Source: Buttiauxella sp. B2
Lineage (GTDB): Bacteria > Pseudomonadota > Gammaproteobacteria > Enterobacterales > Enterobacteriaceae
Assembly (NCBI RefSeq): GCF_006376615.1
Contig: NZ_VEXQ01000004.1
Coordinates: 62,001 to 126,000 of the forward strand
DNA: 64,000 nucleotides
Direction of reading: 5' to 3'
This document shows, piece by piece, positions 1 to 64,000 of the stretch; positions within the stretch are counted from its first letter, which is position 1; each line of letters starts with the position of its first letter. Under the pieces are notes generated by a model. It saw only the letters and a list, made by a program, of their open reading frames with translations, was not told the origin of the DNA and did no database searches. A program made the position numbers and the translations under genes.

Positions 1-13
1 AGAGGACAGGATC

Positions 14-403
14 ATGGGTTTATTCGATCAAGTTACTGGCATGATGGGGGGTGGCGATGCAGGTAAATTCAAAGTCATCCTTACATGGATTAATGAACAA
101 GGCGGCATTCAGGCAATTCTTGAACGGTTCAGGGAAAAGGGTTTCTCTGATGTTGTCACCTCCTGGCTGAGTGGTGCGCATAATCAAAGCGTTAACCCTG
201 AGCAGATACAAGAGGTAATGGGCACGCCCGCAATCAGCGAGTTGGCTGAAAAACTCGGGATTGATGTGGGAAGCGCATCTCAACTGCTGGCAGAGCAGTT
301 CCCGAAAATTGTCGATACCTTATCCCCAGCAGGTGAAGTCGCTCACGACGAAGACTTGCTGACCAAAGGCTTCCATATGCTGAAGGATAAATTCTTTAGC
401 TAA
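14..403 (+). CDS. yidB: YidB, DUF937 family protein
   Basis: A 129-residue soluble protein that I recognise as YidB of enterobacteria (DUF937). It opens with MGLFDQVTGMMGGG, a glycine-rich start typical of the family, followed by a helical body containing GFSDVVTSWLSGAHNQ and a region of the form NPEQIQEVMG...ELAEKLGID. There is no signal peptide or membrane segment. The function is unknown in the family. The AGAGGACAGG preceding the ATG supplies the ribosome site. It lies upstream of yidA in the same orientation with its own terminator between them. In E. coli yidA and yidB are also neighbours, next to gyrB, so this end of the window is core backbone. Confidence 0.93.
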   Translation: MGLFDQVTGMMGGGDAGKFKVILTWINEQGGIQAILERFREKGFSDVVTSWLSGAHNQSVNPEQIQEVMGTPAISELAEKLGIDVGSASQLLAEQFPKIVDTLSPAGEVAHDEDLLTKGFHMLKDKFFS

Positions 404-408
404 GAGAA

Positions 409-435
409 AAACGCCACTCTTTACGGGTGGCGTTT
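409..435 (+). terminator. intrinsic terminator after yidB
   Basis: An 8-bp stem (AACGCCAC pairing with GTGGCGTT) encloses a short loop and is followed by a T-rich stretch, six bases after the yidB stop codon. Confidence 0.8.
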
Positions 436-531
436 GTTATTTAAAGGGGACTTTTTTGCGAGAAACGTAGCGCTATTTTTGAGAGCTTAATCGCGTTAGC
501 ATGAGTTAAACTCATTACCTCAGAAAATCCT

Positions 532-1350
532 ATGACTATAAAACTCATTGCTATTGATATGGACGGCACATTGTTGCTGCCAGACCACACCATTTCTCCA
601 GCCGTCAAAGCAGCAATCGCCAGCGCGCGCGAACGCGGTGTAAACGTTGTTTTGTGTACCGGACGCCCTTTTGCAGGTGTTGAGAGCTATCTCAGAGAAC
701 TGCATATGGATAAGCCGAACGATTACTGCATTACCTACAATGGTGCACTGGTTCAGAAGGCAAGCGACGGTAGCACTGTGGCGCAAACTGCGCTGAGCTA
801 CGATGATTACCGCTTCCTGGAACAACTTTCCCGTGATGTCGGTTCTCACTTCCATGCGTTGGACCGCCATACGTTGTACACCGCTAACCGTGACATCAGC
901 TACTACACCGTTCATGAATCTTTTATCGCCAACATCCCTCTGGTGTTCAGCGAGCCAGAAAATATGGATAGAAATGGCGCATTCCTGAAAGTGATGATGA
1001 TCGATGAGCCTGCAATTCTGGATAAAGCCATCGCTAAAATTCCAGATGATGTGTATGAGCGCTATACACTGCTGAAAAGCTCCCCTTACTTTCTCGAGAT
1101 CCTCGATAAGCGTGTCAACAAAGGCACTGGCGTGAAAGCGCTGGCCGAAACACTCGGCATCAAGCAAGAAGAAGTGATGACGCTGGGCGATCAGGAAAAC
1201 GATATTGCGATGCTGGAATACGCCGGGATGGGTGTTGCGATGGAAAACGCTATCGATAAAGTGAAAGAAGTCAGTAACTTTGTGACTAAATCCAATCTTG
1301 AAGATGGCGTTGCGTACGCGATTGAGAAGTTTGTTCTGAACGATCAATAA
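532..1350 (+). CDS. yidA: YidA, HAD-superfamily sugar phosphatase
   Basis: A 272-residue Cof-type HAD phosphatase. In E. coli YidA dephosphorylates sugar phosphates such as erythrose-4-phosphate and alpha-glucose-1-phosphate in the cytoplasm. The nucleophile motif I is at residues 9-13 (DMDGT, with Asp9 and Asp11). The motif II region is VVLCTGRP near residue 40. The distal metal-binding motif is GDQENDIAML around residue 220, preceded by the KGTGVKAL lysine motif III. The large insert between motifs II and III is the C2B cap. Length is that of the E. coli protein (about 270). It stands alone, and a long antisense reading frame opposite it is a shadow. Confidence 0.95.
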   Translation: MTIKLIAIDMDGTLLLPDHTISPAVKAAIASARERGVNVVLCTGRPFAGVESYLRELHMDKPNDYCITYNGALVQKASDGSTVAQTALSYDDYRFLEQLSRDVGSHFHALDRHTLYTANRDISYYTVHESFIANIPLVFSEPENMDRNGAFLKVMMIDEPAILDKAIAKIPDDVYERYTLLKSSPYFLEILDKRVNKGTGVKALAETLGIKQEEVMTLGDQENDIAMLEYAGMGVAMENAIDKVKEVSNFVTKSNLEDGVAYAIEKFVLNDQ

Positions 1351-1427
1351 AATATGAGCCTTGGCATCTGTCATTGCTGAGGCTTATATATTGATACTCA
1401 TCGAATCATATCCCTTAGACATTTGTG

Positions 1428-1682
1428 ATGCCTTTCCTGACATTGTCCGCTGGACTGTGGTTGGGCTGCCACTTACAACTGGGCTGCGAGAGCGTCAGCT
1501 ATACAGGCACCCAGTTCACCATGGCGTGGATCATGATTTTCATCCAACCTCATTACTGGTTTGCTGATCCGCATGTGGCCATGCTGCTATTTTATGGAAC
1601 CATGGTGGGCGTACTGGTTCTGGCTGTGATCATGCTGGTGGTACGCATGTTCAAAGAACATCTATCTTTATCATCGTCTTAG
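1428..1682 (+). CDS. small putative membrane protein, unrecognised
   Basis: An 84-codon frame between yidA and yidR whose product I do not recognise. The C-terminal half contains one clear hydrophobic helix (VAMLLFYGTMVGVLVLAVIM) followed by a basic VRMFKEH, and an earlier weaker segment around TMAWIMIFIQPHYWF, so one or two membrane passes are plausible. No good ribosome site precedes the first ATG; an internal ATG at about 1530 could be the true start. It ends 9 bases before yidR, as if co-transcribed. In E. coli the dgo cluster, cbrA and yidX lie between yidA and yidR, so this may be a lineage-specific gene or a decayed remnant. Confidence 0.45.
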   Translation: MPFLTLSAGLWLGCHLQLGCESVSYTGTQFTMAWIMIFIQPHYWFADPHVAMLLFYGTMVGVLVLAVIMLVVRMFKEHLSLSSS

Positions 1683-1691
1683 GGTAAAGCC

Positions 1692-2960
1692 ATGACTAAA
1701 CAAATCACCTTTGCACCACGCAACCATCAACTCACCAACATCAATACCTGGACCCCAGACAGCCAATGGCTGGTGTTTGACGTGCGCCCATCTGGTGCGT
1801 CATTTACCAGCGAAACCATTGAACGTGTGAATATACATACTGGCGAAGTTGAGGTCGTATATCGCGCTTCACAAAGTGCACATGTTGGTGTTGTGACGGT
1901 GAACCCTCAGCAACCCGAGCGTTTTGTCTTTATTCATGGCCCGGAAAACCCAGATTCTGATTGGCAGTACGACTTTCATCATCGCCGTGGTGTGGTGGTC
2001 GCAAACGGAATAGCAACCAATCTGGATGCGATGTCTCTTACCCCGCCATTTACCCCTGGTGCATTGCGAGGCGGCAGCCATGTTCATGTCTGGAGCCCGG
2101 ACGGTTCGCGTCTGAGCTTCACTTATAACGACCATGTAATGCATGAATACGATGCGGCGAAAGATTTGCGTAACGTTGGCGTTGCGCTACCTTTTGGCCC
2201 TGTCATTCCGGTAAAACAACATCCTCGTGAATATGACGGCAGCCATTATTGTGTGCTGGTTAGCCGCACCACGCCATCACCAAAGCCGGGTAGTGATGAG
2301 ATTAATCGTGCGTACGAAGAAGGCTGGGTGGGTAACAGCGGTTATCGAAAACCGGATGGCAACCAGCAGCGTTGGGCGCTAGCGTTTATTGGTGACACGC
2401 TTTCAGTGACTGGTAATAAAGTACCGGAACTGTTTATTGTTGATTTGCCGGATAACAAAGAAGCTTATTTCCAGGCGGGTGCCGAACCTATTGAAGGTAC
2501 ACAAACCACGTTACCTGCACCGCCTGCGGGCGTGGAGCAACGGCGCCTTACGTTTACTCATCAGCGCCGATACCCAGGTTTAACCACTCAGCCACGACAC
2601 TGGGTACGTAGCAGCCCGGATGGCAGTTTGCTGGCGTTCTTGATGCGCGATGATGCTGGGGTAGTACAAATGTATCTGCTGTCACCTAATGGTGGCGAGC
2701 CACGCCAACTTACGCATGGGAAAGACGATATCCAGTCTGCATTTAACTGGCATCCGTCCGGGAAAGCATTGGGATTTGTGCAGAGTAATCAGATTGTATT
2801 GTGTGAGGCGAGTAGCGGGAAAGTGATGATGCTAACGCAGCCAAATGATAGCGCGCCTTCAGCAGATGCCGTGGTGTTTTCACCTGATGGAAAACACATT
2901 GCGTGGATGCAGGATATTGACGGTTTCCGCCAATTGTTTATGACGGAAACAGGTAATTAA
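1692..2960 (+). CDS. yidR: YidR, DUF3748 beta-propeller-like protein
   Basis: A 422-residue protein matching enterobacterial YidR (DUF3748). It has repeated WD40/TolB-type blades, each with a pattern such as WTPDSQWLVFDVRP, WSPDGSRLSFTYND, SSPDGSLLAFLMRD, WHPSGKALGFVQS and FSPDGKHIAWMQD. This indicates a beta-propeller that may bind a ligand or protein partner; its biochemical function is not established. There is no signal peptide. A weak Shine-Dalgarno (AGGGTAAAGCC) precedes the ATG. It converges on yidQ, with the two stop codons directly abutting (2960/2961). The same yidR-yidQ-ibpA-ibpB order is found in E. coli. Confidence 0.93.
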   Translation: MTKQITFAPRNHQLTNINTWTPDSQWLVFDVRPSGASFTSETIERVNIHTGEVEVVYRASQSAHVGVVTVNPQQPERFVFIHGPENPDSDWQYDFHHRRGVVVANGIATNLDAMSLTPPFTPGALRGGSHVHVWSPDGSRLSFTYNDHVMHEYDAAKDLRNVGVALPFGPVIPVKQHPREYDGSHYCVLVSRTTPSPKPGSDEINRAYEEGWVGNSGYRKPDGNQQRWALAFIGDTLSVTGNKVPELFIVDLPDNKEAYFQAGAEPIEGTQTTLPAPPAGVEQRRLTFTHQRRYPGLTTQPRHWVRSSPDGSLLAFLMRDDAGVVQMYLLSPNGGEPRQLTHGKDDIQSAFNWHPSGKALGFVQSNQIVLCEASSGKVMMLTQPNDSAPSADAVVFSPDGKHIAWMQDIDGFRQLFMTETGN

Positions 2961-3284
2961 TTACTGAACTGGTGGGATCACAGAATTGGTTGCCAGATTC
3001 TTGCTCTCGCTAGCTTCTACTTGAGATTTCAGTGACTTGTCGTTGCGTAACATATCCCACGGCAATAGCACAGTATCCATCACTGCGGTAAACGGCATAT
3101 CCAGTGCCACAAAGGGTTTGTATCCCCAGCTTGTCTCGCCGTCAGCCAGCATTTCGTAACTTGCGCGAGTGCCTGGATAGTACCCTTCTTGCCCACCTGT
3201 GTGCGTCATAACGCTTGAGCATCCGCTCACAGTGAGTAACCCGCTGCCCAGAATTATTGTTGGAAGATAGCTTTTCATCATCAC
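2961..3284 (-). CDS. yidQ: YidQ, DUF1375 outer-membrane-type lipoprotein
   Basis: A 107-residue lipoprotein matching YidQ (DUF1375, the YceK/YidQ family). The N terminus is a short signal peptide ending in a lipobox (LTVSGC), so the mature protein should begin with a lipidated cysteine near residue 22. The conserved core SSVMTHTGGQEGYYPGTRAS and the later LDMPFTAVMDTVLLPWD are family hallmarks. Position +2 after the Cys is Ser, which does not match the inner-membrane retention signal, so outer-membrane sorting is expected. The function is unknown. It is transcribed towards yidR and away from ibpA. Confidence 0.92.
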   Translation of the reverse strand: MMMKSYLPTIILGSGLLTVSGCSSVMTHTGGQEGYYPGTRASYEMLADGETSWGYKPFVALDMPFTAVMDTVLLPWDMLRNDKSLKSQVEASESKNLATNSVIPPVQ

Positions 3285-3463
3285 TGTTAATTTTCGTTTT
3301 TAAGGGCCTTTTCTGGCCTGGTTGCATGGGGGTTATATCACCCATACAGAGAATTAATATATTGCTGTTACCACTCTGTGGTGGTTATCGCAGATAAATC
3401 CGGTTTACTACGTAGTCAGTCTATGTGCTGACAGCTGAAGCCGCAAAAAATTTCCATTTGTGG

Positions 3464-3493
3464 CCTTGAAAAGCGTGAATGAGGACCGATTTT
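3464..3493 (+). promoter_or_regulatory. sigma-32 heat-shock promoter of ibpA
   Basis: CCTTGAAA at 3464-3471 matches the sigma-32 -35 element. CCGATTTT at 3486-3493 matches the CCCATNT-type -10, with a 14-base spacer. It lies 105 bases upstream of the ibpA start, leaving a long leader. Assigned by eye; consistent with known RpoH control of ibpAB. Confidence 0.7.
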
Positions 3494-3499
3494 AGGGAT

Positions 3500-3598
3500 G
3501 TAGTCTGAAGAAGTACGCCGCAAGGGTACTTGGTTTTCGAAGCCTGTCCATGATGGAAGGCAATGTTTGATTCTCGCTGATTTCAGGAGTTTTAATTT
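3500..3598 (+). promoter_or_regulatory. ROSE-type RNA thermometer leader of ibpA
   Basis: The approximately 100-nt ibpA leader ends in a short hairpin region where TCTCGCTGATTTCAGGAG brings a UCGCU anti-Shine-Dalgarno element against the AGGAG ribosome site. This is the hallmark of the ROSE-like thermometer known upstream of E. coli ibpA. Heat would melt this helix and expose the ribosome site. Confidence 0.7.
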
Positions 3599-4012
3599 AT
3601 GCGTAATTTCGATTTATCCCCGCTTTATCGTTCAGCAATTGGTTTTGACCGTTTGTTTAACTTGCTGGAAAATAACCAAAGCCAAAGCAACGGTGGGTAT
3701 CCTCCATACAATGTTGAATTGGTTGACGAAAATAACTATCGCATTGCGATTGCTGTTGCCGGATTCGCGGAAAGCGAACTGGAAATTACAGCCCAGGATA
3801 ACCTACTCGTTGTAAAAGGCGCGCACGCAGACCCGCAACCAGAGCGCACTTATCTCTATCAGGGGATTGCCGAGCGTAATTTCGAACGTAAATTCCAGTT
3901 GGCGGAACATATCCACATCCGTGGCGCTAACCTGGTTAACGGCCTGCTGTATATCGATCTGGAGCGTGTGGTTCCGGAATCAATGAAGCCGCGCCGTATC
4001 GAAATCAACTAA
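3599..4012 (+). CDS. ibpA: IbpA, small heat-shock protein
   Basis: A 137-residue alpha-crystallin-type small heat-shock protein that binds aggregating proteins in the cytoplasm and hands them to DnaK/ClpB. It has an N-terminal arm ([20 protein letters not shown]) and an alpha-crystallin domain at about residues 35-125 ([20 protein letters not shown], then NLLVVKGAH, and [18 protein letters not shown]). The C-terminal tail ends in RRIEIN, containing the I-X-I motif needed for oligomer contacts. Length equals E. coli IbpA. It is followed by ibpB after a structured spacer and is preceded by sigma-32 and thermometer signals. Confidence 0.96.
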
Positions 4013-4017
4013 TTCTG

Positions 4018-4129
4018 TGGGTCGCATAAGCGGCCCACGATATACCCAAAAGATGGGCTCGCCGTAAGGGAGCCGATACCAGTTCGCATACTGGTAAGAC
4101 TTAACTCGCTTCAAAGAAGGAGAAAACTT
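4018..4129 (+). promoter_or_regulatory. structured ibpA-ibpB spacer with three hairpins and ibpB thermometer
   Basis: Three consecutive inverted repeats fill the spacer: GTGGGTCGC/GCGGCCCAC near 4018, GGCTC/GAGCC near 4055 and ACCAG/CTGGT near 4079. The segment CTCGCTTCAAAGAAGGAG just before the ibpB ATG can pair its CGCUUC with the GAAGGAG ribosome site, a second ROSE-like thermometer. Such structure would also be a natural place for RNase processing that separates the two messages. Confidence 0.55.
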
Positions 4130-4558
4130 ATGCGTAATCATGATTTATCACCTCTGCTGCGTCAGTGGATCGGTTTTGACAAACTGGCTAATGCCTTACA
4201 AACCAGCAACGAAGGCCAGTCATTCCCGCCTTACAACATTGAAAAAGGCGATGATAACCACTACCGCATTACACTTGCGCTGGCAGGGTTCCGCCAGGAA
4301 GACCTTGAGATTGAACTGGAAGGAACACGTCTGCATGTAAAAGGGACACCGGTAAAATCAGAGAAAGAAACAACCTGGTTGCATCAAGGGTTAGTGACTC
4401 AGCCATTTAGCTTAAGCTTTACCCTGGCGGAATACATGAAAGTGTCTGGAGCGACCTTTACCAATGGTCTGCTTCATATCGACCTGGTACGTGAGATTCC
4501 TGAAGCGGTTGCACCGAAGCGCATCGCAATCAGTGAGCGTCCAGCACTGGATAGCTAA
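4130..4558 (+). CDS. ibpB: IbpB, small heat-shock protein
   Basis: A 142-residue paralogue of IbpA. It shares the start [20 protein letters not shown] and an alpha-crystallin core ([43 protein letters not shown]). The C-terminal I-X-I motif is IAISE. In E. coli IbpB co-assembles with IbpA on unfolded substrates and promotes disaggregation. It is separated from ibpA by a structured spacer and followed by a strong terminator, so the pair forms one heat-shock operon. A longer frame starting inside this gene at 4464 belongs to the yidE reading frame and is not a real start. Confidence 0.96.
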
Positions 4559-4576
4559 TTGTCACTACTGCTCTTT

Positions 4577-4602
4577 AGGCCCCATTTTATGGGGCCTTTT
4601 TT
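4577..4602 (+). terminator. intrinsic terminator after ibpB
   Basis: A perfect stem AGGCCCCAT/ATGGGGCCT with a short loop runs into a six-T tract, 18 bases after the ibpB stop. Confidence 0.9.
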
Positions 4603-4682
4603 GTGCTCTGTACCCCAGTAACTCTCTGCGCTGTCTGCCAGAATCCCTGATAACAATAATGTTATTCACAGGGAATGCTTCG

Positions 4683-6338
4683 ATGAGTGGAATAGCGTTA
4701 ACAGTCAGTATGTTGGCTTTGGTCGCGGTCGTCGGCTTGTGGATTGGCAACATCAAAATTCGCGGGGTTGGCTTTGGCATAGGCGGCGTGTTATTCGGCG
4801 GTATTATCGTCGGCCACTTCATCAATCAGGCTGGTGTTAGCTTGAATGGCGACATGCTCCACTTCATTCAGGAATTTGGCCTGATTCTGTTCGTCTACAC
4901 CATCGGTATTCAAGTCGGGCCTGGTTTCTTCTCTTCCTTACGCGTTTCCGGCTTGCGCCTCAACCTCTTTGCCATCCTCATTGTGGTGATAGGTGCGCTG
5001 GTCACTGCTCTCATCTATAAAATATTCGATGTTCCGCTGCCGGTGGTTCTGGGCATTTTCTCGGGTGCTGTAACCAACACTCCGGCATTAGGGGCGGGCC
5101 AGCAAATTCTGACGGATCTTGGCACACCTTCGGAATTGGTCGATAAAATGGGGATGAGCTATGCGATGGCATATCCTTTCGGTATTTGCGGAATCCTCTT
5201 TACCATGTGGCTGATTCGCATGGCATTTCGTATTAACGTCGATCAAGAAGCGAAGCATTTTGATAGCAGTTCTGGTCAGTATCACCCCCAACTGCAGACC
5301 ATGAATATTTGCGTCGCCAACCCTAACCTCAACGGCTTGCCCATTCAGGACGTGCCGGTCCTTAATAGCGACACCATTATTTGTTCACGCCTGAAACGCG
5401 GTGAACTGCTGATGGTGCCCGCACCCGGCACCGTCATACAAACCGGAGATTTACTGCACCTGGTTGGCCAGGAAAAAGATCTGCACTCTGCTCTGTTGGT
5501 GATCGGTCAGCAAGTGGATACCTCGCTGTCCACCCGCGGTACCGACTTGCGTGTGGAGCGCGTGGTGGTGACCAACGAGAAAGTGCTCGGCAAGAAAATC
5601 CGCGATCTGCATTTCAAGCAAAAGTATGACGTGGTTATCTCTCGTCTGAATCGTGCGGGTATCGAACTGGTTGCCAGCAGCAATGCCAATCTGCAATTTG
5701 GTGACATCCTAAATCTGGTCGGTCGTCCTGAATCAATAGAAGCCGTTGCAGCTGAAGTGGGTAACGCGCAACAAAAACTCCAGCAAGTGCAAATGCTACC
5801 GGTATTTATTGGTATCGGGCTGGGTGTGCTGCTGGGTTCTATTCCACTTTTCATTCCAGGATTCCCGGTTGCATTGCGCCTTGGGTTAGCGGGCGGCCCG
5901 CTCATTATGGCGATAATACTTGGGCGGATTGGCAGCATCGGCACGCTGTACTGGTTTATGCCACCGAGCGCTAACCTCGCGTTGCGTGAGCTGGGAATTG
6001 TGCTGTTCCTGGCGGTTGTCGGCCTGAAATCTGGTGGCGATTTTGTTGGCACCTTGCTACATGGTGACGGTGTTAGCTGGATTGGTTACGGCATTCTGAT
6101 TACCGGTATTCCATTGCTGGTCACAGCATTGCTGGCAAGATTGCTGGCCAAAATGAACTACCTGACGCTTTGCGGCATGCTGGCAGGTTCGATGACCGAT
6201 CCGCCTGCACTGGCCTTCGCTAACGGTTTGCATGCTACCAGCGGTGCAGCAGCCTTGTCTTACGCTACCGTTTATCCACTGGTGATGTTCTTGCGCATTA
6301 TCACGCCGCAATTATTAGCCGTTATGTTCTGGATGTAA
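4683..6338 (+). CDS. yidE: YidE, AspT/YidE-family putative transporter
   Basis: A 551-residue inner-membrane protein of the aspartate:alanine exchanger (AAE) family. About five membrane segments at the N terminus ([20 protein letters not shown] onward, to roughly residue 170) are followed by two TrkA-C-type cytoplasmic domains at about residues 195-370, and then a second membrane block to the C terminus. The start is set at ATG 4683 (MSGIALTVS), which gives the family length of about 553. The open frame extends upstream into ibpB but that extension is not homologous. The substrate is unknown. It converges on dsdA over a shared terminator. Confidence 0.93.
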
Positions 6339-6361
6339 TCAAAGACCAGGGAATCACGTTG

Positions 6362-6385
6362 GGGTGAGGTGATGTATCCTCACCC
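6362..6385. terminator. bidirectional terminator between yidE and dsdA
   Basis: An 8-bp perfect inverted repeat (GGGTGAGG/CCTCACCC) with an 8-base loop lies between two convergent genes, flanked by a T-rich side towards dsdA. Confidence 0.6.
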
Positions 6386-6407
6386 TCGTTTGCGTTTCCA
6401 GAAAGCG

Positions 6408-7736
6408 CTATTTAGCCTTCGCCAGGTACTGTGCCATCTCTTCTTCTGGCACCATCCCGCCGCCTGTCGCCCAAACGATATGAGTCGCGTTTTGCAGTTG
6501 TTCAGCGGTGAAGTTGTGCATCTGATGGTAACTCGCATCAGCACTAACATGCAGTGGGCCAGGCATACCGGCTAGTGCAGAAGGCTCCAGGTAAATGTTT
6601 TCTTCTTCTGCCAGCCAGCCGAGCAATCTGTACATCGTCTGGTCTTCAAGGGTATAGAAACCGTCGAGCAGGCGTTGCATTGCTCTTCCTACAAACCCAG
6701 AAGCGCGCCCTACCGCCAGGCCATCGGCAGCAGTAACGTTATCAATACCTAAATCTTGTACGGAAATCGCATCGTGCAGGCCGGTATAAACCCCAAGCAG
6801 CATACAAGGTGAGTGAGTTGGTTCGGCAAAGAAGCAGTGAACGTTATCGCCGAATGCCATTTTCAGGCCAAATGCCACGCCACCAGGCCCACCGCCTACT
6901 CCACACGGTAGATAGACAAACAACGGGTGTTGCTCATCAACAATGCGCCCAAGCTGTGCGAACTGCTCTTTCAGGCGCTGGCCTGCAACTGAGTAGCCAA
7001 GGAACAGCGTGCGGGAGTTTTCATCATCGATAAAGAAACAGTTGGGATCGGCTTCGGCTGCTTTGCGGCCTTGTTCAACGGCCACACCGTAATCTTGCTC
7101 GTACTCAACCACGATAACGCCATGGCTGCGCAATTTTGCCTTTTTCCATGCGCGGGCGTCAGCGGACATGTGCACGGTGACATTAAAACCAATGCGGGCG
7201 CTCATGATGCCGATGGATAAGCCCAGGTTGCCGGTTGAGCCAACGGCGATGCTGTACTGACTAAAGAAGTCTTTAAATTCAGGTGTCAGCAACTTGCTGT
7301 AGTCATCTTCGGTTGTGAGCAGCCCGGCTTCCAGAGCCAGTTTTTCGGCGTGTGTCAGGACTTCATAAATTCCGCCGCGTGCTTTAATCGAGCCTGAAAT
7401 GGGTAAATGGCTGTCTTTTTTCAACAGCAATTGGCCGCGGATTTTTTGCAGATACTCTGCTTCCAGGCGTTTTTGCATTGCCGGAATGGCCACCAGTTCT
7501 GACTCGATAATACCCTTAGTTGCTGCCGTTTCCGGGAATGCTTTCGCCAGATAAGGGGCAAAACGAGTCAGGCGATCATGGGCATCCTGCACATCTTCAG
7601 CTGTCAGACCGACATAAGGCAAGCCTTCGGCAAACGTTGTGGTTGCTGGATTGAACCAACGAGTTTCTTGCAGAGCAACGAGCTCGCTAACCAGTGGAAA
7701 CTGTTGAATTAAAGTATTTATTTCAGCGTTTTTCAT
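6408..7736 (-). CDS. dsdA: D-serine ammonia-lyase (deaminase)
   Basis: A 442-residue PLP enzyme that converts D-serine to pyruvate and ammonia, detoxifying D-serine in the cytoplasm. The Schiff-base lysine lies in [11 protein letters not shown]. The phosphate-binding glycine loop [13 protein letters not shown] and the [10 protein letters not shown] motif, which contacts PLP and the substrate carboxylate, are present. Length matches E. coli DsdA (442). It is downstream of dsdX in the same operon with an 18-base gap. Expression should depend on DsdC and D-serine, by homology. Confidence 0.97.
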
Positions 7737-7754
7737 AAGACAATCTCTTTGCGC

Positions 7755-9092
7755 TTAGATGATAAATGAAAGCAGGAACGTAGCGCCCAGTGCCAGCAGA
7801 GAGGCGATAAATGTCGCCGTTGTATAATATTTAAATGTTTCGTTGAGTGTTGCACCGCAATACTGTTTCACCAGCCAGAACAGTGAATCAGTCACGATGG
7901 TGCAACCAATTGCACCGGAGCCGATAGCAATCGTGATAATTTCCGGACTAACGTTGGGATACAGAGGCAGCATTGGAGCGACAATCGCGGTTGCCCCCAT
8001 CATCGCAACAGTTGCAGAGCCTACTGCGGCGTGCAAAATCAAAGCGACCAGCCATGCCAGTAAAATGGGATGCATGTGCAAGTTAGACAGCAACACCGCT
8101 AGCGAATCCGCCAGACCACTGGTTTTAAGGATGGCGTTAAACGCCCCGCCAGCACCGATAATCAGCAAAATATTGGCGATAGAACCGAAGCCATTTTCCG
8201 TATGCGTCAGCATTGTGCTCATGCTCATATGCTGGCGTAATCCAAGGACGTAATAGGCGACAAATACGGCGATAAACATGGCGGTAATCGGGTTACCGAT
8301 AAACTCCAGTACCGTATACAAAGTCCCGCCTTTCACCATATTCAGCTCGGCGACGGTTTTGACCAGCATCAGGCCGATGGGCAGCAAAACGGTAAATAGC
8401 GTCGCACCAAGTGAAGGTAATGATTCCTCATTACGTACTTTTAGGTCAGAAAATTCGGCAGGTACGGCTTTAAACGGCAGACGATTGCCAATTAATTTCA
8501 GGAATAACGGCCCGCCAACCAGAGATGCGGTCAATCCTACAAGCAAACCGTAAACAATCACGGTGCCGACATCCGCCCCCAGCTTGTTGGTGACGTAGAG
8601 TGCCGCCGGATGTGGTGGAACAACGCAATGCACGGCCATTAATGCAGTACACAATGGTATCGCCAGTTTCAGCAGAGAGGTATTGGTCTTTTTCGCGATA
8701 GAAAACGCCAGTGGGATCAGCAGAACCACGCCCACTTCCACGAACAGCGTGATACCGCAAATCAACCCCACCAGAACCATGATGACGTCTGCAGACAACC
8801 AGCGACAGCGCTGTAATGCCAGACCAATACGTTCGGCCCCGCCGGAGACCTCCATCATCTTGCCCAAAATTGTACCCAGGCCGATAACCGCGGCGAGGAA
8901 CCCTAAGGTACTGCCGATGCCGCTTTCAATGGCGTTGACCATATCCAGTGGGCTCATGCTCATCATCGTGCCGACAAAAAAGCTGGCCAGCAGTAATGCG
9001 AGGAAAGGGTGAAACTTCAGTTTTACGATGGTTAACACAATCAAAATGATGCTACTAAGCAGCGTACCTACAACCCAGATCTGAGATTCCAT
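7755..9092 (-). CDS. dsdX: D-serine permease DsdX (GntP family)
   Basis: A 445-residue inner-membrane transporter of the GntP gluconate permease family that imports D-serine with protons. About 12 hydrophobic segments are visible, with hallmarks such as FVEVGVVLLIPLAFSIAKK, ALMAVHCVVPPHPAALY and a glycine-rich IGAGGAFNAILKTSG. Length equals E. coli DsdX. It is the first gene of dsdXA. GGTGGGAT just before its ATG serves as the ribosome site. The operon is divergent from the activator dsdC. Confidence 0.96.
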   Translation of the reverse strand: MESQIWVVGTLLSSIILIVLTIVKLKFHPFLALLLASFFVGTMMSMSPLDMVNAIESGIGSTLGFLAAVIGLGTILGKMMEVSGGAERIGLALQRCRWLSADVIMVLVGLICGITLFVEVGVVLLIPLAFSIAKKTNTSLLKLAIPLCTALMAVHCVVPPHPAALYVTNKLGADVGTVIVYGLLVGLTASLVGGPLFLKLIGNRLPFKAVPAEFSDLKVRNEESLPSLGATLFTVLLPIGLMLVKTVAELNMVKGGTLYTVLEFIGNPITAMFIAVFVAYYVLGLRQHMSMSTMLTHTENGFGSIANILLIIGAGGAFNAILKTSGLADSLAVLLSNLHMHPILLAWLVALILHAAVGSATVAMMGATAIVAPMLPLYPNVSPEIITIAIGSGAIGCTIVTDSLFWLVKQYCGATLNETFKYYTTATFIASLLALGATFLLSFII

Positions 9093-9319
9093 ATCCCACC
9101 TCGTTGAGCGATTTATCTGCCGCTATTGGATAAAAATCGCCACGGGCTGACAAACGATATAAATAGCCTTTCAGATGATGTGGATTGATTCAAAAGAGTG
9201 ATTCAGGTTGTAAAATGGAGCTGAAATTAGACTTTGGTTCAATTTTTTGCATCTTAAAACTGAGGATCACCGTGAATCTTTTTACAATATGAGCCAGGTT
9301 AACTTACCCAAAGGCCGCT
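9093..9319. promoter_or_regulatory. divergent dsdX-dsdC control region
   Basis: These 227 bases separate the D-serine operon from its LysR-type activator, so the promoters of both must lie here. It contains AT-rich stretches (for example TTTGGTTCAATTTTTTGCATC near 9233), but I could not define a specific DsdC site or CRP site by eye. Confidence 0.5.
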
Positions 9320-10243
9320 ATGGACCCGCTTCGTGAAGTCAGAAATCGCTTACTCAATGGCTGGCAGTTATCCAAACTCTATACGTTTGAAGTTGCTGCG
9401 CGGCATCAATCCTTCGCCCTGGCGGCAGAAGAACTTTCACTAAGTTCGAGCGCGGTCAGCCACCGAATTAATCAGCTTGAGCAGGAGTTGGGGATCCAGT
9501 TATTTGTGCGTTCGCATCGCAAAGTGGAACTGACTCATGAAGGTAAGCGTGTTTTCTGGGCATTAAAATCTTCACTGGATACGCTCAACCAGGAAATTCT
9601 GGATATCAAAAACCAGGAGCTATCGGGTTTATTGACTATTTATTCGCGTCCTTCCATTGCTCAGTGTTGGCTGGTGCCCGTGCTGGGGGATTTTACGCGG
9701 CAATATCCTTCCATTTCACTGACCATTCTCACTGGCAACGACAACGTGAATTTACAGCGTGCAGGTGTTGATTTGGCGCTCTATTTTGACGATGAACCTT
9801 CATCGCACTTAACCCATCATTTTTTGATGGATGAAGCTATCTTGCCGGTTTGTAGCCCGGAATACGCACGGCGTTTTGAGTTAAAAAACAAACCCGCACA
9901 TTTGCGAAATTGCACGCTGCTGCATGACAGGCAGGCATGGAGTAACGATTCGGGTACCGACGAATGGCACAGTTGGGCGCAACACTTTTCAGTCAGTTTG
10001 CCCTCTTCATCAGGCATTGGATTCGATCGCTCAGATTTAGCGGTGATTGCCGCTGTAAACCAGGTGGGTGTGGCTATGGGGAGAAAAAGGTTGGTGCAAA
10101 AATGGTTGGATCGCGGTGATCTGGTCGCGCCTTTTGGCGAAAAGACATTGAAGTGCCATCAGCATTATTACGCCACCACGCTCCCGGGGCGGCAATGGCC
10201 AAAAATTGAAGCGTTTATTCAATGGCTGCAATCTCAGATTTGA
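9320..10243 (+). CDS. dsdC: DsdC, LysR-type activator of D-serine genes
   Basis: A 307-residue LysR-family regulator. The winged helix-turn-helix lies at about residues 20-80 (FEVAARHQSFALAAEELSLS, then SAVSHRINQLEQELG). The C-terminal two-lobed effector domain is of the type that binds D-serine in the family. E. coli DsdC is 311 residues. It is transcribed divergently from dsdX, the classic arrangement for a LysR activator and its target. The combination of divergent dsdXA and strong local similarity makes the assignment secure. Confidence 0.95.
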   Translation: MDPLREVRNRLLNGWQLSKLYTFEVAARHQSFALAAEELSLSSSAVSHRINQLEQELGIQLFVRSHRKVELTHEGKRVFWALKSSLDTLNQEILDIKNQELSGLLTIYSRPSIAQCWLVPVLGDFTRQYPSISLTILTGNDNVNLQRAGVDLALYFDDEPSSHLTHHFLMDEAILPVCSPEYARRFELKNKPAHLRNCTLLHDRQAWSNDSGTDEWHSWAQHFSVSLPSSSGIGFDRSDLAVIAAVNQVGVAMGRKRLVQKWLDRGDLVAPFGEKTLKCHQHYYATTLPGRQWPKIEAFIQWLQSQI

Positions 10244-10324
10244 TTTTGGTAGTGCAACACCTTCAATCACATTCCGAAAAAACGAGTTAGTTGTAACTTT
10301 CAGTTGAAGCGGCTCGTCAATTTA

Positions 10325-10359
10325 TGTATTTTTATGCAAATAAAGTGCATAAATAATTT
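10325..10359 (+). promoter_or_regulatory. tandem ARG boxes (ArgR operator)
   Basis: Two 14-base cores lie 7 bases apart, which equals two 18-bp ARG boxes separated by 3 bp. The cores are TGTATTTTTATGCA at 10325-10338 (12 of 14 positions fit TGAATWWWWATTCA) and a weaker TGCATAAATAATTT at 10346-10359. They sit immediately before the ribosome site of the following transporter gene. Seen by eye; ArgR binding is an inference. Confidence 0.6.
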
Positions 10360-10372
10360 AACGGAGCGCAAA

Positions 10373-11152
10373 ATGTTCAGGAAGTTTGCAAAATCAGTGG
10401 TTTTCGCCGGGTGTGTGGTTTCCGCCGTTCTTTCATCCGCTTATGCCGCACAACAAACCTATGTTGTGGGATCAGGTGGGACTTACCGCCCGTTTGAATT
10501 TGAAAACAGCCAGAAGCAACTGGAAGGTTTTGATATCGACATCATCAAAGCCATCGCTAAAGCAGAAGGTTTTGACATCAAACTGGTTAACACGCCATGG
10601 GAAGGTATTTTCGCCACGCTGAATTCCGGTGACCGCGACATCATCATTTCTGGCATCACAATCACCGATAAACGTAAAGCGATGGTCGATTTCTCGGCAC
10701 CCTATTTCCCAGCAGAGCAGTCCATCGTGGTGCCGAACGATTCCAAAGTAGATTCCGTTGACGCGCTCAAAGGCCTGAAAGTGGGCGTGGTGAACTCAAG
10801 CGCTGGCGACACTGTGGTTTCCGACACGCTAGGTAAAAACAGTACCGACATCAAACGTTTTGATAACACACCGTTGATGCTGCAAGAGCTGGCCGAAGAC
10901 GGTATTAATGCAGCAGTGGGCGATGTAGGCGTCGTGAAGTACTACATCAAATCCCATCCGGAAAAAGCGCTGAAAGCGGTTAAAGACAATAAATTTGAAC
11001 GCCAGTATTTCGGTATCGCAGTGGCGAAAGACAACCAGGAGCTGCTGGGTAAAATCAACGCAGGCCTGAAGAAAATCGTTGCTGACGGGACTTACGCAAA
11101 AATCTATTCCACCTGGTTTGATAGCAACGTTCCAACCCTCCCCGCTGAATAA
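10373..11152 (+). CDS. periplasmic amino-acid-binding protein of an ABC transporter
   Basis: A 259-residue family-3 solute-binding protein (GlnH/HisJ/ArtJ fold). A signal peptide runs to about residue 23 (cleavage after SSAYA). Mature-domain landmarks are YRPFEFENSQKQLEGFDIDI and ITITDKRKAMVDFSAPYF, which line the amino-acid alpha-carboxylate site. I chose the ATG at 10373, which has ACGGAGCG as its ribosome site and gives a clean signal peptide; an upstream in-frame start would run through the ARG boxes. It heads a three-gene ABC operon. The tandem ArgR boxes suggest arginine, ornithine or lysine as substrate, but specificity is not proven by sequence. Confidence 0.9.
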   Translation: MFRKFAKSVVFAGCVVSAVLSSAYAAQQTYVVGSGGTYRPFEFENSQKQLEGFDIDIIKAIAKAEGFDIKLVNTPWEGIFATLNSGDRDIIISGITITDKRKAMVDFSAPYFPAEQSIVVPNDSKVDSVDALKGLKVGVVNSSAGDTVVSDTLGKNSTDIKRFDNTPLMLQELAEDGINAAVGDVGVVKYYIKSHPEKALKAVKDNKFERQYFGIAVAKDNQELLGKINAGLKKIVADGTYAKIYSTWFDSNVPTLPAE

Positions 11153-11165
11153 TTTCGTATGACTT

Positions 11166-11182
11166 GGGGCCGTTTCGGCCCC
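11166..11182 (+). repeat. hairpin between binding-protein and permease genes
   Basis: A perfect GGGGCCG-TTT-CGGCCCC hairpin without a T tract follows the binding-protein gene. Hairpins in this position commonly protect the upstream message and give the binding protein higher expression than the membrane subunits. Confidence 0.6.
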
Positions 11183-11195
11183 AACAAGGACAGGT

Positions 11196-11960
11196 ATGAC
11201 CGGATTTCGCTGGGAGATAATCTCAGAATACGCGCCCCTTTTTATGCAGGGCGCGCTCATGACCATCAAGTGCACCATCATTTGCGTTATTTTAGGTACG
11301 ACCTGGGGCTTGCTGCTCGGGTTGGGTCGTATGGCTCACGCCGAAGATGGCCCATGGAAACATGTATTGCGCTTTGCCGTGCAGTGGCCGGTGCGCGTTT
11401 ACGTGAGTGCATTCCGTGGCACACCGCTGTTTGTACAAATTATGGTGGTTCACTTCGCACTGGTGCCACTGTTTATCAACCCGCGAGATGGCATGTTGGT
11501 GACTAGTGGGTTGATGTCGACAGATTTTGCCCGCGAACTCCGCTCTGAATACGGCGCGTTTCTCTCATGCGTAGTGGCGATTACGCTTAACGCGGGGGCT
11601 TACGTTTCGGAAATCTTCCGTGCGGGCATTCAGTCTATCGACAAAGGCCAAATGGAAGCTTCCCGTGCGCTGGGTATGGGTTGGGGCAAAACGATGCGTA
11701 AAGTGATTTTGCCGCAGGCGTTCCGCCGCATTCTGCCGCCGCTGGGCAATAACGCTATTGCCATTGTAAAAGATTCCTCGCTAGCTTCGGCGATTGGTCT
11801 GGCTGACCTGGTTTACGCAGCACGTACCGTTTCGGGCGCTTATGCTACCTATTGGGAACCGTACCTGACGATTTCACTGGTTTACTGGGTGCTGACGTTC
11901 ATGCTTTCGCTGATGGTACAACACATGGAAAAGAGGTTTGGCAAAAGTGATTCACGTTAA
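11196..11960 (+). CDS. amino-acid ABC transporter permease
   Basis: A 254-residue inner-membrane subunit of the His/Glu/Gln/Arg (HisM/GlnP) family. About five membrane helices are visible. The conserved EAA loop that contacts the ATPase is [20 protein letters not shown] at about residues 155-175, followed by [12 protein letters not shown]. Only one permease gene is present, so a homodimeric channel is expected. It overlaps the start of the ATPase gene by about 23 bases, indicating translational coupling. Together with its neighbours it imports a polar or basic amino acid. Confidence 0.9.
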
Positions 11961-12669
11961 GGATTTACAGAAACAGTTCGGTAAAACCCATGTCCTGCGT
12001 GGCATTTCATGTGATGTCGCGCCGCAGGAAGTCGTGTGTGTGATTGGCCCATCTGGCTCCGGTAAAAGTACCTTTCTGCGCTGTTTAAACGCGCTAGAAA
12101 AGCCAGATGGCGGTGAAGTTTTGGTGAACGGTTTTGCGGTTCACGATCCGAAAACCAACCTGAATACGCTGCGTGCTGGCGTGGGCATGGTGTTCCAGCG
12201 CTTTAACTTATTCCCGCATATGACGGTACTTGAAAACCTGACGATGGCACCAATGTCGCTTAAAGGTTTGTCGAAAGCCGAAGCCGTAACGCGCGCGGAA
12301 AAACTGCTGCAAAAAGTTGGTCTGATAGACAAAATCGATGCCTGGCCGTCGAGTCTTTCTGGGGGGCAACAGCAGCGAGTTGCGATTGCCCGAGCGTTGG
12401 CAATGGAACCGTCGATCATTTTGTTTGATGAGCCGACTTCTGCCTTAGACCCGGAGCTGGTGGGTGAAGTGTTGGCAGTAATGAAGCAGCTGGCACTGGA
12501 AGGCATGACGATGGTTATCGTGACGCACGAAATGGGTTTTGCCCGTGAAGTCGCTGACCGCGTGGTGTTTATAGACCAGGGCGTGATTCAGGAACAGGGA
12601 CCACCGTCGCAGCTATTCAGTAACCCGACCAACCCACGTACTAAAGAGTTTTTGAGTAAGGTGCTTTAG
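11938..12669 (+). CDS. amino-acid ABC transporter ATP-binding protein
   Basis: A 243-residue GlnQ/HisP-type ATPase. The Walker A motif is GPSGSGKST at about residues 36-44, the signature is LSGGQQQR near 140, Walker B is [12 protein letters not shown] near 160 and the H-loop is VTHE near 200. The start is a TTG at 11938, preceded by AAGAGG inside the permease gene. A GTG at 11947 is an alternative. The C terminus ([13 protein letters not shown]) is typical of the polar amino-acid family. It is the last gene of the operon and ends just before a strong terminator. Confidence 0.92.
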
Positions 12670-12681
12670 CCCTGTACACCC

Positions 12682-12716
12682 CCTTCATCCTCTCCCTTTT
12701 AGGGAGAGGATGAAGG
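12682..12716. terminator. 16-bp perfect hairpin between convergent genes
   Basis: CCTTCATCCTCTCCCT pairs perfectly with its complement at 12701-12716 around a 3-base TTT loop. It sits between the ABC operon and emrD, which converge, so it probably terminates both. The CTCTCCC/GGGAGAG core resembles hairpins found elsewhere in this window (38758, 40786). Confidence 0.75.
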
Positions 12717-12722
12717 TAAAAA

Positions 12723-13907
12723 TTAAACCGCTTCTTCATACTGCTGAAACTTATGCGACAGCGGCAGCCAGCAGAATAAAATCAACACGCCCATTGCCGT
12801 CATCAACATACCTAAGCTGAATTGCCCGGTTTGCGGCAGCAACGCGGAAAACCAGGCCATCGCCCCTGAACCAATATTTTGCAGCCCGCCAACCAACGCG
12901 CCCGCAGTACCTGCAAGGAACGGAAACGGTTCCATTGCACCGCTGGTTGCCAGTGGGAACAGCATTCCGGCACCGAAGAAAAACAGCGCGGCAGGCACCA
13001 GAAGGGTCCAGATATTCATCACGCCGAACCAACCTGGGATCCACATTAAAATGCCAGCAAACAGGCAACTCAACACAGCCTGCCACATCAGCGATGAAAA
13101 CCGTACGCTCTGGCGGGCGGCATACCAGGAACCAAAGAACGCCGCAGGAATTGGCAGAATAAACAGAATACTCACCACCACGCCATTTAGCCCCAGCACG
13201 CCGCCCATCAACACACCGGAGCAGGCTTCAAACACCGCAACGCCCGCAAGCCCGCCGACCAACATCAGCAAATAGCAGTTAAATGAACCATTGCCGAGCA
13301 ATGTTTTATAGCTCGCCACCAGACGCTGAGGTTTAGCCTGGACCGGGCGAGTTTCCGGCAGCCAGCGCAGCATGCAGAAGGCTACAATGGCACACAGCAC
13401 CAGCAGGAAACCGTAACAAGCACGCCAGCCCCATACTGAATCGAGCATCCCGCCAATCACCGGAGCCAGCAGTGGGCTGACCAAAATCCCCATATTCAAC
13501 AAACTATTGGCATAACGAAGCGATGTGCCTTCGTAAAGGTCGCGTGGCATGGTTCGCGCCATCACGCCTGCAACGCCGGTTCCCATTCCCTGTAACGCAC
13601 TGGCAATTACCAGCGCCGACAGGCTCGTGGTAAACAGCGCCCAAATTGTGGCGAGAATAAAAATGCTCATACCCGCCAGAATCACCGGACGGCGGCCAAT
13701 GCGGTCTGAAATCGGCCCGTAGAAAAGTTGCGATATGCCGTAGGTCAGCAGATAGGCGGCCATCACACTCTGAATTGCGCCACTGCGCACACCAAAGTCG
13801 TGAGCCATATCAGGAATCGAGGGAATATAAATGGTTTGCGTCATCTGCCCGACGGCAACCAGCAAAATTAACATCATCAACAGATGAATATGGGCTAATT
13901 TTTTCAT
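12723..13907 (-). CDS. emrD: EmrD, multidrug efflux MFS transporter
   Basis: A 394-residue major-facilitator drug/proton antiporter (DHA1, 12 membrane helices). It matches E. coli EmrD closely along its whole length, for example the opening QMTQTIYIPSIPDMAHDFGV and the conserved MFS loop GPISDRIGRRPVIL between helices 2 and 3. The antiporter motif C region is near LLNMGILVSPLLAPVIGGML. In E. coli it exports amphipathic compounds and contributes to uncoupler resistance. It lies downstream of tisB in the same orientation, the same neighbourhood as E. coli. Confidence 0.95.
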   Translation of the reverse strand: MKKLAHIHLLMMLILLVAVGQMTQTIYIPSIPDMAHDFGVRSGAIQSVMAAYLLTYGISQLFYGPISDRIGRRPVILAGMSIFILATIWALFTTSLSALVIASALQGMGTGVAGVMARTMPRDLYEGTSLRYANSLLNMGILVSPLLAPVIGGMLDSVWGWRACYGFLLVLCAIVAFCMLRWLPETRPVQAKPQRLVASYKTLLGNGSFNCYLLMLVGGLAGVAVFEACSGVLMGGVLGLNGVVVSILFILPIPAAFFGSWYAARQSVRFSSLMWQAVLSCLFAGILMWIPGWFGVMNIWTLLVPAALFFFGAGMLFPLATSGAMEPFPFLAGTAGALVGGLQNIGSGAMAWFSALLPQTGQFSLGMLMTAMGVLILFCWLPLSHKFQQYEEAV

Positions 13908-14105
13908 TTTCTCAGGTGTGTTGTAGGGATTTAGATGCCAATCGTCAGTGTATAAAACTGACTACGCCAAAAAATCGAGAGGAATCTACCATATCCAGAG
14001 AGGTAACCCTATGGCGTAATGCTTTTTGATCGAGGGATAAAATGGCAGCATGTAAAGCATGATCGGCAATTTTTGTTGCCAGCGAAACGGCAGTAGCGGT
14101 TTATT

Positions 14106-14133
14106 AAAGGAAGGCGGTTTCCCGCCTTCCTTT
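14106..14133 (-). terminator. terminator of tisB message
   Basis: The inverted repeat AAAGGAAGGCGG/CCGCCTTCCTTT lies about 22 bases beyond the tisB stop on the minus strand and is followed by TTTAAT in that direction. Confidence 0.75.
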
Positions 14134-14155
14134 GGTACGACTTAAAGAAGATGAA

Positions 14156-14245
14156 TTACCTGAAGTATTTCATGGCGACTTCAAGCAGTTGCAACAACGC
14201 AACCATGAGTTTCAGAAACAAAATAGCCAGTTCCATCAATCCCAT
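14156..14245 (-). CDS. tisB: TisB, SOS-induced membrane toxin of a type I TA system
   Basis: A 29-codon gene on the minus strand, too short for routine ORF calling. The peptide reads MGLMELAILFLKLMVALLQL then LEVAMKYFR, an amphipathic hydrophobic helix. It has exactly the length of E. coli TisB (29 residues) and shares spaced LxxAILxLKLxVAxLQLL identities. E. coli TisB inserts into the inner membrane, collapses proton motive force and promotes persistence after DNA damage. An AGGAGA ribosome site lies 8 bases upstream. The gene sits upstream of and parallel to emrD as in E. coli, with a LexA box and an istR-like antisense gene further upstream. Confidence 0.9.
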   Translation of the reverse strand: MGLMELAILFLKLMVALLQLLEVAMKYFR

Positions 14246-14315
14246 ACGTTTTCTCCTGTGGCCAGGAGCACTTTCAACGTACGCGCCTTTCCGCTGCCTG
14301 TAGTCCGCTGAATTT

Positions 14316-14335
14316 GTTGATATTTCTAGATGTGC
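14316..14335 (-). promoter_or_regulatory. IstR pairing site in the tisB leader
   Basis: On the plus strand this reads GTTGATATTTCTAGATGTGC. The predicted IstR RNA (14570-14589) begins with the same 20 bases bar one A-to-G change, which would still pair as G-U. The tisB leader RNA is therefore complementary to the IstR 5' end. The site lies 71-90 bases upstream of the tisB ATG, comparable to the ribosome standby site targeted by IstR-1 in E. coli. Confidence 0.85.
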
Positions 14336-14446
14336 TCTCTGAGGTTAAGGCACTGACGGCACCACCCGTTTCAGCCAGGACTTGTATTTCGCGGCGGATT
14401 GCGGCCTCAAGTCACATCTCTATCAACATCATCAGTATACTCATTA

Positions 14447-14466
14447 TGCTGTATAAATAAACAGTA
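14447..14466. promoter_or_regulatory. LexA (SOS) box between tisB and istR
   Basis: TGCTGTATAAATAAACAGTA contains the CTGT-N8-ACAG core of the LexA operator (14449-14464) with an AT-rich centre. A TATACT-type -10 for the tisB transcript lies just beyond it on the minus strand (14434-14439). A perfect TATAAT for a plus-strand IstR-2-type transcript overlaps its right end (14465-14470). Both would be repressed by LexA. Confidence 0.88.
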
Positions 14467-14569
14467 TAATGATGAAAGTGCGAACAACTTCGCAAGCAGA
14501 ATATTTATGATTTGCTCACAATAGCAGCAAGTATTTGCACCGCTGTGGGTTTCGTCGTATATTTTGGGG

Positions 14570-14650
14570 GTTGATGTTTCTAGATGTGCAATGCAGAAAC
14601 CGGCACTTTGCAGTAAAACAAAAGACCTCGCCTCACCAGCGGGGTTTTTT
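14570..14650 (+). ncRNA. istR: IstR-1-like antisense sRNA (antitoxin of tisB)
   Basis: A predicted sRNA of about 81 nt starts at GTTGATG (14570). It is preceded by a TATATT -10 (14558-14563) and TTGCAC -35 (14535-14540) with 17-base spacing. It ends in a CCTCGC/GCGGGG stem with a six-T run (14645-14650). E. coli IstR-1 is about 75 nt, also begins with GUUGA and pairs with the tisAB leader to block ribosome standby. The first 20 bases match the tisB leader target. A longer LexA-controlled IstR-2 form starting near 14477 is likely. The orientation is divergent from tisB, as in E. coli. Confidence 0.85.
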
Positions 14651-14732
14651 GTTTTTGTGCCTGCCTCGCAGAAACTGCACATCGTTCGCTGTATATAAAT
14701 TGGATATTAAATTTTCTGAACAGGAGCATTGA

Positions 14733-15368
14733 ATGCACGGACCCGATCCTAAAAATAAGCATCCAATGGAAGGTTTTCCGCAGGTTTGTTTTATTAAAAA
14801 TACGATCACCAATCCGAACATCATCGTCGGCGATTACACCTATTATGATGATCTGCAAGATTCAGAAAATTTTGAGCGCAATGTGCTCTATCACTTCCCC
14901 TTTCTTGGCGACAAACTGATCATTGGCAAATTCTGCGCCATCGCTAGAGGTGTACAGTTCATTATGAATGGCGCGAACCATAAGCTTTCCGGCATTTCTA
15001 CTTATCCGTTTCAAATATTTGGCAATGGCTGGGAACAGGTCATGCCCGCGCCGGATGACTTGCCCTACAAAGGCGACACGGTGATTGGCAATGACGTGTG
15101 GATTGGCTACGAAGCGCTGATTATGCCGGGCGTGAAAATTGGCAATGGTGCAATCATCTCTTCCCGAGCGGTAGTCACAGCTGATGTACCGGCTTACAGT
15201 ATTGTGGGTGGCAACCCAGCGAAAGTGATTAAGACGCGCTTCCCGCAGCAAGATATTGAAGGGCTAGAAGCATTAGCCTGGTGGGACTGGCCGGTCGAAA
15301 AAATTAGCCAGCATCTGAAAGATATCGTTTCAGGAGATATTTCGAGTTTATTGGAAAAAGGGCGCTGA
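14733..15368 (+). CDS. Vat/CatB-family xenobiotic O-acetyltransferase
   Basis: A 211-residue hexapeptide-repeat (left-handed beta-helix) acetyltransferase. It matches the streptogramin A acetyltransferase (Vat) subfamily: [20 protein letters not shown] carries the catalytic-type histidine, followed by [20 protein letters not shown] and the C-terminal [14 protein letters not shown] signature of xenobiotic acetyltransferases. The trimeric enzyme would use acetyl-CoA. Chromosomal homologues in enterobacteria have no proven drug substrate, and streptogramin resistance would be hard to see in a Gram-negative. The ribosome site ACAGGAGC precedes the ATG. In E. coli ilvBN occupies this side of the tisB locus, so the gene marks a backbone difference. 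Confidence 0.88.
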
Positions 15369-15384
15369 ATTGCCAGCCGTTGCG

Positions 15385-15681
15385 CTAATTAAAATAGCCG
15401 TGTGGAACTGACTGCCCAAAACCATCGCCGCTGTCGGTGCTGTTATCCATGCGTCCTCTGGCTTCCAACCTATCCGCGCGCATTTGCTCACTTATTGCCC
15501 GACGCTGTTCTGTGGTTAAATTTTCGCGGTTGTAGTAGGGATCAGGGTGTTGTGTGCGGATAAACGCGTCGTCTGCTTCAGATGGGCTATGTGTGCGATG
15601 CCCGTCGTAACCTGAGGTATCCGAAGAACAGCCGGAAATAGCGAGCGGGATAAGCAACATCAGAGCATATTTGTAAGCCAT
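15385..15681 (-). CDS. small lipoprotein of unknown function
   Basis: A 98-residue protein starting MAYKYALMLLIPLAISGCSS: a short signal peptide with lipobox ISGC, so the mature protein begins at a lipidated Cys at about residue 18. The remainder is hydrophilic and Asp/Arg-rich (HPDPYYNRENLTTEQRRAISEQ) with no membrane segment. I set the start at 15681 because it gives a canonical lipoprotein leader; the frame is open upstream to 15762. I do not recognise the family. It converges on the acetyltransferase gene with a 16-base gap. Confidence 0.7.
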   Translation of the reverse strand: MAYKYALMLLIPLAISGCSSDTSGYDGHRTHSPSEADDAFIRTQHPDPYYNRENLTTEQRRAISEQMRADRLEARGRMDNSTDSGDGFGQSVPHGYFN

Positions 15682-15881
15682 ATTTCTTCCTGAAACAGCG
15701 CGATTGAAGACGGTGAATATGCAGCGTAGCACGGAAAATATTCCTGCGACTGTATGCCGCAACTCAATTCGACGAAATGTTTAAACACACTCTTTCCAAC
15801 CACTTTTCTCGCGAGCTTTCATTTGCGGATTACCCTTAATGAGCTTGCTAATCATTCGTGAACTGAATCCTGGAGAGAAAC

Positions 15882-16496
15882 ATGATTAAGCATCGTTTTT
15901 CCGCCTTGTTACTGAGCGCGCTGTTGCTGAGCGTTGGGGCCATGGCTGCACCTGATAATGTGATTAAACCGACACGCGGCACCATTGATGCCGTGACTAG
16001 CAATTCGCTCGAAATCACCACGCGGCAGGGTGAAAAGCTTTCTGTTGGGCTTACAGACAGCACGAAAGTGAATAGCGTCAGCCAGGCGAAAATGAGTGAC
16101 ATCAAGCCTGATAGTTTTATTGGAACCGCGGCTGTAGTGCAGTCTGATGGCACGCTAAAAGCGCTGGAAGTTCATGTGTTTGCACCAAGCCTGCGTGGCT
16201 CTGGTGAAGGGTTCAACCCCTTTGAGTCGGCTGATGGCAACGTGAACACCATGACCAACGGTACTGTCGGTAAACTGGTGAACAGCAAGGGCCGTACCAT
16301 GACAGTGAAGGTTAAAGACCAGGAGAAAACGGTGATCGTGCCGGATGACGTACCGGTGGTGCTGATTACCCCAGGTGATAAATCGCTATTGAAGGCGGGA
16401 GCTAAAGTCGTGCTGCACACGGTGAAAGACGATAACGGCAAACTGGTCGCCCGCGGTGTTTCGGTTGGCAAAGACGGATTGACGCCGCCGATGTGA
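15882..16496 (+). CDS. secreted protein with two DUF5666-like domains
   Basis: A 204-residue exported protein. A signal peptide of about 22 residues (cleaving after GAMA) is followed by two similar beta-rich units. The first is about residues 30-95 (TRGTIDAVTSNSLEITTRQG ... GTAAVVQSDGTLKALEVHVF). The second is about 115-200 (TNGTVGKLVNSKGRTMTVKV ... GAKVVLHTVKDDNGKLVARG). Both fit the pattern of DUF5666, an OB-like periplasmic domain of unknown role. AGAGAAACATG carries the ribosome site. It is monocistronic between a divergent lipoprotein and an AT-rich gap. I infer a periplasmic location and no enzymatic activity. Confidence 0.7.
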   Translation: MIKHRFSALLLSALLLSVGAMAAPDNVIKPTRGTIDAVTSNSLEITTRQGEKLSVGLTDSTKVNSVSQAKMSDIKPDSFIGTAAVVQSDGTLKALEVHVFAPSLRGSGEGFNPFESADGNVNTMTNGTVGKLVNSKGRTMTVKVKDQEKTVIVPDDVPVVLITPGDKSLLKAGAKVVLHTVKDDNGKLVARGVSVGKDGLTPPM

Positions 16497-16858
16497 GTTT
16501 TGAACGCTGACTAATGGTTGTTTTATTATTAGCTAAATCATGAGCTAATATAATTATTAGTAGGTATTTATGGGGTGCTATAGTCTTTTTTGTAATATTT
16601 ATTGTTTTTTAATATTTATTGATAATAAAATTTATAGTTGTAGCAAGTTAGGTTTATTTATAGATAAAGATTGGGGGTAATTAGCATAACTACAAATGAA
16701 CTTTTAATTAGATATAGATAATATTACTAATGAAGGGTGTCATCCTGGTAAGTAGCTTCAGACATTATGCAATTAAAATTGCATATATCCTATTTGGATG
16801 CACTGATAATTTCTCCTGGTATGCTATTTGACCGGTAATTGAAGCGCTGCTAACAAAA
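16497..16858. other. AT-rich gene-free stretch next to selC
   Basis: About 360 bases without a credible gene, visibly far richer in A and T than its surroundings. It contains a palindrome ATGCAATTAAAATTGCAT near 16768. It abuts the 3' end of selC, a well-known integration site for genomic islands in enterobacteria, but no integrase or duplicated tRNA end is present. It could be a scar of a lost island or simply H-NS-type DNA. Confidence 0.5.
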
Positions 16859-16953
16859 TGGCGGAAGATCACAGGAGTTGAACCTGCCCGGCACCGCTGG
16901 CGGCACCAACTGGATTTGAAGTCCAGCCGCCTCACCGGAGACGACGATCTTCC
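16859..16953 (-). tRNA. selC: tRNA-Sec (selenocysteine, anticodon UCA)
   Basis: A 95-nt gene on the minus strand from GGAAGATCGTCGTCTCCGG to the encoded CCA end. The long 8-bp acceptor stem, extended variable arm (GCCGCCAGCGGTGCCGG region) and TCA anticodon (complement at 16917-16919) identify selenocysteine tRNA. Serine charged on it is converted to selenocysteine by SelA for insertion at UGA by SelB. The selenoprotein gene fdoG lies only about 7 kb away in this window. Confidence 0.97.
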
Positions 16954-17040
16954 TAGCCTCGATTGCTACATGGAGGCGGTGCGCAGTATACCGAGTTTTT
17001 TGCGCTTACCAAACAATGCTTTCCCGTTTCCCCAATGATT

Positions 17041-17200
17041 CCTCCAATACTATTAGCCGGATCAATTAAATCGTTCACAAACCACTCGTTTAGCAAATCT
17101 TAGCCTGCAAAGAGAGCGACTCCGCTCACACTTATCAAGAAACGTAATCTGATAACCAGAAATTAGAATTCCGACCTTTCTCCTGATGCTTTACAACCGT
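17041..17200. other. gene-free stretch between selC and the palindromic element
   Basis: No credible coding frame, terminator or operator could be identified. It presumably carries the selC promoter. In E. coli the xyloside transporter gene yicJ lies upstream of yicI; it is absent here. Confidence 0.4.
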
Positions 17201-17327
17201 TATGCCCGTCCTCATTCGAGCTGCATCTTAGTTGGCTGCACTCACTCACCCGAATCACTTACCTATGTAAGCTTATCGGGAATCGTTCATTTGCCGCCGC
17301 GATGCAGGTCGAATGAGTTAGGGCATA
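17201..17327. repeat. ERIC-like 127-bp imperfect palindrome
   Basis: The element starts TATGCCCGTCCTCATTCGA and ends in the near-complement of that sequence (17301-17327). Its centre contains CACTTACCTATGTAAGCTTA flanked by CACCCGA and TCGGGA. Its length (127 bp) and core (CACTTAC...GTAAGC) resemble the ERIC/IRU palindromes of enterobacteria. It is intergenic, between selC and yicI. Confidence 0.7.
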
Positions 17328-17432
17328 CATCAAAATATCACGCTCATTCTTGCCAGGTGTGCCGCGCCAGCCGGTTATCCGCTCAGTTGGCCCGCCACCT
17401 CCAAAGAATTTCAGCATTTAAAGGACTGCATA

Positions 17433-19757
17433 ATGAAAATTAGTGACGGTAACTGGCTCATCCAGCCTGGGCTTGCGTTGATTCACCCGATTCAGGTGTT
17501 CGACGTGGAGCAAAACGGCAACGAGATGGTGGTGTATGCGGGCACGAAAGATGTCAGCGAACGTGGCAATCAGCTTGATACACCACTGTTTACGTTGCGC
17601 TTCCTCTCACCGCAGGAAGGTATTGTCGGTGTGCGTATTGAACACTTCCAGGGGGCGGTGAATAACGGCCCACATTACCCGCTCAACGTCTTGCAAGACG
17701 TGAAAGTCACAATGCAAAACACCGCTGAGTTCGCTGAGCTGAAAAGTGGCAACCTGGCTGTGCGTGTGACCAAGGGCAACGACTGGGCGCTGGATTTCCT
17801 GCGTGACGGCGTGCGCATCACTGGTAGTGCATTCAAAAACAACGGCTACGTACAGGACGGTAACAGCGGTAATACGCATATGTTCGAGCGCCTGGATTTA
17901 GGTGTTGGCGAAACTGTTTATGGCCTCGGCGAACGTTTTACTGCACTGGTGAAAAACGGCCAAACGGTAGAAACCTGGAACCGCGACGGTGGTACTAGCA
18001 CTGAGCAATCCTACAAAAACATCCCGTTCTACCTCACCAACCGTGGTTACGGTGTGCTGGTTAATCATCCCGAATGTGTTTCCTTTGAAGTGGGTTCCGA
18101 AAAAGTTTCCAAAGTGCAGTTCAGTGTGGAAGGCGAATACCTCGAATACTTTGTGATTGACGGGCCGACACCAAAAGCGGTGCTTGACCGTTATACCCGC
18201 TTCACTGGCCGCCCGGCATTGCCGCCAGCGTGGTCTTTTGGCCTGTGGCTCACCACTTCATTTACCACCAATTACGACGAAGCGACGGTAAACAGCTTTA
18301 TCGACGGCATGGCCGAGCGTAATTTGCCGCTGCACGTCTTCCACTTCGACTGCTTCTGGATGAAAGCCTTCCAGTGGTGCGATTTTGAGTGGGATCCGGT
18401 GACTTTCCCGGACCCGGAAGGCATGTTGAAACGCCTGAAAGCGCGTGGTCTGAAAATTTGCGTGTGGATTAACCCGTATATTGGCCAAAAATCCCCACTA
18501 TTCCGCGAAGGCATGGAAAAAGGTTATCTGCTCAAACGCCCGAACGGCGCGGTGTGGCAGTGGGATAAATGGCAGCCAGGGCAGGGGATTGTTGATTTCA
18601 CTAATCCGGCGGCGTGCGAATGGTATGCAGGACACTTGAAACGCCTGGTACGCATGGGTGTGGATTGCTTTAAAACCGACTTCGGTGAGCGCATCCCAAC
18701 GAATGTGGTGTGGCACGACGGCAGCGACCCACAGAAAATGCACAACCATTATGCGTTCATCTATAACGAACTGGTGTGGAACGTGCTCAAACAAGAACTT
18801 GGCGACGAAGAAGCGGTACTGTTTGCTCGTTCGGCTTCGGTTGGCGCGCAACAATTCCCAGTTCACTGGGGCGGTGACTGCTACGCCAACTATGAATCCA
18901 TGGCGGAAAGCCTGCGCGGTGGGTTGTCACTGGGGATGTCTGGTTTCGGATTCTGGAGCCACGACATCGGCGGCTTTGAAAATACTGCACCAGCCCATGT
19001 CTATAAACGCTGGTGTGCGTTTGGGCTGCTCTCCAGCCATAGCCGTCTGCATGGTAGTAAATCGTACCGTGTGCCATGGGCGTATGACGATGAAGCTTGC
19101 GATGTGGTGCGCCACTTCACGCAGTGGAAATCACGCATGATGCCGTATCTGTATCGCCAGGCGGCACAAGCAGCAGAATTCGGTACGCCGATGATGCGTG
19201 CCATGATGCTGGAGTTCCCGGACGATCCTGGTTGCGATTATCTCGACCGCCAGTACATGCTGGGCGATTCGGTGATGGTTGCACCGGTGTTCACTGAAGC
19301 GGGCGATGTGCAATTTTATCTACCAGAAGGCCGCTGGACGCATCTGTTCAACAATGCTGAGGCACAAGGCAGCCGCTGGCATAAAGAGAAACATGATTTC
19401 CAAAGCCTGCCAGTGTACGTGCGTGACAACACGCTGTTAGCGTTGGGCAACAACGACCAAAAACCGGATTACGCATGGCACGAAGGTACCGCCTTCCAGT
19501 TGTTTAATTTGGACAATGGACGCGAGGCTATCTGCGAAGTCCCGGCAACAGACGGTTCAATTATCTACACGCTGAAAGTTAAGCGAGAAGGCAACTCACT
19601 GACGGTGCAAGGTGAAGGCCAGGCGAAAAACTGGACGCTGTGCTTGCGCAATATCGGCAAGGTGCAGAGCGTTAAGCAAGGCCGCAGCATTGTGGGTGAG
19701 CAGGGAGTGGTGATTGCACCAGATTCGCACGAATCGCGTTTGGTGATTGAGCTGTAA
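17433..19757 (+). CDS. yicI: alpha-xylosidase YicI (GH31)
   Basis: A 774-residue family GH31 glycosidase. E. coli YicI (772 residues) releases alpha-xylose from the non-reducing end of isoprimeverose-type xyloglucan fragments. The nucleophile motif is KTDFGERIP and the acid/base region is [13 protein letters not shown]. The (beta/alpha)8 barrel starts around [17 protein letters not shown]. The start [20 protein letters not shown] aligns with the E. coli start. It has no signal peptide and acts in the cytoplasm on imported xylosides. The usual partner transporter yicJ is missing next door, so the substrate must enter by another route or the enzyme is orphaned. Confidence 0.96.
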
Positions 19758-19888
19758 TATTTATCCCCAGGCTCCTTTCCATTCAGGGGGGAGCCAAATA
19801 CTTGTCATTACTCCTCGCAATACTCATTAACAATCTGTCTTGCTTCAAAGAGATACAATCCCGCCCATTAAAAAAGGGATGTAATACT

Positions 19889-20110
19889 ATGAAAAAAATC
19901 TTATCCATACTGCTGCTAGCCGCCGTTGCGCTGACGACCACAGCTTGTTCAAGTAGCTACATTATGTCCACCAAACGTGGCGACATGATTGTTACCCAGG
20001 GTAAACCGGAAATAGACAAAGACACGGGTATGACGAGCTACACTGATGAACAAGGTAATGAGCGGCAGATCAACAGCAATGAAATCATGCATATGATTAA
20101 GAAAGACTGA
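19889..20110 (+). CDS. YgdI/YgdR-type small lipoprotein (DUF903)
   Basis: A 73-residue protein starting MKKILSILLLAAVALTTTAC: a signal peptide with lipobox TTAC and Cys at about residue 20. The mature part (SSSYIMSTKRGDMIVTQGKP ... GMTSYTDEQGNERQINSNEI) matches the DUF903 fold of E. coli YgdI/YgdR, an SH3-like lipoprotein of unknown function. I chose ATG 19889 because it gives the canonical leader; upstream in-frame codons are not homologous. It is monocistronic. Confidence 0.88.
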   Translation: MKKILSILLLAAVALTTTACSSSYIMSTKRGDMIVTQGKPEIDKDTGMTSYTDEQGNERQINSNEIMHMIKKD

Positions 20111-20151
20111 CTCTTCCTGCTAAAATACCAGCCAGCGTATGTTGGCTGGAA

Positions 20152-21069
20152 TCACTCTTCAGAATGACTTGCTCGCCACGCAATATCCCGCATAGCATCC
20201 CGCGCTGTTTGGCTGATGCCACCTAATTGAAAGAAACCATGAATTACGCCGAGGTAACGCTGGCAGGTGCAAGGCACGCCTTGATGTGTCAACCGGTTAT
20301 AAAGCAACTCACCCTCATCTCTCAGCGGGTCGTACTCGGCTGTGATGATGTGAACGGGTGGAAGCCCGGAAAAATCTTCACGCCATAACGGGCTGGCTTC
20401 TGGGTGTAGTTTATCCACGTGCGGTAAATAGGCTTCAAACCCGCTCAAGAGCGTGTCCCGTGTAATCACATAGTCATCACCATGTTGCTGATAACTAGCC
20501 GATTGTGCACTGGCATCCAGCATTGGGTAAATCAGCATCAGGTTTGCAGGCCGCCAGTTCCCGGCAGCTTTTAGGCGCAGTGCCGTAACCAGTGCAATAT
20601 GACCGCCTGCGCTGTCGCCAGCCAATGTCACCTTTTCGCGATCGACACCCAACAATTGAGCGTGCTGCCAGATAGCATTTGCGGCTAGTTCCGCATCGTT
20701 GTGTGCTGCTGGGTAAATATGTTCGGGTGCCAGACGGTACTGCACCGCAATCACCCGGCAGCCGCTGAAAAACGACAGCTGGCGTAGTTGCTTTTCATGC
20801 GTGGCAAAGCCACCACTGACAAAACAGCCGCCGTGATAATAAATAACGGTCGGTAATATCCCTCTAGCCTTTAACGGCGAAACCACTCGCAACGTTATAC
20901 CTTCGAGTTCTCGTTCTTCGACATTAACGCGTTGTTCTGCGCCTCCAGCCAATACGGCACTGGCGATATATCCAGCACGGCGCTCGTCCATAGACTGTTC
21001 TCGTGAAGAAGAACGTCCGGCGGCGATAAACTTTTCTACCAAGTCGGCAATAGCAGGTTCGAGTGCCAT
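20152..21069 (-). CDS. alpha/beta-hydrolase, HSL-type esterase
   Basis: A 305-residue esterase/lipase of the hormone-sensitive-lipase (Aes-like) family. The oxyanion-hole motif is YYHGGCFVSGG near residue 80. The nucleophile elbow is GDSAGGH near 150. The catalytic Asp is likely in EYDPLRDEG and the His in IHGFFQLGG. There is no signal peptide. The physiological substrate is unknown; such enzymes cleave short acyl esters. It stands alone on the minus strand. The clear triad makes the family assignment strong and the function open. Confidence 0.85.
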   Translation of the reverse strand: MALEPAIADLVEKFIAAGRSSSREQSMDERRAGYIASAVLAGGAEQRVNVEERELEGITLRVVSPLKARGILPTVIYYHGGCFVSGGFATHEKQLRQLSFFSGCRVIAVQYRLAPEHIYPAAHNDAELAANAIWQHAQLLGVDREKVTLAGDSAGGHIALVTALRLKAAGNWRPANLMLIYPMLDASAQSASYQQHGDDYVITRDTLLSGFEAYLPHVDKLHPEASPLWREDFSGLPPVHIITAEYDPLRDEGELLYNRLTHQGVPCTCQRYLGVIHGFFQLGGISQTARDAMRDIAWRASHSEE

Positions 21070-21302
21070 AATGAATTCCTTTTACTGTATGAATAACCAG
21101 TTATACGCCGATTTCAGCACCTGGTGAAGCTGGTTTTTTCACCAATTGAAGATTCTGGAAAGAGCCTCGAAGAAATGAAATGTTGGTAAATCAAACCATT
21201 TTAATTTCGAGTGATAGATGTATTCTTTGGGGCGAGGTGAGGTTGAAATTTAGACGGAATTAAAACCAGGGATGCTATTTGATAGCTCTAACAGGAGATG
21301 CC

Positions 21303-21426
21303 ATGGAACGAAATTTGTCGAAAGAAGAGTCAGCTAAAACCGCCAGGGATAGTGCATTTGGTTTGTGCGGAATTCGACCGGGATGATTCCTTTGAATATA
21401 ACGCTATAGGTAAAGAGACTGAGTAG
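21303..21426 (+). pseudogene. possible small gene broken by a frameshift
   Basis: An ATG with a good ribosome site (AGGAGATGCC) opens a frame reading MERNLSKEESAKTARDSAFG that stops after 27 codons at 21386. Removing one G at the TTTGG run (about 21360) instead gives a continuous reading into VCAEFDRDDSFEYNAIGKET followed by E and TAG at 21426. The second part is charged and looks protein-like. I do not recognise either half. It may be a decayed gene, a sequencing slip or coincidence. Confidence 0.35.
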
Positions 21427-21450
21427 CTACTGGCTTGAACGTCATGTAAA

Positions 21451-21525
21451 TGTCGGATGTCGCTAACGCTAATCCGACCTACAAAGCCGAAATTGTAGGG
21501 TGGATTAGCGCAAGCGACATCCACC
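21451..21525. repeat. inverted pair of a GTAGGGTGG-type intergenic repeat (copy A)
   Basis: Two related units face each other: GTCGGATGTCGCTAACGCTA (with ATCCGACCTAC) and, inverted, GTAGGGTGGATTAGCGCAAG (with CGACATCCACC). Each half is itself palindromic. Related copies lie at 39889 and 46833. It sits between a broken small ORF and the end of fdhE. Confidence 0.8.
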
Positions 21526-21534
21526 GCTAATAAC

Positions 21535-22464
21535 TTACTCCCCTTCACCTGGGAACAGGAAAGGGTTGATGCTACTACGGGCAAAGCCTTCTTGTTCCAT
21601 GCGTGCGTCCAGTACCAGCGAGGCTAAATCGTCGGCTACGGCTTCCACTTTGGCATCTTTTTCCTGATATAAAATCTTCAGGTAAGTGCCGCAGTCGCCA
21701 CAGCTTTCCGCTTTAATCGCTGACTGCTCGCTGTCCAGCGACCAGTAGTTCAAATCGCGGGTTTGCTCGCAGTTGCTGCATTTCACACGCACAACGTGCC
21801 ATTCGGTTTCGCACAGGTTGCAGTGCAAATAACGCAGGCCACTGGTGCCGCCAATTTGCACAACGCTGGAAACCGGGATCGATCCGCAAACCGGGCAGAA
21901 CTGGCGTTGTTCACCGTATTCTGCTTTCGCTTTACCTGGGATCATGCTTGCCATTTGCGCCCAGTAGAGCGACAGCGCAGCCCAAATGAATGGCGCTTTA
22001 TCGCTGCTTACTAACGCAAAATCTGCGTTGAACAGAGCGGTTGCCATCTCTTCGAGCTCAAACGAAGACGCTTTTTCGAGGTTCTCGATAACTGCCAGCG
22101 CCTGGCCGTCCATTTCTGGTTTCAGCTCGGCAATTAGCGAATTGAGCAGGCGCTGCCAGTGCGGATCGCGCGGCAGAACGTGAATATCCAACGGTGGCTT
22201 GCCGGTTTCAGAGGATTTCTGAATCAGCCCGGTTAAATCCATTTGCAGCGGGTGGTCGTACAGCACCACTTCCTGCGCGTGGGCGATAAGTGCGGCAAAA
22301 CGCAAAAAATCGCCCAGAGGATTATCGGTAGCCAGCTCGCGCAGGCGTTCTGCGCGGCGGTTGTAGAGATTTTTCAGCCGGGGGAACAATAACGGCGGGA
22401 TCATCTCCGCCGTACGTTTATCGCTCGTCGCAAGCTGGTCTTGCGGGATTATGCGAATACTCAT
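21535..22464 (-). CDS. fdhE: FdhE, formate dehydrogenase accessory protein
   Basis: A 309-residue cytoplasmic rubredoxin-like protein needed for active formate dehydrogenases N and O. Four Cys-X2-Cys pairs in the C-terminal half (CPVCG, CNLCE, CSNCE, CGDCG at about residues 185-275) form two iron/zinc sites. Length matches E. coli (309). It is the last gene of the fdo operon, overlapping the fdoI stop by 4 bases, so translation is coupled. A role in interaction with the catalytic subunit before export is known for the family. Confidence 0.97.
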
Positions 22465-23096
22465 TCCGATCGTTTTTCCTGTTTCTGGCGAACTTCACGA
22501 TACCATTTCGGATGGTGTTTCTTCGCCCAGGACGTTGTGACCCAGCCTTCCACCATCGCAGTAATCGTGCCTTTCACCCAAAGGGCGGCGTAGATGTGGA
22601 CCATAATAACCACAATCAATGCCACTGCGGCAAATGAATGCACCATCAGGGCGACACGAATCAACGGGATTGGGAAAGCAGGCGCGAAGTAAGGACGCCA
22701 GATAACCACGCCACTCACTAACAACAGCACCAGGAAAATAATCGCCGCCCAGAATACGCATTTCTGGCCGAAGTTATAACGCCCGGTATCACCCACTTCC
22801 TCGTTGACGACGATCTTACGAATATTCTTCGCCCAAAAGATATCATCCCGATTGATTAGGTTATGGTGCCAGTAACGGAAAAACATGATGATAAACGATG
22901 CAAACATCACCACACCGACGAACGGGTGGAGGATGCGCGCCAGCTGCGGCGTGCCAAGAATGTTCATCAACCAGTTGAAGGATGGGAAGAAGAAGCCCAG
23001 CCCGCTTACCGCCGCCAGCACAAAACAGAAAGCGGTAATCCAGTGGTTGATACGTTCAGGCGCGCTATAACGCTGAATGGTCACTTGTTTTTTCAT
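22461..23096 (-). CDS. fdoI: formate dehydrogenase-O cytochrome b556 subunit
   Basis: A 211-residue inner-membrane diheme cytochrome b with four hydrophobic helices (for example [20 protein letters not shown] near the N terminus and [20 protein letters not shown] later). It carries the histidines expected to ligate heme b. It receives electrons from the FdoH iron-sulfur chain and reduces quinone. Length matches E. coli FdoI. It overlaps fdoH and fdhE by 4 bases each in a tight operon. Confidence 0.97.
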
Positions 23097-23998
23097 GGCT
23101 TGCGCACCTCGTCATCGTCATGGTGCAGGTTATCGTCCTCTTCATCGGCACGGTTCGGACCGACACCAACATAGTGGAACACGCTGGCGGCAAAGGTTGC
23201 AGCAAAGCCGATAGCGGCCAGCGGCTTCCAGACACCTTTCCAGAATTTCACGGTTGGGCTGATGGACGGATTCTCCGGCAGGCCGTGATACAACGTCGGC
23301 TTGTCCGCATGATGCAGCACATACATAACGTGTGTACCGCCAACACCTTCCGGATCGTACAACCCAGCGTTGTCGTAACCGCGAGTTTTCAGTTCAGCAA
23401 CGCGTTCGCCTGCCAGGTTTTTCATATCCTCTTTCGAGCCGAAATGAATGGCACCTGTTGGGCAAGTTTTCACGCATGCTGGCTCCTGGCCGACATTCAC
23501 ACGGTCTACACACAAAGTGCATTTGTAGACACGGTTATCCTCCGGGTTCAGGCGCGGTACGTCGAACGGGCAACCGGCGATGCAGTAACCGCAGCCGATG
23601 CACTGTTCTGATTGGAAATCGACAATGCCGTTAGCGTACTGAATGATTGCGCCTTCAGCCGGACACGCCTTCAGGCAGCCTGGATCTGCGCAGTGCATAC
23701 AGCCGTCTTTGCGGATAAGCCATTCCAGTTTGTCGTTCTGTTCGACTTCCGAGAATCGCATTACCGTCCATGATTTGGCGGTTAAATCCGCCGGGTTGTC
23801 ATACACCCCGACGTTGCTGCCGATTTCATCGCGTAGATCGTTCCACTCCGAGCACGCCACCTGGCAAGCTTTGCAGCCAATGCAGGTGGTGACGTCGATA
23901 AGTTTCGCGACATCTTCCTGGTGATCCCGCGCCTGAGGCGCGGGAGTAAGGCCGTTGGTGGCGGAACGACGGATAATATCCTGAGATTGATAAGCCAT
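23093..23998 (-). CDS. fdoH: formate dehydrogenase-O iron-sulfur subunit
   Basis: A 301-residue subunit with four [4Fe-4S] ferredoxin-type clusters. The cysteine groups are [41 protein letters not shown] and [17 protein letters not shown] single C-terminal membrane anchor ([20 protein letters not shown]) lies near residue 265. It transfers electrons from the molybdenum selenoprotein FdoG to cytochrome FdoI on the periplasmic face. It lies between fdoG and fdoI with overlaps. Confidence 0.97.
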
Positions 23999-24010
23999 AA
24001 TTCGTCTCCG

Positions 24011-27000
24011 TTATACCTTTTCCACGTTGACCAGGAACGCCTTAAATTCAGGCGTTTGCGTGTTGGCATCACCGACAAACGGCGTCAAAGTGTTGGCGAT
24101 AAAGCCTTTCTTCGCAACACCCTCGTAACCCCAGTGAATTGGGATCCCGATGGTATCCACTTTCTGGCCGTTCACATCAAGCTGGCGAATACGTTTGGTC
24201 ACCACTGCTTTGGCTTTGATAAAGCCGCGGTTGGAGGAGACTTTCACCGTATCGCCGTGAGCAATACCGAGTGAGTTCGCGAGCTTTTCGCCAATCTCGA
24301 TAAACTGCTCTGGCTGCGCGATGGCGTTTAACACCGCGTGTTTGGTCCAGTAGTGGAAATGCTCGGTCAGACGATAAGTGGTGCCGACATATGGGAATAA
24401 GTCCGGCTTGCCCATCGCTTCCAGATCACCTTTAAACACGCGTGCAGCCGGGTTGGAAACCACATTCGGGTGCAACGGGTTGGTACCCAGCGGCGTTTCA
24501 AACGGCTCGTAGTGTTCCGGGAACGGCCCTTCTGCCATTTTGTCGATAGCGAACAGACGCCCTAAACCTTCTGGCTGCATGATGAACGGCCCAACGTCGG
24601 TGCCCGGTGCCGCAGTGCTATAGTCTGCAATATCCGCACCGCTCCACTTCGCGCCATCCCAGGAAATCAGGCGGCGTTTTTCATCCCACGGTTTACCCTG
24701 AGGGTCAGCGGAAGCACGGTTATACAGAATGCGACGGTTGAGCGGCCACGCCCAGGCCCAGCCCAGCGTGTTGCCAAGACCAGACGGATCGGCGTTATCA
24801 CGACGGGCCATTTGGTTGCCTTCTGGCGTCCAGCTACCGGCGAAAATCCAGCAGCCACTTGAGGTTGTGCCATCATCGCGCAGTTGGGCGAACGAACTAA
24901 GCTGCTGACCTTTTTTCACCAGCACCGCGCCGGTTGCCTGATCAACCACGTCTTGCAACGCTTTACCGTTGCTCTCCATGGCCACTTCTTCTGGCGCTGG
25001 GTTATCGGGTGTCAGATAATTCCAGGACATGCTCAGCACTTGCTCAGGTGCTGCACCACCCTCGCTCAGGTACATATGACGCAGACGGGTAAAGATACCG
25101 GAGAGAATTTCGCCGTCGTTCAGCGCTTCCCCTGGAGCGTCCGCACCTTTCCAGTGCCACTGCAACCAGCGGCCGGAGTTAACGATAGAACCGTTTTCTT
25201 CGGCGAAACAGGTCGATGGTAAGCGGAACACTTCGGTCTGGATTTTCGACGGGTCAACATCGTTAAACTCGCCGTGGTTTTGCCAGAAGTTCGCGGTTTC
25301 TGTGTTCAGCGGGTCGATGGTCACGAGGAATTTCAGCTTCGACAGTGACGCAATGACTTTGTTTTTGTTCGGGAACGATGCAACAGGGTTAAAGCCCTGG
25401 CACAGGTAGCCGTTCACTTTGCCCTGGTTCATCATCTCGAAATATTGCAGGACGTCGTAGCCCTTGTCCCACTTCGGCAACCAGTCATAACCCCAGCTGT
25501 TTTCTGCTGTGGATTTGTCGCCGTAGAAGGCTTTCATCATCGAAACGAAGAATTTCGGGTAGTTACCCCAGTAGTTTACCTGGCCTTCCAGCAGCGGTTT
25601 TGGCGTGTTGGCGGCAAGATAAGTCTGGAGATCTGGCTGTTTTTCGCTTGGCAGCGTCAAGTAGCCAGGCAGGCTTTGTGACAACAAGCCGAGGTCGGTC
25701 AGCCCCTGAATGTTAGAGTGACCGCGCAGGGCGTTTACGCCACCGCCTGCCATTCCCATGTTGCCGAGCAGCAATTGAATCATCGCCATGGTGCGAATGT
25801 TTTGCGAACCCACGGAGTGCTGCGTCCAGCCCAGTGCATACAAGAACGACGCAGTTTTATTTTTTGCGCTGGTTTCTGCGATGTATTCACAAACTTTCAG
25901 GAAATCGTCTTTTGGGGTGCCGCAAATATTGGAAACTACGTCTGGTGTGTAGCGGGAAACGTGCTCTTTTAGCAGATTCCACACGCAACGTGGATGGCTC
26001 AGGGTCAGGTCGCGTTTGGCGAAGCCCTTCTCATCCAGCTCATAGTTCCAGGTAGTTTTGTCATATTTACGGTTCGCCGCGTCGTAGCCTGAGAACAGAC
26101 CGTCGTCGAAGCTGTAATCCCCACGCACAATCAGATTGGCGTTGGTGTAAGCCTCAACGTATTCGCGGTTGAATTTATTGTTGTTTATCAGGTACAGCAG
26201 TACGCCTGACAAGAAGGCAATGTCAGAACCGGAGCGAATTGGAGTATAGAAATCCGCCACCGAAGCGGTACGCGTAAAGCGCGGATCGATAACAATCAGC
26301 TTCGCGCCATTGTGGATTTTGGCTTCCATCGCCCAGCGGAATCCGACTGGATGCGCTTCAGCTGCGTTCCCACCCATGACAATAACAAGATCGGCGTTCT
26401 TAATATCAACCCAGTGGTTGGTCATCGCACCGCGGCCAAATGTTGGAGCAAGACTTGCTACCGTTGGTCCGTGTCAGACACGCGCCTGGTTATCCACGGC
26501 AAGCATGCCGAGGGCGCGGGAAAATTTCTGGGTTAAATAGCCGGTTTCATTACTGGATGCAGAGGCGCACAACATGCCGGTAGAGAGCCAGCGGTTTACC
26601 GTGGTTCCCTGTTCGTTCTGGGCAATAAAGTTAGCGTCGCGGTCTGCTTTCATCAGTTTGGCGATGCGGTCAAAGGCATCTTCCCAACTGATTTGCTGCC
26701 ATTTATCGGATCCGGCCGCACGGTATGACGGGAATTTCAGGCGGCTTTCGCTGTGAATGAAATCCACAAGACCAGCGCCTTTAGGGCAAAGTGCACCGCG
26801 GTTTACCGGATGGTCCGGGTCGCCCTCGATATGGAAGATGGATGCTTTGGCATTTTTCGCGCCGTCACCGAGGCTGTACATTAATAGCCCACAACCGACG
26901 GAACAGTATGTGCAGGTGTTACGGGTTTCACGGGTTCGCAGTAGTTTGTACTGCCGAGTTTCCGCAAGCGCAACGCCTGGGGCAAAACCCAGAGCCGCTG

Positions 27001-27061
27001 CCGTAGTCCCTGCCATACCGCCAGCACAGATCTTAAAGAACTGCCTTCTGCTGACCTGCAT
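24011..27061 (-). CDS. fdoG: formate dehydrogenase-O catalytic subunit (selenoprotein)
   Basis: A 1016-residue molybdopterin selenoprotein. A Tat signal (SRRQFFK near residue 5) exports it with FdoH. A [4Fe-4S] cluster is bound by CTYCSVGCG and a later Cys near residue 90. The in-frame TGA at 26474-26476 encodes selenocysteine at residue 196 in the sequence QARV-Sec-HGPTVAS, identical to E. coli FdoG, so this is one gene and not two fragments. The start is at 27061 (MQVSRRQFF) because AAGGAG precedes it; an upstream in-frame ATG at 27082 would place that ribosome site inside the coding region. It oxidises formate in the periplasm and passes electrons to quinone. Confidence 0.97.
26437..26476 (-). 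promoter_or_regulatory. SECIS element for selenocysteine insertion in fdoG
   Basis: Immediately after the UGA the message can fold a hairpin with stem AGCAA/UUGCU and loop GUC (plus-strand 26445-26462). This resembles the bacterial SECIS apical loop with a bulged U recognised by SelB in fdhF and fdnG. Confidence 0.75.
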
Positions 27062-27082
27062 GGGTGCTCCTTTTTTCGACAT

Positions 27083-27234
27083 TTTTCACATGACTTATTT
27101 TGGTGTATTTTTTGCGGTCTATGCCGCAAAGGTTCACAATCAAAGCGAAACTGGTAATAACCCCTCATCCCAAAGGGGTAGTGCTTCAGAATACCACATT
27201 AGAATTAAGGCTGTTCCAATCAGGTTAAGACAAA
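27083..27234. promoter_or_regulatory. divergent fdoG-fdhD control region
   Basis: 152 bases separate the divergent fdo operon and fdhD. I saw no distinct FNR or NarL site. This fits the low constitutive expression known for E. coli fdo. Confidence 0.4.
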
Positions 27235-28062
27235 GTGAACAAATCAGACCCAAATCAGGACAAAATTGTGAACGCCGTCACTGGCGCGCGGACAATAGAG
27301 TTGTGGCAGCGCCACGATTTACTCCAGGCTAAAGGCGACTGGCTGGCTGAAGAAGTCCCGGTGGCGTTGGTCTACAACGGTATTTCGCATGTGGTCATGA
27401 TGGCCTCGCCTAAAGATCTGGAACTGTTTGCGTTAGGTTTTTCCTTATCTGAAGGAATCATTGAATCCCCCGCAGACATTTACGGTATTGATGTCTCGGC
27501 CGTTTGTAACGGCTTAGAAGTACACATCGAGCTTTCGAGCCGTCGCTTTATGGGGCTGAAAGAACGCCGCCGCTCACTTGCTGGCCGTACCGGTTGCGGC
27601 GTGTGTGGCGTTGAACAACTCAATGATATTGGCCGCCCTATTACACCTTTGCCTTTCACACAAACTTTTGATTTGAACAAATTGGATGAAGCCTTAATCC
27701 AGATGCGTGATTACCAGCCGGTTGGGCAACTCACCGGTTGTACGCATGCCGCACTTTGGCTTAACGAAAACGGCACTATTCTGGATGGCAAAGAAGACAT
27801 TGGCCGCCATGTGGCGTTGGATAAACTGCTCGGGGCGCGAGCCCGCAGTGGCTGGCATAACGGTGCGGTCTTAGTCTCAAGCCGCGCAAGCTATGAGATG
27901 GTGCAAAAATCGGCCCAGTGCGGTGTAGAAATTTTGTTTGCTGTTTCTGCGGCTACAACGCTTGCGGTAGAAGTCGCACAGCGCTGCAATCTGACGCTGG
28001 TGGGCTTTAGTAAACCTGGCCGTGCGACGGTTTATACGCATCCGGAGCGGTTGAAAGCGTAA
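27235..28062 (+). CDS. fdhD: FdhD, sulfur carrier for formate dehydrogenases
   Basis: A 275-residue protein that transfers sulfur from IscS to the molybdenum cofactor of formate dehydrogenases, a step required for activity. The essential Cys-X2-Cys lies in [16 protein letters not shown] near residue 120. The conserved blocks [20 protein letters not shown] and CTHAALW match E. coli FdhD (277). The start is GTG at 27235. It is divergent from fdoG, the same arrangement as in E. coli. Confidence 0.96.
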
Positions 28063-28076
28063 AAATACACGCTTTG

Positions 28077-28090
28077 TACATATCGTTACG
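28077..28090 (+). promoter_or_regulatory. RstA box upstream of asr
   Basis: TACATATCGTTACG matches the RstA consensus TACATNTNGTTACA at all but the last base. RstBA is known to activate asr in E. coli and Salmonella at low pH. It lies about 100 bases upstream of the asr start. Confidence 0.75.
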
Positions 28091-28188
28091 TGCCGACACC
28101 AATCACTCACGGAAGGTATTTGTTTATTGGAATAGAGTTATTTCAACGGGCCGACCGGCCACTCATAAACAAATACGAGACTATTAAA

Positions 28189-28491
28189 ATGAAAAAAGTA
28201 TTAACTCTGATTGCTGTCGCTGTAATGGGTCTGTCTTCTGTCGCTTTCGCCGCTGATACCACCGCAGCGCCTGCTCCAGCAAAACACACCACTACTACGC
28301 ACCATAAGAAACACCACAAAGCAGCCCCTGTAGCCCAGAAAGCGCAAGCGGCTAAAAAGCACCACAAAAAAGCAACTACATCAGCAACCCCGGCTGCTCC
28401 TCAGAAAGCCCAGGCTGCCAAAAAGCACCACAAAAAAGCGGCTACCCCAGTAGCGCCAGCAGCAAAACCAGCGGTTAAACCAGCTGCGTAA
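28189..28491 (+). CDS. asr: Asr, acid-shock protein
   Basis: A 100-residue exported protein that is very rich in Ala, Lys and His. A signal peptide ends after SSVAFA. The body consists of repeats such as [11 protein letters not shown], present twice, with related [14 protein letters not shown] segments. E. coli Asr is cleaved and accumulates in the periplasm under acid shock, probably as a buffering or shielding protein. I set the start at ATG 28189, which gives the standard leader [20 protein letters not shown]; an upstream in-frame extension from 28090 lacks any signal. An RstA box lies upstream and a strong terminator downstream. Confidence 0.94.
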
Positions 28492-28518
28492 GTCTGCAAT
28501 CTGAGCATCCTCATTATT

Positions 28519-28548
28519 AAAAACACCCGGCTTGCCGGGTGTTTTTTT
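28519..28548 (+). terminator. intrinsic terminator after asr
   Basis: ACACCCGG/CCGGGTGT with a 4-base loop, flanked by A and T tracts, 30 bases after the asr stop. The A/T flanks make it potentially bidirectional. Confidence 0.9.
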
Positions 28549-28740
28549 CACTAAAGTAAAGCCATAAACCTCGCGTAATTCCGAAGTATTCTCATCACTG
28601 CGATTAAGTAATTTTCCCAACAACAAAATATTTTCTATTTCTGTGCCGGTCTGAATTTGGCAGGCTGTACATAGAAACTGTGGAGAACTATCAGAAGAGC
28701 GCCTTGCCGGGTGCTGCGAGAAATCACCGCTTAGCAAAAT

Positions 28741-28761
28741 GCCCTCTCTATCCGAGAGGGC
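28741..28761 (-). terminator. terminator after the PTS gene
   Basis: An 8-bp perfect stem GCCCTCTC/GAGAGGGC, followed on the minus strand by ATTTT, just beyond the stop of the PTS operon. Confidence 0.65.
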
Positions 28762-28774
28762 GTCTGGTCAACAG

Positions 28775-30136
28775 TCAAGAAGCGGGTGAAGCAACCAATT
28801 TGCGAGTCTTGCCATAAATAATGGTCAGCACAGCTGGGACGGTAAATGCGACGATTATCGCAAACACTTCATAAATCATTTTTGAATCTGGGCCGCTGAA
28901 TAAACCTAATTCGAAGACGTTCAACACTGGAAGGAAGCTGTAGGTTTTAACGCCCAGCAAACCGGTAATGCCACCGCCCAATGCTGCACCGATGCAGCCG
29001 AAGACAAACAACATTCTATATTTCAGATTCACACCGTAAAGCGCAGGTTCGGTGATGCCAAAGAAAGCAGAAATGGAGGCAGAAATCGCAATTTGTTTAT
29101 CTTTGATGTTGCGGGCAATAAAGATAGCGCCGAATGCCGCACCAAATTGGCCCATAACTGCTGACATAAACATCGCCATGATTGTGTCATAACCATTGAC
29201 CTGAATGTTAATCAGCGCCAGCGGGATGATGCCCCAATGCACACCGAATACCACAAACAGTTGGCCGATACCTGCCAGTAATGCGCCAGAAATTACCGGG
29301 CTGAGGTTGTAGAGCCATGCGTAACCGTTAGCAATGCCTACGCCAACGTAATCCGCAATGGGGCCGATAAAAGTGAATACCACGAATCCGCAGATGATGA
29401 GTGATAAGCAAGGGACGAAGACGAATGCGGCGAGTTCCGGGACTATCTTTTTCAGCCAACGTTCGACATAACTCAGGAACAACACGGCAAATACCGCTGG
29501 AATGACCGCACCACCGTATATTTTCACGTTTAGCGCCAGCCCCATAATATGGAATGCGCCCGGAACGCTGGCATCGGTTAATGGGAATATCATCGCGGCG
29601 GTGAGCGCCAGTGCGGTAAATTTATTCGCTTTGAATCTTTCAGCGGCTGTTACCGCAATAAACAGCGGCAGCATGACGAACACGCCACTCGAAAGTGCAT
29701 TAAATACAGTGAAAACATACGAATGCGTATCCACCAGGTTCATAGTTTGCAACAGAACCACAATCCCTTTTACGACACCGACACCCGCCAGCACGCCGAT
29801 GTAAGGCGTGAAAATGGCGGATAGCGTTGCCAGCAAGCGGTTTGCCCATGAGCCTTGTGGCACTGTTTCCTCAGGCGCTACTGTCTGCTCGCCAAGGATC
29901 TCTTTAATAGCAGCGAAAACCTGGTCAACTTTCGGGCCAATAACAATCTGGAATTGGCTCGGGTTATCAACCAATTTTACGACTTCAGGAAGTTCATATA
30001 ACGCATCCTGATTCACTTTATTTTTATCTTTCAGCGTGAAACGTAAACGTGTTGCGCAATGAGTAATATGTGCAATATTCCCGGGCTTACCAACATGTTT
30101 AATTATCTGCTGAGCAAGCTGACTATATGTCGTCAT
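28775..30136 (-). CDS. PTS EIIBC component, glucose/beta-glucoside type
   Basis: A 453-residue phosphotransferase permease. An N-terminal EIIB domain (about residues 1-85) carries the phosphorylated Cys in ITHCATRLRFTLKDKNK. An EIIC membrane domain follows, with motif FFGITEPALYGVNLKYRMLF near residue 370. No EIIA domain is fused, so a separate EIIA (for example Crr) must donate phosphate. It is the second gene of a LacI-regulated operon with a SIS-domain sugar isomerase. The substrate is unknown; the partner suggests an amino-sugar or Amadori compound. Confidence 0.88.
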   Translation of the reverse strand: MTTYSQLAQQIIKHVGKPGNIAHITHCATRLRFTLKDKNKVNQDALYELPEVVKLVDNPSQFQIVIGPKVDQVFAAIKEILGEQTVAPEETVPQGSWANRLLATLSAIFTPYIGVLAGVGVVKGIVVLLQTMNLVDTHSYVFTVFNALSSGVFVMLPLFIAVTAAERFKANKFTALALTAAMIFPLTDASVPGAFHIMGLALNVKIYGGAVIPAVFAVLFLSYVERWLKKIVPELAAFVFVPCLSLIICGFVVFTFIGPIADYVGVGIANGYAWLYNLSPVISGALLAGIGQLFVVFGVHWGIIPLALINIQVNGYDTIMAMFMSAVMGQFGAAFGAIFIARNIKDKQIAISASISAFFGITEPALYGVNLKYRMLFVFGCIGAALGGGITGLLGVKTYSFLPVLNVFELGLFSGPDSKMIYEVFAIIVAFTVPAVLTIIYGKTRKLVASPAS

Positions 30137-30228
30137 GGTATTTCCTTAGTTTCAAGGTTTGCGCTATATTTATTGCCCGATAAGGAAATCAGGCAACGCA
30201 GTAGGGTAATTCAGTTATAAAGTAATAA

Positions 30229-31299
30229 TCAGGCGTAATTGCCAGGTTTTGTTTTGCTTTTAACGGAAATGCCAAAGTCAGTAAAAATACGCTGTGGTAA
30301 ATTGTTGCCTTTTTCTTCTGCAATATGATGAGCCAGAATCTGGAATGGAATAACCATCAATAACGGTGCGATAAAAATGTCTGTATCAGTATTAATGGAT
30401 AAGGTTCGCTCGTCATCACTTTTACCTAACTTCACGGTATAAATATAATCAGTATATTTTTGTTCATAGGCTTTAAGCAGTAATAAACGCTCGCGAGCCT
30501 CACCCGGTGTGTCCAGAAAAAACATACGGTGGTTGCCGTTCACTTCAAAATAAGGGCCGTGCATAAAAGTTTCTAGCTCTACCCCTTGAGACGGTACGCG
30601 TATAGTCTCCGCGAATTTGGTCTCCATTTCTTTAATTACACCTACGCTTGGTCCATAGCCAATAGCGGTGAATCGTGGAGAAGCGGTTAACTCATCTTTC
30701 CATTTTTCGAAGAAAACTTCAGTCGTATTAATAATATCAGGAATAGATTTCACCGCTGTTGCCAGTTTCGCCAGTTCTTCAACTTCCTGAGCTTCGCTAA
30801 TTAAGCCATTGCAACGTGCGGTATAAACGCCTAACAGCATGAATTTAAAAATAGTCGCTACATAACCTTTAGTGACATAACCCACGCGTTCTTCGCCAAT
30901 TTCAATATCGATGGCGTGGTCAACAGTTTGCGCCAGTTCGCTGGAAAGTTTGCTGGTTAAGCCATAGGTGGCAACCGGGAAACTTTTGCCGATATGTTTT
31001 ATCGCGTTGATGGTCGAGGTGCTTTCGCCACTTTGCGAAACACCGAGCACCAAATCGATTGAAGTATCCATTTTTTCATAGTGCTGGAAGTGGAATGGTT
31101 CTTCCACGGTAATGCGCACGTTCGCCAGGTTTTCAACGTAGTATTTCGCGCTTTTGATGGCGTTAATACTTGAACCAGTAGCCAAAATCAACCACGTGCT
31201 CTTTCCTTTAATCTTCGGTAGATCATGTGGATAACGATCAAGCATTGCTGAAAGTGTCGCTTGCTCTTCGTGAATGTAAGTCATCATTGTCGGCTTCAT
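30229..31299 (-). CDS. SIS-domain protein, GlmS/FrlB-like deglycase or isomerase
   Basis: A 356-residue protein with two SIS phosphosugar-binding domains (about residues 25-165 and 195-330). The first contains ILATGSSINAIKSAKYYVEN and VLGVSQSGEST, the phosphate-binding loop. The second contains VELETFMHGPYFEV, the ExxxHGP motif shared with glucosamine-6-phosphate synthase and fructosamine deglycases. I infer a cytoplasmic enzyme that removes the amine from a sugar phosphate delivered by the adjacent PTS. The start at 31299 has an AGGAGG ribosome site. The operator palindrome lies just upstream. Confidence 0.85.
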   Translation of the reverse strand: MKPTMMTYIHEEQATLSAMLDRYPHDLPKIKGKSTWLILATGSSINAIKSAKYYVENLANVRITVEEPFHFQHYEKMDTSIDLVLGVSQSGESTSTINAIKHIGKSFPVATYGLTSKLSSELAQTVDHAIDIEIGEERVGYVTKGYVATIFKFMLLGVYTARCNGLISEAQEVEELAKLATAVKSIPDIINTTEVFFEKWKDELTASPRFTAIGYGPSVGVIKEMETKFAETIRVPSQGVELETFMHGPYFEVNGNHRMFFLDTPGEARERLLLLKAYEQKYTDYIYTVKLGKSDDERTLSINTDTDIFIAPLLMVIPFQILAHHIAEEKGNNLPQRIFTDFGISVKSKTKPGNYA

Positions 31300-31315
31300 T
31301 GGCCCTCCTGAAATC

Positions 31316-31341
31316 AAAACCTGAAAACGTTTTCAGGTTTT
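31316..31341. promoter_or_regulatory. 26-bp perfect palindromic operator
   Basis: The centre CCTGAAAACGTTTTCAGG is flanked by four A residues on the left and four T residues on the right, giving 26 bp of perfect two-fold symmetry. The central CG dyad is the pattern bound by LacI-family repressors. It is 17 bases upstream of the SIS gene start and downstream of the LacI-family gene. Confidence 0.85.
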
Positions 31342-31461
31342 AGGCTAGAGGAGCATGAGTGGAGTTGTCAATCCAGTTTTCAGCAATTGTGGCGGGGATC
31401 AAAAAATATCGTAAGTTGGGATTTTTGGCGTTATAAGCCAGGCGTTAAGAACGAAATGGGA

Positions 31462-32508
31462 TTAGCAGGACTCACCTGGCATCAGGCTCAGTCGGATTTT
31501 TTCAGGGGTGACTGCTTGCGCTTCATCTTTCAGCAAAGTCATTAAAGCCTGCATGACCGTTTTGCCGATAAGTTCATTGTGGTGGTTTACGGTGGTAATG
31601 CGTGGGATAAAATACTCGCTGCCGGGGAAATATTCACAGCTGACAATCGCAATATTATCAGGTACAGAAATCTGCCGGTCTTTTAACGCCCTGATAGCGC
31701 CTTTTGCTACATGGTCATTAATTGCCACAATAGCTTCGGGTAATTCTTCACTCTGCGAGAGTAATTTCTCTACCGCTTCATAGCCATGTTGCAAGTAGAA
31801 GTTATTTAATACGATATGATTATCTTCAACTGTTATATTTGCTTGCTGGAGTGTTTTTTTAAAGGCGTCGATACGTTGCTGGGTGATATAAACACTTTTA
31901 GAACCACCAATAAATCCGATGGTTTTATAACCCTTGCTTATCAGATGATTAGTTGCAAGCGCAACACAACCAGATTGATCGCGTTCTACACAGGAATAAT
32001 CTACATCTGCCAGTTGACGGCCAACCACAATCACCGGGATTGCCGCGCAGAGTTTTTTTAATTCCTGCAAATAAGAGTCAGGCACATTGTTATAGTCAAT
32101 ATTACCGCCGAGAATAATAACGCCGTCAATCTGGCTATCGGTAATCGAGTTAAAAATATTTTCTTCGGGAATAATTTCACCCTGCGAGGAGGATTTATTC
32201 GCAGACTGCGTATCGTAGAGTGTGACTTTATAACCAGCACGCAAACTTTCATTTTCGATCTGCGCAACCAGCATTACAAAATAAGGATTACTGATATCGG
32301 AAACGACAATCGCCAACGTCTGGGTTTTCTTGGAGATCATGCCTCGCGCCAACAAATTTGGGCTGAATTGCTGTTCCTGAATAACTTTCTCGACCCTGGC
32401 GCGGGTTTTATCCGCCACCCAGCTGTTGTTATTCAGAACACGGGAAACTGTCGCAATAGATACATTGGCCAGTTCAGCAATATCCTTGATTGTTAGCGGC
32501 TTTTTCAT
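31462..32508 (-). CDS. LacI-family repressor
   Basis: A 348-residue LacI/GalR regulator. The HTH is at residues 3-50 (LTIKDIAELANVSIATVSRV and the hinge NLLARGMISKK). A periplasmic-binding-like effector domain follows (TLAIVVSDISNPYFVMLVAQ). Immediately downstream, in the same orientation, is a SIS/PTS operon headed by a 26-bp palindrome, so it very likely represses that operon and is relieved by a sugar phosphate. No close named homologue is recognised. Confidence 0.9.
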   Translation of the reverse strand: MKKPLTIKDIAELANVSIATVSRVLNNNSWVADKTRARVEKVIQEQQFSPNLLARGMISKKTQTLAIVVSDISNPYFVMLVAQIENESLRAGYKVTLYDTQSANKSSSQGEIIPEENIFNSITDSQIDGVIILGGNIDYNNVPDSYLQELKKLCAAIPVIVVGRQLADVDYSCVERDQSGCVALATNHLISKGYKTIGFIGGSKSVYITQQRIDAFKKTLQQANITVEDNHIVLNNFYLQHGYEAVEKLLSQSEELPEAIVAINDHVAKGAIRALKDRQISVPDNIAIVSCEYFPGSEYFIPRITTVNHHNELIGKTVMQALMTLLKDEAQAVTPEKIRLSLMPGESC

Positions 32509-32592
32509 TTTTCTATCCCGTCCCTACAAGGGGTTAATAGTAGGGCAAGGCGTCGGGTGAAGCAAAGGAGGATTTTCTTCCTCCTGACAGAC

Positions 32593-32619
32593 TCCACTTT
32601 TTGTCCCATCTGCCGATAA
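32593..32619 (+). promoter_or_regulatory. sigma-28 (FliA) type promoter of cheV
   Basis: GCCGATAA at 32612-32619 is a perfect sigma-28 -10. TCCACTTT at 32593-32600 is a moderate match to the TAAAGTTT -35, with the required 11-base spacer. It lies 55 bases before the cheV start. Confidence 0.7.
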
Positions 32620-32673
32620 CGTAAACAGGAAATAGGGCAACGATGACCCGCCGGGTTATAACCAGAGGTTAAA

Positions 32674-33639
32674 ATGGATAATTTTCAAAAAGATATTGAT
32701 GAAAGGGCTAACCTGGCGTTATCCAACAAATTTGAGCTGTTATTGTTTCGCTTAGGTAAAGGCCAGCACGGTGATAAGTCTGAGCTGTACGGCATCAACG
32801 TCTTTAAACTGCGTGAAATTGTACCCATGCCGAAAATTAATCGCGCGGCAGGAATGATGTCGCCTCTATTGGGCATGGCAAATATTCGCGACCAGTTTAT
32901 TCCGGTTATCGACCTGCCTGCCGTTACCGGCTGTACCCCAAAAACGGGCTTAAATCTTTTATTGATCACCGAATATGCCCGCAGCACGCAGGCATTTGCG
33001 GTGGAGTCGGTGGAAAATATTATCCGTCTAGACTGGAGCCAGGTTCACGCAGCCGAGTCCGGGGTAAGTAGCCGCAATATCACAAGCATCGCTTCGCTTA
33101 ATAGTGACGAATACAAAGGCGAGCTTGCGCTGGTCCTCGATGTTGAGCAGATCCTTTACGACATTATTCCTTCCGGTCGCAATGTCGATGTGGCAGCCAT
33201 TGAAAGCACAACGAACCCACTCAAACCCGGCGCGGTTGCCATTGTTGCGGAAGATTCAAGAGTCGCCCGCCAGATGCTTGAGCAAGGCCTGAAAGGTATG
33301 GGTATCCCGGTGATGATGCATTCCACGGGTCTCGAAGCCTGGGAGAAAATCAAAGTTATTGCTGCAGAAGCTAAAGCCGCAGGTCAGCCCATCACCGACC
33401 GTATTGGAATGGTGTTAACCGACATTGAAATGCCGGAAATGGACGGATTTACCCTGACGCGAAATATCAAATCGGATATCGTGTTAAAGCAGATTCCAGT
33501 AGTGATTCACTCGTCTTTATCAGGCAGCGCCAATGAAGACCACGTGCGTAAAGTGGGTGCGAATGGTTATGTCGCGAAGTTTGATGTGAAGGAGCTTTCC
33601 CAGGTGATTCATAAAGCTTTGGATGGAGCGGTGCTTTAG
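32674..33639 (+). CDS. cheV: CheV, chemotaxis coupling/response-regulator hybrid
   Basis: A 321-residue protein with an N-terminal CheW-like coupling domain (about residues 15-165, for example GINVFKLREIVPMPKINRAA and IRDQFIPVIDLPAVTG) and a C-terminal receiver domain (about 190-320). The phosphoacceptor Asp lies in VLTDIEMPEMDGFT; the conserved Thr/Ser (VVIHSSL) and Lys (VAKFD) are also present. CheV links receptors to CheA and adapts signalling through phosphorylation. E. coli lacks it, while Salmonella and many enterobacteria have it. It stands alone with a sigma-28 promoter, a sign of membership in the flagellar regulon. Confidence 0.93.
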   Translation: MDNFQKDIDERANLALSNKFELLLFRLGKGQHGDKSELYGINVFKLREIVPMPKINRAAGMMSPLLGMANIRDQFIPVIDLPAVTGCTPKTGLNLLLITEYARSTQAFAVESVENIIRLDWSQVHAAESGVSSRNITSIASLNSDEYKGELALVLDVEQILYDIIPSGRNVDVAAIESTTNPLKPGAVAIVAEDSRVARQMLEQGLKGMGIPVMMHSTGLEAWEKIKVIAAEAKAAGQPITDRIGMVLTDIEMPEMDGFTLTRNIKSDIVLKQIPVVIHSSLSGSANEDHVRKVGANGYVAKFDVKELSQVIHKALDGAVL

Positions 33640-33662
33640 TTATTCGGTTAGGTTCAAAAAAG

Positions 33663-33685
33663 GCGGGTAGCTCAATGCCACCCGC
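33663..33685. terminator. hairpin between cheV and rhaM
   Basis: GCGGGT/ACCCGC stem with an 11-base loop, preceded by a run of A residues, lies between the convergent cheV and rhaM genes. Confidence 0.6.
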
Positions 33686-33693
33686 TCTCAGTC

Positions 33694-34008
33694 TTACTCT
33701 AAATAAAACACCTCTTTCAATTCGGTACTCACCGGGCTGTTGTCGGCATTGCCTGGCATAATGTCGCTCATATGCTTCCACCAGCGTTGGCAAACTTCTG
33801 TTTGTGCCACTGCGTTCCAGCGCGCTTCGGACTCAATTTCTACCGTGGCAAAAAGCAGATGGCGCGCTTCATCAAGATAAATAGCGTAGTGATGAGCACC
33901 GTGCTGTTTAAGCACGGCTTCCAGCTCTGGCCAAATCGGCGTATGACGACGTTGGTATTCTTCATGTGCTTCAGGGTTCACCTGCATCACAAAGGCTTTG
34001 CGGATCAT
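33694..34008 (-). CDS. rhaM: RhaM, L-rhamnose mutarotase
   Basis: A 104-residue enzyme that interconverts alpha and beta anomers of L-rhamnose, matching E. coli RhaM (YiiL). The N terminus [20 protein letters not shown] and the later [20 protein letters not shown] and WWKHMSDIM segments are family hallmarks, including the catalytic His/Tyr region. It is the last gene of the long rha run and overlaps the upstream dehydrogenase gene by 4 bases. Confidence 0.95.
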
Positions 34009-35153
34009 AGTGCCTCCAGGTAAAGCTCGCGTACCTCTTCACGCGAGGCAACGCGTGGGTTGCATGGCGCGCATGGGTCGGCAAGCGCGTTATCCAGCCA
34101 GCCTTCGATGTCCGCAGTTTTAATACCAAGCTGGCTAAAGCCTGATGGAATGCCTACGCGAGTAGAAAGGGTGCGAATGGCGAGGATTGCCTGGAAGCTG
34201 GCTTCCTCTTCGCCCATGTCCAGGGTATTTACGCCCATAGCTGCGGCAACACTTGCAAAACGCGCCACCGCATTCGGGCGATTAAACGCTTCGATAACGG
34301 GTAATAAAATGGCATTGCAGACACCGTGTGGCAGGTTGTGCGTGGCTCCCGGTTGGTGTGCCAGCGCATGCACCAGGCCAAGCCCGGCACTGTTGAACGC
34401 CATGCCTGCCAGATATTGCCCGTAAGCCATCATTTCACGCGCTTCAAGGTTATGTCCGTCGTCGACTGCTTTTGGTAACCACTGGCTAATCAAGCGGATA
34501 GATTCCAACGCGTTGGCATCGGTCAGCGGATGTGCAGCGACGGAAACGTAGGCTTCGATGGCGTGAGTCAGCGCGTCCATGCCCGTGGCAGCGGTGACGC
34601 TGGCCGGAATATCCAGCATCACGCTCGCGTCATCCACGGCAATATCCGGAATCAGATTGGTATCGATAATGACTTCTTTAACATGGCGCACGGAGTCGGT
34701 GATAACCGCGTTGCTGGTCATCTCTGCTGCGGTGCCTGCAGTGGTGTTAATCGCCACTAGCGGAACGCCTGGATTGGTGACTTTGCCAACGCCGGAATAA
34801 GCCGTTGATGGTCCAGGGTTCGCGGTGAGGATTTTTACTGCTTTGGCAGTATCAATCGGGCTGCCGCCGCCAAAAGCAATCAGGTAGTCACAATCGGCCG
34901 CCTGATATGCGGCGAAACCTTTTTGCACCAATTCTTCTGTCGGATTCGGGAACACTTCATCAAACAGTTCGTAAGAAAGTTGATGCTCATCGAGTGCCTT
35001 AAACAGGCTGTCCAGCAGCCCCATTTTCACGAGCTGCCCATCAGTGATAACTAATGCTTTTCCCCAGGGTTTAGCCGCAATCAATTTCACCATATCGCCG
35101 ATTGCACCTGCGCCGTGAAGGCTAATTTTTGGTAAGGCCAACATAAAACTCAT
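34005..35153 (-). CDS. fucO: lactaldehyde reductase (FucO-like iron alcohol dehydrogenase)
   Basis: A 382-residue group III alcohol dehydrogenase. It converts lactaldehyde, the product of RhaD aldolase, to propanediol with NADH. The nucleotide-binding motif is [14 protein letters not shown]. The iron-binding region contains the HAIEAY and [20 protein letters not shown] histidines. I set the start at 35153 (MSFMLALPK) because AAGGAG lies 7 bases before it; upstream ATGs are too close to or within that site. Length fits FucO (382-383). Its place in the rha operon implies dedicated lactaldehyde disposal under rhamnose control. Confidence 0.85.
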
Positions 35154-35205
35154 CGTCATGCTCCTTAATATTACGACGATGGCCACCCGGCCACCGCCTC
35201 GGTAT

Positions 35206-36210
35206 TCAGCGCCGTGTCCGTTGCATAATGCGGCGGGTAATAATGGGTAGAGAAATTACGGTAATCAGCATCGCGCCCACGATAATCGACATTACGATAC
35301 CCGGCACATTCAGCAGACTCAGGCCGAAAGTGACTAGCCCCATCAGGAAAGCAGCGATAATCACACCTGCCATGCTTCCAGAACCGCCAAGAATATTGAC
35401 GCCTCCGAGCACCGCCATGGTTACCACGCTTAATTCCCAACCCATTGCGATAGTGGGGCGCGTACTACCAAGACGTGAGGTCAATAACACCGACGCAAGC
35501 CCCGCCATCACACCGACCAGCACAAACAACAGCAAGTTATGGCGTTTCACGTTGATGCCGGAATACCAGGCACCCGTTGGGTTATTGCCGATGGCGTAAG
35601 TTCGGCGGCCAAAGTTGGTTTTGTGCAGCAAGAAAGCAAATACCGCCGCCAACACAATAAACAGCGCAAATTCAAACGATAGCGCGCCCCAGACATAACC
35701 CTGGCCAAACCAGGAGAAGCTTTCCGGATAATGGTTTAGTGCCTGATCGCCGAGCAAAATGTAGGTGATACCGCGGTACAAACTCATGGTGCCGATAGTG
35801 ATTACAATCGACGAAAGGTTGAAGCGGGTAACCAGCAGGCCGTTGAATAAGCCGCATAGCAACCCAACGCCCAATCCTACACACACAAGCCCTGCGGTAT
35901 CGACGCCTGCCTGAGCACAAAAGCCCATTACAGTTGAGCTGAGCTCAATGGTCGATGCCACAGACAGGTCAATTTCACGGGCGATAATCAGCATCGCCAT
36001 TGGCAGCACGATGATCGCTTTTTCGGTGAAGTTGAATGTTGCGTCCGACAAGTTCCAGATGTTCAGGAAGTAGGGTGAAGCCAGCGAGTTGACTACAAAG
36101 ACGACCAGCGTCACGGCCAGTAAAAACGACTCCCAGCACAGCAAGCGGCGCAACAGTGGAGGTGTAGTGATTTGCGGTGGCACAGATTCAGAAATCAGCG
36201 TTTTATTCAT
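35206..36210 (-). CDS. rhamnose ABC transporter permease (RhaQ-type)
   Basis: A 334-residue inner-membrane permease of the ribose/AI-2 (RbsC) family with about eight to ten hydrophobic segments. The stretch ITIGTMSLYRGITYILLGDQ and the terminal IVGAMLITVISLPIITRRI are typical. It pairs with the next permease and matches rhamnose-transporter subunits (RhaQ in rhizobia). Its start overlaps the preceding permease gene by 8 bases. Confidence 0.85.
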   Translation of the reverse strand: MNKTLISESVPPQITTPPLLRRLLCWESFLLAVTLVVFVVNSLASPYFLNIWNLSDATFNFTEKAIIVLPMAMLIIAREIDLSVASTIELSSTVMGFCAQAGVDTAGLVCVGLGVGLLCGLFNGLLVTRFNLSSIVITIGTMSLYRGITYILLGDQALNHYPESFSWFGQGYVWGALSFEFALFIVLAAVFAFLLHKTNFGRRTYAIGNNPTGAWYSGINVKRHNLLLFVLVGVMAGLASVLLTSRLGSTRPTIAMGWELSVVTMAVLGGVNILGGSGSMAGVIIAAFLMGLVTFGLSLLNVPGIVMSIIVGAMLITVISLPIITRRIMQRTRR

Positions 36211-37210
36211 GGCTCACTACCTCCTTTTGTCTGGAGAGCGCAACATCGCGCAGAATCAGCCGCCCTTTACGTTTGTTGCCGCGTTCGTTCAGCAATACGG
36301 CTATCACAATTACCGCGCCAGAAATCGCCATTTGCCAGAACGGCGAAACGCCAATCACCGGCAGCGCGTTGTTGATTACGCCCAGGAACAGCGCACCCAG
36401 CAGGCAACCGAGCACGCGCCCGATACCGCCCATGGTGCTGATTCCGCCAATCACACAGGCTGCGACGATTTGCAGCTCAAAACCGTTAGCCACGTCGACA
36501 TACGCAACGGCAAAACGTGAAATCCACAGATAACCGCAGAACCCTGCCAGCGCACCTGAAAGGCTAAAACTGATGAACTGCATTTTTCCGGTGTTAATTC
36601 CGGTGTAATAAGCGGCTGTGGCGTTGCCGCCAGCGGTGTACATCGCCCGTCCGGTGCGGCTATAGCGCAAGAAATAACCGACCAGTAAGAGTGCGGCAAC
36701 GGCGCACCAGCTCAACAACGGCATGCCCAGAACGACCGTTCGCGGCAAACCCAGGAAGCTGTCGCTCATCTGATGGGCGTTAATCCAGCCACCGTTAGAA
36801 AGCAGGAAGATGATGCCGCGATAAATACTCATGGTGCCCAGCGTGACAACAATCGCCGGAATACCGAGTTTCCAGACCAGCAAACCGTTGATCACACCCA
36901 TCACCAGGCCAAGCACGGTTGCCAGTAAAAGCAGAGCCCAGACAGGGATTTGCGGGTAGTGGAAATTAAGTAACGCGACAATCATACCGGTGAGTGCAAG
37001 GTTCGCCGCCATCGACAAATCAATGCCTTTAGTGAGTAGCACCATCATCTGTCCGAGGGCGAGAATGACAAGAATCGAGGTGTCGTTGAACATCTCAACC
37101 AGATTGCCTGGTGCCAGGAATGACGGCACGCGGCTGCCAATCGCCAGCACCATCAATAAGATGACGCCACCGAGAAGAAACTCACGATGTTTCAGCAGTG
37201 TTTGCCACAT
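36203..37210 (-). CDS. rhamnose ABC transporter permease (RhaP-type)
   Basis: A 335-residue second RbsC-type permease, with MLAIGSRVPSFLAPGNLVEM near the N terminus and VVTLGTMSIYRGIIFLLSNG as the conserved block. It is homologous to but distinct from the other permease (RhaP-type in rhizobia). Its start overlaps the ATPase gene's stop at 37210, so the four transporter genes are translationally coupled. Together they form the membrane channel for L-rhamnose. Confidence 0.85.
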   Translation of the reverse strand: MWQTLLKHREFLLGGVILLMVLAIGSRVPSFLAPGNLVEMFNDTSILVILALGQMMVLLTKGIDLSMAANLALTGMIVALLNFHYPQIPVWALLLLATVLGLVMGVINGLLVWKLGIPAIVVTLGTMSIYRGIIFLLSNGGWINAHQMSDSFLGLPRTVVLGMPLLSWCAVAALLLVGYFLRYSRTGRAMYTAGGNATAAYYTGINTGKMQFISFSLSGALAGFCGYLWISRFAVAYVDVANGFELQIVAACVIGGISTMGGIGRVLGCLLGALFLGVINNALPVIGVSPFWQMAISGAVIVIAVLLNERGNKRKGRLILRDVALSRQKEVVSHE

Positions 37211-38718
37211 TATGCTGCCTCCTCACGTGAACCGCTGGCGGCACTAACGATCATTTCTGCACTGGCAGCGCCTGCGTTATATTCAGCAACTATCAGCCCT
37301 TCGTGCATCACGATGATGCGGTCGGCCATGCCCATGACTTCCGGTAATTCTGACGACACTATAATCACCGCCAGGCCGTGGCTGACCAACTCGGACATAA
37401 ACTGATGCACAGCCGCTTTCGAGCCGATATCAATACCTTTGGTCGGCTCATCGAGGATGATGACGTCAGGTTGTGTCGCCAGCCATTTGCCGATCACCAC
37501 TTTCTGCTGGTTGCCACCTGACAGTGTTTCAACCGGTTGTTTCCAGCTAAAGGCTTTCACTTGCAAACGTTTGGCGTATTCGTCGGCCAGCGCCCATTCA
37601 CGCGCATCGTTTAAAACACCACGGGGATTGAGCCGGCTGAGTTGCGGCAAACTAATATTTTGAGAGATAGGCAGTTCGATGATCGCGCCCTGTTTCTGGC
37701 GCTCTTCGGGTACGCAGACAATTCCAGCTTTAATTGCATCGGCAGGCTGGCGGAATTGCACCGTCTGGCCATTCAATAGAATCTCACCGTGTGACGGGCG
37801 CGAGACGCCAGATAATGCCTGCATGAGTTCGGTGCGCCCGGCACCGACCAGGCCATAAAACCCAAGGATTTCCCCTTTCCGAAGCGTGAAATCGATATGG
37901 GCAAATTCGGTTGGATGGCAGAGATCTTTCACCTCTAGCACCACGTCGCCGAGCTCGCAGCTCACTTTCGGGAATGCGTGCGTGATTTCTCGCCCTACCA
38001 TCATGGTGACCATGCGTTCTGCGGTTATCTCGTTAATCTGCCCAGAGCTGATGTACACCCCGTCGCGCAGAATGGTGTAGTGATCGGCAATGGCAAAGAT
38101 CTCGTCGAATTTGTGCGAGATAAATAGAATCGCTTTTCCTTCGCTTTTCAGACGTTCAACGATTTGATAAAACTCGATAATTTCATGTTGCGAGAGTGCG
38201 GCGGTTGGTTCATCCAGAATCACTACCTGGGCTTCGAACGACAGCGCGCGGGCAATCGCCACCATATGACGTTGGGCAATGCTGAGCGTTTTGAGTGTGG
38301 AACGTGGATTAATCTGAACTTCAAGACGCGTGAGGATTTCCAGCGCTTTTTGGTGCATGGCAGGCCAGTCGAGCTTTTTGAAAAAGCCGCGATACAGATA
38401 GTGGCCGACAAAAATATTTTCGGTAACAGTCAGTTCATCGAACAGAACCGTTTCCTGATGAATCGCCGTGATCCCGACTTTGTGCGCCGCTTCCGGGTTG
38501 GGCAGCGTAATCGGAATCGCTTTATAAAGCAGTTCCCCTTCTTCCGGCTGATAAATCCCGGTCATGACTTTAACCAGTGTGGATTTACCTGCGCCGTTTT
38601 CGCCGATCAGCGCCGTGACTTTTCCCGGCCACAAATCAAGGTGGACATTTTCGAGGGCGCGAACGCCGGGGAAGACTTTCGTTATCCCCTTCAGGGACAG
38701 CAAGGGTGTAGTGCTCAT
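37210..38718 (-). CDS. rhamnose ABC transporter ATP-binding protein
   Basis: A 502-residue tandem ATPase of the sugar CUT2 class (RbsA/RhaT-of-rhizobia type). The first cassette has Walker A GENGAGKST near residue 40 and Walker B VVILDEPTAAL. The second has a degenerate first half (GLVGAGRTE), signature LSGGNQQK and Walker B VIILDEPTKGID. The start is at 38718, preceded by GGGGAA. Note the naming clash: the rhizobial ATPase is called RhaT, whereas rhaT at 45613 here is the unrelated proton symporter. Confidence 0.9.
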   Translation of the reverse strand: MSTTPLLSLKGITKVFPGVRALENVHLDLWPGKVTALIGENGAGKSTLVKVMTGIYQPEEGELLYKAIPITLPNPEAAHKVGITAIHQETVLFDELTVTENIFVGHYLYRGFFKKLDWPAMHQKALEILTRLEVQINPRSTLKTLSIAQRHMVAIARALSFEAQVVILDEPTAALSQHEIIEFYQIVERLKSEGKAILFISHKFDEIFAIADHYTILRDGVYISSGQINEITAERMVTMMVGREITHAFPKVSCELGDVVLEVKDLCHPTEFAHIDFTLRKGEILGFYGLVGAGRTELMQALSGVSRPSHGEILLNGQTVQFRQPADAIKAGIVCVPEERQKQGAIIELPISQNISLPQLSRLNPRGVLNDAREWALADEYAKRLQVKAFSWKQPVETLSGGNQQKVVIGKWLATQPDVIILDEPTKGIDIGSKAAVHQFMSELVSHGLAVIIVSSELPEVMGMADRIIVMHEGLIVAEYNAGAASAEMIVSAASGSREEAA

Positions 38719-38757
38719 GATAAATTCCCCATGGTTTTTTTCGTTCGATCGGGTCGC

Positions 38758-38810
38758 CCTCACCCCGAGCCTCTCCCCCAGGAAAGGGAGAAAGATGAAT
38801 CAGGGTGAGG
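38758..38810. repeat. hairpin repeat between binding-protein and ATPase genes
   Basis: Outer arms CCCTCACCC and GGGTGAGGG enclose inner CTCCC/GGGAG arms. It lies downstream of the sugar-binding-protein gene, where such hairpins often stabilise the upstream message. It is of the same CTCTCCC family as hairpins at 12682 and 40786. Confidence 0.7.
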
Positions 38811-38828
38811 GTGTTACCAAAAACCAAA

Positions 38829-39821
38829 TCAGAATATTTTGGAGAATTTATCAATGTTGCTGGCATCGTAAACAAACGGCTCAGCCATTGCGCCGCTGCC
38901 GTCAGCATCCAGTTTCACTTTGCCCAGTTTACCCATGCTGGCTTCGTCTTTAGTCGCTGTACCTTTCACTAAATCATCAGCAAGATAAGTTGCGGCATAG
39001 CCCAGATCGATTGGGTTCCAGATGGCGAAGCTTTTCGATGCACCCGATTTCACTGCGCCCGCCATTTCAGACGGCAGGCCGAGACCAGTCACGTAAACTT
39101 TGCCAATTTTTCCCTGGTCTTTCACTGCCTGAGCCGCCGCGACAATACCGACAGAGGAAGGTGAAATGATGACCTTTAGATCAGGATAAGATTTCAGCAA
39201 GCCTACGGTTTCACGGTAGCTTTTATCAGAAAGATCATCGCCATAAGCGACGGTCACCAGATTGATGGAAGGGTACTTTGGCAGCACCTTTTTCATCTCC
39301 GCAATCCAGGTGTTCTGGTTGGTTGAAGTCGGTGTTGCGCTGAGAATTGCCACATCACCTTTTTCGAGGTTCATGGCTTTTAGCGCATCAGCAGCCAGTT
39401 TGACGTTGGTTTCGCCAATCAACGCGTTATTGGACGGGTTAAGGTGAATTTGTCGGCCTTCTTTGGCCACGCCTGAATCCCATGACACGACTTTAATGCC
39501 GCGCTGCATAGCCTTTTTCAGCACCGGAACCAGCGCGTCAGGGTCATTAGCAGAAATAGCAATGGCATCAACACCTTGAGCGATCAAGCCGTTGAGAACT
39601 TCAATTTGTGCTTCAGCGGTAGTCGTGGTTGGGCCGGTATAAATGACCTTCACATCTCCTAGCTCTTTGGCGGCTTCCTGAGCGCCCACGTTCGCGGCTT
39701 CAAAGAATCCATTGCCAAGTGATTTTGCTACCAGGGCGATTTTCACTTCAGCAAGAGCAGAGCTGGACAGTGCTAGTGCAACAACGGTAAGCGTACAACC
39801 TAATATTGCTTTAGTTTTCAT
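38829..39821 (-). CDS. periplasmic L-rhamnose-binding protein of the ABC system
   Basis: A 330-residue class-B sugar-binding protein. A signal peptide ends after SSSALA (about residue 24), and the mature form starts EVKIALVAKSLGNGFFEAAN. Two lobes carry AIAISANDPDALVPVLKKAM and VVSWDSGVAKEGRQIHLNPS, typical of the RhaS/AI-2-binding subgroup. It is followed by the ATPase and two permeases and preceded by rhaD. Rhamnose specificity is inferred from the operon. The common rhizobial symbol rhaS clashes with the activator rhaS at 43852. Confidence 0.9.
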   Translation of the reverse strand: MKTKAILGCTLTVVALALSSSALAEVKIALVAKSLGNGFFEAANVGAQEAAKELGDVKVIYTGPTTTTAEAQIEVLNGLIAQGVDAIAISANDPDALVPVLKKAMQRGIKVVSWDSGVAKEGRQIHLNPSNNALIGETNVKLAADALKAMNLEKGDVAILSATPTSTNQNTWIAEMKKVLPKYPSINLVTVAYGDDLSDKSYRETVGLLKSYPDLKVIISPSSVGIVAAAQAVKDQGKIGKVYVTGLGLPSEMAGAVKSGASKSFAIWNPIDLGYAATYLADDLVKGTATKDEASMGKLGKVKLDADGSGAMAEPFVYDASNIDKFSKIF

Positions 39822-39888
39822 TGCTTGTACTCCGATGTATGTAGGGTTCAGTTTGCAGGTGTTTTTTTATTTTTTTGTCGGATGTTGT

Positions 39889-39919
39889 GTAGGGTGGGTT
39901 AGCGTTAGCGACACCCACC
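39889..39919. repeat. GTAGGGTGG-type intergenic repeat (copy B)
   Basis: GTAGGGTGGGTTAGCGTTAG followed by CGACACCCACC forms a GGTGGGT/ACCCACC hairpin. It is a single unit of the family seen as inverted pairs at 21451 and 46833, here between rhaD and the binding-protein gene. Confidence 0.75.
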
Positions 39920-39932
39920 AAAACCATTCGAC

Positions 39933-40757
39933 TTAGAGCTCTAAAGCACTGGCTAATGGGGTCACGCCGAAACGTTTACCGAGCGCGATAAGTTCGTCAC
40001 GACTGATGGTTTGTTTCATGCCGCCCATCGAAATGACTTTTACCAACACTTCAGCAGACTTCTCGGCGGTATCGATAAGACCAAACGCTTCATCAAGCGT
40101 TGGGCCGCTACCGAACACCCCGTGGAACGGCCACAGCACCAGCGAGTGTTTTTGCATCTCGCCAGCGGTTGCTGTTCCAATTTCATCGGTACCTGGCACC
40201 ATCCACGGCAAAATACCGACGCCATCCGGGAATACGACCAGACATTCGGTACTGCCTTCCCACAATTTGCGGGTAATGACATCCGTGGTGTTTTCCAGCA
40301 CGTAAGTCAGGGCAATCAGGTTGGTGGCGTGGCAGTGCATGATCACGCGATCGCGGCCACCAGTAGTTTTGATACGAACACTATGCGACTGGAAGTGTGC
40401 CGCAAGTTCAGATGTTGGTACCGCTTCGTTCTCCAGCCCCCACAAAATGTGGTAGCCCGTACCGCGGTTGTCCACTTTCACCACGCCGATATTTGCAGCT
40501 GGGTCGAGTTGTACGTTGCGGAAGAACTTGCCGGAACCTGTGACAATAAACGGCGTGTTCGCCAGTTCAGGCATCGGTTGGCTTAATGCGATATAGCGCG
40601 GTGCGGCATGGAAATCAGCCTGGAATGGCGTGATATCGGCTTCATCCAGGCGCATGGTGATATTACCGCCGTTACGCTCGTCCCAGCCTTTCAGCCAGGC
40701 ATCGCTTGTTGCTTTGATCATGCCTTCTACAAACCAGGCTTTGAGGATGTTCTGCAT
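39933..40757 (-). CDS. rhaD: rhamnulose-1-phosphate aldolase
   Basis: A 274-residue class II (zinc) aldolase cleaving L-rhamnulose-1-phosphate into dihydroxyacetone phosphate and L-lactaldehyde. The zinc histidines lie in [13 protein letters not shown], and a further His in [11 protein letters not shown]. The glycine-rich phosphate site is near [12 protein letters not shown] and [12 protein letters not shown]. Length equals E. coli RhaD (274). It is third in the order rhaB, rhaA, rhaD. Acting with FucO in the same operon, the aldehyde product is reduced at once. Confidence 0.97.
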
Positions 40758-40785
40758 ATTCTTGTGTTCCTGTTTCCATTTTTCA

Positions 40786-40806
40786 CCTTCTCCTTTAGGG
40801 AGAAGG
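40786..40806. repeat. hairpin between rhaA and rhaD
   Basis: CCTTCTCC/GGAGAAGG with a 5-base loop, of the same CTCTCC-type family as 12682 and 38758. It lies within the rha transcript. Confidence 0.65.
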
Positions 40807-40821
40807 TTGGGATGTGGGTGG

Positions 40822-42081
40822 TTACCCGCGTTTGTTCAAAACGTCTTGTTCATATGTCCGTACCGTTTTCAGCCACTGGGCATCAACCGGTGTGTCGTTA
40901 CGCTGGCAATACATTTCCCAGACAGCCGCCCACGGCAGCGATTTTTGTTCTTCCAGCAATGCCAGACGCGCGGTGTAATCACCCTCACGTTCCAGCTGGC
41001 GCAGGGTTTCGGTAGGTTCCAGCAGTGCACGCAGCAGGGCTTTCTTCATGTTGCGTGTGCCGATAACCCACGCTGCGATGCGGTTAATTGAGGCGTCGAA
41101 GAAATCCAGGCCGATGTGAACGCGGTCGAACAGGTCGTGACGGATAATTTCGCTGGCAATCGCTTGAGTTTCGTCATCAAGCAGCACCACATGGTCACTG
41201 TCCCAACGAACCGGGCGGCTTACGTGCAACAGCAGGCGCGGTACATACAGCATGGCGCTGGAGATTTTGTCGGAGATAACTTCGGTCGGATGGAAGTGGC
41301 CTGCATCCAGGCACAAGGCGGTCTGGCGGCTGGTGGCGTAACCGAAATAGAACTCGTTGGAACCCACGGTGTAGCTTTCCGCACCAATGCCAAACAGTTT
41401 GCTTTCTACTGCATCGATATGGTGTTGCGGGTTGAGTTTTTCGCTCATCGCTTCATCCAGTGCCGCCATCAGGCGCTGGCGCGGAGCCAGGCGGTCAACC
41501 GTGATGTCTTTCATGCCATCCGGGATCCAGATGTTCATGACCGACGGGGTGCCAAGCTGCTCGCCAAAGTATGCGGAAACTTTACGGCTGGCTTTAACGT
41601 GGTCAATCCAGAACTGTCGGATTTCATCGTCGGTGTGCGAGAGCGTAAAGCCGTCGGCGCTTAGCGGGTGTGAGAAGCAAGACGGGTTAAAATCCAGCCC
41701 TAACTTGTTAGTTTTCGCCCACTCAACCCAGTTTTTAAAGTGTTCTGGTTTGATTTTGTCACGTGCAACAGGTTGTTCTGATTCAAGATAAATAGCATGA
41801 AGATTCAGGCGTTTTGGCCCGGGAATCAGGCTGAGTGCGCGTTCCAGGTCAGAACGTAATTCAGAAGCGTTGCGTGCTTTACCCGGATAATTCCCCGTAG
41901 CCTGAATCCCACCGCTCAGTGCACCTTCCGGGTTTTCAAATCCGGCAACGTCATCACCTTGCCAGCAGTGCATAGAAACCGGCAGGCGGTCTAGTTGTTG
42001 CAGTGCGGCTTCAACATCAACACCGACAGCAGCAAAGCGCTGTTTCGCCAGTTCCCAGGCTTGTTCAAGAGATGTGGTCAT
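40822..42081 (-). CDS. rhaA: L-rhamnose isomerase
   Basis: A 419-residue metal-dependent isomerase converting L-rhamnose to L-rhamnulose. It matches E. coli RhaA (419) throughout, for example [20 protein letters not shown] with [10 protein letters not shown], then [18 protein letters not shown], which carries metal and substrate ligands. The start is ATG 42081, overlapping the rhaB stop by 4 bases (ATGA), so translation is coupled. The upstream MRM codons are not used. Confidence 0.97.
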
Positions 42082-43550
42082 GCGCAAAACTCCTTACGTG
42101 TTTGAATATTGAACGGAAATTGCGCGATATAACGAGCAATTTCGCTTTCGGAATGGGGCGTAAAAGATTTCAGTTCGTAGCTGGCGGCGACTATTTTGCG
42201 GAAGTCGTCGACGTCGGTGATTTCGTCCAGTGCCATCAACTGGCAGCCGATATTGCCAAGCGTTGACGCTTCAATTGGCCCGGCAAGCACTGGAACACCG
42301 CAGGCGTCGGCACAAAGCTGGTTGAGCAATTCGTTCTGGCTACCGCCGCCCACAATGTGCAGACAGCTAAATGGACGACCACGAACGACAGCCAGTTCTT
42401 CGAGCGTTTTGGCATACAGCAGCGCCAGGCTGTCGAAAATGCAGCGAGCAAGTTCGTTATCGGTGAACGGAACGGGCTGGTTGCTTTCGCGGCAAGCAGC
42501 CTGAATCTCACGGCTCATGCTTTCAGGGTTAATAAAACGATCGTCATTTGGGTTAATGACAAAACGACAGGCGGGAGTGTTTTGGGTGCGTTCGATAAGG
42601 TCGGGCAAGTCAGTAATGCCAAGTTCTTTGGTGACACGTTGCAACAGCCACAGCCCCATAATATTTTTCAGCACTCGATAACGGCCTTCTGCACCGCCTT
42701 CATTGGTGATGTTGGCGGTTAATGCTGCGCAGCTGGCGTACGGTGTTTTGCTTTCAAAACCCATAAGCGACCAGGTGCCGGAAGAAAGATATGCAGCGTC
42801 TTTGTCCTGGAGTGGCGCGCCAATCACCGCGCTTGCGGTGTCGTGAGTAGCAACCGAAACCACAGGGATTTTGTTACCTTCGCGGCATATCCACTGGCCG
42901 ATAACACTGCCTGGATGAGTCGGTTTACCGAACCATTTGTGTGGTACGCCCGCCCAGTCGAGCAGCGTTTCATCCCAGTTGTCGCTGTTGATATTGACCA
43001 ACTGTGTGGTAGTGGCGTTGGTGTATTCCCAGTTCAGAACACCGGTCAGGCGGTAGCAAAAATAGTCTGGGATCAGCAGCGCGTGTTCAACGTTATCAAC
43101 CAATTCGGGCTGTTGTTCAATCAGGGCACGGAGTTGGTAAAGTGTGTTGAAAGGCAGGAATTGAATGCCGGTGCGGCGGTAAATTTCTTCACGGCCTAGC
43201 TGGTTAAAAGCAGTATCCATTACACCGTCGGTACGGCTGTCACGGTAAGAAACAGGCAGCCCAACGCGATTACCGCCGCGGCCAATCAGCACATAATCAA
43301 CACCCCAGGTGTCGATGCCGATACTGTCGATGGCGATGCCTTCATCGCAGGCTTTTTGCAGGCCGGTGCGAATTTCATGCTCCAGCGCATCTACATCCCA
43401 GACGGTCGAGCCATCTACCTGTTTTAATCCGTTGGTGAAACGATGAATTTCTCGCAGGCAGATGCTGCGGGAATCACGTTCAAAGCGCGCCAGCATGACA
43501 CGACCGCTTGATGCGCCGAGGTCTACCGCAACACTATGGCGTAAAGTCAT
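42078..43550 (-). CDS. rhaB: L-rhamnulokinase
   Basis: A 490-residue FGGY sugar kinase phosphorylating L-rhamnulose. The N-terminal ATP-fold motif is [18 protein letters not shown]. The conserved [18 protein letters not shown] and the C-terminal [20 protein letters not shown] match E. coli RhaB (489). The start is set at ATG 43550 ([12 protein letters not shown]), giving family length; 40 upstream open codons run into the promoter. It is first in the rhaBAD-transporter run and divergent from rhaSR. Confidence 0.97.
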
Positions 43551-43581
43551 TTTGGGGGTCCTTGCTAAATTAATTGACCCC

Positions 43582-43677
43582 ACTCTAAAAAGTAACGCTG
43601 TCGGCCACCTTCTTGATACTGACAACGCGTATCTGCCGCTGGCAAAGAAGCAAAGATGAACGTGAGTCATGTCACAA
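43582..43677 (-). promoter_or_regulatory. rhaB promoter: RhaS half-sites and CRP site
   Basis: Read towards rhaB, the order is a CRP site GTGAGTCATGTCACA on the plus strand (43662-43676, a near-perfect TGTGA-N6-TCACA), then a CATCTTTGC...TTTGCC half-site (43641-43657 region), TTGTCAGTATCAAGAAGG (43608-43625) and a TAGAGT -10 (43582-43587). The same elements in the same order and spacing are found in the E. coli rhaBAD promoter (for example TGTCAGTAACGAGAAGG), so RhaS activation with CRP is well supported. Confidence 0.85.
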
Positions 43678-43851
43678 ATCCATGTTTATCACCCAAAAAC
43701 CCGGCTTGTGACGCTTCCCGCATTTCCTGATAATTCCGACTGTTTCTTAAAAAATGAACCGTTTTTAATGGATTTTGTGTCGAAAGTTTAAGGTGCAGAT
43801 GAGAATCGTTACCTACTATCAGGCAACAGTTAATGACGCTTGGGGGTAATG

Positions 43852-44688
43852 ATGACGGTATTACATGGTTTTGATTTTTTCCCCTCGGGAAACGCATCTG
43901 TAGCGATTGAACCTCGTTTGCCCCAGGCTGCATTCCCTGAGCATAATCATGATTTTTATGAAATTGTTATTGTTGAGCATGGCACAGGTACGCATGTTTT
44001 TAACGGGCATCCCTACACATTAAGCGGTGGTTCGGTCTGTTTTGTTCGCGATCACGACCGCCATTTGTACGAGCACACCGAAAACCTCTGCCTGACTAAT
44101 ATTCTTTACCGTGCACCGGATGCGTTTTGTTTTTTGTCCGGGCTGGATAAGCTGCTGCCGCAGGAACAGGACGGTAAATATCCGTCGCACTGGCGTGTAA
44201 ATCAGTCAGTGTTGCAGCAAGTGCGCGGGTTAATCGACCAGTTTGAGCAGATTGGCGAAGCGGCTGATACCCATACCGTCGCCAACCGCGAAATTCTGTT
44301 TATGCAGTTACTCGTGTTGCTGCGTAAAGGCAGCATGATGGAAGGAGCGGCACACTCAGAAGGGCGCTTGAATCAGCTAATGGCGTGGCTTGAAGATCAT
44401 TTCGCCGAGGATATTTGCTGGGAGCAACTGGCTTCGCAATTCACACTTTCATTACGTACTCTGCATCGCCAGTTAAAACAGCAAACCGGTATGACACCGC
44501 AGCGTTATCTTAACCGTTTACGCTTGATGAAAGCCCGCCACTTACTGCGTCATGGCGAAGAGAGCGTCACGGATATCGCCTTCCAGTGTGGTTTTGGCGA
44601 CAGTAACCATTTTTCGACGCTTTTTAAGCGTGAATTTTCCTGGTCACCGCGTGAGATTCGCCAGGGGCGTGATACGCAACTTCAGTAA
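43852..44688 (+). CDS. rhaS: RhaS, AraC-type activator of rhaBAD and rhaT
   Basis: A 278-residue AraC/XylS activator. The cupin-like L-rhamnose-binding domain (residues 1-165) opens [20 protein letters not shown]. The C-terminal DNA-binding domain has two HTHs: [20 protein letters not shown] and [20 protein letters not shown]. The start is ATG 43852, which gives exactly the E. coli RhaS length; an upstream open frame starts 12 bases earlier without a better ribosome site. It is divergent from rhaB and followed by rhaR. Confidence 0.96.
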
Positions 44689-44763
44689 TCGCGAAGGCAA
44701 TCACCGTTTTTTGCGCCGAAAAAGCCAATAATTTCCGACTGTTCTGGTTTTGAGGCACTTGCG

Positions 44764-45612
44764 GTGGCTAACCATTTAATTCTCAAAAAAACAGATTTCT
44801 TCGCATCTGCCACGCAACCTGTGGCGGTGGCAGACCGCTATCCGCAAAACGTTTTTGCCGAACATACCCACGATTTTTGCGAGCTGGTGCTGGTGTGGCG
44901 CGGCAATGGATTGCATATACTCAACGACCGCCCGTACCGCATTACCTGCGGTGATCTGTTTTACATCCGTGCTGAAGACCGCCACAGTTACGAATCAGTC
45001 AACGACCTGGTCCTGCATAACATTATCTACTGTCCGGAACGCCTGAAACTCAATGTAGACTGGCGTGATTTACTGCAAAGTGCTGGGGCTTCGGGAAAAG
45101 ATCCGCGTTGGCGCCTTAGCAGCCACGGCATGGCGCAAGCGCGTCAGCTCATTGGCCAACTGGAACACGAAAGTGTGAAATCGGACGCGTTGTCGTTGTG
45201 TCTGACTGAAAGCCTATTCCTGCAACTTTGTATTCTCCTGCGTCGCCACCGTTATCAGCCGCACGAAACTGGGGCACCCGATAGTGGTGAAACGCTGGAT
45301 CTGTTACTGGCAACGCTTGGGAATAGCTTCCATGCACCGTTCGATTTGCAGCATTTTTGTCAGCAAAATAAGGTCGTAGACCGCTATTTACGCCAGCTTT
45401 TTCGCCAGCAAACTGGCATGTCTATCAGCCAGTATTTGCGTCAGTTAAGGATTTGCCAGGCGCAGGATCTATTGCGCCACAGTGAGATGCTGATTGGTGA
45501 TATCGCCACGCGCTGCGGCTTTGAGGACAGTAACTATTTTTCGGTGGTGTTCACCAAAGAAACGGGAATGACGCCACGAATGTGGCGTCAACGGTACGCG
45601 ATAGAAACTTAA
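44764..45612 (+). CDS. rhaR: RhaR, AraC-type activator of rhaSR
   Basis: A 282-residue paralogue of RhaS, the same length as E. coli RhaR. The rhamnose-binding domain contains [20 protein letters not shown]. The C-terminal DNA-binding domain has [20 protein letters not shown] and [20 protein letters not shown]. The start is a GTG at 44764. RhaR activates rhaSR when rhamnose is present, the upper step of the cascade. It ends directly against rhaT: the two convergent stop codons touch with no intergenic base. Confidence 0.95.
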
Positions 45613-46647
45613 TTAGTTCGCCATACCTAAACCGACAATATTTGCGGCAATAATAATCACCACACAACCCACACTCAGTACACCAACCGGTCGGGTGCCT
45701 GCCGCTTTCCACTCTTTCATAATCAAACCAACCAGCCCACCACACAGCACATAGAAACTCATGTGCAGCATCCAGCTCATGTAGTCATATTGCGCAGGAA
45801 TTTTGGCGTGGCCCCAGGCGTAGAAGAAGAACTGCAGATACCACATCAAACCGGCGAGTGCGGCAAACAGCACGTTGCTGATGATAAGTGGTTTTGCCAG
45901 CGAGAAGTCGGCTTTTATCGACAGGTTCTTGAGTTTTGCCAGACGAATGAAGCAATAACCCAGGTTTATTACGGCACCGCCACCCATGATAATCACGTAG
46001 CTTGGCAAGGCAACGTAGAGAGGATCTACCCCCAGCGCTGCGGCTGCTTCATGCATAGGTTTTGCTGCGTCCATCGCAAAAGACATACCCGCTGAGAAAA
46101 TGCCGCACATCACTGCCAGTATCAGCCCTTTTTTCAGGCTGAACTCTTCGGCTCTGATGCCCATTTTGCGCTCTTTAAGTTGGCCTGCGCGGGTAACAAT
46201 CGCCACACCAACCAGCGCGACCAGCACGCCCAGCAGCGTCATGCGCCCACCTGGCGTGCCGATTAGCACGTCAAATTTCCCGGCAATAATTGGTGTCATT
46301 AGCGTGCCGACAATCAGCGTGATGCCAATCGCGATACCGATACCCATCGACATACCCAAATAGCGCATTGTCAGGCCGTAGTTAATGTTTCCGATACCCC
46401 ACATCGCGCCAAATAAAAATACTGGCAGCAAGGTGGAAGCGTTAAACGAACCGTAGTAAGCCCAAAAATCAGGAAGCAGAATGTAGCTAACCAGCCATGG
46501 CAAGATTATCCAGGAGACGAAACCGCCAATTGCCCACATAGTTTCCCATGACCACTGCTGTACTTTCTTAAAAGGGGCGTAAAAACAGGCGGCGCTGGCG
46601 GCGCCTACCAGATGCCAAATTATCCCCATTGTTATTGCGTTACTCAT
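45613..46647 (-). CDS. rhaT: RhaT, L-rhamnose/proton symporter
   Basis: A 344-residue inner-membrane permease with ten hydrophobic segments, the same length and pattern as E. coli RhaT (for example [20 protein letters not shown] and [20 protein letters not shown]). It imports L-rhamnose with a proton. It is convergent with rhaR. With the ABC system in the rha operon this genome has two rhamnose importers. Confidence 0.95.
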
Positions 46648-46832
46648 TATCCATCCCTCTGTTTTAACTAAAGAACGCAGGGGCTACAGCCAGTTACCCC
46701 AATGCCACAGAGTCTAAAGAGTGAGCGAAGATCTAACCTTCCATGTGCTGCCGTGACGAGGGTAAAACTGGCAAAATTCAGGGGGTGTGATTGACGCGGG
46801 TCACAGTTCTTTATATCGAGATTTTTGCATTG

Positions 46833-46905
46833 TGTCGGATACCGCTGACGCTAATCCAACCCACGAAATGCCGTGGTAGGGTGTAATAGCATCAGCGACA
46901 GTCAC
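46833..46905. repeat. inverted pair of GTAGGGTGG-type repeat (copy C)
   Basis: GTCGGATACCGCTGACGCTA (followed by ATCCAACCCAC) faces a diverged inverted unit GGTAGGGTGTAATAGCATCA, the same architecture as copy A at 21451. It lies between the rhaT start and the end of the isomerase-like gene. Confidence 0.75.
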
Positions 46906-46912
46906 TTTTTAA

Positions 46913-48334
46913 TTAACAGATTTTCGAGGTTTTCACGCCAAGCAGCCAGGCGAGTTTTTCCAAAACAGCCCCCTGATGCCCGAGACCAATCGCGCAATGG
47001 TGAGCAGGCCCGCCGAGGCACCATTGAGTAGTGAAGTCACGGGCTGAAAGCGGAAAACGATAACGGCTGTTCGTGTTGCCAATATCCAATACCTCGCCAG
47101 GAACGGCTTCCCCTTCGGCATACTGTAAACACACACCATTTTGCGCGTCTTCAACAATGGAAAGGAACGTGACGGGGCCAGGTTTGACCGTCATCTGAAT
47201 CGACACTCCTTTACCTGGCTTGCCGTGGTAAACCGGCAGCGGAACGAGGTGAACGTGACCTTGCGCCATTAACGGATGCGCCGGGCCATCGTGTCCCCAG
47301 AGCACAACGTCATCAGCAAACTCAATACCGTATGGCTCGGAGAACGAGCCACCTGCGCCAAGAAGCTGCTGGATTTTCATCGCCAGCACGTTTTTGATCT
47401 CGTACTCGCCCGCGACCGGAATACCGCGCTGAGTCAGCAATGTATTACCGAGAATTATCGACGTAATGATGTTTTCGTAGGCGTTGCCATTGCGCCCTTC
47501 GTAGTAATAGGCCAGCGCACCGAGGTGATTTTTTTCGATAAGCTTATCCATGGCGCAAGCGGTTTGCACTGCACGAGCAAGCTCCGCTTTTTCACAGGTA
47601 GGGTCAATTTGCAAAGACGCTTCTACATCCTGCCATTTTTGCGCGCTAGTGGCCGGAGTGACCTGCTCGCGATATTCAGTCAGTTCGCACATTTCCAGTG
47701 GCTTGAAGCGTACGCCGAGTTTGGCGCTTAGGTTGGTCATGTTGCTGTAAACATCCACCATTCCGTCGTAATAGTGGCCCAGAACACCCACCTGGCAGGC
47801 CGCCAGCCCTTTCTGCACTTCGAGCGCTTGTAGCCATTGTTCTGTTTGCTGCCAGACATAGTCATCGCCTTGTAATGCGCCGACAAGAAGTTGGTAACGA
47901 ATCCCTGCTCGATTAAACACGTTCGCCAGTTCTGGTGCGCTGCACGCCTGGCAATGGGCGAGCCACTCACCGGTACGTTCGCCGCGATCGGTCATATCGC
48001 GGATTTTGCCATAGGGCAGGCCGCGTTCCGGCTGAAGCGCGAGAATAATCACTGGTTTGTTAATCTTTTGTACCAACGGCAGAACGGTAGAACTCAGGGC
48101 GTAGGTGCTGATGTAAAGCACGATGGCATCAATGGGTTGTTTCTGAAGTTGAGTGGTAAAGGTATCGGCTTTAGCGACGCTATCAATGAGGCCGCCATTA
48201 ATGACCGACACATCAAGCTGCGTGAGGCGCTGGTCTATCTGATGCAAATAACCCGTTAAGCGTTGTTCCAGGCCGGAAAACTGCGGCCAATAAGTATCAA
48301 GCCCGATACCGAAAAGGGCGACATTAAGCGACAT
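46913..48334 (-). CDS. L-fucose/L-arabinose isomerase-family protein
   Basis: A 473-residue protein of the FucI/AraA-like superfamily. The N-terminal Rossmann-type part ([20 protein letters not shown], then [14 protein letters not shown]) precedes the larger catalytic region with [20 protein letters not shown] and the C-terminal [20 protein letters not shown]. Conserved Glu/His residues fit a metal-dependent isomerase site. The natural substrate is not evident. Its position beside rhaT suggests a deoxysugar or pentose related to rhamnose. E. coli does not have this gene here. It is monocistronic. Confidence 0.75.
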
Positions 48335-48506
48335 GATGGTGCTCCAGGTAGAAAGAAGCGCCGACTATCACCTGAATTGCACCGTGCTACCTTTGCGGTA
48401 ATGCCAAATTTTGTAGTGGGTGGCAAAAAACAATTTATCCACCTGACAACGTTCACATTTTCACCATCATCACTAAAAGTTATAACCTTATTAAAAGTGC
48501 GGCATT

Positions 48507-48542
48507 GATAATCATTTTCAATATCATTTAATTAACTATAAT
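48507..48542 (+). promoter_or_regulatory. sodA promoter with Fur box
   Basis: GATAATCATTTTCAATATC at 48507-48525 is a good Fur box (consensus GATAATGATAATCATTATC). A TATAAT -10 lies at 48537-48542. The same sequence occurs upstream of E. coli sodA, where Fur, ArcA, SoxRS and other regulators act. Confidence 0.85.
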
Positions 48543-48606
48543 GAACCAACTGATTACCCGGCGTTAACAGCTTGTTCGCCGTTCGATAATAATGGAGATG
48601 ATGAAT

Positions 48607-49227
48607 ATGAGTTATACACTGCCATCCCTGCCTTACGCATACGACGCCCTGGAACCACATTTCGACAAACAAACGATGGAAATCCATCACAGCAAACACC
48701 ACCAGGCGTACGTGAATAACGCGAATGCAGCGCTGGAATCTCTGCCAGAGTTCGCAAGCCTGCCAGTTGAAGAGCTGATCGCTAAACTCGATCAACTGCC
48801 AGCTGACAAAAAAACTGTTCTGCGTAACAACGCTGGCGGCCACGCTAACCACAGCTTCTTCTGGAAAGGCCTGAAAACGGGTACCACCCTGCAAGGTGAC
48901 CTGAAAGCAGCCATCGAGCGTGACTTCGGTAGCGTTGACAGCTTCAAAGCAGAATTTGAGAAAGCAGCAGCAACTCGCTTTGGCTCCGGCTGGGCGTGGC
49001 TGGTTCTGAAAGGCGACAAACTGGCTGTAGTTTCTACTGCAAACCAGGACAGCCCACTGATGGGCGAAGCTGTTTCTGGCGTATCCGGTTTCCCAATTGT
49101 GGGCCTGGATGTGTGGGAACACGCTTACTACCTGAAATTCCAAAACCGTCGCCCTGACTACATCAAAGCATTCTGGGATGTTGTTAACTGGGACGAAGCA
49201 GCAGCACGTTTTGCCACTAAAAAATAA
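48607..49227 (+). CDS. sodA: manganese superoxide dismutase
   Basis: A 206-residue Mn-SOD, the same length as E. coli SodA, converting superoxide to oxygen and hydrogen peroxide in the cytoplasm. Metal ligands are in [15 protein letters not shown] (His), [13 protein letters not shown] (His) and [13 protein letters not shown] (Asp and His). The [20 protein letters not shown] start is at 48607, after GGAGATGATGAAT. Upstream in-frame Met codons at 48592-48601 fall in the ribosome-site region and are not used. A strong terminator follows. Confidence 0.98.
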
Positions 49228-49249
49228 GTTGCATTACAACTGCTGAGAG

Positions 49250-49274
49250 GCGAGCCTGATGGCTCGCTTTTTTT
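49250..49274 (+). terminator. intrinsic terminator after sodA
   Basis: GCGAGCC-TGAT-GGCTCGC followed by a T tract, 22 bases after the sodA stop. Confidence 0.92.
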
Positions 49275-49297
49275 ATGTCTGTTGCAGGGAGGATCAG

Positions 49298-49972
49298 ATG
49301 CACTATCCGCTAAACGTTTATATTGGCAAAGTCCGCGAATACGTGGGCAGCAGGCCGAGTGCAATCGCCAAAGTTCAGGTGGATGGCGAGATGCGACTGA
49401 CCGAGCTAGGTTTGGAAGGCGACCACCAGGCTGAAAAAATCATTCATGGCGGGCCTGATCGTGCGTTATGCCATTACCCCCGTGAACATTATGCTCACTG
49501 GGAACGCGAATTCCCTGAACAGGCAGAACTGTTTACCGCTCCGGCGTACGGCGAAAACTTATCGACCGAAGGCCTGACGGAAAAAAATGTTTATATCGGT
49601 GATATTTTCCGTTGGGGTGAGGCGCTTATCCAGGTCACTCAGCCACGTTCGCCGTGCTTCAAGCTGAATTACCATTTTGGCATTAGCGATATGTCGTCTT
49701 TGATGCAGGAAACGGGTTATTGCGGCTGGCTTTATCGGGTCGTGATGGCGGGTAATGTTTCGACTGAAGTACCACTGGAGCTGGTTTCGCGCGTCAGTGA
49801 TGTGACGGTTGCAGAAGCGATTGCCACGGCCTGGCATATGCCATTTGATGATGAGCAATATCACCGGTTGCTTTCTGCTGCGGGGCTATCGGTCAGCTGG
49901 ACGCGGACGATGCAGAAACGGCGGCTGTTGGGGAAGATCGAAGATAATTCTCGACGCTTGTGGGGCAAATAA
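49298..49972 (+). CDS. yiiM: YiiM, 6-hydroxyaminopurine reductase (MOSC domain)
   Basis: A 224-residue molybdenum-cofactor protein that detoxifies N-hydroxylated bases in E. coli. The MOSC domain (about residues 30-165) contains LTELGLEGDHQAEKIIHGGP and the ligating Cys region TQPRSPCFKLNYHFG. A C-terminal 3-alpha domain follows. The start is ATG 49298 after GGGAGGATC, giving the E. coli length. The preceding 13 open codons overlap the sodA terminator. Its position downstream of sodA matches E. coli, minus kdgT. Confidence 0.95.
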   Translation: MHYPLNVYIGKVREYVGSRPSAIAKVQVDGEMRLTELGLEGDHQAEKIIHGGPDRALCHYPREHYAHWEREFPEQAELFTAPAYGENLSTEGLTEKNVYIGDIFRWGEALIQVTQPRSPCFKLNYHFGISDMSSLMQETGYCGWLYRVVMAGNVSTEVPLELVSRVSDVTVAEAIATAWHMPFDDEQYHRLLSAAGLSVSWTRTMQKRRLLGKIEDNSRRLWGK

Positions 49973-50016
49973 TAGTTTCTTTGGAGGGGGCAGCCCCTCC
50001 AGTGTGAGGATATCTT

Positions 50017-51180
50017 TCAGCTCTCTCGTAAACTGCATTTCCCCCATACGGCTAGAACAAAATACAACACCATCGGTAAGATAAAACTCAAGCGCAGGCC
50101 TACCCCGTCGATAATTATTGCCTGTAAGTATGGGATGATAGCGCCACCTATCCCAGCCATGACCAACACTGCTGCGGCGATATTAGCTAAATGAGGCAAC
50201 TTGCTGAGGCTACGGCTGAAAATAACCGGATACATAATAGCGTTACCTAATCCTGTTAGTAATAATAAAACCCCGCCGACTGAGTTGTTGAGCAGTAAAG
50301 CGAGGATTACACAGCATGAACAAAATAATGTGGCGCTAAGAAATGCATGGTAAGTATTTATTTTATGCGCGAATAAACCAAACAATAAACGCCCAATTAA
50401 TGCTCCACCCCAGTAAATCGAGACTAAAGATATTGCCTGATCAGTTTGCCACAGGCCGATAGTAGTGAGATATTTTACTGCGCTGGTGGCAATAGCCACT
50501 TCAACGCCAACATAGGTGAAAATAGCAGTAACGCTAAATCTGAATCCTTTATGTTTCCATAGGTCTGAAAATTTCTGATGGTAGCGAGTTGGGTGTTTAG
50601 GATCTGGTAGATTAATGAAACAGCTAATAAGAATAAGCATCGCTGAAAATAAAGACAATACCATCCATAAGCTACTAATAGGTTCTTTGTGAGCGGAAAA
50701 ATCAATCGGATAATGTTGCAGTAAAAGAGCGATAACAATAGGTGCCAGAGTGGTACCCAGAGAATTAACCGCTGATGCCAGGCTAAGGTTACCTATCCGT
50801 TTATTCGGCTTACTAAGCAGCGTTAGATAAGGGTTAGTGACGACCTGCATGGCAGAGACACCTGCCGCCACTACGAAAACGGCCAGCAAAGAGTATGAAA
50901 ATGAGTAGCCTTGCAACGCAAAACCTAACGCCATGCTACCCACAGCGGTGGTGAATAGTGAGGCACGTAGCACGGTGCGATAACCCCAGCGGGAAATGAG
51001 TGCCGAGCACGGTAGGCAAGTGATAAAAGGGGCGAGATAAAATAATACGTTAATTAAAATCGCCTGTTGCCAGGATATTTTAAAATACTGATAAAAAAAT
51101 AAAATCAGTGTACTGTTAATCGAGGTGATATTCCCCCACAAAAAGAAGACCATTCCTAGCGTAGTTAAATTCTTATTCAT
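50017..51180 (-). CDS. MFS transporter, FHS (fucose/glucose-galactose) type
   Basis: A 387-residue major-facilitator permease with 12 hydrophobic segments resembling the FHS family (FucP-like). The N-terminal half includes MVFFLWGNITSINSTLILFF and VSAMQVVTNPYLTLLSKPNK, the latter typical of this family. Fucose, N-acetylglucosamine or a related sugar is plausible, but the substrate is unknown. It is divergent from an RpiR-type regulator gene, with 97 bases between. It has no E. coli counterpart at this site. Confidence 0.8.
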   Translation of the reverse strand: MNKNLTTLGMVFFLWGNITSINSTLILFFYQYFKISWQQAILINVLFYLAPFITCLPCSALISRWGYRTVLRASLFTTAVGSMALGFALQGYSFSYSLLAVFVVAAGVSAMQVVTNPYLTLLSKPNKRIGNLSLASAVNSLGTTLAPIVIALLLQHYPIDFSAHKEPISSLWMVLSLFSAMLILISCFINLPDPKHPTRYHQKFSDLWKHKGFRFSVTAIFTYVGVEVAIATSAVKYLTTIGLWQTDQAISLVSIYWGGALIGRLLFGLFAHKINTYHAFLSATLFCSCCVILALLLNNSVGGVLLLLTGLGNAIMYPVIFSRSLSKLPHLANIAAAVLVMAGIGGAIIPYLQAIIIDGVGLRLSFILPMVLYFVLAVWGKCSLRES

Positions 51181-51244
51181 TTCCCTGTCTTTCTTCCCTG
51201 TTATTTATCTAAAGTGACCTGACGCGCAAACAGAAACCTGGATA

Positions 51245-51259
51245 GATGATAAAGTCATC
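51245..51259. promoter_or_regulatory. GATGA-N5-TCATC palindrome in the MFS-RpiR gap
   Basis: GATGATAAAGTCATC is a perfect 5-bp dyad around a 5-base centre, located just before the RpiR-type gene and upstream of the divergent MFS gene. It is a candidate operator; the assignment is tentative. Confidence 0.35.
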
Positions 51260-51280
51260 ATATTGTGTGAGGAGTGAATG

Positions 51281-51991
51281 ATGGACTTAAAAAATCTTTT
51301 CCGTGATGTAAAACTAACCAAAACAGAAATAACGGTGCTTCAGTATATTCAGAATGATCCCGAGCAATGCATTCGCGAAGGCGTTCGTACTGTAGCAGAA
51401 CGTTGCTACAGCAATCCTTCATCGTTAGTCAGGTTAGCTAAGAAACTGAAATTTAGCGGCTGGCTGGAAATGGTCTATTTCATTAAATTTAACATCACCA
51501 TGCCTAAATTAGATGTGACCAATGATGTCGATTTTATGAAAATCCAACCCGAAGAACAGCTCGAACCGTTATTAAAAAGCCTACAGCACGATCGCATTCT
51601 TATTCACGGTAGTGGTTTTTCTCAACTCATTGCTCAATATATTTATAACAAATTCCTGGTGATTGGCGTTAATGCTAGCTTGGCTCTATGGCCTGACTAT
51701 GAAATCCTTGAACAAAAGACAGCAGCTAAATTTGATTCCATCTGGATTATTTCTAAGTCCGGGCGCAGCAGTTCCGCTTTGAGCTGGGTTAAAGCTCTGG
51801 AAAACAAGGATATCGACCTCGTCTGTTTTACCGGGGATTACCAAAGCCCTCTGGCGCAGGAGGCAAATACATCGTTTATCATCCACGACCCGCAGAAATT
51901 TGATGATGATATCTACTGGTCTAATCCGTTTTTTGGCTACTGCATTTTGGGTTTTGAACATCTCCTCAAGCAATGGTTTATGCAGAAATAA
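51281..51991 (+). CDS. MurR/RpiR-family regulator
   Basis: A 236-residue transcriptional regulator. The N-terminal RpiR HTH is at about residues 10-75 (IREGVRTVAERCYSNPSSLV and LAKKLKFSGWLEM). A SIS sugar-phosphate-binding domain follows (ILIHGSGFSQLIAQYIYNKF and IWIISKSGRSSSALSWVKAL). The start at 51281 sits 6 bases after GAGGAG; the ATG at 51278 is too close. It is likely to control the divergent MFS transporter and/or the GH4/PTS operon that converges from the other side. Confidence 0.85.
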   Translation: MDLKNLFRDVKLTKTEITVLQYIQNDPEQCIREGVRTVAERCYSNPSSLVRLAKKLKFSGWLEMVYFIKFNITMPKLDVTNDVDFMKIQPEEQLEPLLKSLQHDRILIHGSGFSQLIAQYIYNKFLVIGVNASLALWPDYEILEQKTAAKFDSIWIISKSGRSSSALSWVKALENKDIDLVCFTGDYQSPLAQEANTSFIIHDPQKFDDDIYWSNPFFGYCILGFEHLLKQWFMQK

Positions 51992-51993
51992 AG

Positions 51994-52020
51994 CAGGGCG
52001 GATGGGAATCATCCGCCCTG
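51994..52020. terminator. bidirectional hairpin between RpiR gene and GH4 gene
   Basis: CAGGGCGGATG pairs perfectly with its complement (11 bp) around a short loop, directly between convergent genes. Confidence 0.8.
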
Positions 52021-52026
52021 TAATGG

Positions 52027-53382
52027 TTACTTCCAGTAGGCCTTAATCAGCTTATCAGCCAGCGACCAGGAGCCGATCAGCGGATGCGCCATAAGCGCAC
52101 GCACGGCCAACGTTTTGTCCTGCTTGAGAATCGCGTCCACCGCCAGTCTTTCATACTCTTTCACACAAGAAATCATGTTTTTCTGCGCAGTTGGCACATG
52201 CACGGGTGTTACCGGTTTCAGACCATCTTTGCTTAGGTCGCAGCTAATTTCGATAACATCATCCGGGTGCAGGAAGTCTAATGTGCCATTGTTGGAAATC
52301 GAAACCACAATGCGTTTGGTTGTGGTGCTGTTCACAGCCTCAAGAATATCAAGCGCAACGCCCGCGTAACCGCCAGTATCCGGCTCCTCGATGAACTGTG
52401 TGAGCGTGAGTGGCGTGCGGGTGTGGAATTTCTCCTGCTGCGACTCATTTTGCATATAGCTATTTTCGCGACGCAGATAGTGCTTCATCCAGATATCAAA
52501 CGCTTTTTCTGGGTTGGCTTTAACATCAATGGTTTTCAGTTCTTCACGCATATCATGGTTGATGTGAGCAATTTGCTCTCCGCGTGTGATCCCTGAATCC
52601 TGAATCGCCTTCAATGCCTCTTCTTTGTAGTAGTAATAATAGAGGTATTCATTCAGTAACTGCTTGTCGCATAGCTGTACCAGCTCTGGCGAGAAGTATT
52701 GCATCGCTGTTTTGCTGTACAGTTCTGGGCTGGCAACCAGGCGGTCAGTAACGTCTTCCCCACACACGGTGAAGTGAGTGAACCATGAGAAGTGGTTTAA
52801 ACCGTAGCATTCGACTTTCAGATCTTGCTCATCGCATCCCAAAATAGCCGGTAACTCGCGAATCAGTTCGGAAGGTGCATCGCAAATACCATACACGCGG
52901 CGTTTGAAACCAGATTTGATGATGGCTTCGGTCACAAGCCCTGATGGGTTAGTAAAGTTGAACAGAATGGCATCGTCAGCCGCATGTTCTTCAATTAGAC
53001 GGCAATAGCCCAGAATGGCGGGAATCGAGCGCATCGCCATTGCAAAGCCACCTGCTCCAGTGGTTTCCTGCCCCAGGGTATTATGATCCAGCGCGATACG
53101 TTCATCGCCAATACGGCTTTCATCACCGCCAACACGTAGCGTAGTGATAACGTAATTCGCGTTTTTCAGCGCCGTTACCGGGTCGGTACTTAATGAAAAA
53201 GCAATATCCGGGCGAATCGTATTAAAGATATAACGGGCAATCTCACCAAATGTTTTCAGGTTTTCTTCTGAATTATCCAGGAATACAACTTCTTTTAATC
53301 CAATTCGGTGTGCGTTATATGCTAATGATTTTGCCAGGAATGCAGAGCGAACACCGCCGCCGCCTAATACGGTTAATTTCAT
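52027..53382 (-). CDS. GH4 NAD-dependent 6-phospho-glucosidase
   Basis: A 451-residue family GH4 glycosidase, which uses NAD+ and Mn2+ in an oxidation-elimination mechanism. The NAD motif is LTVLGGGGVRSAFLAKSL. The metal/catalytic site lies in YGICDAPSE (Cys near residue 170) and GLNHFSWFTHF (His near 200). It hydrolyses phosphorylated disaccharides delivered by the adjacent PTS. CDxP after the Cys is nearer to 6-phospho-alpha-glucosidases (CDMP) than to the CNVP of beta enzymes, so I lean to an alpha-glucoside, but this is not certain. The EIICB gene lies 13 bases upstream. Confidence 0.85.
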   Translation of the reverse strand: MKLTVLGGGGVRSAFLAKSLAYNAHRIGLKEVVFLDNSEENLKTFGEIARYIFNTIRPDIAFSLSTDPVTALKNANYVITTLRVGGDESRIGDERIALDHNTLGQETTGAGGFAMAMRSIPAILGYCRLIEEHAADDAILFNFTNPSGLVTEAIIKSGFKRRVYGICDAPSELIRELPAILGCDEQDLKVECYGLNHFSWFTHFTVCGEDVTDRLVASPELYSKTAMQYFSPELVQLCDKQLLNEYLYYYYYKEEALKAIQDSGITRGEQIAHINHDMREELKTIDVKANPEKAFDIWMKHYLRRENSYMQNESQQEKFHTRTPLTLTQFIEEPDTGGYAGVALDILEAVNSTTTKRIVVSISNNGTLDFLHPDDVIEISCDLSKDGLKPVTPVHVPTAQKNMISCVKEYERLAVDAILKQDKTLAVRALMAHPLIGSWSLADKLIKAYWK

Positions 53383-53395
53383 AACTACTCCAGAA

Positions 53396-54967
53396 TTAAT
53401 TATCTGCCAGCCAGGTGTCTACTTTAGAGCGTACCTGCCCTACTTTAATACCATATATAACTTGAACTTCATTTCGATTTCTTACCACGCCATTCGCTCC
53501 GGTGGATTTAAGAATGGCATCGTCAACAATATCCGGGTTGTGAATAGCTACGCGCAGGCGAGTAAAACAGTTATCTACTGAGATAATATTTTCTTTCCCA
53601 CCCAGCCCTTTAATGATTTCATCTATTCCAGAATTAAGGGTGCCTGCGCGCTGTTTAGTTTTTTCCTGATAATCTTTTTTATTATATAGTCTGACTTCAT
53701 CATCATCTTCACGACCTGGTGTTTTAAGTTTCAGCTTCACCACCAGGGTGCGGAAAATCACATAGTAAGCGGCGAATTGCCCCAGACCGATGAGAACATA
53801 CGCTGGCCAGCGAGTTAACGAGACTGGAAGCGGCAGATTGTATATCAGGAATTCGATTAGCCCTGATGCACCCCACGGGCGAACCGAGAAAACATCGCAC
53901 AGTGCCTGTGATGCAGCGGTCAGAGTTGCATGAATCACCCACAACAACGGCGAGATAAACAAAAAAGTGAATTCAATTGGTTCGGTGATACCCGTCAAAA
54001 TCGACGTGATAATGGCGGGCAGTAGAATAGCTTTGGCCATCATTTTCTTTTCAGGCTTTGCCGTGTGGTAGAACGCCAACGCCGCACCTGACAGACCGAA
54101 GATGGTCGTCATGCCCTGCTGTGAAAAACGCAACGCATCGTTCATAACTGGCGAGAGATCAGGGTGGCGCATGTATGCCAGGAAAATAGCCTGAGTACCC
54201 GAGACAGTTTGCCCATCCACGGTTAACGTACCGCCGATTTGTGTTAACTGGAATGGCGACCACACAAAGTGGTGCAGCCCGGTAGGGATGAGGAATTTTT
54301 CGAAGAAGCCGTAAACAAAGACGCCTGCGACACCTGCGTTCTTCATAAAGCCGGTTAATGCGGTGATGCCGTGGGTCATAAACGGCCATATCCAGGTGAA
54401 CGCCATCGCATAAATAATGACGACGGGTGTCATGGCAATTAGGGTTAATTTAGCACCGCCATACATCGACAGAGCGCCCGGTAAATCAATCTGTGAAACC
54501 TTATTATGTACCCAGGCAATGGTGCAACCGAGAATAATGCCGAGGAAAATGCCCATATCAACAACAACAAAACCTAATAGTTGTGTCTGGCCTGTTCCGT
54601 AATACTCACCATTTATTTTATCGGCGACCCCATGAGTATATTCAAGCCAGGAGTGGTTGGCACCAAGAAACATAATAAAGCACATTACAGAAACCAATGC
54701 GACTTCCGTTTTTTTATCTTTTGCCAGGCCATAGCTGATGCCAACACAAAAGAGCAAACCTAAGTTTCCAAATAGTGGCCAGAAGGTATCACCTAATAAT
54801 TGGCCGATATTATGTAGAATGCTAGTTTCAGAAATAAGAGTAGGATTTGTTAATACTGAACTCAGTGCCAGAATTAAACCTATTACTGGCAAAAACAATA
54901 CTGCGCCGATCATGGCTCGGGAGAATTTTTGCATACTCTCCAGAGTACGTTGCCGTATTCCAGACAT
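53396..54967 (-). CDS. PTS EIICB component, alpha-glucoside type
   Basis: A 523-residue PTS permease of the MalX/GlvC/AglA type. The EIIC membrane domain is about residues 15-420 (for example GFFEKFLIPTGLHHFVWSPF and the GITEPIEFTFLFISPLLWVI signature). A C-terminal EIIB domain carries the phospho-Cys in SVDNCFTRLRVAIHNPD near residue 460. The start is ATG 54967 (MSGIRQRTLESMQKF) after AAGGAACAG, excluding 42 upstream open codons. It lies upstream of the GH4 gene in one operon. EIIA must be supplied in trans. Confidence 0.9.
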   Translation of the reverse strand: MSGIRQRTLESMQKFSRAMIGAVLFLPVIGLILALSSVLTNPTLISETSILHNIGQLLGDTFWPLFGNLGLLFCVGISYGLAKDKKTEVALVSVMCFIMFLGANHSWLEYTHGVADKINGEYYGTGQTQLLGFVVVDMGIFLGIILGCTIAWVHNKVSQIDLPGALSMYGGAKLTLIAMTPVVIIYAMAFTWIWPFMTHGITALTGFMKNAGVAGVFVYGFFEKFLIPTGLHHFVWSPFQLTQIGGTLTVDGQTVSGTQAIFLAYMRHPDLSPVMNDALRFSQQGMTTIFGLSGAALAFYHTAKPEKKMMAKAILLPAIITSILTGITEPIEFTFLFISPLLWVIHATLTAASQALCDVFSVRPWGASGLIEFLIYNLPLPVSLTRWPAYVLIGLGQFAAYYVIFRTLVVKLKLKTPGREDDDEVRLYNKKDYQEKTKQRAGTLNSGIDEIIKGLGGKENIISVDNCFTRLRVAIHNPDIVDDAILKSTGANGVVRNRNEVQVIYGIKVGQVRSKVDTWLADN

Positions 54968-55127
54968 AGCTGTTCCTTTATTTATACGTAGGGTTATTTT
55001 GTAATTATGTGAACGTACTTCCAGTACCTTCGTTATAACAACTCTACTTTTTAAAAGAAACCTGTTGCGGTAAATAGGTACGGATAGCCACAAAGTGCAT
55101 ACCTGTTTCGCATGAATACCAGAAACG

Positions 55128-55154
55128 AAAAAACCCGCCGAAGCGGGTTTTTTT
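55128..55154. terminator. terminator of cspA
   Basis: AAACCCGC/GCGGGTTT stem with A and T flanks, 27 bases after the cspA stop on the minus strand. The symmetric flanks make it usable in both directions. Confidence 0.9.
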
Positions 55155-55180
55155 AATTCTTAGCTTTGCTAACGTTAACC

Positions 55181-55393
55181 TTACAGGTTAGTTACGTTAC
55201 CAGCAGCTGGGCCTTTAGCACCACTTTCGATGGTGAAAGACACTTTCTGGCCTTCGTCCAGAGACTTGTAGCCATCAATCTGGATAGCAGAGAAGTGTAC
55301 GAACACGTCTTTTGAGCCATCGTCTGGAGTGATGAAGCCGAAGCCTTTGTCAGAGTTGAACCATTTTACGAGACCAGTCATTTTGTTAGACAT
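55181..55393 (-). CDS. cspA: CspA, major cold-shock RNA chaperone
   Basis: A 70-residue cold-shock domain protein, only a few residues different from E. coli CspA (start [20 protein letters not shown], end [12 protein letters not shown]). The RNA-binding motifs are KGFGFI (RNP1) and VFVHF (RNP2). It melts RNA structure at low temperature. The 159-base leader with its cold box distinguishes it from CspC/CspE-type paralogues and identifies it as the CspA gene proper. Confidence 0.93.
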
Positions 55394-55552
55394 AGATATT
55401 ACCTTTTAAATTAAATTTGCCTTCCGGCGCAATTGGAATGTTTTACAGATTTTTTAAAGCGATAAAGGAAGGTAGATCACGTCGAAGGGTATCTATGATA
55501 ACTCTTTGAGGACTGCGTTACTAAACTGCTTAAAGGTCTGTGCTTCAAACCG
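55394..55552 (-). promoter_or_regulatory. cspA 5' leader: cold box and RNA thermoswitch
   Basis: The leader begins CGGTTTGAAGCACAGACC (plus-strand 55535-55552), matching the E. coli cold box CGGTTTGACGTACAGACC. It continues with conserved segments (AAGAGTTATCATAGATACCC, CTTTATCGCTTTAAAA, AATCTGTAAAACA) up to AAGGTAATA before the ATG. The implied length is 159 nt, the same as E. coli. The E. coli leader refolds on cold shock to allow translation. Confidence 0.9.
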
Positions 55553-55668
55553 ATGGATGTATTAACACATATTCAGCATGTGAATGGCAAGGTTTATTTT
55601 AGCCATCCGCAGGTCTAGAGCTCAAGCCAGCCGCGGGATTCCCCGCCTTTCGACGGGGAAAATCACAC

Positions 55669-56379
55669 TTATTGCATGGAGCTTTGTGCAGTTGAATAAG
55701 CCTGCATAAACGCCTGATGCTGTGATGCCAGCGGAGCCATCAGTGAGTTGTACTGACTTGCTTGCTGTGAAGTTGGGAACTGAATACCACCCGCAGTGAA
55801 ACCAACCTGAGTTCCTTGCTGTTGGATGAAATCACCCACTTGCACCAGTTGAGCTGTGAAAGTTTGCGCGGCAGGGATAAGCGGAGCCATAGCGTCAGCC
55901 GGAGCCGTAACTACTTTCTGATAAATCTGATCGTATACGGTTTTCAGGTCATCTGGCTGTTTCAGCGTGGCGCGAGCACTGTCAGCCTGCATTTTGGCAT
56001 TCTGTACTTGTTGGCCTAACACGTTCAATGAGCCATTCGCATTGCGCAGAGCATCGCGCTGCGTCATGTAATCTTGCGGTACACGAATGCTGTTTACGCT
56101 ATCAACAACGGGTTTCATGCCATCGTCCATTGCCTGATTTACCTGTTGAGCAAAGCCGTAGATAATCGCGTAATCAGAAACCAGCGGACCAAATTGTTTT
56201 TTCTGATCGGCTGTTAATGTCGGCAAACGTTCGCCGCTGCGCATCGCTGTATTTTGTAGGAAATCGACGAACGCTTTGCGTTGATCGCCTTCTTTATCAA
56301 AACAACCGCTAAGGCTCACCACCATTAAAATTGCCGCAAGCGGCGCAAACCAGCGTGACCAGGACTTACCTGTCGCCAT
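55669..56379 (-). CDS. yiaF: YiaF, DUF3053 lipoprotein
   Basis: A 236-residue lipoprotein matching E. coli YiaF. The signal peptide is MATGKSWSRWFAPLAAILMV followed by the lipobox LSGC. The next block, FDKEGDQRKAFVDFLQNTAM, is nearly identical to E. coli, and QQGTQVGFTAGGIQFPTSQQ near the C terminus is conserved. The mature protein is helical and Gln-rich; its function is unknown. In E. coli yiaG and ghrB lie between yiaF and cspA; here yiaF abuts the cspA promoter region directly. Confidence 0.93.
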   Translation of the reverse strand: MATGKSWSRWFAPLAAILMVVSLSGCFDKEGDQRKAFVDFLQNTAMRSGERLPTLTADQKKQFGPLVSDYAIIYGFAQQVNQAMDDGMKPVVDSVNSIRVPQDYMTQRDALRNANGSLNVLGQQVQNAKMQADSARATLKQPDDLKTVYDQIYQKVVTAPADAMAPLIPAAQTFTAQLVQVGDFIQQQGTQVGFTAGGIQFPTSQQASQYNSLMAPLASQHQAFMQAYSTAQSSMQ

Positions 56380-56498
56380 CTTTTCTACTCCTCACCATTC
56401 AATTCAAATACGCAAATGCGCACCCAATAATGGTGCTAAGGATAGTCCAACCTGACTTTGCAAGATACCCTTTCGCAACAATCTCTTTAAGGCAAATT

Positions 56499-56548
56499 TG
56501 CGCTGCAATGGTGCATTTTCAACCGCTGTTCTGCACCTTGCTGGAACA
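56499..56548 (+). promoter_or_regulatory. two NtrC-type enhancer sites
   Basis: TGCGCTGCAATGGTGCA (56499-56515) and TGCACCTTGCTGGAACA (56532-56548) fit the 17-bp NtrC pattern TGCACC-N4-TGGTGCA. Their centres are 33 bp apart (three helical turns) and about 146 and 113 bp upstream of the predicted start at 56653. That is the geometry of the glnA enhancer. Confidence 0.7.
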
Positions 56549-56625
56549 TTGCCCATCATCTGTGCATAACCCTCTTGTGAGGTTAATTGGTTGTAATAAA
56601 TAGATAAAGTATGAAATTTTCAGAC

Positions 56626-56642
56626 CTGGCATTCATTTTGCT
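56626..56642 (+). promoter_or_regulatory. sigma-54 (RpoN) promoter of the guanidine operon
   Basis: CTGGCATTCATTTTGCT has the invariant GG (56628-56629) and GC (56640-56641) separated by exactly 10 bases, with the TTGC of the -12 element complete. Predicted transcription start is near 56653. Together with the upstream NtrC-like sites this indicates nitrogen control. Confidence 0.78.
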
Positions 56643-56699
56643 GATATCTGGATGCAGGGGTGATGCGGGCAACCGGTGTCGCCAGACAATTTGGTAATG

Positions 56700-56790
56700 G
56701 ATCACTAGGGTTCCGGTCGAAAGACGCTGGTCCGAGAGTGATCGACCGCCCTCTGGCGGTTACACGGCGGGATAAAAGCCCGGGAGGATA
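56700..56790 (+). promoter_or_regulatory. guanidine-I (ykkC) riboswitch
   Basis: Hallmark conserved blocks are in order: CTAGGGTTCCG (56705 on), CTGGTCCGAGAG (56727 on), ACACGGCGGGATAAAAGCCC (56762 on) and CGGGAGGAT (56781 on), with an intervening GACCGCC/GGCGGTT hairpin. This is the ykkC consensus of class I guanidine riboswitches. It precedes a guanidine carboxylase operon, the most common context. Binding of guanidinium normally turns expression on. Confidence 0.95.
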
Positions 56791-56826
56791 AGCGACCATT
56801 GAGTGCCGCCCCCTCCTGCATCTTTT
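56781..56826 (+). terminator. candidate expression-platform terminator of the riboswitch
   Basis: CGGGAGG (56781-56787), the 3' strand of the aptamer, can pair with CCTCCTG (56812-56818; one G-U). A T run follows at 56822-56826. Ligand-bound aptamer would hold CGGGAGG and prevent this terminator, giving an ON switch. The stem is short, so confidence is moderate. Confidence 0.5.
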
Positions 56827-56850
56827 TCCGCAACTGTCAGAGGAATCGCC

Positions 56851-57906
56851 ATGCTTAAAGCTTGCCACCGTGGAATCTTGTTTGCCGCACTCGCGCTATT
56901 TAGCGTTAGCGCCTTTGCAGCAAAACCCACCTTTAAACTCTGCTGGTCTATTTATGCAGGCTGGATGCCCTGGGATTACGCCCAGCAAAGCGGCATCGTC
57001 AAAAAATGGGCAGACAAATACGGGATCGACATTCAGTTTGTGCAGGTGAACGATTATATCGAATCGGTGAACCAATATACCGCCGGAGGGTTTGACGGTT
57101 GCACCATGACGAACATGGACGCGCTGACCATCCCCGCAGCCGGTGGCGTTGACAGTACCGCATTGATTATTGGCGATTACTCCAACGGTAACGACGGCAT
57201 TCTCTCGAAATCCGCAAAATCCATTGCCGAGCTTAAAGGGCAGCCAGTTAACCTGGTTGAGCTTTCGGTTTCTCATTATTTACTCGCCCGCGCCCTGGAA
57301 AAATCAGGCCTGAGTGAACGCGATGTGAAAGTGGTCAACACGGCTGATGCGGATCTTGTCGCGGCGTTTACCACGCCAGAAGTGAAGTCCATCGTCACCT
57401 GGAACCCACTGTTGGCCGAAGCGCAAAAACAGCCGAACGCAAAATTACTTTTCTCGTCCGCACAAATCCCTGGGGAAATCCTTGACCTGTTGGTGGTAAA
57501 TACCGAAACCCTCAAAGCGCACCCAGAATTAGGGAAGGCGCTGACCGGCGCATGGTTTGAAACGCTGAAGGTTATGCAGGGAGAGTCCACGACTGCCAAA
57601 GCCGCTCGTACCCAAATGGGCCAGGCTGCGGGTACAGATTTAGCTGGATTCGACGCCCAACTCGCCGCGACCCACCTTTTCAGCGATCCAAAACTGGCGC
57701 TGGATTTCACCGACAGCCCACAGCTGAAAGCCACCATGCAGATGGTTGCAGAGTTCTCCTTTAAGCACGGTTTATTGGGTGAAGCGGCTCAATCAGCCGA
57801 CGTGGTAGGCGTGGTGACACCTGCGGGTAACTGGGGTGACACCAACAACACCAAACTGCGCTTTAGCGACGAATTTATTCTCCTCGCCGTAAAGCAACAG
57901 TTGTAA
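56851..57906 (+). CDS. guanidine-operon periplasmic binding protein (taurine/nitrate type)
   Basis: A 351-residue SsuA/TauA/NrtA-like solute-binding protein. A signal peptide ends after SAFA (about residue 23). The mature part starts AKPTFKLCWSIYAGWMPWDY and continues with GGFDGCTMTNMDALTIPAAG and IVTWNPLLAEAQKQPNAKLL. The start at 56851 follows AGAGGAATC. It is the first gene after the guanidine-I riboswitch and precedes a matching permease and ATPase. By association it imports guanidine or a guanidine-yielding compound; specificity is an inference. Confidence 0.88.
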   Translation: MLKACHRGILFAALALFSVSAFAAKPTFKLCWSIYAGWMPWDYAQQSGIVKKWADKYGIDIQFVQVNDYIESVNQYTAGGFDGCTMTNMDALTIPAAGGVDSTALIIGDYSNGNDGILSKSAKSIAELKGQPVNLVELSVSHYLLARALEKSGLSERDVKVVNTADADLVAAFTTPEVKSIVTWNPLLAEAQKQPNAKLLFSSAQIPGEILDLLVVNTETLKAHPELGKALTGAWFETLKVMQGESTTAKAARTQMGQAAGTDLAGFDAQLAATHLFSDPKLALDFTDSPQLKATMQMVAEFSFKHGLLGEAAQSADVVGVVTPAGNWGDTNNTKLRFSDEFILLAVKQQL

Positions 57907-57921
57907 AACCGGAGGTGCCCA

Positions 57922-58734
57922 ATGCGCAAAATCATTAACTATCAACCCCATCCAATGTCTCGTGTGCTGATGGGCGCCTTACCGTTAGTTGTGGTGGTCT
58001 TCTTTTATCTGGTGGCGTCTGATGCACGTCTTGCAGCAAACAGTTACGACAAACTGCTTCCGGGGTTCGACGCGATGTGGTCGGCCATCGACCGCATGGC
58101 ATTCACGCCAAGTCCGCGTACCGGGGAATATCTGTTCTGGGTCGACAGTGCGGCGAGCTTGCTTCGCTTGCTGGTTGGTGTGGGGTTCAGTGCGCTGCTG
58201 GCTCTGATTTTTGGCCTGTTTTGTGGTGCTCTGCCGGTGGTTCGGTCGGTGCTTTCACCGTTGATTACGTTGATCGCTCTGATCCCACCGCTGGCGATTC
58301 TGCCCATCCTGTTTATCACCTTTGGATTGGGCGAACTCTCGAAAGTGGTGCTGATTATTATCGGTATTACGCCGTTTATCGTGCGCGATTTACAGCTGCA
58401 GGTTCAGACCATTCCCCATGAACAAATGGTGAAAGCCCAGACGCTTGGCGGCCATAGCGCGCAAATCCTTTGGCGCGTGGTTCTGCCGCAATTGTTACCC
58501 CGCCTGATTGATGCCGTGCGCCTGTCTCTGTGCTCTGCATGGCTATTCCTGATTGCTGCCGAAGCCATTGCCGCCACCGAAGGGCTCGGCTACCGCATCT
58601 TTCTGATGCGCCGCTATATGGCGATGGACGTGATTTTGCCGTACGTGGCATGGATTACGTTACTGGCTTTCACCCTCGACCTGCTGCTGCGCGTGATCAA
58701 CCGTCGCTGCTTCCCGTGGTACTACGCAAAATAA
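57922..58734 (+). CDS. guanidine-operon ABC transporter permease
   Basis: A 270-residue inner-membrane permease of the SsuC/TauC family with about six hydrophobic helices (VLMGALPLVVVVFFYLVASD at the N terminus). The EAA loop is PHEQMVKAQTLGGHSAQILW near residue 170. It ends in a Tyr-rich CFPWYYAK. It lies between the binding protein and the ATPase with short gaps, so it is part of one transport cassette. Confidence 0.88.
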   Translation: MRKIINYQPHPMSRVLMGALPLVVVVFFYLVASDARLAANSYDKLLPGFDAMWSAIDRMAFTPSPRTGEYLFWVDSAASLLRLLVGVGFSALLALIFGLFCGALPVVRSVLSPLITLIALIPPLAILPILFITFGLGELSKVVLIIIGITPFIVRDLQLQVQTIPHEQMVKAQTLGGHSAQILWRVVLPQLLPRLIDAVRLSLCSAWLFLIAAEAIAATEGLGYRIFLMRRYMAMDVILPYVAWITLLAFTLDLLLRVINRRCFPWYYAK

Positions 58735-58743
58735 GGAGGCGCT

Positions 58744-59619
58744 ATGGCGTTGCTCGAACTTAAAAATATCGAAAAGCACTATGGTGACCAGGTGGTACTG
58801 GAAAGGCTGAACGTGAGCGTCGAAGAAGGTGAGTTTGTTTCGATTGTAGGTGCTTCGGGGTGCGGGAAAACTACTTTTCTGAAAATGCTGCTCGGTACTG
58901 AAACGGCCACCAAAGGTGAGTTTTTACTGGATGGCGAGCCTATCTCACAAGAGCCGGATGCCCAGCGTGGCGTGGTTTTTCAGCGCTATTCGGTATTTCC
59001 GCATCTGACGGTGATTGGCAATGTGATGCTGGCTGAGGAATTTAGCACCGCGCGGTGGCTGGGGCGCGTGTGGGGCCAGAAGCGGGCTGCGATTCGTGAA
59101 CGCGCCCGCGCAATGCTTGATCAAGTCGGTTTATTGCCTGCGCAAAACAAATATCCACATCAGCTTTCCGGTGGCATGCAGCAGCGTCTGGCATTGGCTC
59201 AGGCTCTGATGAAACAGCCGCGTATTTTGCTGCTTGATGAGCCGTTTGGCGCGCTAGACCCGGGTATCCGCAACGAAATGCACTTGCTGATAAGCGATTT
59301 GTGGGCACGCCATCGCCTGACCATTTTCATGATTACACACGATCTGAAAGAAGGTTTTTCACTCGGCTCAAGGTTGTGGGTTTTCGACAAAGTACGTCAT
59401 GACCCGCAAGCGCCGGATCGCTGGGGTGCGAGTATTACTTACGACATTCCGCTTGACCGTAAACCCGCGGGGAAAACAGTGCTCACTCCGGCTCTTTCTG
59501 CGGATGACATTCACTCTGTAAATGACCCCCTCCCAGCCTCCTCCTTGCCAGGGGGAAGAGCTAAAGGCACCCCTCTGCTCCCTCACTTGCCAGGGGGAGA
59601 AGCCGGGTGGGGTCAGTGA
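58744..59619 (+). CDS. guanidine-operon ABC transporter ATP-binding protein
   Basis: A 291-residue SsuB/TauB-type ATPase. Walker A is GASGCGKTT near residue 40, the signature LSGGMQQR near 140 and Walker B ILLLDEPFGALD near 160. The last 30-odd residues (from about 260, containing PASSLPGGRAKGTPLLPHLP) are encoded by a C-rich inverted repeat at 59524-59614, and the stop codon lies just beyond it. Family members usually end about 30 residues earlier, so the repeat appears to have replaced the original terminus. Otherwise the protein looks intact. Confidence 0.87.
   Translation: MALLELKNIEKHYGDQVVLERLNVSVEEGEFVSIVGASGCGKTTFLKMLLGTETATKGEFLLDGEPISQEPDAQRGVVFQRYSVFPHLTVIGNVMLAEEFSTARWLGRVWGQKRAAIRERARAMLDQVGLLPAQNKYPHQLSGGMQQRLALAQALMKQPRILLLDEPFGALDPGIRNEMHLLISDLWARHRLTIFMITHDLKEGFSLGSRLWVFDKVRHDPQAPDRWGASITYDIPLDRKPAGKTVLTPALSADDIHSVNDPLPASSLPGGRAKGTPLLPHLPGGEAGWGQ
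59524..59614. repeat. C-rich inverted repeat overlapping an ATPase gene end
   Basis: Outer arms GACCCC and GGGGTC enclose two direct copies of CTTGCCAGGGGGA. The element resembles the CTCTCCC hairpin family elsewhere in the window but is larger and is translated in the ATPase frame. Confidence 0.7.
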
Positions 59620-59680
59620 AGTCTGTATAAAAGACAGCCAGAGTGAGGGCATAACATCCAATACCCACCAAGGAGCCAAC

Positions 59681-60394
59681 ATGACTTATCAAACCGAACT
59701 TCCCGCTGGCAGCCACTGGTCGCTCGTCATGCGCAAGGGCACCGCTTTAACGCTCACCGACATCCAGGGTGGCGTCAATGCCGCTGCCCTGTTCTACAAC
59801 CCAGAAAATCTGCTGGAACGTTATAACGCTCCGGACACCCTGAAATGCCAGCACACTTTTCGGCTCACTGCCGGGCATTGTCTGTATTCAGATATGGGCC
59901 GTATTTTCTGCGGCATTGAACAAGACAGCTTTGGCTGGCACGAAACGGTGTGTGGCAGCAGCAATGCTTTGCAGATAACCGAACAATTTGGCGCACTGGA
60001 CTACCAGCAAGCCCGCAATGAACGGCACCAGAATGGCTATGACAGCTTCCTGATCGAACTGGCAAAATACGGCCTTGGGAAGCGCGATATGGCAGCGAAC
60101 ATCAACTTCTTTTCCAAAGTGACCGCCAGTGATGAAGGCCATTTACAGCTCGAACAACAAGGCTGTGCGGGTGCATCTGTCACGCTGCGTTTTGCCATGG
60201 ACACCTTAGTGGTGCTCCATACGTGCCCGCACCCACTTAACCCTGCCGGGGAATATCCGCGCCAGCCGCTCGGTATCACGCTTGATGCTCAGCGCCAGCC
60301 GCTGCCAGAAATCTGCCTGCAACGTGAAGAAAACCGCCGCGGGCTGCATAACAACGAACTTTATATTCTGACTGAAGGAGCCTGCGGATGCTGA
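59681..60394 (+). CDS. DUF1989 protein, carboxyguanidine deiminase-family subunit
   Basis: A 237-residue DUF1989 (urea-carboxylase-associated family) protein. It contains [20 protein letters not shown] near residue 30, [20 protein letters not shown] near 75 and [17 protein letters not shown] near 185, with conserved His/Cys that fit a metal site. In bacteria with guanidine carboxylase two such proteins form the CgdAB deiminase that converts carboxyguanidine to allophanate and ammonia. The start at 59681 follows AAGGAGCCAAC. It overlaps its partner gene by 7 bases. I do not assign A or B. Confidence 0.82.
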
Positions 60395-61023
60395 CTGAAA
60401 GCCCACGCCACACAGAAAATGCGCAGCTGCGAGCAACGGTAAATGCCGGAGATTATTGGCTGTATCGCCTTGAAGAAGGCCAGACTTTGCGGATAACCGA
60501 TCTGGAAGGTAATCAGGCGGCGGATACGTTGTTTTACAACGCCGACGACACCGCAGAACGCTACAGCGTGACAGACACCTTGCGCGGTCAATGTAACGTA
60601 TTCCTCAGCAGTGGCAGTGTGCTGCGCTCTAACGAAGACCGCCCGATGCTGGAGATTGTTGCCGATACCTGCGGTCGCCACGACACCCTCGGCGGTGCCT
60701 GTGCCACCGAAAGCAACACCGTGCGTTACTCACTGGAAAAACGTCATATGCACGCCTGCCGTGACAGTTGGCTGCTTGCCGTCGCGCAGCACCCGGAATA
60801 TGGCCTGACGCGTCGCGATATCACGCACAACATCAATTTCTTTATGAATGTTCCAGTGACCAAAGAAGGTGGGCTCCAGTTTGCCGATGGTATTTCAGCA
60901 CCAGGGAAATACGTCGAACTGGTCGCGAAAATGAACGTTCTGGTGATGATTTCCAACTGCCCGCAGCTTAATAACCCTTGCAACGGTTACAACCCAACGC
61001 CGATCGAAATCGCCGTCTGGTAA
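60388..61023 (+). CDS. DUF1989 protein, second carboxyguanidine deiminase-family subunit
   Basis: A 211-residue paralogue of the preceding protein. Landmarks are [20 protein letters not shown] near residue 35, [20 protein letters not shown] near 95, [20 protein letters not shown] near 145 and [20 protein letters not shown] at the C terminus. The overlapping ATGCTGA junction with the first DUF1989 gene implies coupled, probably equimolar, synthesis. A heteromeric CgdAB-type enzyme is the best inference. Confidence 0.82.
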
Positions 61024-61102
61024 TTCTTTAAGCGCAGCGGGACGGCCCGCAATCAAGCGCCCGAATGCCATGCAGGACGACCTGCCAGCCAGAGAACCGA
61101 TT

Positions 61103-64000
61103 ATGTTTAAACGAGTCTTGATTGCCAACCGTGGCGCTATTGCAGTGCGCATCATCCGTACATTGCAGCAAATGGGCATCACCGCGATTGCGGTTTATGC
61201 CGAAGCCGACAAACATTCACAGCATGTCCGTCTGGCCGATTGTGCGTTTTCCCTTGGCGATGGGAACGTGCGTGAAACCTATTTGAATCAGGAAAAATTA
61301 TTCGCGATTATCAAGGAGAGTGACGCCGAAGCGGTTCATCCGGGTTACGGTTTCTTGAGTGAAAATGCCAGTTTTGTCGAACGCTGCGACGCAGAAAATG
61401 TTGTATTCCTTGGCCCCACCGTTGAGCAGATGGCGGCATTCGGCCTTAAACATCGCGCTCGCGAACTGGCAGAGCTTAACCAGGTGCCCTTGCTTTCAGG
61501 TAGCGGTCTGCTGACCTCACTGGATGTTGCGTTAAGCGAGGCAGAACGCATCGGTTATCCGGTAATGCTAAAAAGCACGGCTGGTGGCGGTGGCATTGGG
61601 ATGCAATGTTGCGATTGCGCCACCACATTGAAAGACGCCTTTACGCGCGTAAAACGCCTTGCAGGTAATAACTTCTCCGACGATGGCGTCTTTTTAGAGA
61701 AATTTATCGCTCGTGCCCGCCATATCGAAGTGCAGGTATTTGGTGATGGCGCGGGGAACGTTATCGCGCTGGGCGAACGAGATTGCTCGGCGCAACGCCG
61801 GAACCAGAAAGTTATCGAAGAAACCCCCGCACCGCGCCTGTCGGATGCCACTCGCAACGCCTTACACCGTACGGCTGTAGAGCTTTGCAAAGCGGTGAAT
61901 TATCGCAGCGCCGGAACGGTTGAATATGTTTATGACGATGTTAGCGAGCAGTTTTGGTTCCTGGAAGTGAACACAAGATTGCAGGTAGAGCACGGCGTTA
62001 CCGAAATGGTTTACGGCGTAGATATTGTGAGCTGGATGGTTGCGCTGGGTGCAAAAGCGCTGCCAGAACTGGAAACATTGCGCACCACGTCGCACGGTCA
62101 TGCCATTCAGGTGCGCGTCTATGCCGAAGATCCGGCGAAAAACTTCCAGCCAGTCGCCGGGCTGTTGAGCGAAGTGATATTCCCGCAGGCGGTGGACGGC
62201 GCAACACTGCGTATTGACCACTGGCTGGCAACAGGCTGCGAAGTCTCGCCGTTTTACGACCCGATGCTGGCAAAAGTGATTGTTCATGCTGATTGTCGCG
62301 AACAGGCGTTGGTTTCCCTTGCACAAGCTTTGCAGCAAACGTCGCTATATGGCATCGAAACCAACCTCAAGTGGCTGCAATATTTGCTAACTTTGCCTGA
62401 GGTACAAGAAGGCCGAGTTATCACGGCAACGCTTGGCAGCGTGAACTGGCAACCGACTACGCTTGATGTGCTGACGGGTGGCACGATGACCACCATTCAG
62501 GATGTTCCAGGTCGCAGCGGCTACTGGCACGTTGGTGTGCCGCCTTCCGGCCCATTCGATAGCCGAGCCTTTACTGTGGGCAACCAGCTTTTAGGCAACG
62601 ATGCGCAGGCCGCAGGGCTGGAAATTACCTTACGTGGCCCGACGCTACGCTTTAATCAACCGTGTGCTTTTGTGCTAACCGGTGCAGAAATTGCTGCGAA
62701 AATGGATGACGAAACAGTAGCCACGGGTGTGGTGATAAACGCGAATGCCGGTCAAACCCTGACGCTGGGCGATATTACCGGTGCGGGTTGCCGTAGTTAT
62801 TTGCTGCTGGCGGGAGGACTAAACTGCCCGCAATATCTCGGCAGTCGCAGCACCTTTACGCTGGGTAAATTTGGTGGCCACGCGGGGCGATCATTGCGTG
62901 CCGGAGATGTGCTGCATCTTGCTGCGCCAGAACATCGACCTACGGCTGCATTAACGGGGCAGGGTTACTCGCAACTTTATCCGCAACTCAGCAATAACTG
63001 GCAAATCCACGTGGTCTACGGGCCGCACGGCGCACCGGAGTTCTTCACCGAACAAGATATTCAGGCCTTTTTTGCCGCCCGCTGGCAGGTGCATTATAAC
63101 TCGAGCCGCACCGGTATTCGTTTGATTGGCCCAAAACCAATCTGGGCACGCAACGACGGCGGCGAAGCAGGTATGCATCCTTCCAATATTCACGACAACG
63201 CCTACGCTTTTGGCACCGTAGATTTTACCGGTGATATGCCGGTGATTCTGGGGCCGGATGGCCCATCACTTGGTGGTTTTGTTTGCCCGGCAACAGTGAT
63301 TAGCGACGATTTGTGGAAGCTAGGACAGCTTAAAGCGGGTGATACGATTGAGTTTGTGGCGGTGAGTCTGGAGTGTGAGAGCGACCCACGCCAAATAATC
63401 TCCCCAATCATGCACCACGACCCGGCCAACAACGGCATGCCGTCTGTGACCATTCGCGCGGCGGGCGATCGCTTTTTGCTGGTGGAGTACGGTGAACAAA
63501 TGCTGGATATTGCTCTGCGTTTCCGCGTCCATGCGCTAATGCAGCAACTGGAAGCCTATCCGCAGGCAGGGCGTCTTGAACTGACGCCCGGTATTCGTTC
63601 GCTACAAATTCATTTTGATAACCATCTTTGCCCTCGCCAGCAACTGCTGGAAACGATAGTCGCCGCAGATCAAGCACTTGGCGATTTACGGCACACAAAA
63701 GTCCCGTCGCGCACTGTCTGGCTCCCGCTGAGCTGGGACGATGCTGCTTGCCGTGAAGCGATCACGCGTTATACCCAATCAGTTCGTCCTGGTGCGCCGT
63801 GGTGCCCAAGTAATATCGAATTTATTCGCCGTATTAATGGCCTTGATTCGGTTGAACAGGTTAAGAAGATTGTTTTTGATGCCAGTTACTTAGTGATGGG
63901 GCTGGGGGATGTCTACCTTGGCGCGCCTGTTGCCACACCGCTTGATCCTCGTCATCGTTTAGTCACCACTAAATACAACCCCGCGCGCACCTGGACTGCG
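61103..64000 (+). CDS. biotin-dependent guanidine/urea carboxylase (partial, runs off window)
   Basis: The first 966 codons of an enzyme whose family is about 1200 residues; the frame is open to the window edge. The biotin carboxylase domain is residues 1 to about 445 (start MFKRVLIANRGAIAVRIIRT; ATP-grasp glycine loop KSTAGGGGIGMQ near 156; NTRLQVEHGVTE near 288). The KipA/KipI-type carboxyltransferase region begins near residue 460 (TMTTIQDVPGRSGYWHVGVP) and includes RNDGGEAGMHPSNIHDNAYA near 675. The biotinyl-Lys domain is beyond the window. The ykkC riboswitch and DUF1989 partners favour guanidine over urea. The substrate-defining Asn/Asp position was not mapped. Confidence 0.9.
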   Translation, partial: MFKRVLIANRGAIAVRIIRTLQQMGITAIAVYAEADKHSQHVRLADCAFSLGDGNVRETYLNQEKLFAIIKESDAEAVHPGYGFLSENASFVERCDAENVVFLGPTVEQMAAFGLKHRARELAELNQVPLLSGSGLLTSLDVALSEAERIGYPVMLKSTAGGGGIGMQCCDCATTLKDAFTRVKRLAGNNFSDDGVFLEKFIARARHIEVQVFGDGAGNVIALGERDCSAQRRNQKVIEETPAPRLSDATRNALHRTAVELCKAVNYRSAGTVEYVYDDVSEQFWFLEVNTRLQVEHGVTEMVYGVDIVSWMVALGAKALPELETLRTTSHGHAIQVRVYAEDPAKNFQPVAGLLSEVIFPQAVDGATLRIDHWLATGCEVSPFYDPMLAKVIVHADCREQALVSLAQALQQTSLYGIETNLKWLQYLLTLPEVQEGRVITATLGSVNWQPTTLDVLTGGTMTTIQDVPGRSGYWHVGVPPSGPFDSRAFTVGNQLLGNDAQAAGLEITLRGPTLRFNQPCAFVLTGAEIAAKMDDETVATGVVINANAGQTLTLGDITGAGCRSYLLLAGGLNCPQYLGSRSTFTLGKFGGHAGRSLRAGDVLHLAAPEHRPTAALTGQGYSQLYPQLSNNWQIHVVYGPHGAPEFFTEQDIQAFFAARWQVHYNSSRTGIRLIGPKPIWARNDGGEAGMHPSNIHDNAYAFGTVDFTGDMPVILGPDGPSLGGFVCPATVISDDLWKLGQLKAGDTIEFVAVSLECESDPRQIISPIMHHDPANNGMPSVTIRAAGDRFLLVEYGEQMLDIALRFRVHALMQQLEAYPQAGRLELTPGIRSLQIHFDNHLCPRQQLLETIVAADQALGDLRHTKVPSRTVWLPLSWDDAACREAITRYTQSVRPGAPWCPSNIEFIRRINGLDSVEQVKKIVFDASYLVMGLGDVYLGAPVATPLDPRHRLVTTKYNPARTWTA

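Follow-up and report, generated by a model that had tools for sequence, protein, structure and literature searches.

A nitrogen-assimilation operon, apparently for guanidine, in Buttiauxella sp. B2 is, on the evidence of its sequence, very probably under serial control, in which an NtrC-dependent sigma-54 promoter acts first and a guanidine-I and a putative guanidine-II riboswitch then check the transcript. We analysed a 64-kb stretch of DNA (the window), in which the control elements and their geometry can be read directly; their conservation, and their enrichment in assimilation over export loci, are likewise visible in the DNA. Signs of the same double control were seen upstream of most of the related operons compared.

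The guanidine operon and its upstream elements

The features of the operon are collected in Table 1. Its gene order (transporter, UAAP1, UAAP2, carboxylase) is that of a guanidine carboxylase operon, and the names UAAP1, UAAP2 and 'urea carboxylase' are now reported to belong to guanidine use, the guanidine carboxylase having Asp rather than Asn at its specificity residue (PMC12186494). Despite a score below gathering, the internal guanidine-II element retains both ACGR hairpins intact, with 5-bp stems. Paired ACGR hairpins were found within 130 nt upstream of the carboxylase in 58 of 67 loci with a placeable start, drawn from the best 80 of 570 relatives, as compared to none in either of two control stretches of those 67 loci. 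Placement of guanidine-II ahead of the carboxylase is an already known arrangement (PMC12186494, PMC12508155).

Table 1 Features of the guanidine operon and its upstream region (positions in the window)
Feature	Position	Strand	Remark
Upstream NtrC-like site TGCGCTGCAATGGTGCA	56499..56515	+	centre 56507, 146 bp before predicted +1
Downstream NtrC-like site TGCACCTTGCTGGAACA	56532..56548	+	centre 56540, 113 bp before predicted +1
Sigma-54 -24/-12 element TGGCATTCATTTTGCT	56627..56642	+	exact GG-N10-GC, read directly
Predicted transcription start	56653 (about +/-2)	+	spacing from -24/-12 element; P0-like 5' strand at +1 to +10 across loci
P0-like helix, 5' strand TGCAGG	56653..56658 (complementarity reaches 56651, GATGCAGG)	+	
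Guanidine-I riboswitch aptamer (RF00442)	56694..56788	+	covariance model 83.9 bits, gathering 63
Aptamer 3' end CGGGAGG, alternative partner of tail (with 56812-56818)	56781..56787	+	
P0-like helix, 3' strand CCTGCA(TC)	56815..56820 (complementarity reaches 56822)	+	adjoins T-run
T-run after P0-like 3' strand	56823..56827	+	read directly
Substrate-binding protein (TIGR03427 'putative urea ABC transporter'), likely guanidine uptake	56851..57906	+	ORF listed from GTG at 56803
ABC transporter permease	57922..58734	+	
ABC transporter ATPase	58744..59619	+	
UAAP1 (TIGR03425), carboxyguanidine deiminase subunit per published reassignment	59681..60394	+	start by eye within ORF 59522-60394
UAAP2 (TIGR03424), second carboxyguanidine deiminase subunit per published reassignment	60388..61023	+	
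Putative internal guanidine-II riboswitch, two ACGR hairpins	61034..61085	+	26 bits, under the gathering score of 32
Guanidine carboxylase gene (TIGR02712 'urea carboxylase')	61103..64000, past window end	+	ORF of 1193 aa from upstream ATG 61070

No allophanate hydrolase lies beside the operon, where the nearest following ORF of 200 aa or more encodes a PcaK-like transporter. Operons of Raoultella, Klebsiella, Erwinia and Vreelandella boliviensis are reported with similar gene content, guanidine-I at the head and guanidine-II before the carboxylase (PMC12186494, PMC12508155); unlike in those systems, the allophanate hydrolase of this genome sits away from the operon. Allophanate hydrolase is needed to complete the pathway, and the sole genome match above the cut-off for it is on contig C10, where the gene adjoins a second carboxylase-like ORF of the same kind, as judged by eye (L202 2-4227, minus strand). 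A predicted sigma-54 site of 17.2 bits lies about 41 nt before the start codon of this locus, too close for an aptamer to fit between the start site and the gene, and an NtrC-like site is at -80 (13.5); the guanidine operon and the C10 locus would share nitrogen input only. The window further contains a SECIS_3 element (26421-26479, minus), a selenocysteine tRNA gene (16863-16953, minus) and, near the operon, a cspA thermoregulator element (55125-55554, minus, 335.9 bits).

The earlier note on this DNA, made from the letters alone, had read a GG-N10-GC sigma-54 promoter with a start at about 56653. The element is exact, and the start is a prediction from its spacing. Counting both strands, the 4.97-Mb draft genome has 32 matches to the pattern TGGCAY-N5-TTGCW, as compared to 12 for a reversed-pattern control, and the single match in the window is 56627-56642. 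We trained matrices on 29 Salmonella sites (PMC3844500, Table 3). A strict 18-bp matrix gives the element 10.2 bits, where the lowest training site reaches 16.2, and three other window positions outscore it; the penalty is due to a T in TGGCATTCATTTTGCT at a position where the Salmonella sites almost always carry A or G, and to the bases that follow the -12 box. A softened 16-bp matrix with larger pseudocounts, adopted after the low strict-matrix score and reported here alongside it, gives 16.1 bits. Taken alone, the element would be suggestive only; it becomes convincing because of its position, the accompanying enhancer pair and its conservation. The genome encodes both rpoN (532.9 bits, cut-off 277.35) and ntrC (816.6 bits, cut-off 558.6).

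Two 17-bp NtrC-like sites with centres 33 bp apart, about 113 and 146 bp before the start, had also been noted earlier, and their coordinates match ours. The published NtrC box is TGCACCAnnnTGGTGCA (PMC8743547). In both 17-mers one half is perfect and the other imperfect, and they score 15.5 and 13.5 of a maximum of 17 with weights that we set by hand from a published consensus. This is the only pair in the window with both scores at least 13.5 and a spacing of 28-35 bp (63,984 positions scanned). The likeness to the glnA enhancer that had been claimed also holds: the glnA p2 enhancer of the same genome, located with the Salmonella glnA promoter sequence, likewise has two 17-bp NtrC sites about three helical turns apart upstream of a GG-N10-GC, and its layout is nearly identical, with site starts at -122/-90 from the T of the -24 box as against -128/-95 in the guanidine operon. 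The guanidine operon differs in that its NtrC-like sites are weaker (both glnA sites score 16.0) and its transcript bears a guanidine riboswitch.

The guanidine-I riboswitch was detected in 6 of the 12 genus genomes of the first search, own genome included, and all six keep both NtrC-like sites and the sigma-54 element. Across these six genomes, invariant columns number 14/17 in NtrC site 1, 4/16 between the sites, 13/17 in NtrC site 2, 32/78 in the spacer to the sigma-54 element, 15/16 in that element, 5/10 from -11 to +1, 36/41 in the leader and 91/95 in the aptamer. The 99 bp upstream of NtrC site 1 are likewise conserved (86/99 columns invariant in the six genomes) and may perhaps hold the promoter of a divergent gene.

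Sigma-54 sites across guanidine-I loci

To place the promoter in a wider context, we compared guanidine-I loci from riboswitch searches of the genomes of 60 relatives (the own genome among them), 369 genomes of the class and 398 of the phylum, in which 10, 29 and 43 genomes respectively had a riboswitch match; the loci examined are among the matches listed. A further 80 loci, the best 80 of 570 relatives, were obtained through the substrate-binding protein. A regular expression placed 140 distinct aptamer sites in these 143 loci, identical sequences being counted once and some loci holding two. Within 250 nt upstream, among the matches listed and by the softened 16-bp matrix, a sigma-54 site of at least 10 bits is present in 127 of 140 loci, as compared to 6 of 140 on the reverse strand; at least 12 bits is reached in 119 (reverse strand 5) and at least 14 bits in 89 (reverse strand 4). 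By way of background, 222 of 8,546 random 250-nt stretches of the same loci (2.6%) reach 10 bits. Score thresholds were set after first looks at the data.

Related loci are not independent, and we therefore grouped them by upstream similarity, which lessens but does not remove kinship: among the matches listed, the 139 loci with at least 180 nt upstream form 93 clusters, of which 84 have a sigma-54 site (reverse strand 4). Together with the six genus genomes, this bears out the conservation in relatives that the earlier note had named as a check. Both sources contribute, with 58 of 64 genome-search loci and 69 of 75 protein-search loci among the matches listed carrying a site. The sites lie mostly 70-95 nt ahead of the aptamer CTAGGG, and 38-39 nt ahead in three Roseibium loci and Thalassospira. 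The first search also gave four further guanidine-I loci from the same order; in each, a sigma-54-like site precedes the aptamer by 53-78 nt, and in one of these the -12 box has GT instead of GC.

The remaining 13 of 140 loci score below 10 bits, including one whose upstream DNA is masked (L069) and one whose second aptamer is preceded by just 76 nt (L135). No recognisable sigma-54 site was found upstream in L019, L032 (substrate-binding protein), L142 (hydrolase-like ORF) or L037 (permease), and L089 and L100 have at best a weak GG-N10-GC or GG-N10-GT by eye. Five loci in which the regular expression missed the aptamer, and which all hold a guanidine-I-like sequence by eye, stand outside the 140; their best upstream scores are 13.5 (L077), 9.7 (L098), 12.2 (L116), 18.2 (L117) and 12.2 (L118). 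Of five plasmid loci fetched from 235 records with the substrate-binding protein, those of Caballeronia, Rhizobium etli, Pantoea ananatis and Agrobacterium have a site of 16.1-19.1 bits, and no sigma-54 site was found upstream in that of S. fredii NGR234 (L173).

Several loci show unusual arrangements. Three Pseudomonas alcaligenes loci (L096, L106, L107) carry two guanidine-I aptamers about 1.4 kb apart (near 2390 and 3770), each with its own sigma-54 site. Reverse-strand matches of 14.4-15.1 bits lie upstream of the aptamer in L092, L093, L102 and L123 (three Pseudomonas), and these are perhaps divergent promoters using the same enhancer. In L028 (minus), L033 (minus) and L142 the guanidine-I aptamer precedes a putative ureohydrolase ORF, which we take to be a ureohydrolase and possibly a guanidine hydrolase; sigma-54 scores are 17.1, 12.8 and none, respectively. 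The available N-terminal fragments gave no NCBIfam match for the L028 and L142 ORFs and no Pfam match for that of L028.

Export loci were compared by searching guanidine-II in 274 genomes of the class and 119 of the order. Of 46 loci classified, 18 lie ahead of SMR exporters, 23 ahead of carboxylase genes and 5 elsewhere. At SMR-export loci a sigma-54 site of at least 10 bits occurs in 1 of 18 (10.7 bits) and an NtrC score of at least 13 in 1 of 17; the SMR exporter locus of the own genome (L150) has a sigma-54 score of 0.7. Carboxylase guanidine-II copies also have such a site in only 1 of 23 (10.4 bits), as expected if these copies sit inside the operon. In genome G186, where no guanidine-I match was reported, two guanidine-II loci have sigma-54 sites of 16.2 (L152) and 14.2 bits (L164), the latter ahead of a carboxylase. 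The contrast between export and assimilation, together with the G186 loci, suggests that the promoter tracks assimilation and not riboswitch class.

Pairing between the predicted start and the aptamer tail

Much of the window leader is able to pair with the tail around the aptamer, and across loci this pairing is anchored at the predicted start. Long leaders are found in 112 of the 127 loci with a sigma-54 site and short leaders in 15. An 8-bp near-perfect helix beginning from +1 to +10 is present in 46 of the 112 long-leader loci (28 of 70 clusters), as compared to a null of 6.4; control zones of equal width upstream of +1 give 8, 1, 4 and 6 loci, and the zone +10 to +20 gives 22. Watson-Crick runs of at least 9 between the -126-to-aptamer region and the tail occur in 27 of 106 loci (4.7 with the tails of other loci), and 23 of those 27 begin within -4 to +25 (null 1.7). 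The pairing is kept by differing sequences: GCATGAGAGAC in L004 and GTACCCTTGG in L070, for instance, both have a perfect complement in the tail of their own locus. In six short-leader loci (L099, L103, L108, L109, L137 and L141; three Roseibium, Thalassospira and two others of the phylum), the predicted start site carries GTGCAG or a close variant, which closes the aptamer by pairing with the tail 5 bases past it; L016 has another 7-bp helix, and the remaining 8 of 15 have no start-to-tail helix of comparable score. This pairing provides independent support for the sigma-54 start site.

Leader shuffling supported the pairing weakly (15 of 111 loci with z <= -3), a result probably due to the wide pairing capacity of GC-rich tails. 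Counts of gapless helices, controlled by upstream zones, were clearer. Measured by duplex energy against the tails of unrelated loci, the own tail falls in the top 5% for 51 of 110 loci, ranking first for 19, and for 26 of 64 cluster representatives. A locus-specific competing helix between the aptamer 3' end and the tail was not borne out (54 of 139 loci, against 43.4 with other tails and 26 with shuffled tails). By eye, tails in L050, L052, L055, L070 and others (e.g. CGTGTAAC) are complementary to the aptamer core TTACACG, a possible alternative pairing.

A P0 helix is stated not to be present in guanidine-I (PMC6031431), but P0-like pairing is what many of the guanidine-I leaders examined show. 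The PRPP and ppGpp riboswitches (ykkC subtype 2) likewise have a ykkC-type aptamer whose two tails, 5' and 3', pair with each other as P0 (PMC6031431). The pairing in the guanidine-I leaders usually lies farther from the aptamer. We tentatively propose that the sigma-54 start is a structural part of the riboswitch, a reading that we hold just short of probable: the NtrC-dependent transcript would open with one strand of a P0 helix, and this helix would both close the guanidine-I aptamer and compete with the OFF structure. By analogy with the PRPP riboswitch, we lean towards the P0-like helix being an antiterminator rather than a terminator stem.

It is possible, if somewhat doubtful, that the leader-tail helix is instead the terminator stem itself and not a helix of the ON state. 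Its 3' strand ends at or near a T-run in the window, in several Enterobacterales and in Psychromonas loci, and the minimum-energy fold of an RNA that begins at 56653 and stops shortly after the T-run contains the leader-tail helix with the aptamer stems inside (-67.3 kcal/mol, as compared to -61.2 with the Rfam aptamer pairs enforced and -61.5 with the stem 56781-56787/56812-56818 enforced). However, when 75 nt after the aptamer are included, the best fold of the window RNA lacks the helix and has the alternative stem with the aptamer 3' end instead; the helix is also compatible with the folded aptamer, so that ligand would not obviously disrupt it, and it is present without a T-run at many loci. 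In PRPP riboswitches, which have the same fold, P0 is reported as part of the ligand-bound aptamer (PMC6031431).

NtrC-like signatures and the probable joining of nitrogen and guanidine signals

We scanned for the activator in a motif-free manner, counting 64 x 21 = 1,344 trinucleotide dyads over the 230 nt that precede each of 125 sigma-54 sites (out of 127, the others having shorter upstream DNA). TGC-N11-GCA ranked first, in 48 of 125 loci as compared to 16.6 in shuffles, and the unselected inner positions of these seeds are C (0.67) and G (0.66), as in the NtrC box. The second dyad, CAC-N7-GTG (22 vs 6.5 in shuffles), fits within the NtrC box, and CTG-N14-CAG (23 vs 7.6) has no obvious fit to it. 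With the hand-set weights, an NtrC score of at least 13 is reached in 103 of 125 loci (20.9 in shuffles), and sites of at least 12 are enriched at about -150 to -60 relative to the -24 box. Among pairs with both sites at least 11, the spacings 31 bp (38 vs 2.9), 30 bp (20 vs 2.0) and 33 bp (14 vs 2.6) are enriched, as are 18-21 and 43 bp; the commonest spacing, 13 bp (43 vs 19.3), represents overlapping sites. Counting one locus per cluster, a score of at least 13 is found in 68 of 82 (12.0 expected), and pairs 28-35 bp apart with both sites at least 11.5 in 51 of 82 (3.4 expected), no such pair being found in the other 31.

It is very unlikely that the sigma-54 promoter is real and answers to an activator other than NtrC, one that senses guanidine or some related compound. 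In its favour, six more ORFs in the genome strongly match the central part of the ntrC model (265.8-396.1 bits, under the cut-off), and the enhancer halves in the window are imperfect; against this reading, the motif-free scan ranks the NtrC geometry first, its seeds carry the inner C and G without selection, site pairs are enriched at spacings near 30-33 bp, and a Burkholderia cluster has been published as ntrC-dependent (PMC5491218). Transcription mainly from a housekeeping sigma-70 promoter, with a minor or vestigial sigma-54 element, is most improbable: the operon start is a prediction and one sigma-70-like match lies at 56403-56431, but in a scan of 56380-56900 this match is at chance level (1 found, shuffle mean 0.7) with none from 56431 to the aptamer, no stretch upstream of the aptamer is as conserved as the sigma-54 element, and P0-like pairing starts at its +1 and is near null upstream.

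The Burkholderia cluster is I35_7283-7286 of B. cenocepacia H111, reported by RNA-seq as NtrC-dependent among 150 genes in nitrogen-limited cells; it has similar gene annotations and is treated there as urea genes (PMC5491218). Its urea carboxylase changes by log2 -6.0 in the ntrC mutant, and a related ABC transporter protein and a related 'aminomethyltransferase' are listed 'na', their fold change unprinted (PMC5491218). Similarly, predicted sigma-54 regulation is reported for 102 genes of COG3665, 59% of them named urea carboxylase, in a paper whose main text does not mention guanidine (PMC12316311). NtrC, RpoN and 'nitrogen limitation' are in turn absent from the main texts of PMC12186494 and PMC12508155. 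We found no paper joining guanidine carboxylase with NtrC, or a guanidine riboswitch with RpoN, in a search mostly of papers outside subscription journals, so that an earlier description is possible. The earlier note had called the combination undescribed for guanidine genes; this stands insofar as the accessible text of PMC5491218 and PMC12316311 makes no link to guanidine, and must be narrowed in that NtrC dependence and predicted sigma-54 control are in print under the name urea carboxylase.

For Buttiauxella sp. B2, we infer NtrC binding, the start site, ligand response and AND logic from these elements. Under nitrogen limitation, phosphorylated NtrC would bind the paired sites (56499-56548) and activate sigma-54 RNA polymerase at 56627-56642, with transcription beginning near 56653. 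The leader would fold as the guanidine-I riboswitch and transcription would proceed only with guanidine, and the putative internal guanidine-II riboswitch (61034-61085) would impose a second guanidine check ahead of the carboxylase gene. The outcome would be an AND gate of low nitrogen and guanidine present, such that guanidine-use genes are probably made only when nitrogen is short and guanidine is available. This agrees with the gating by nitrogen limitation proposed earlier, which applies to many nitrogen sources; the evidence does not extend to calling guanidine a nitrogen source of last resort.

In a review of tandem riboswitches, the absence of guanidine aptamers in tandem was read as a hint that cells need not combine guanidine with any further chemical signal (PMC9481103). 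These loci suggest that guanidine is combined with another signal, namely nitrogen status, at the promoter. Growth on guanidine versus ammonium, as in PMC12508155, may therefore alter two inputs together. Assimilation, nitrogen-gated, is thereby set apart from export, ungated in the loci examined, which bears on guanidine as a nutrient or a poison. If the sigma-54 start is indeed a structural part of the guanidine-I riboswitch, promoter and riboswitch would have evolved as one device and transcripts started elsewhere would switch poorly, providing a general nitrogen-AND-guanidine gate in the Gamma- and part of the Alphaproteobacteria.
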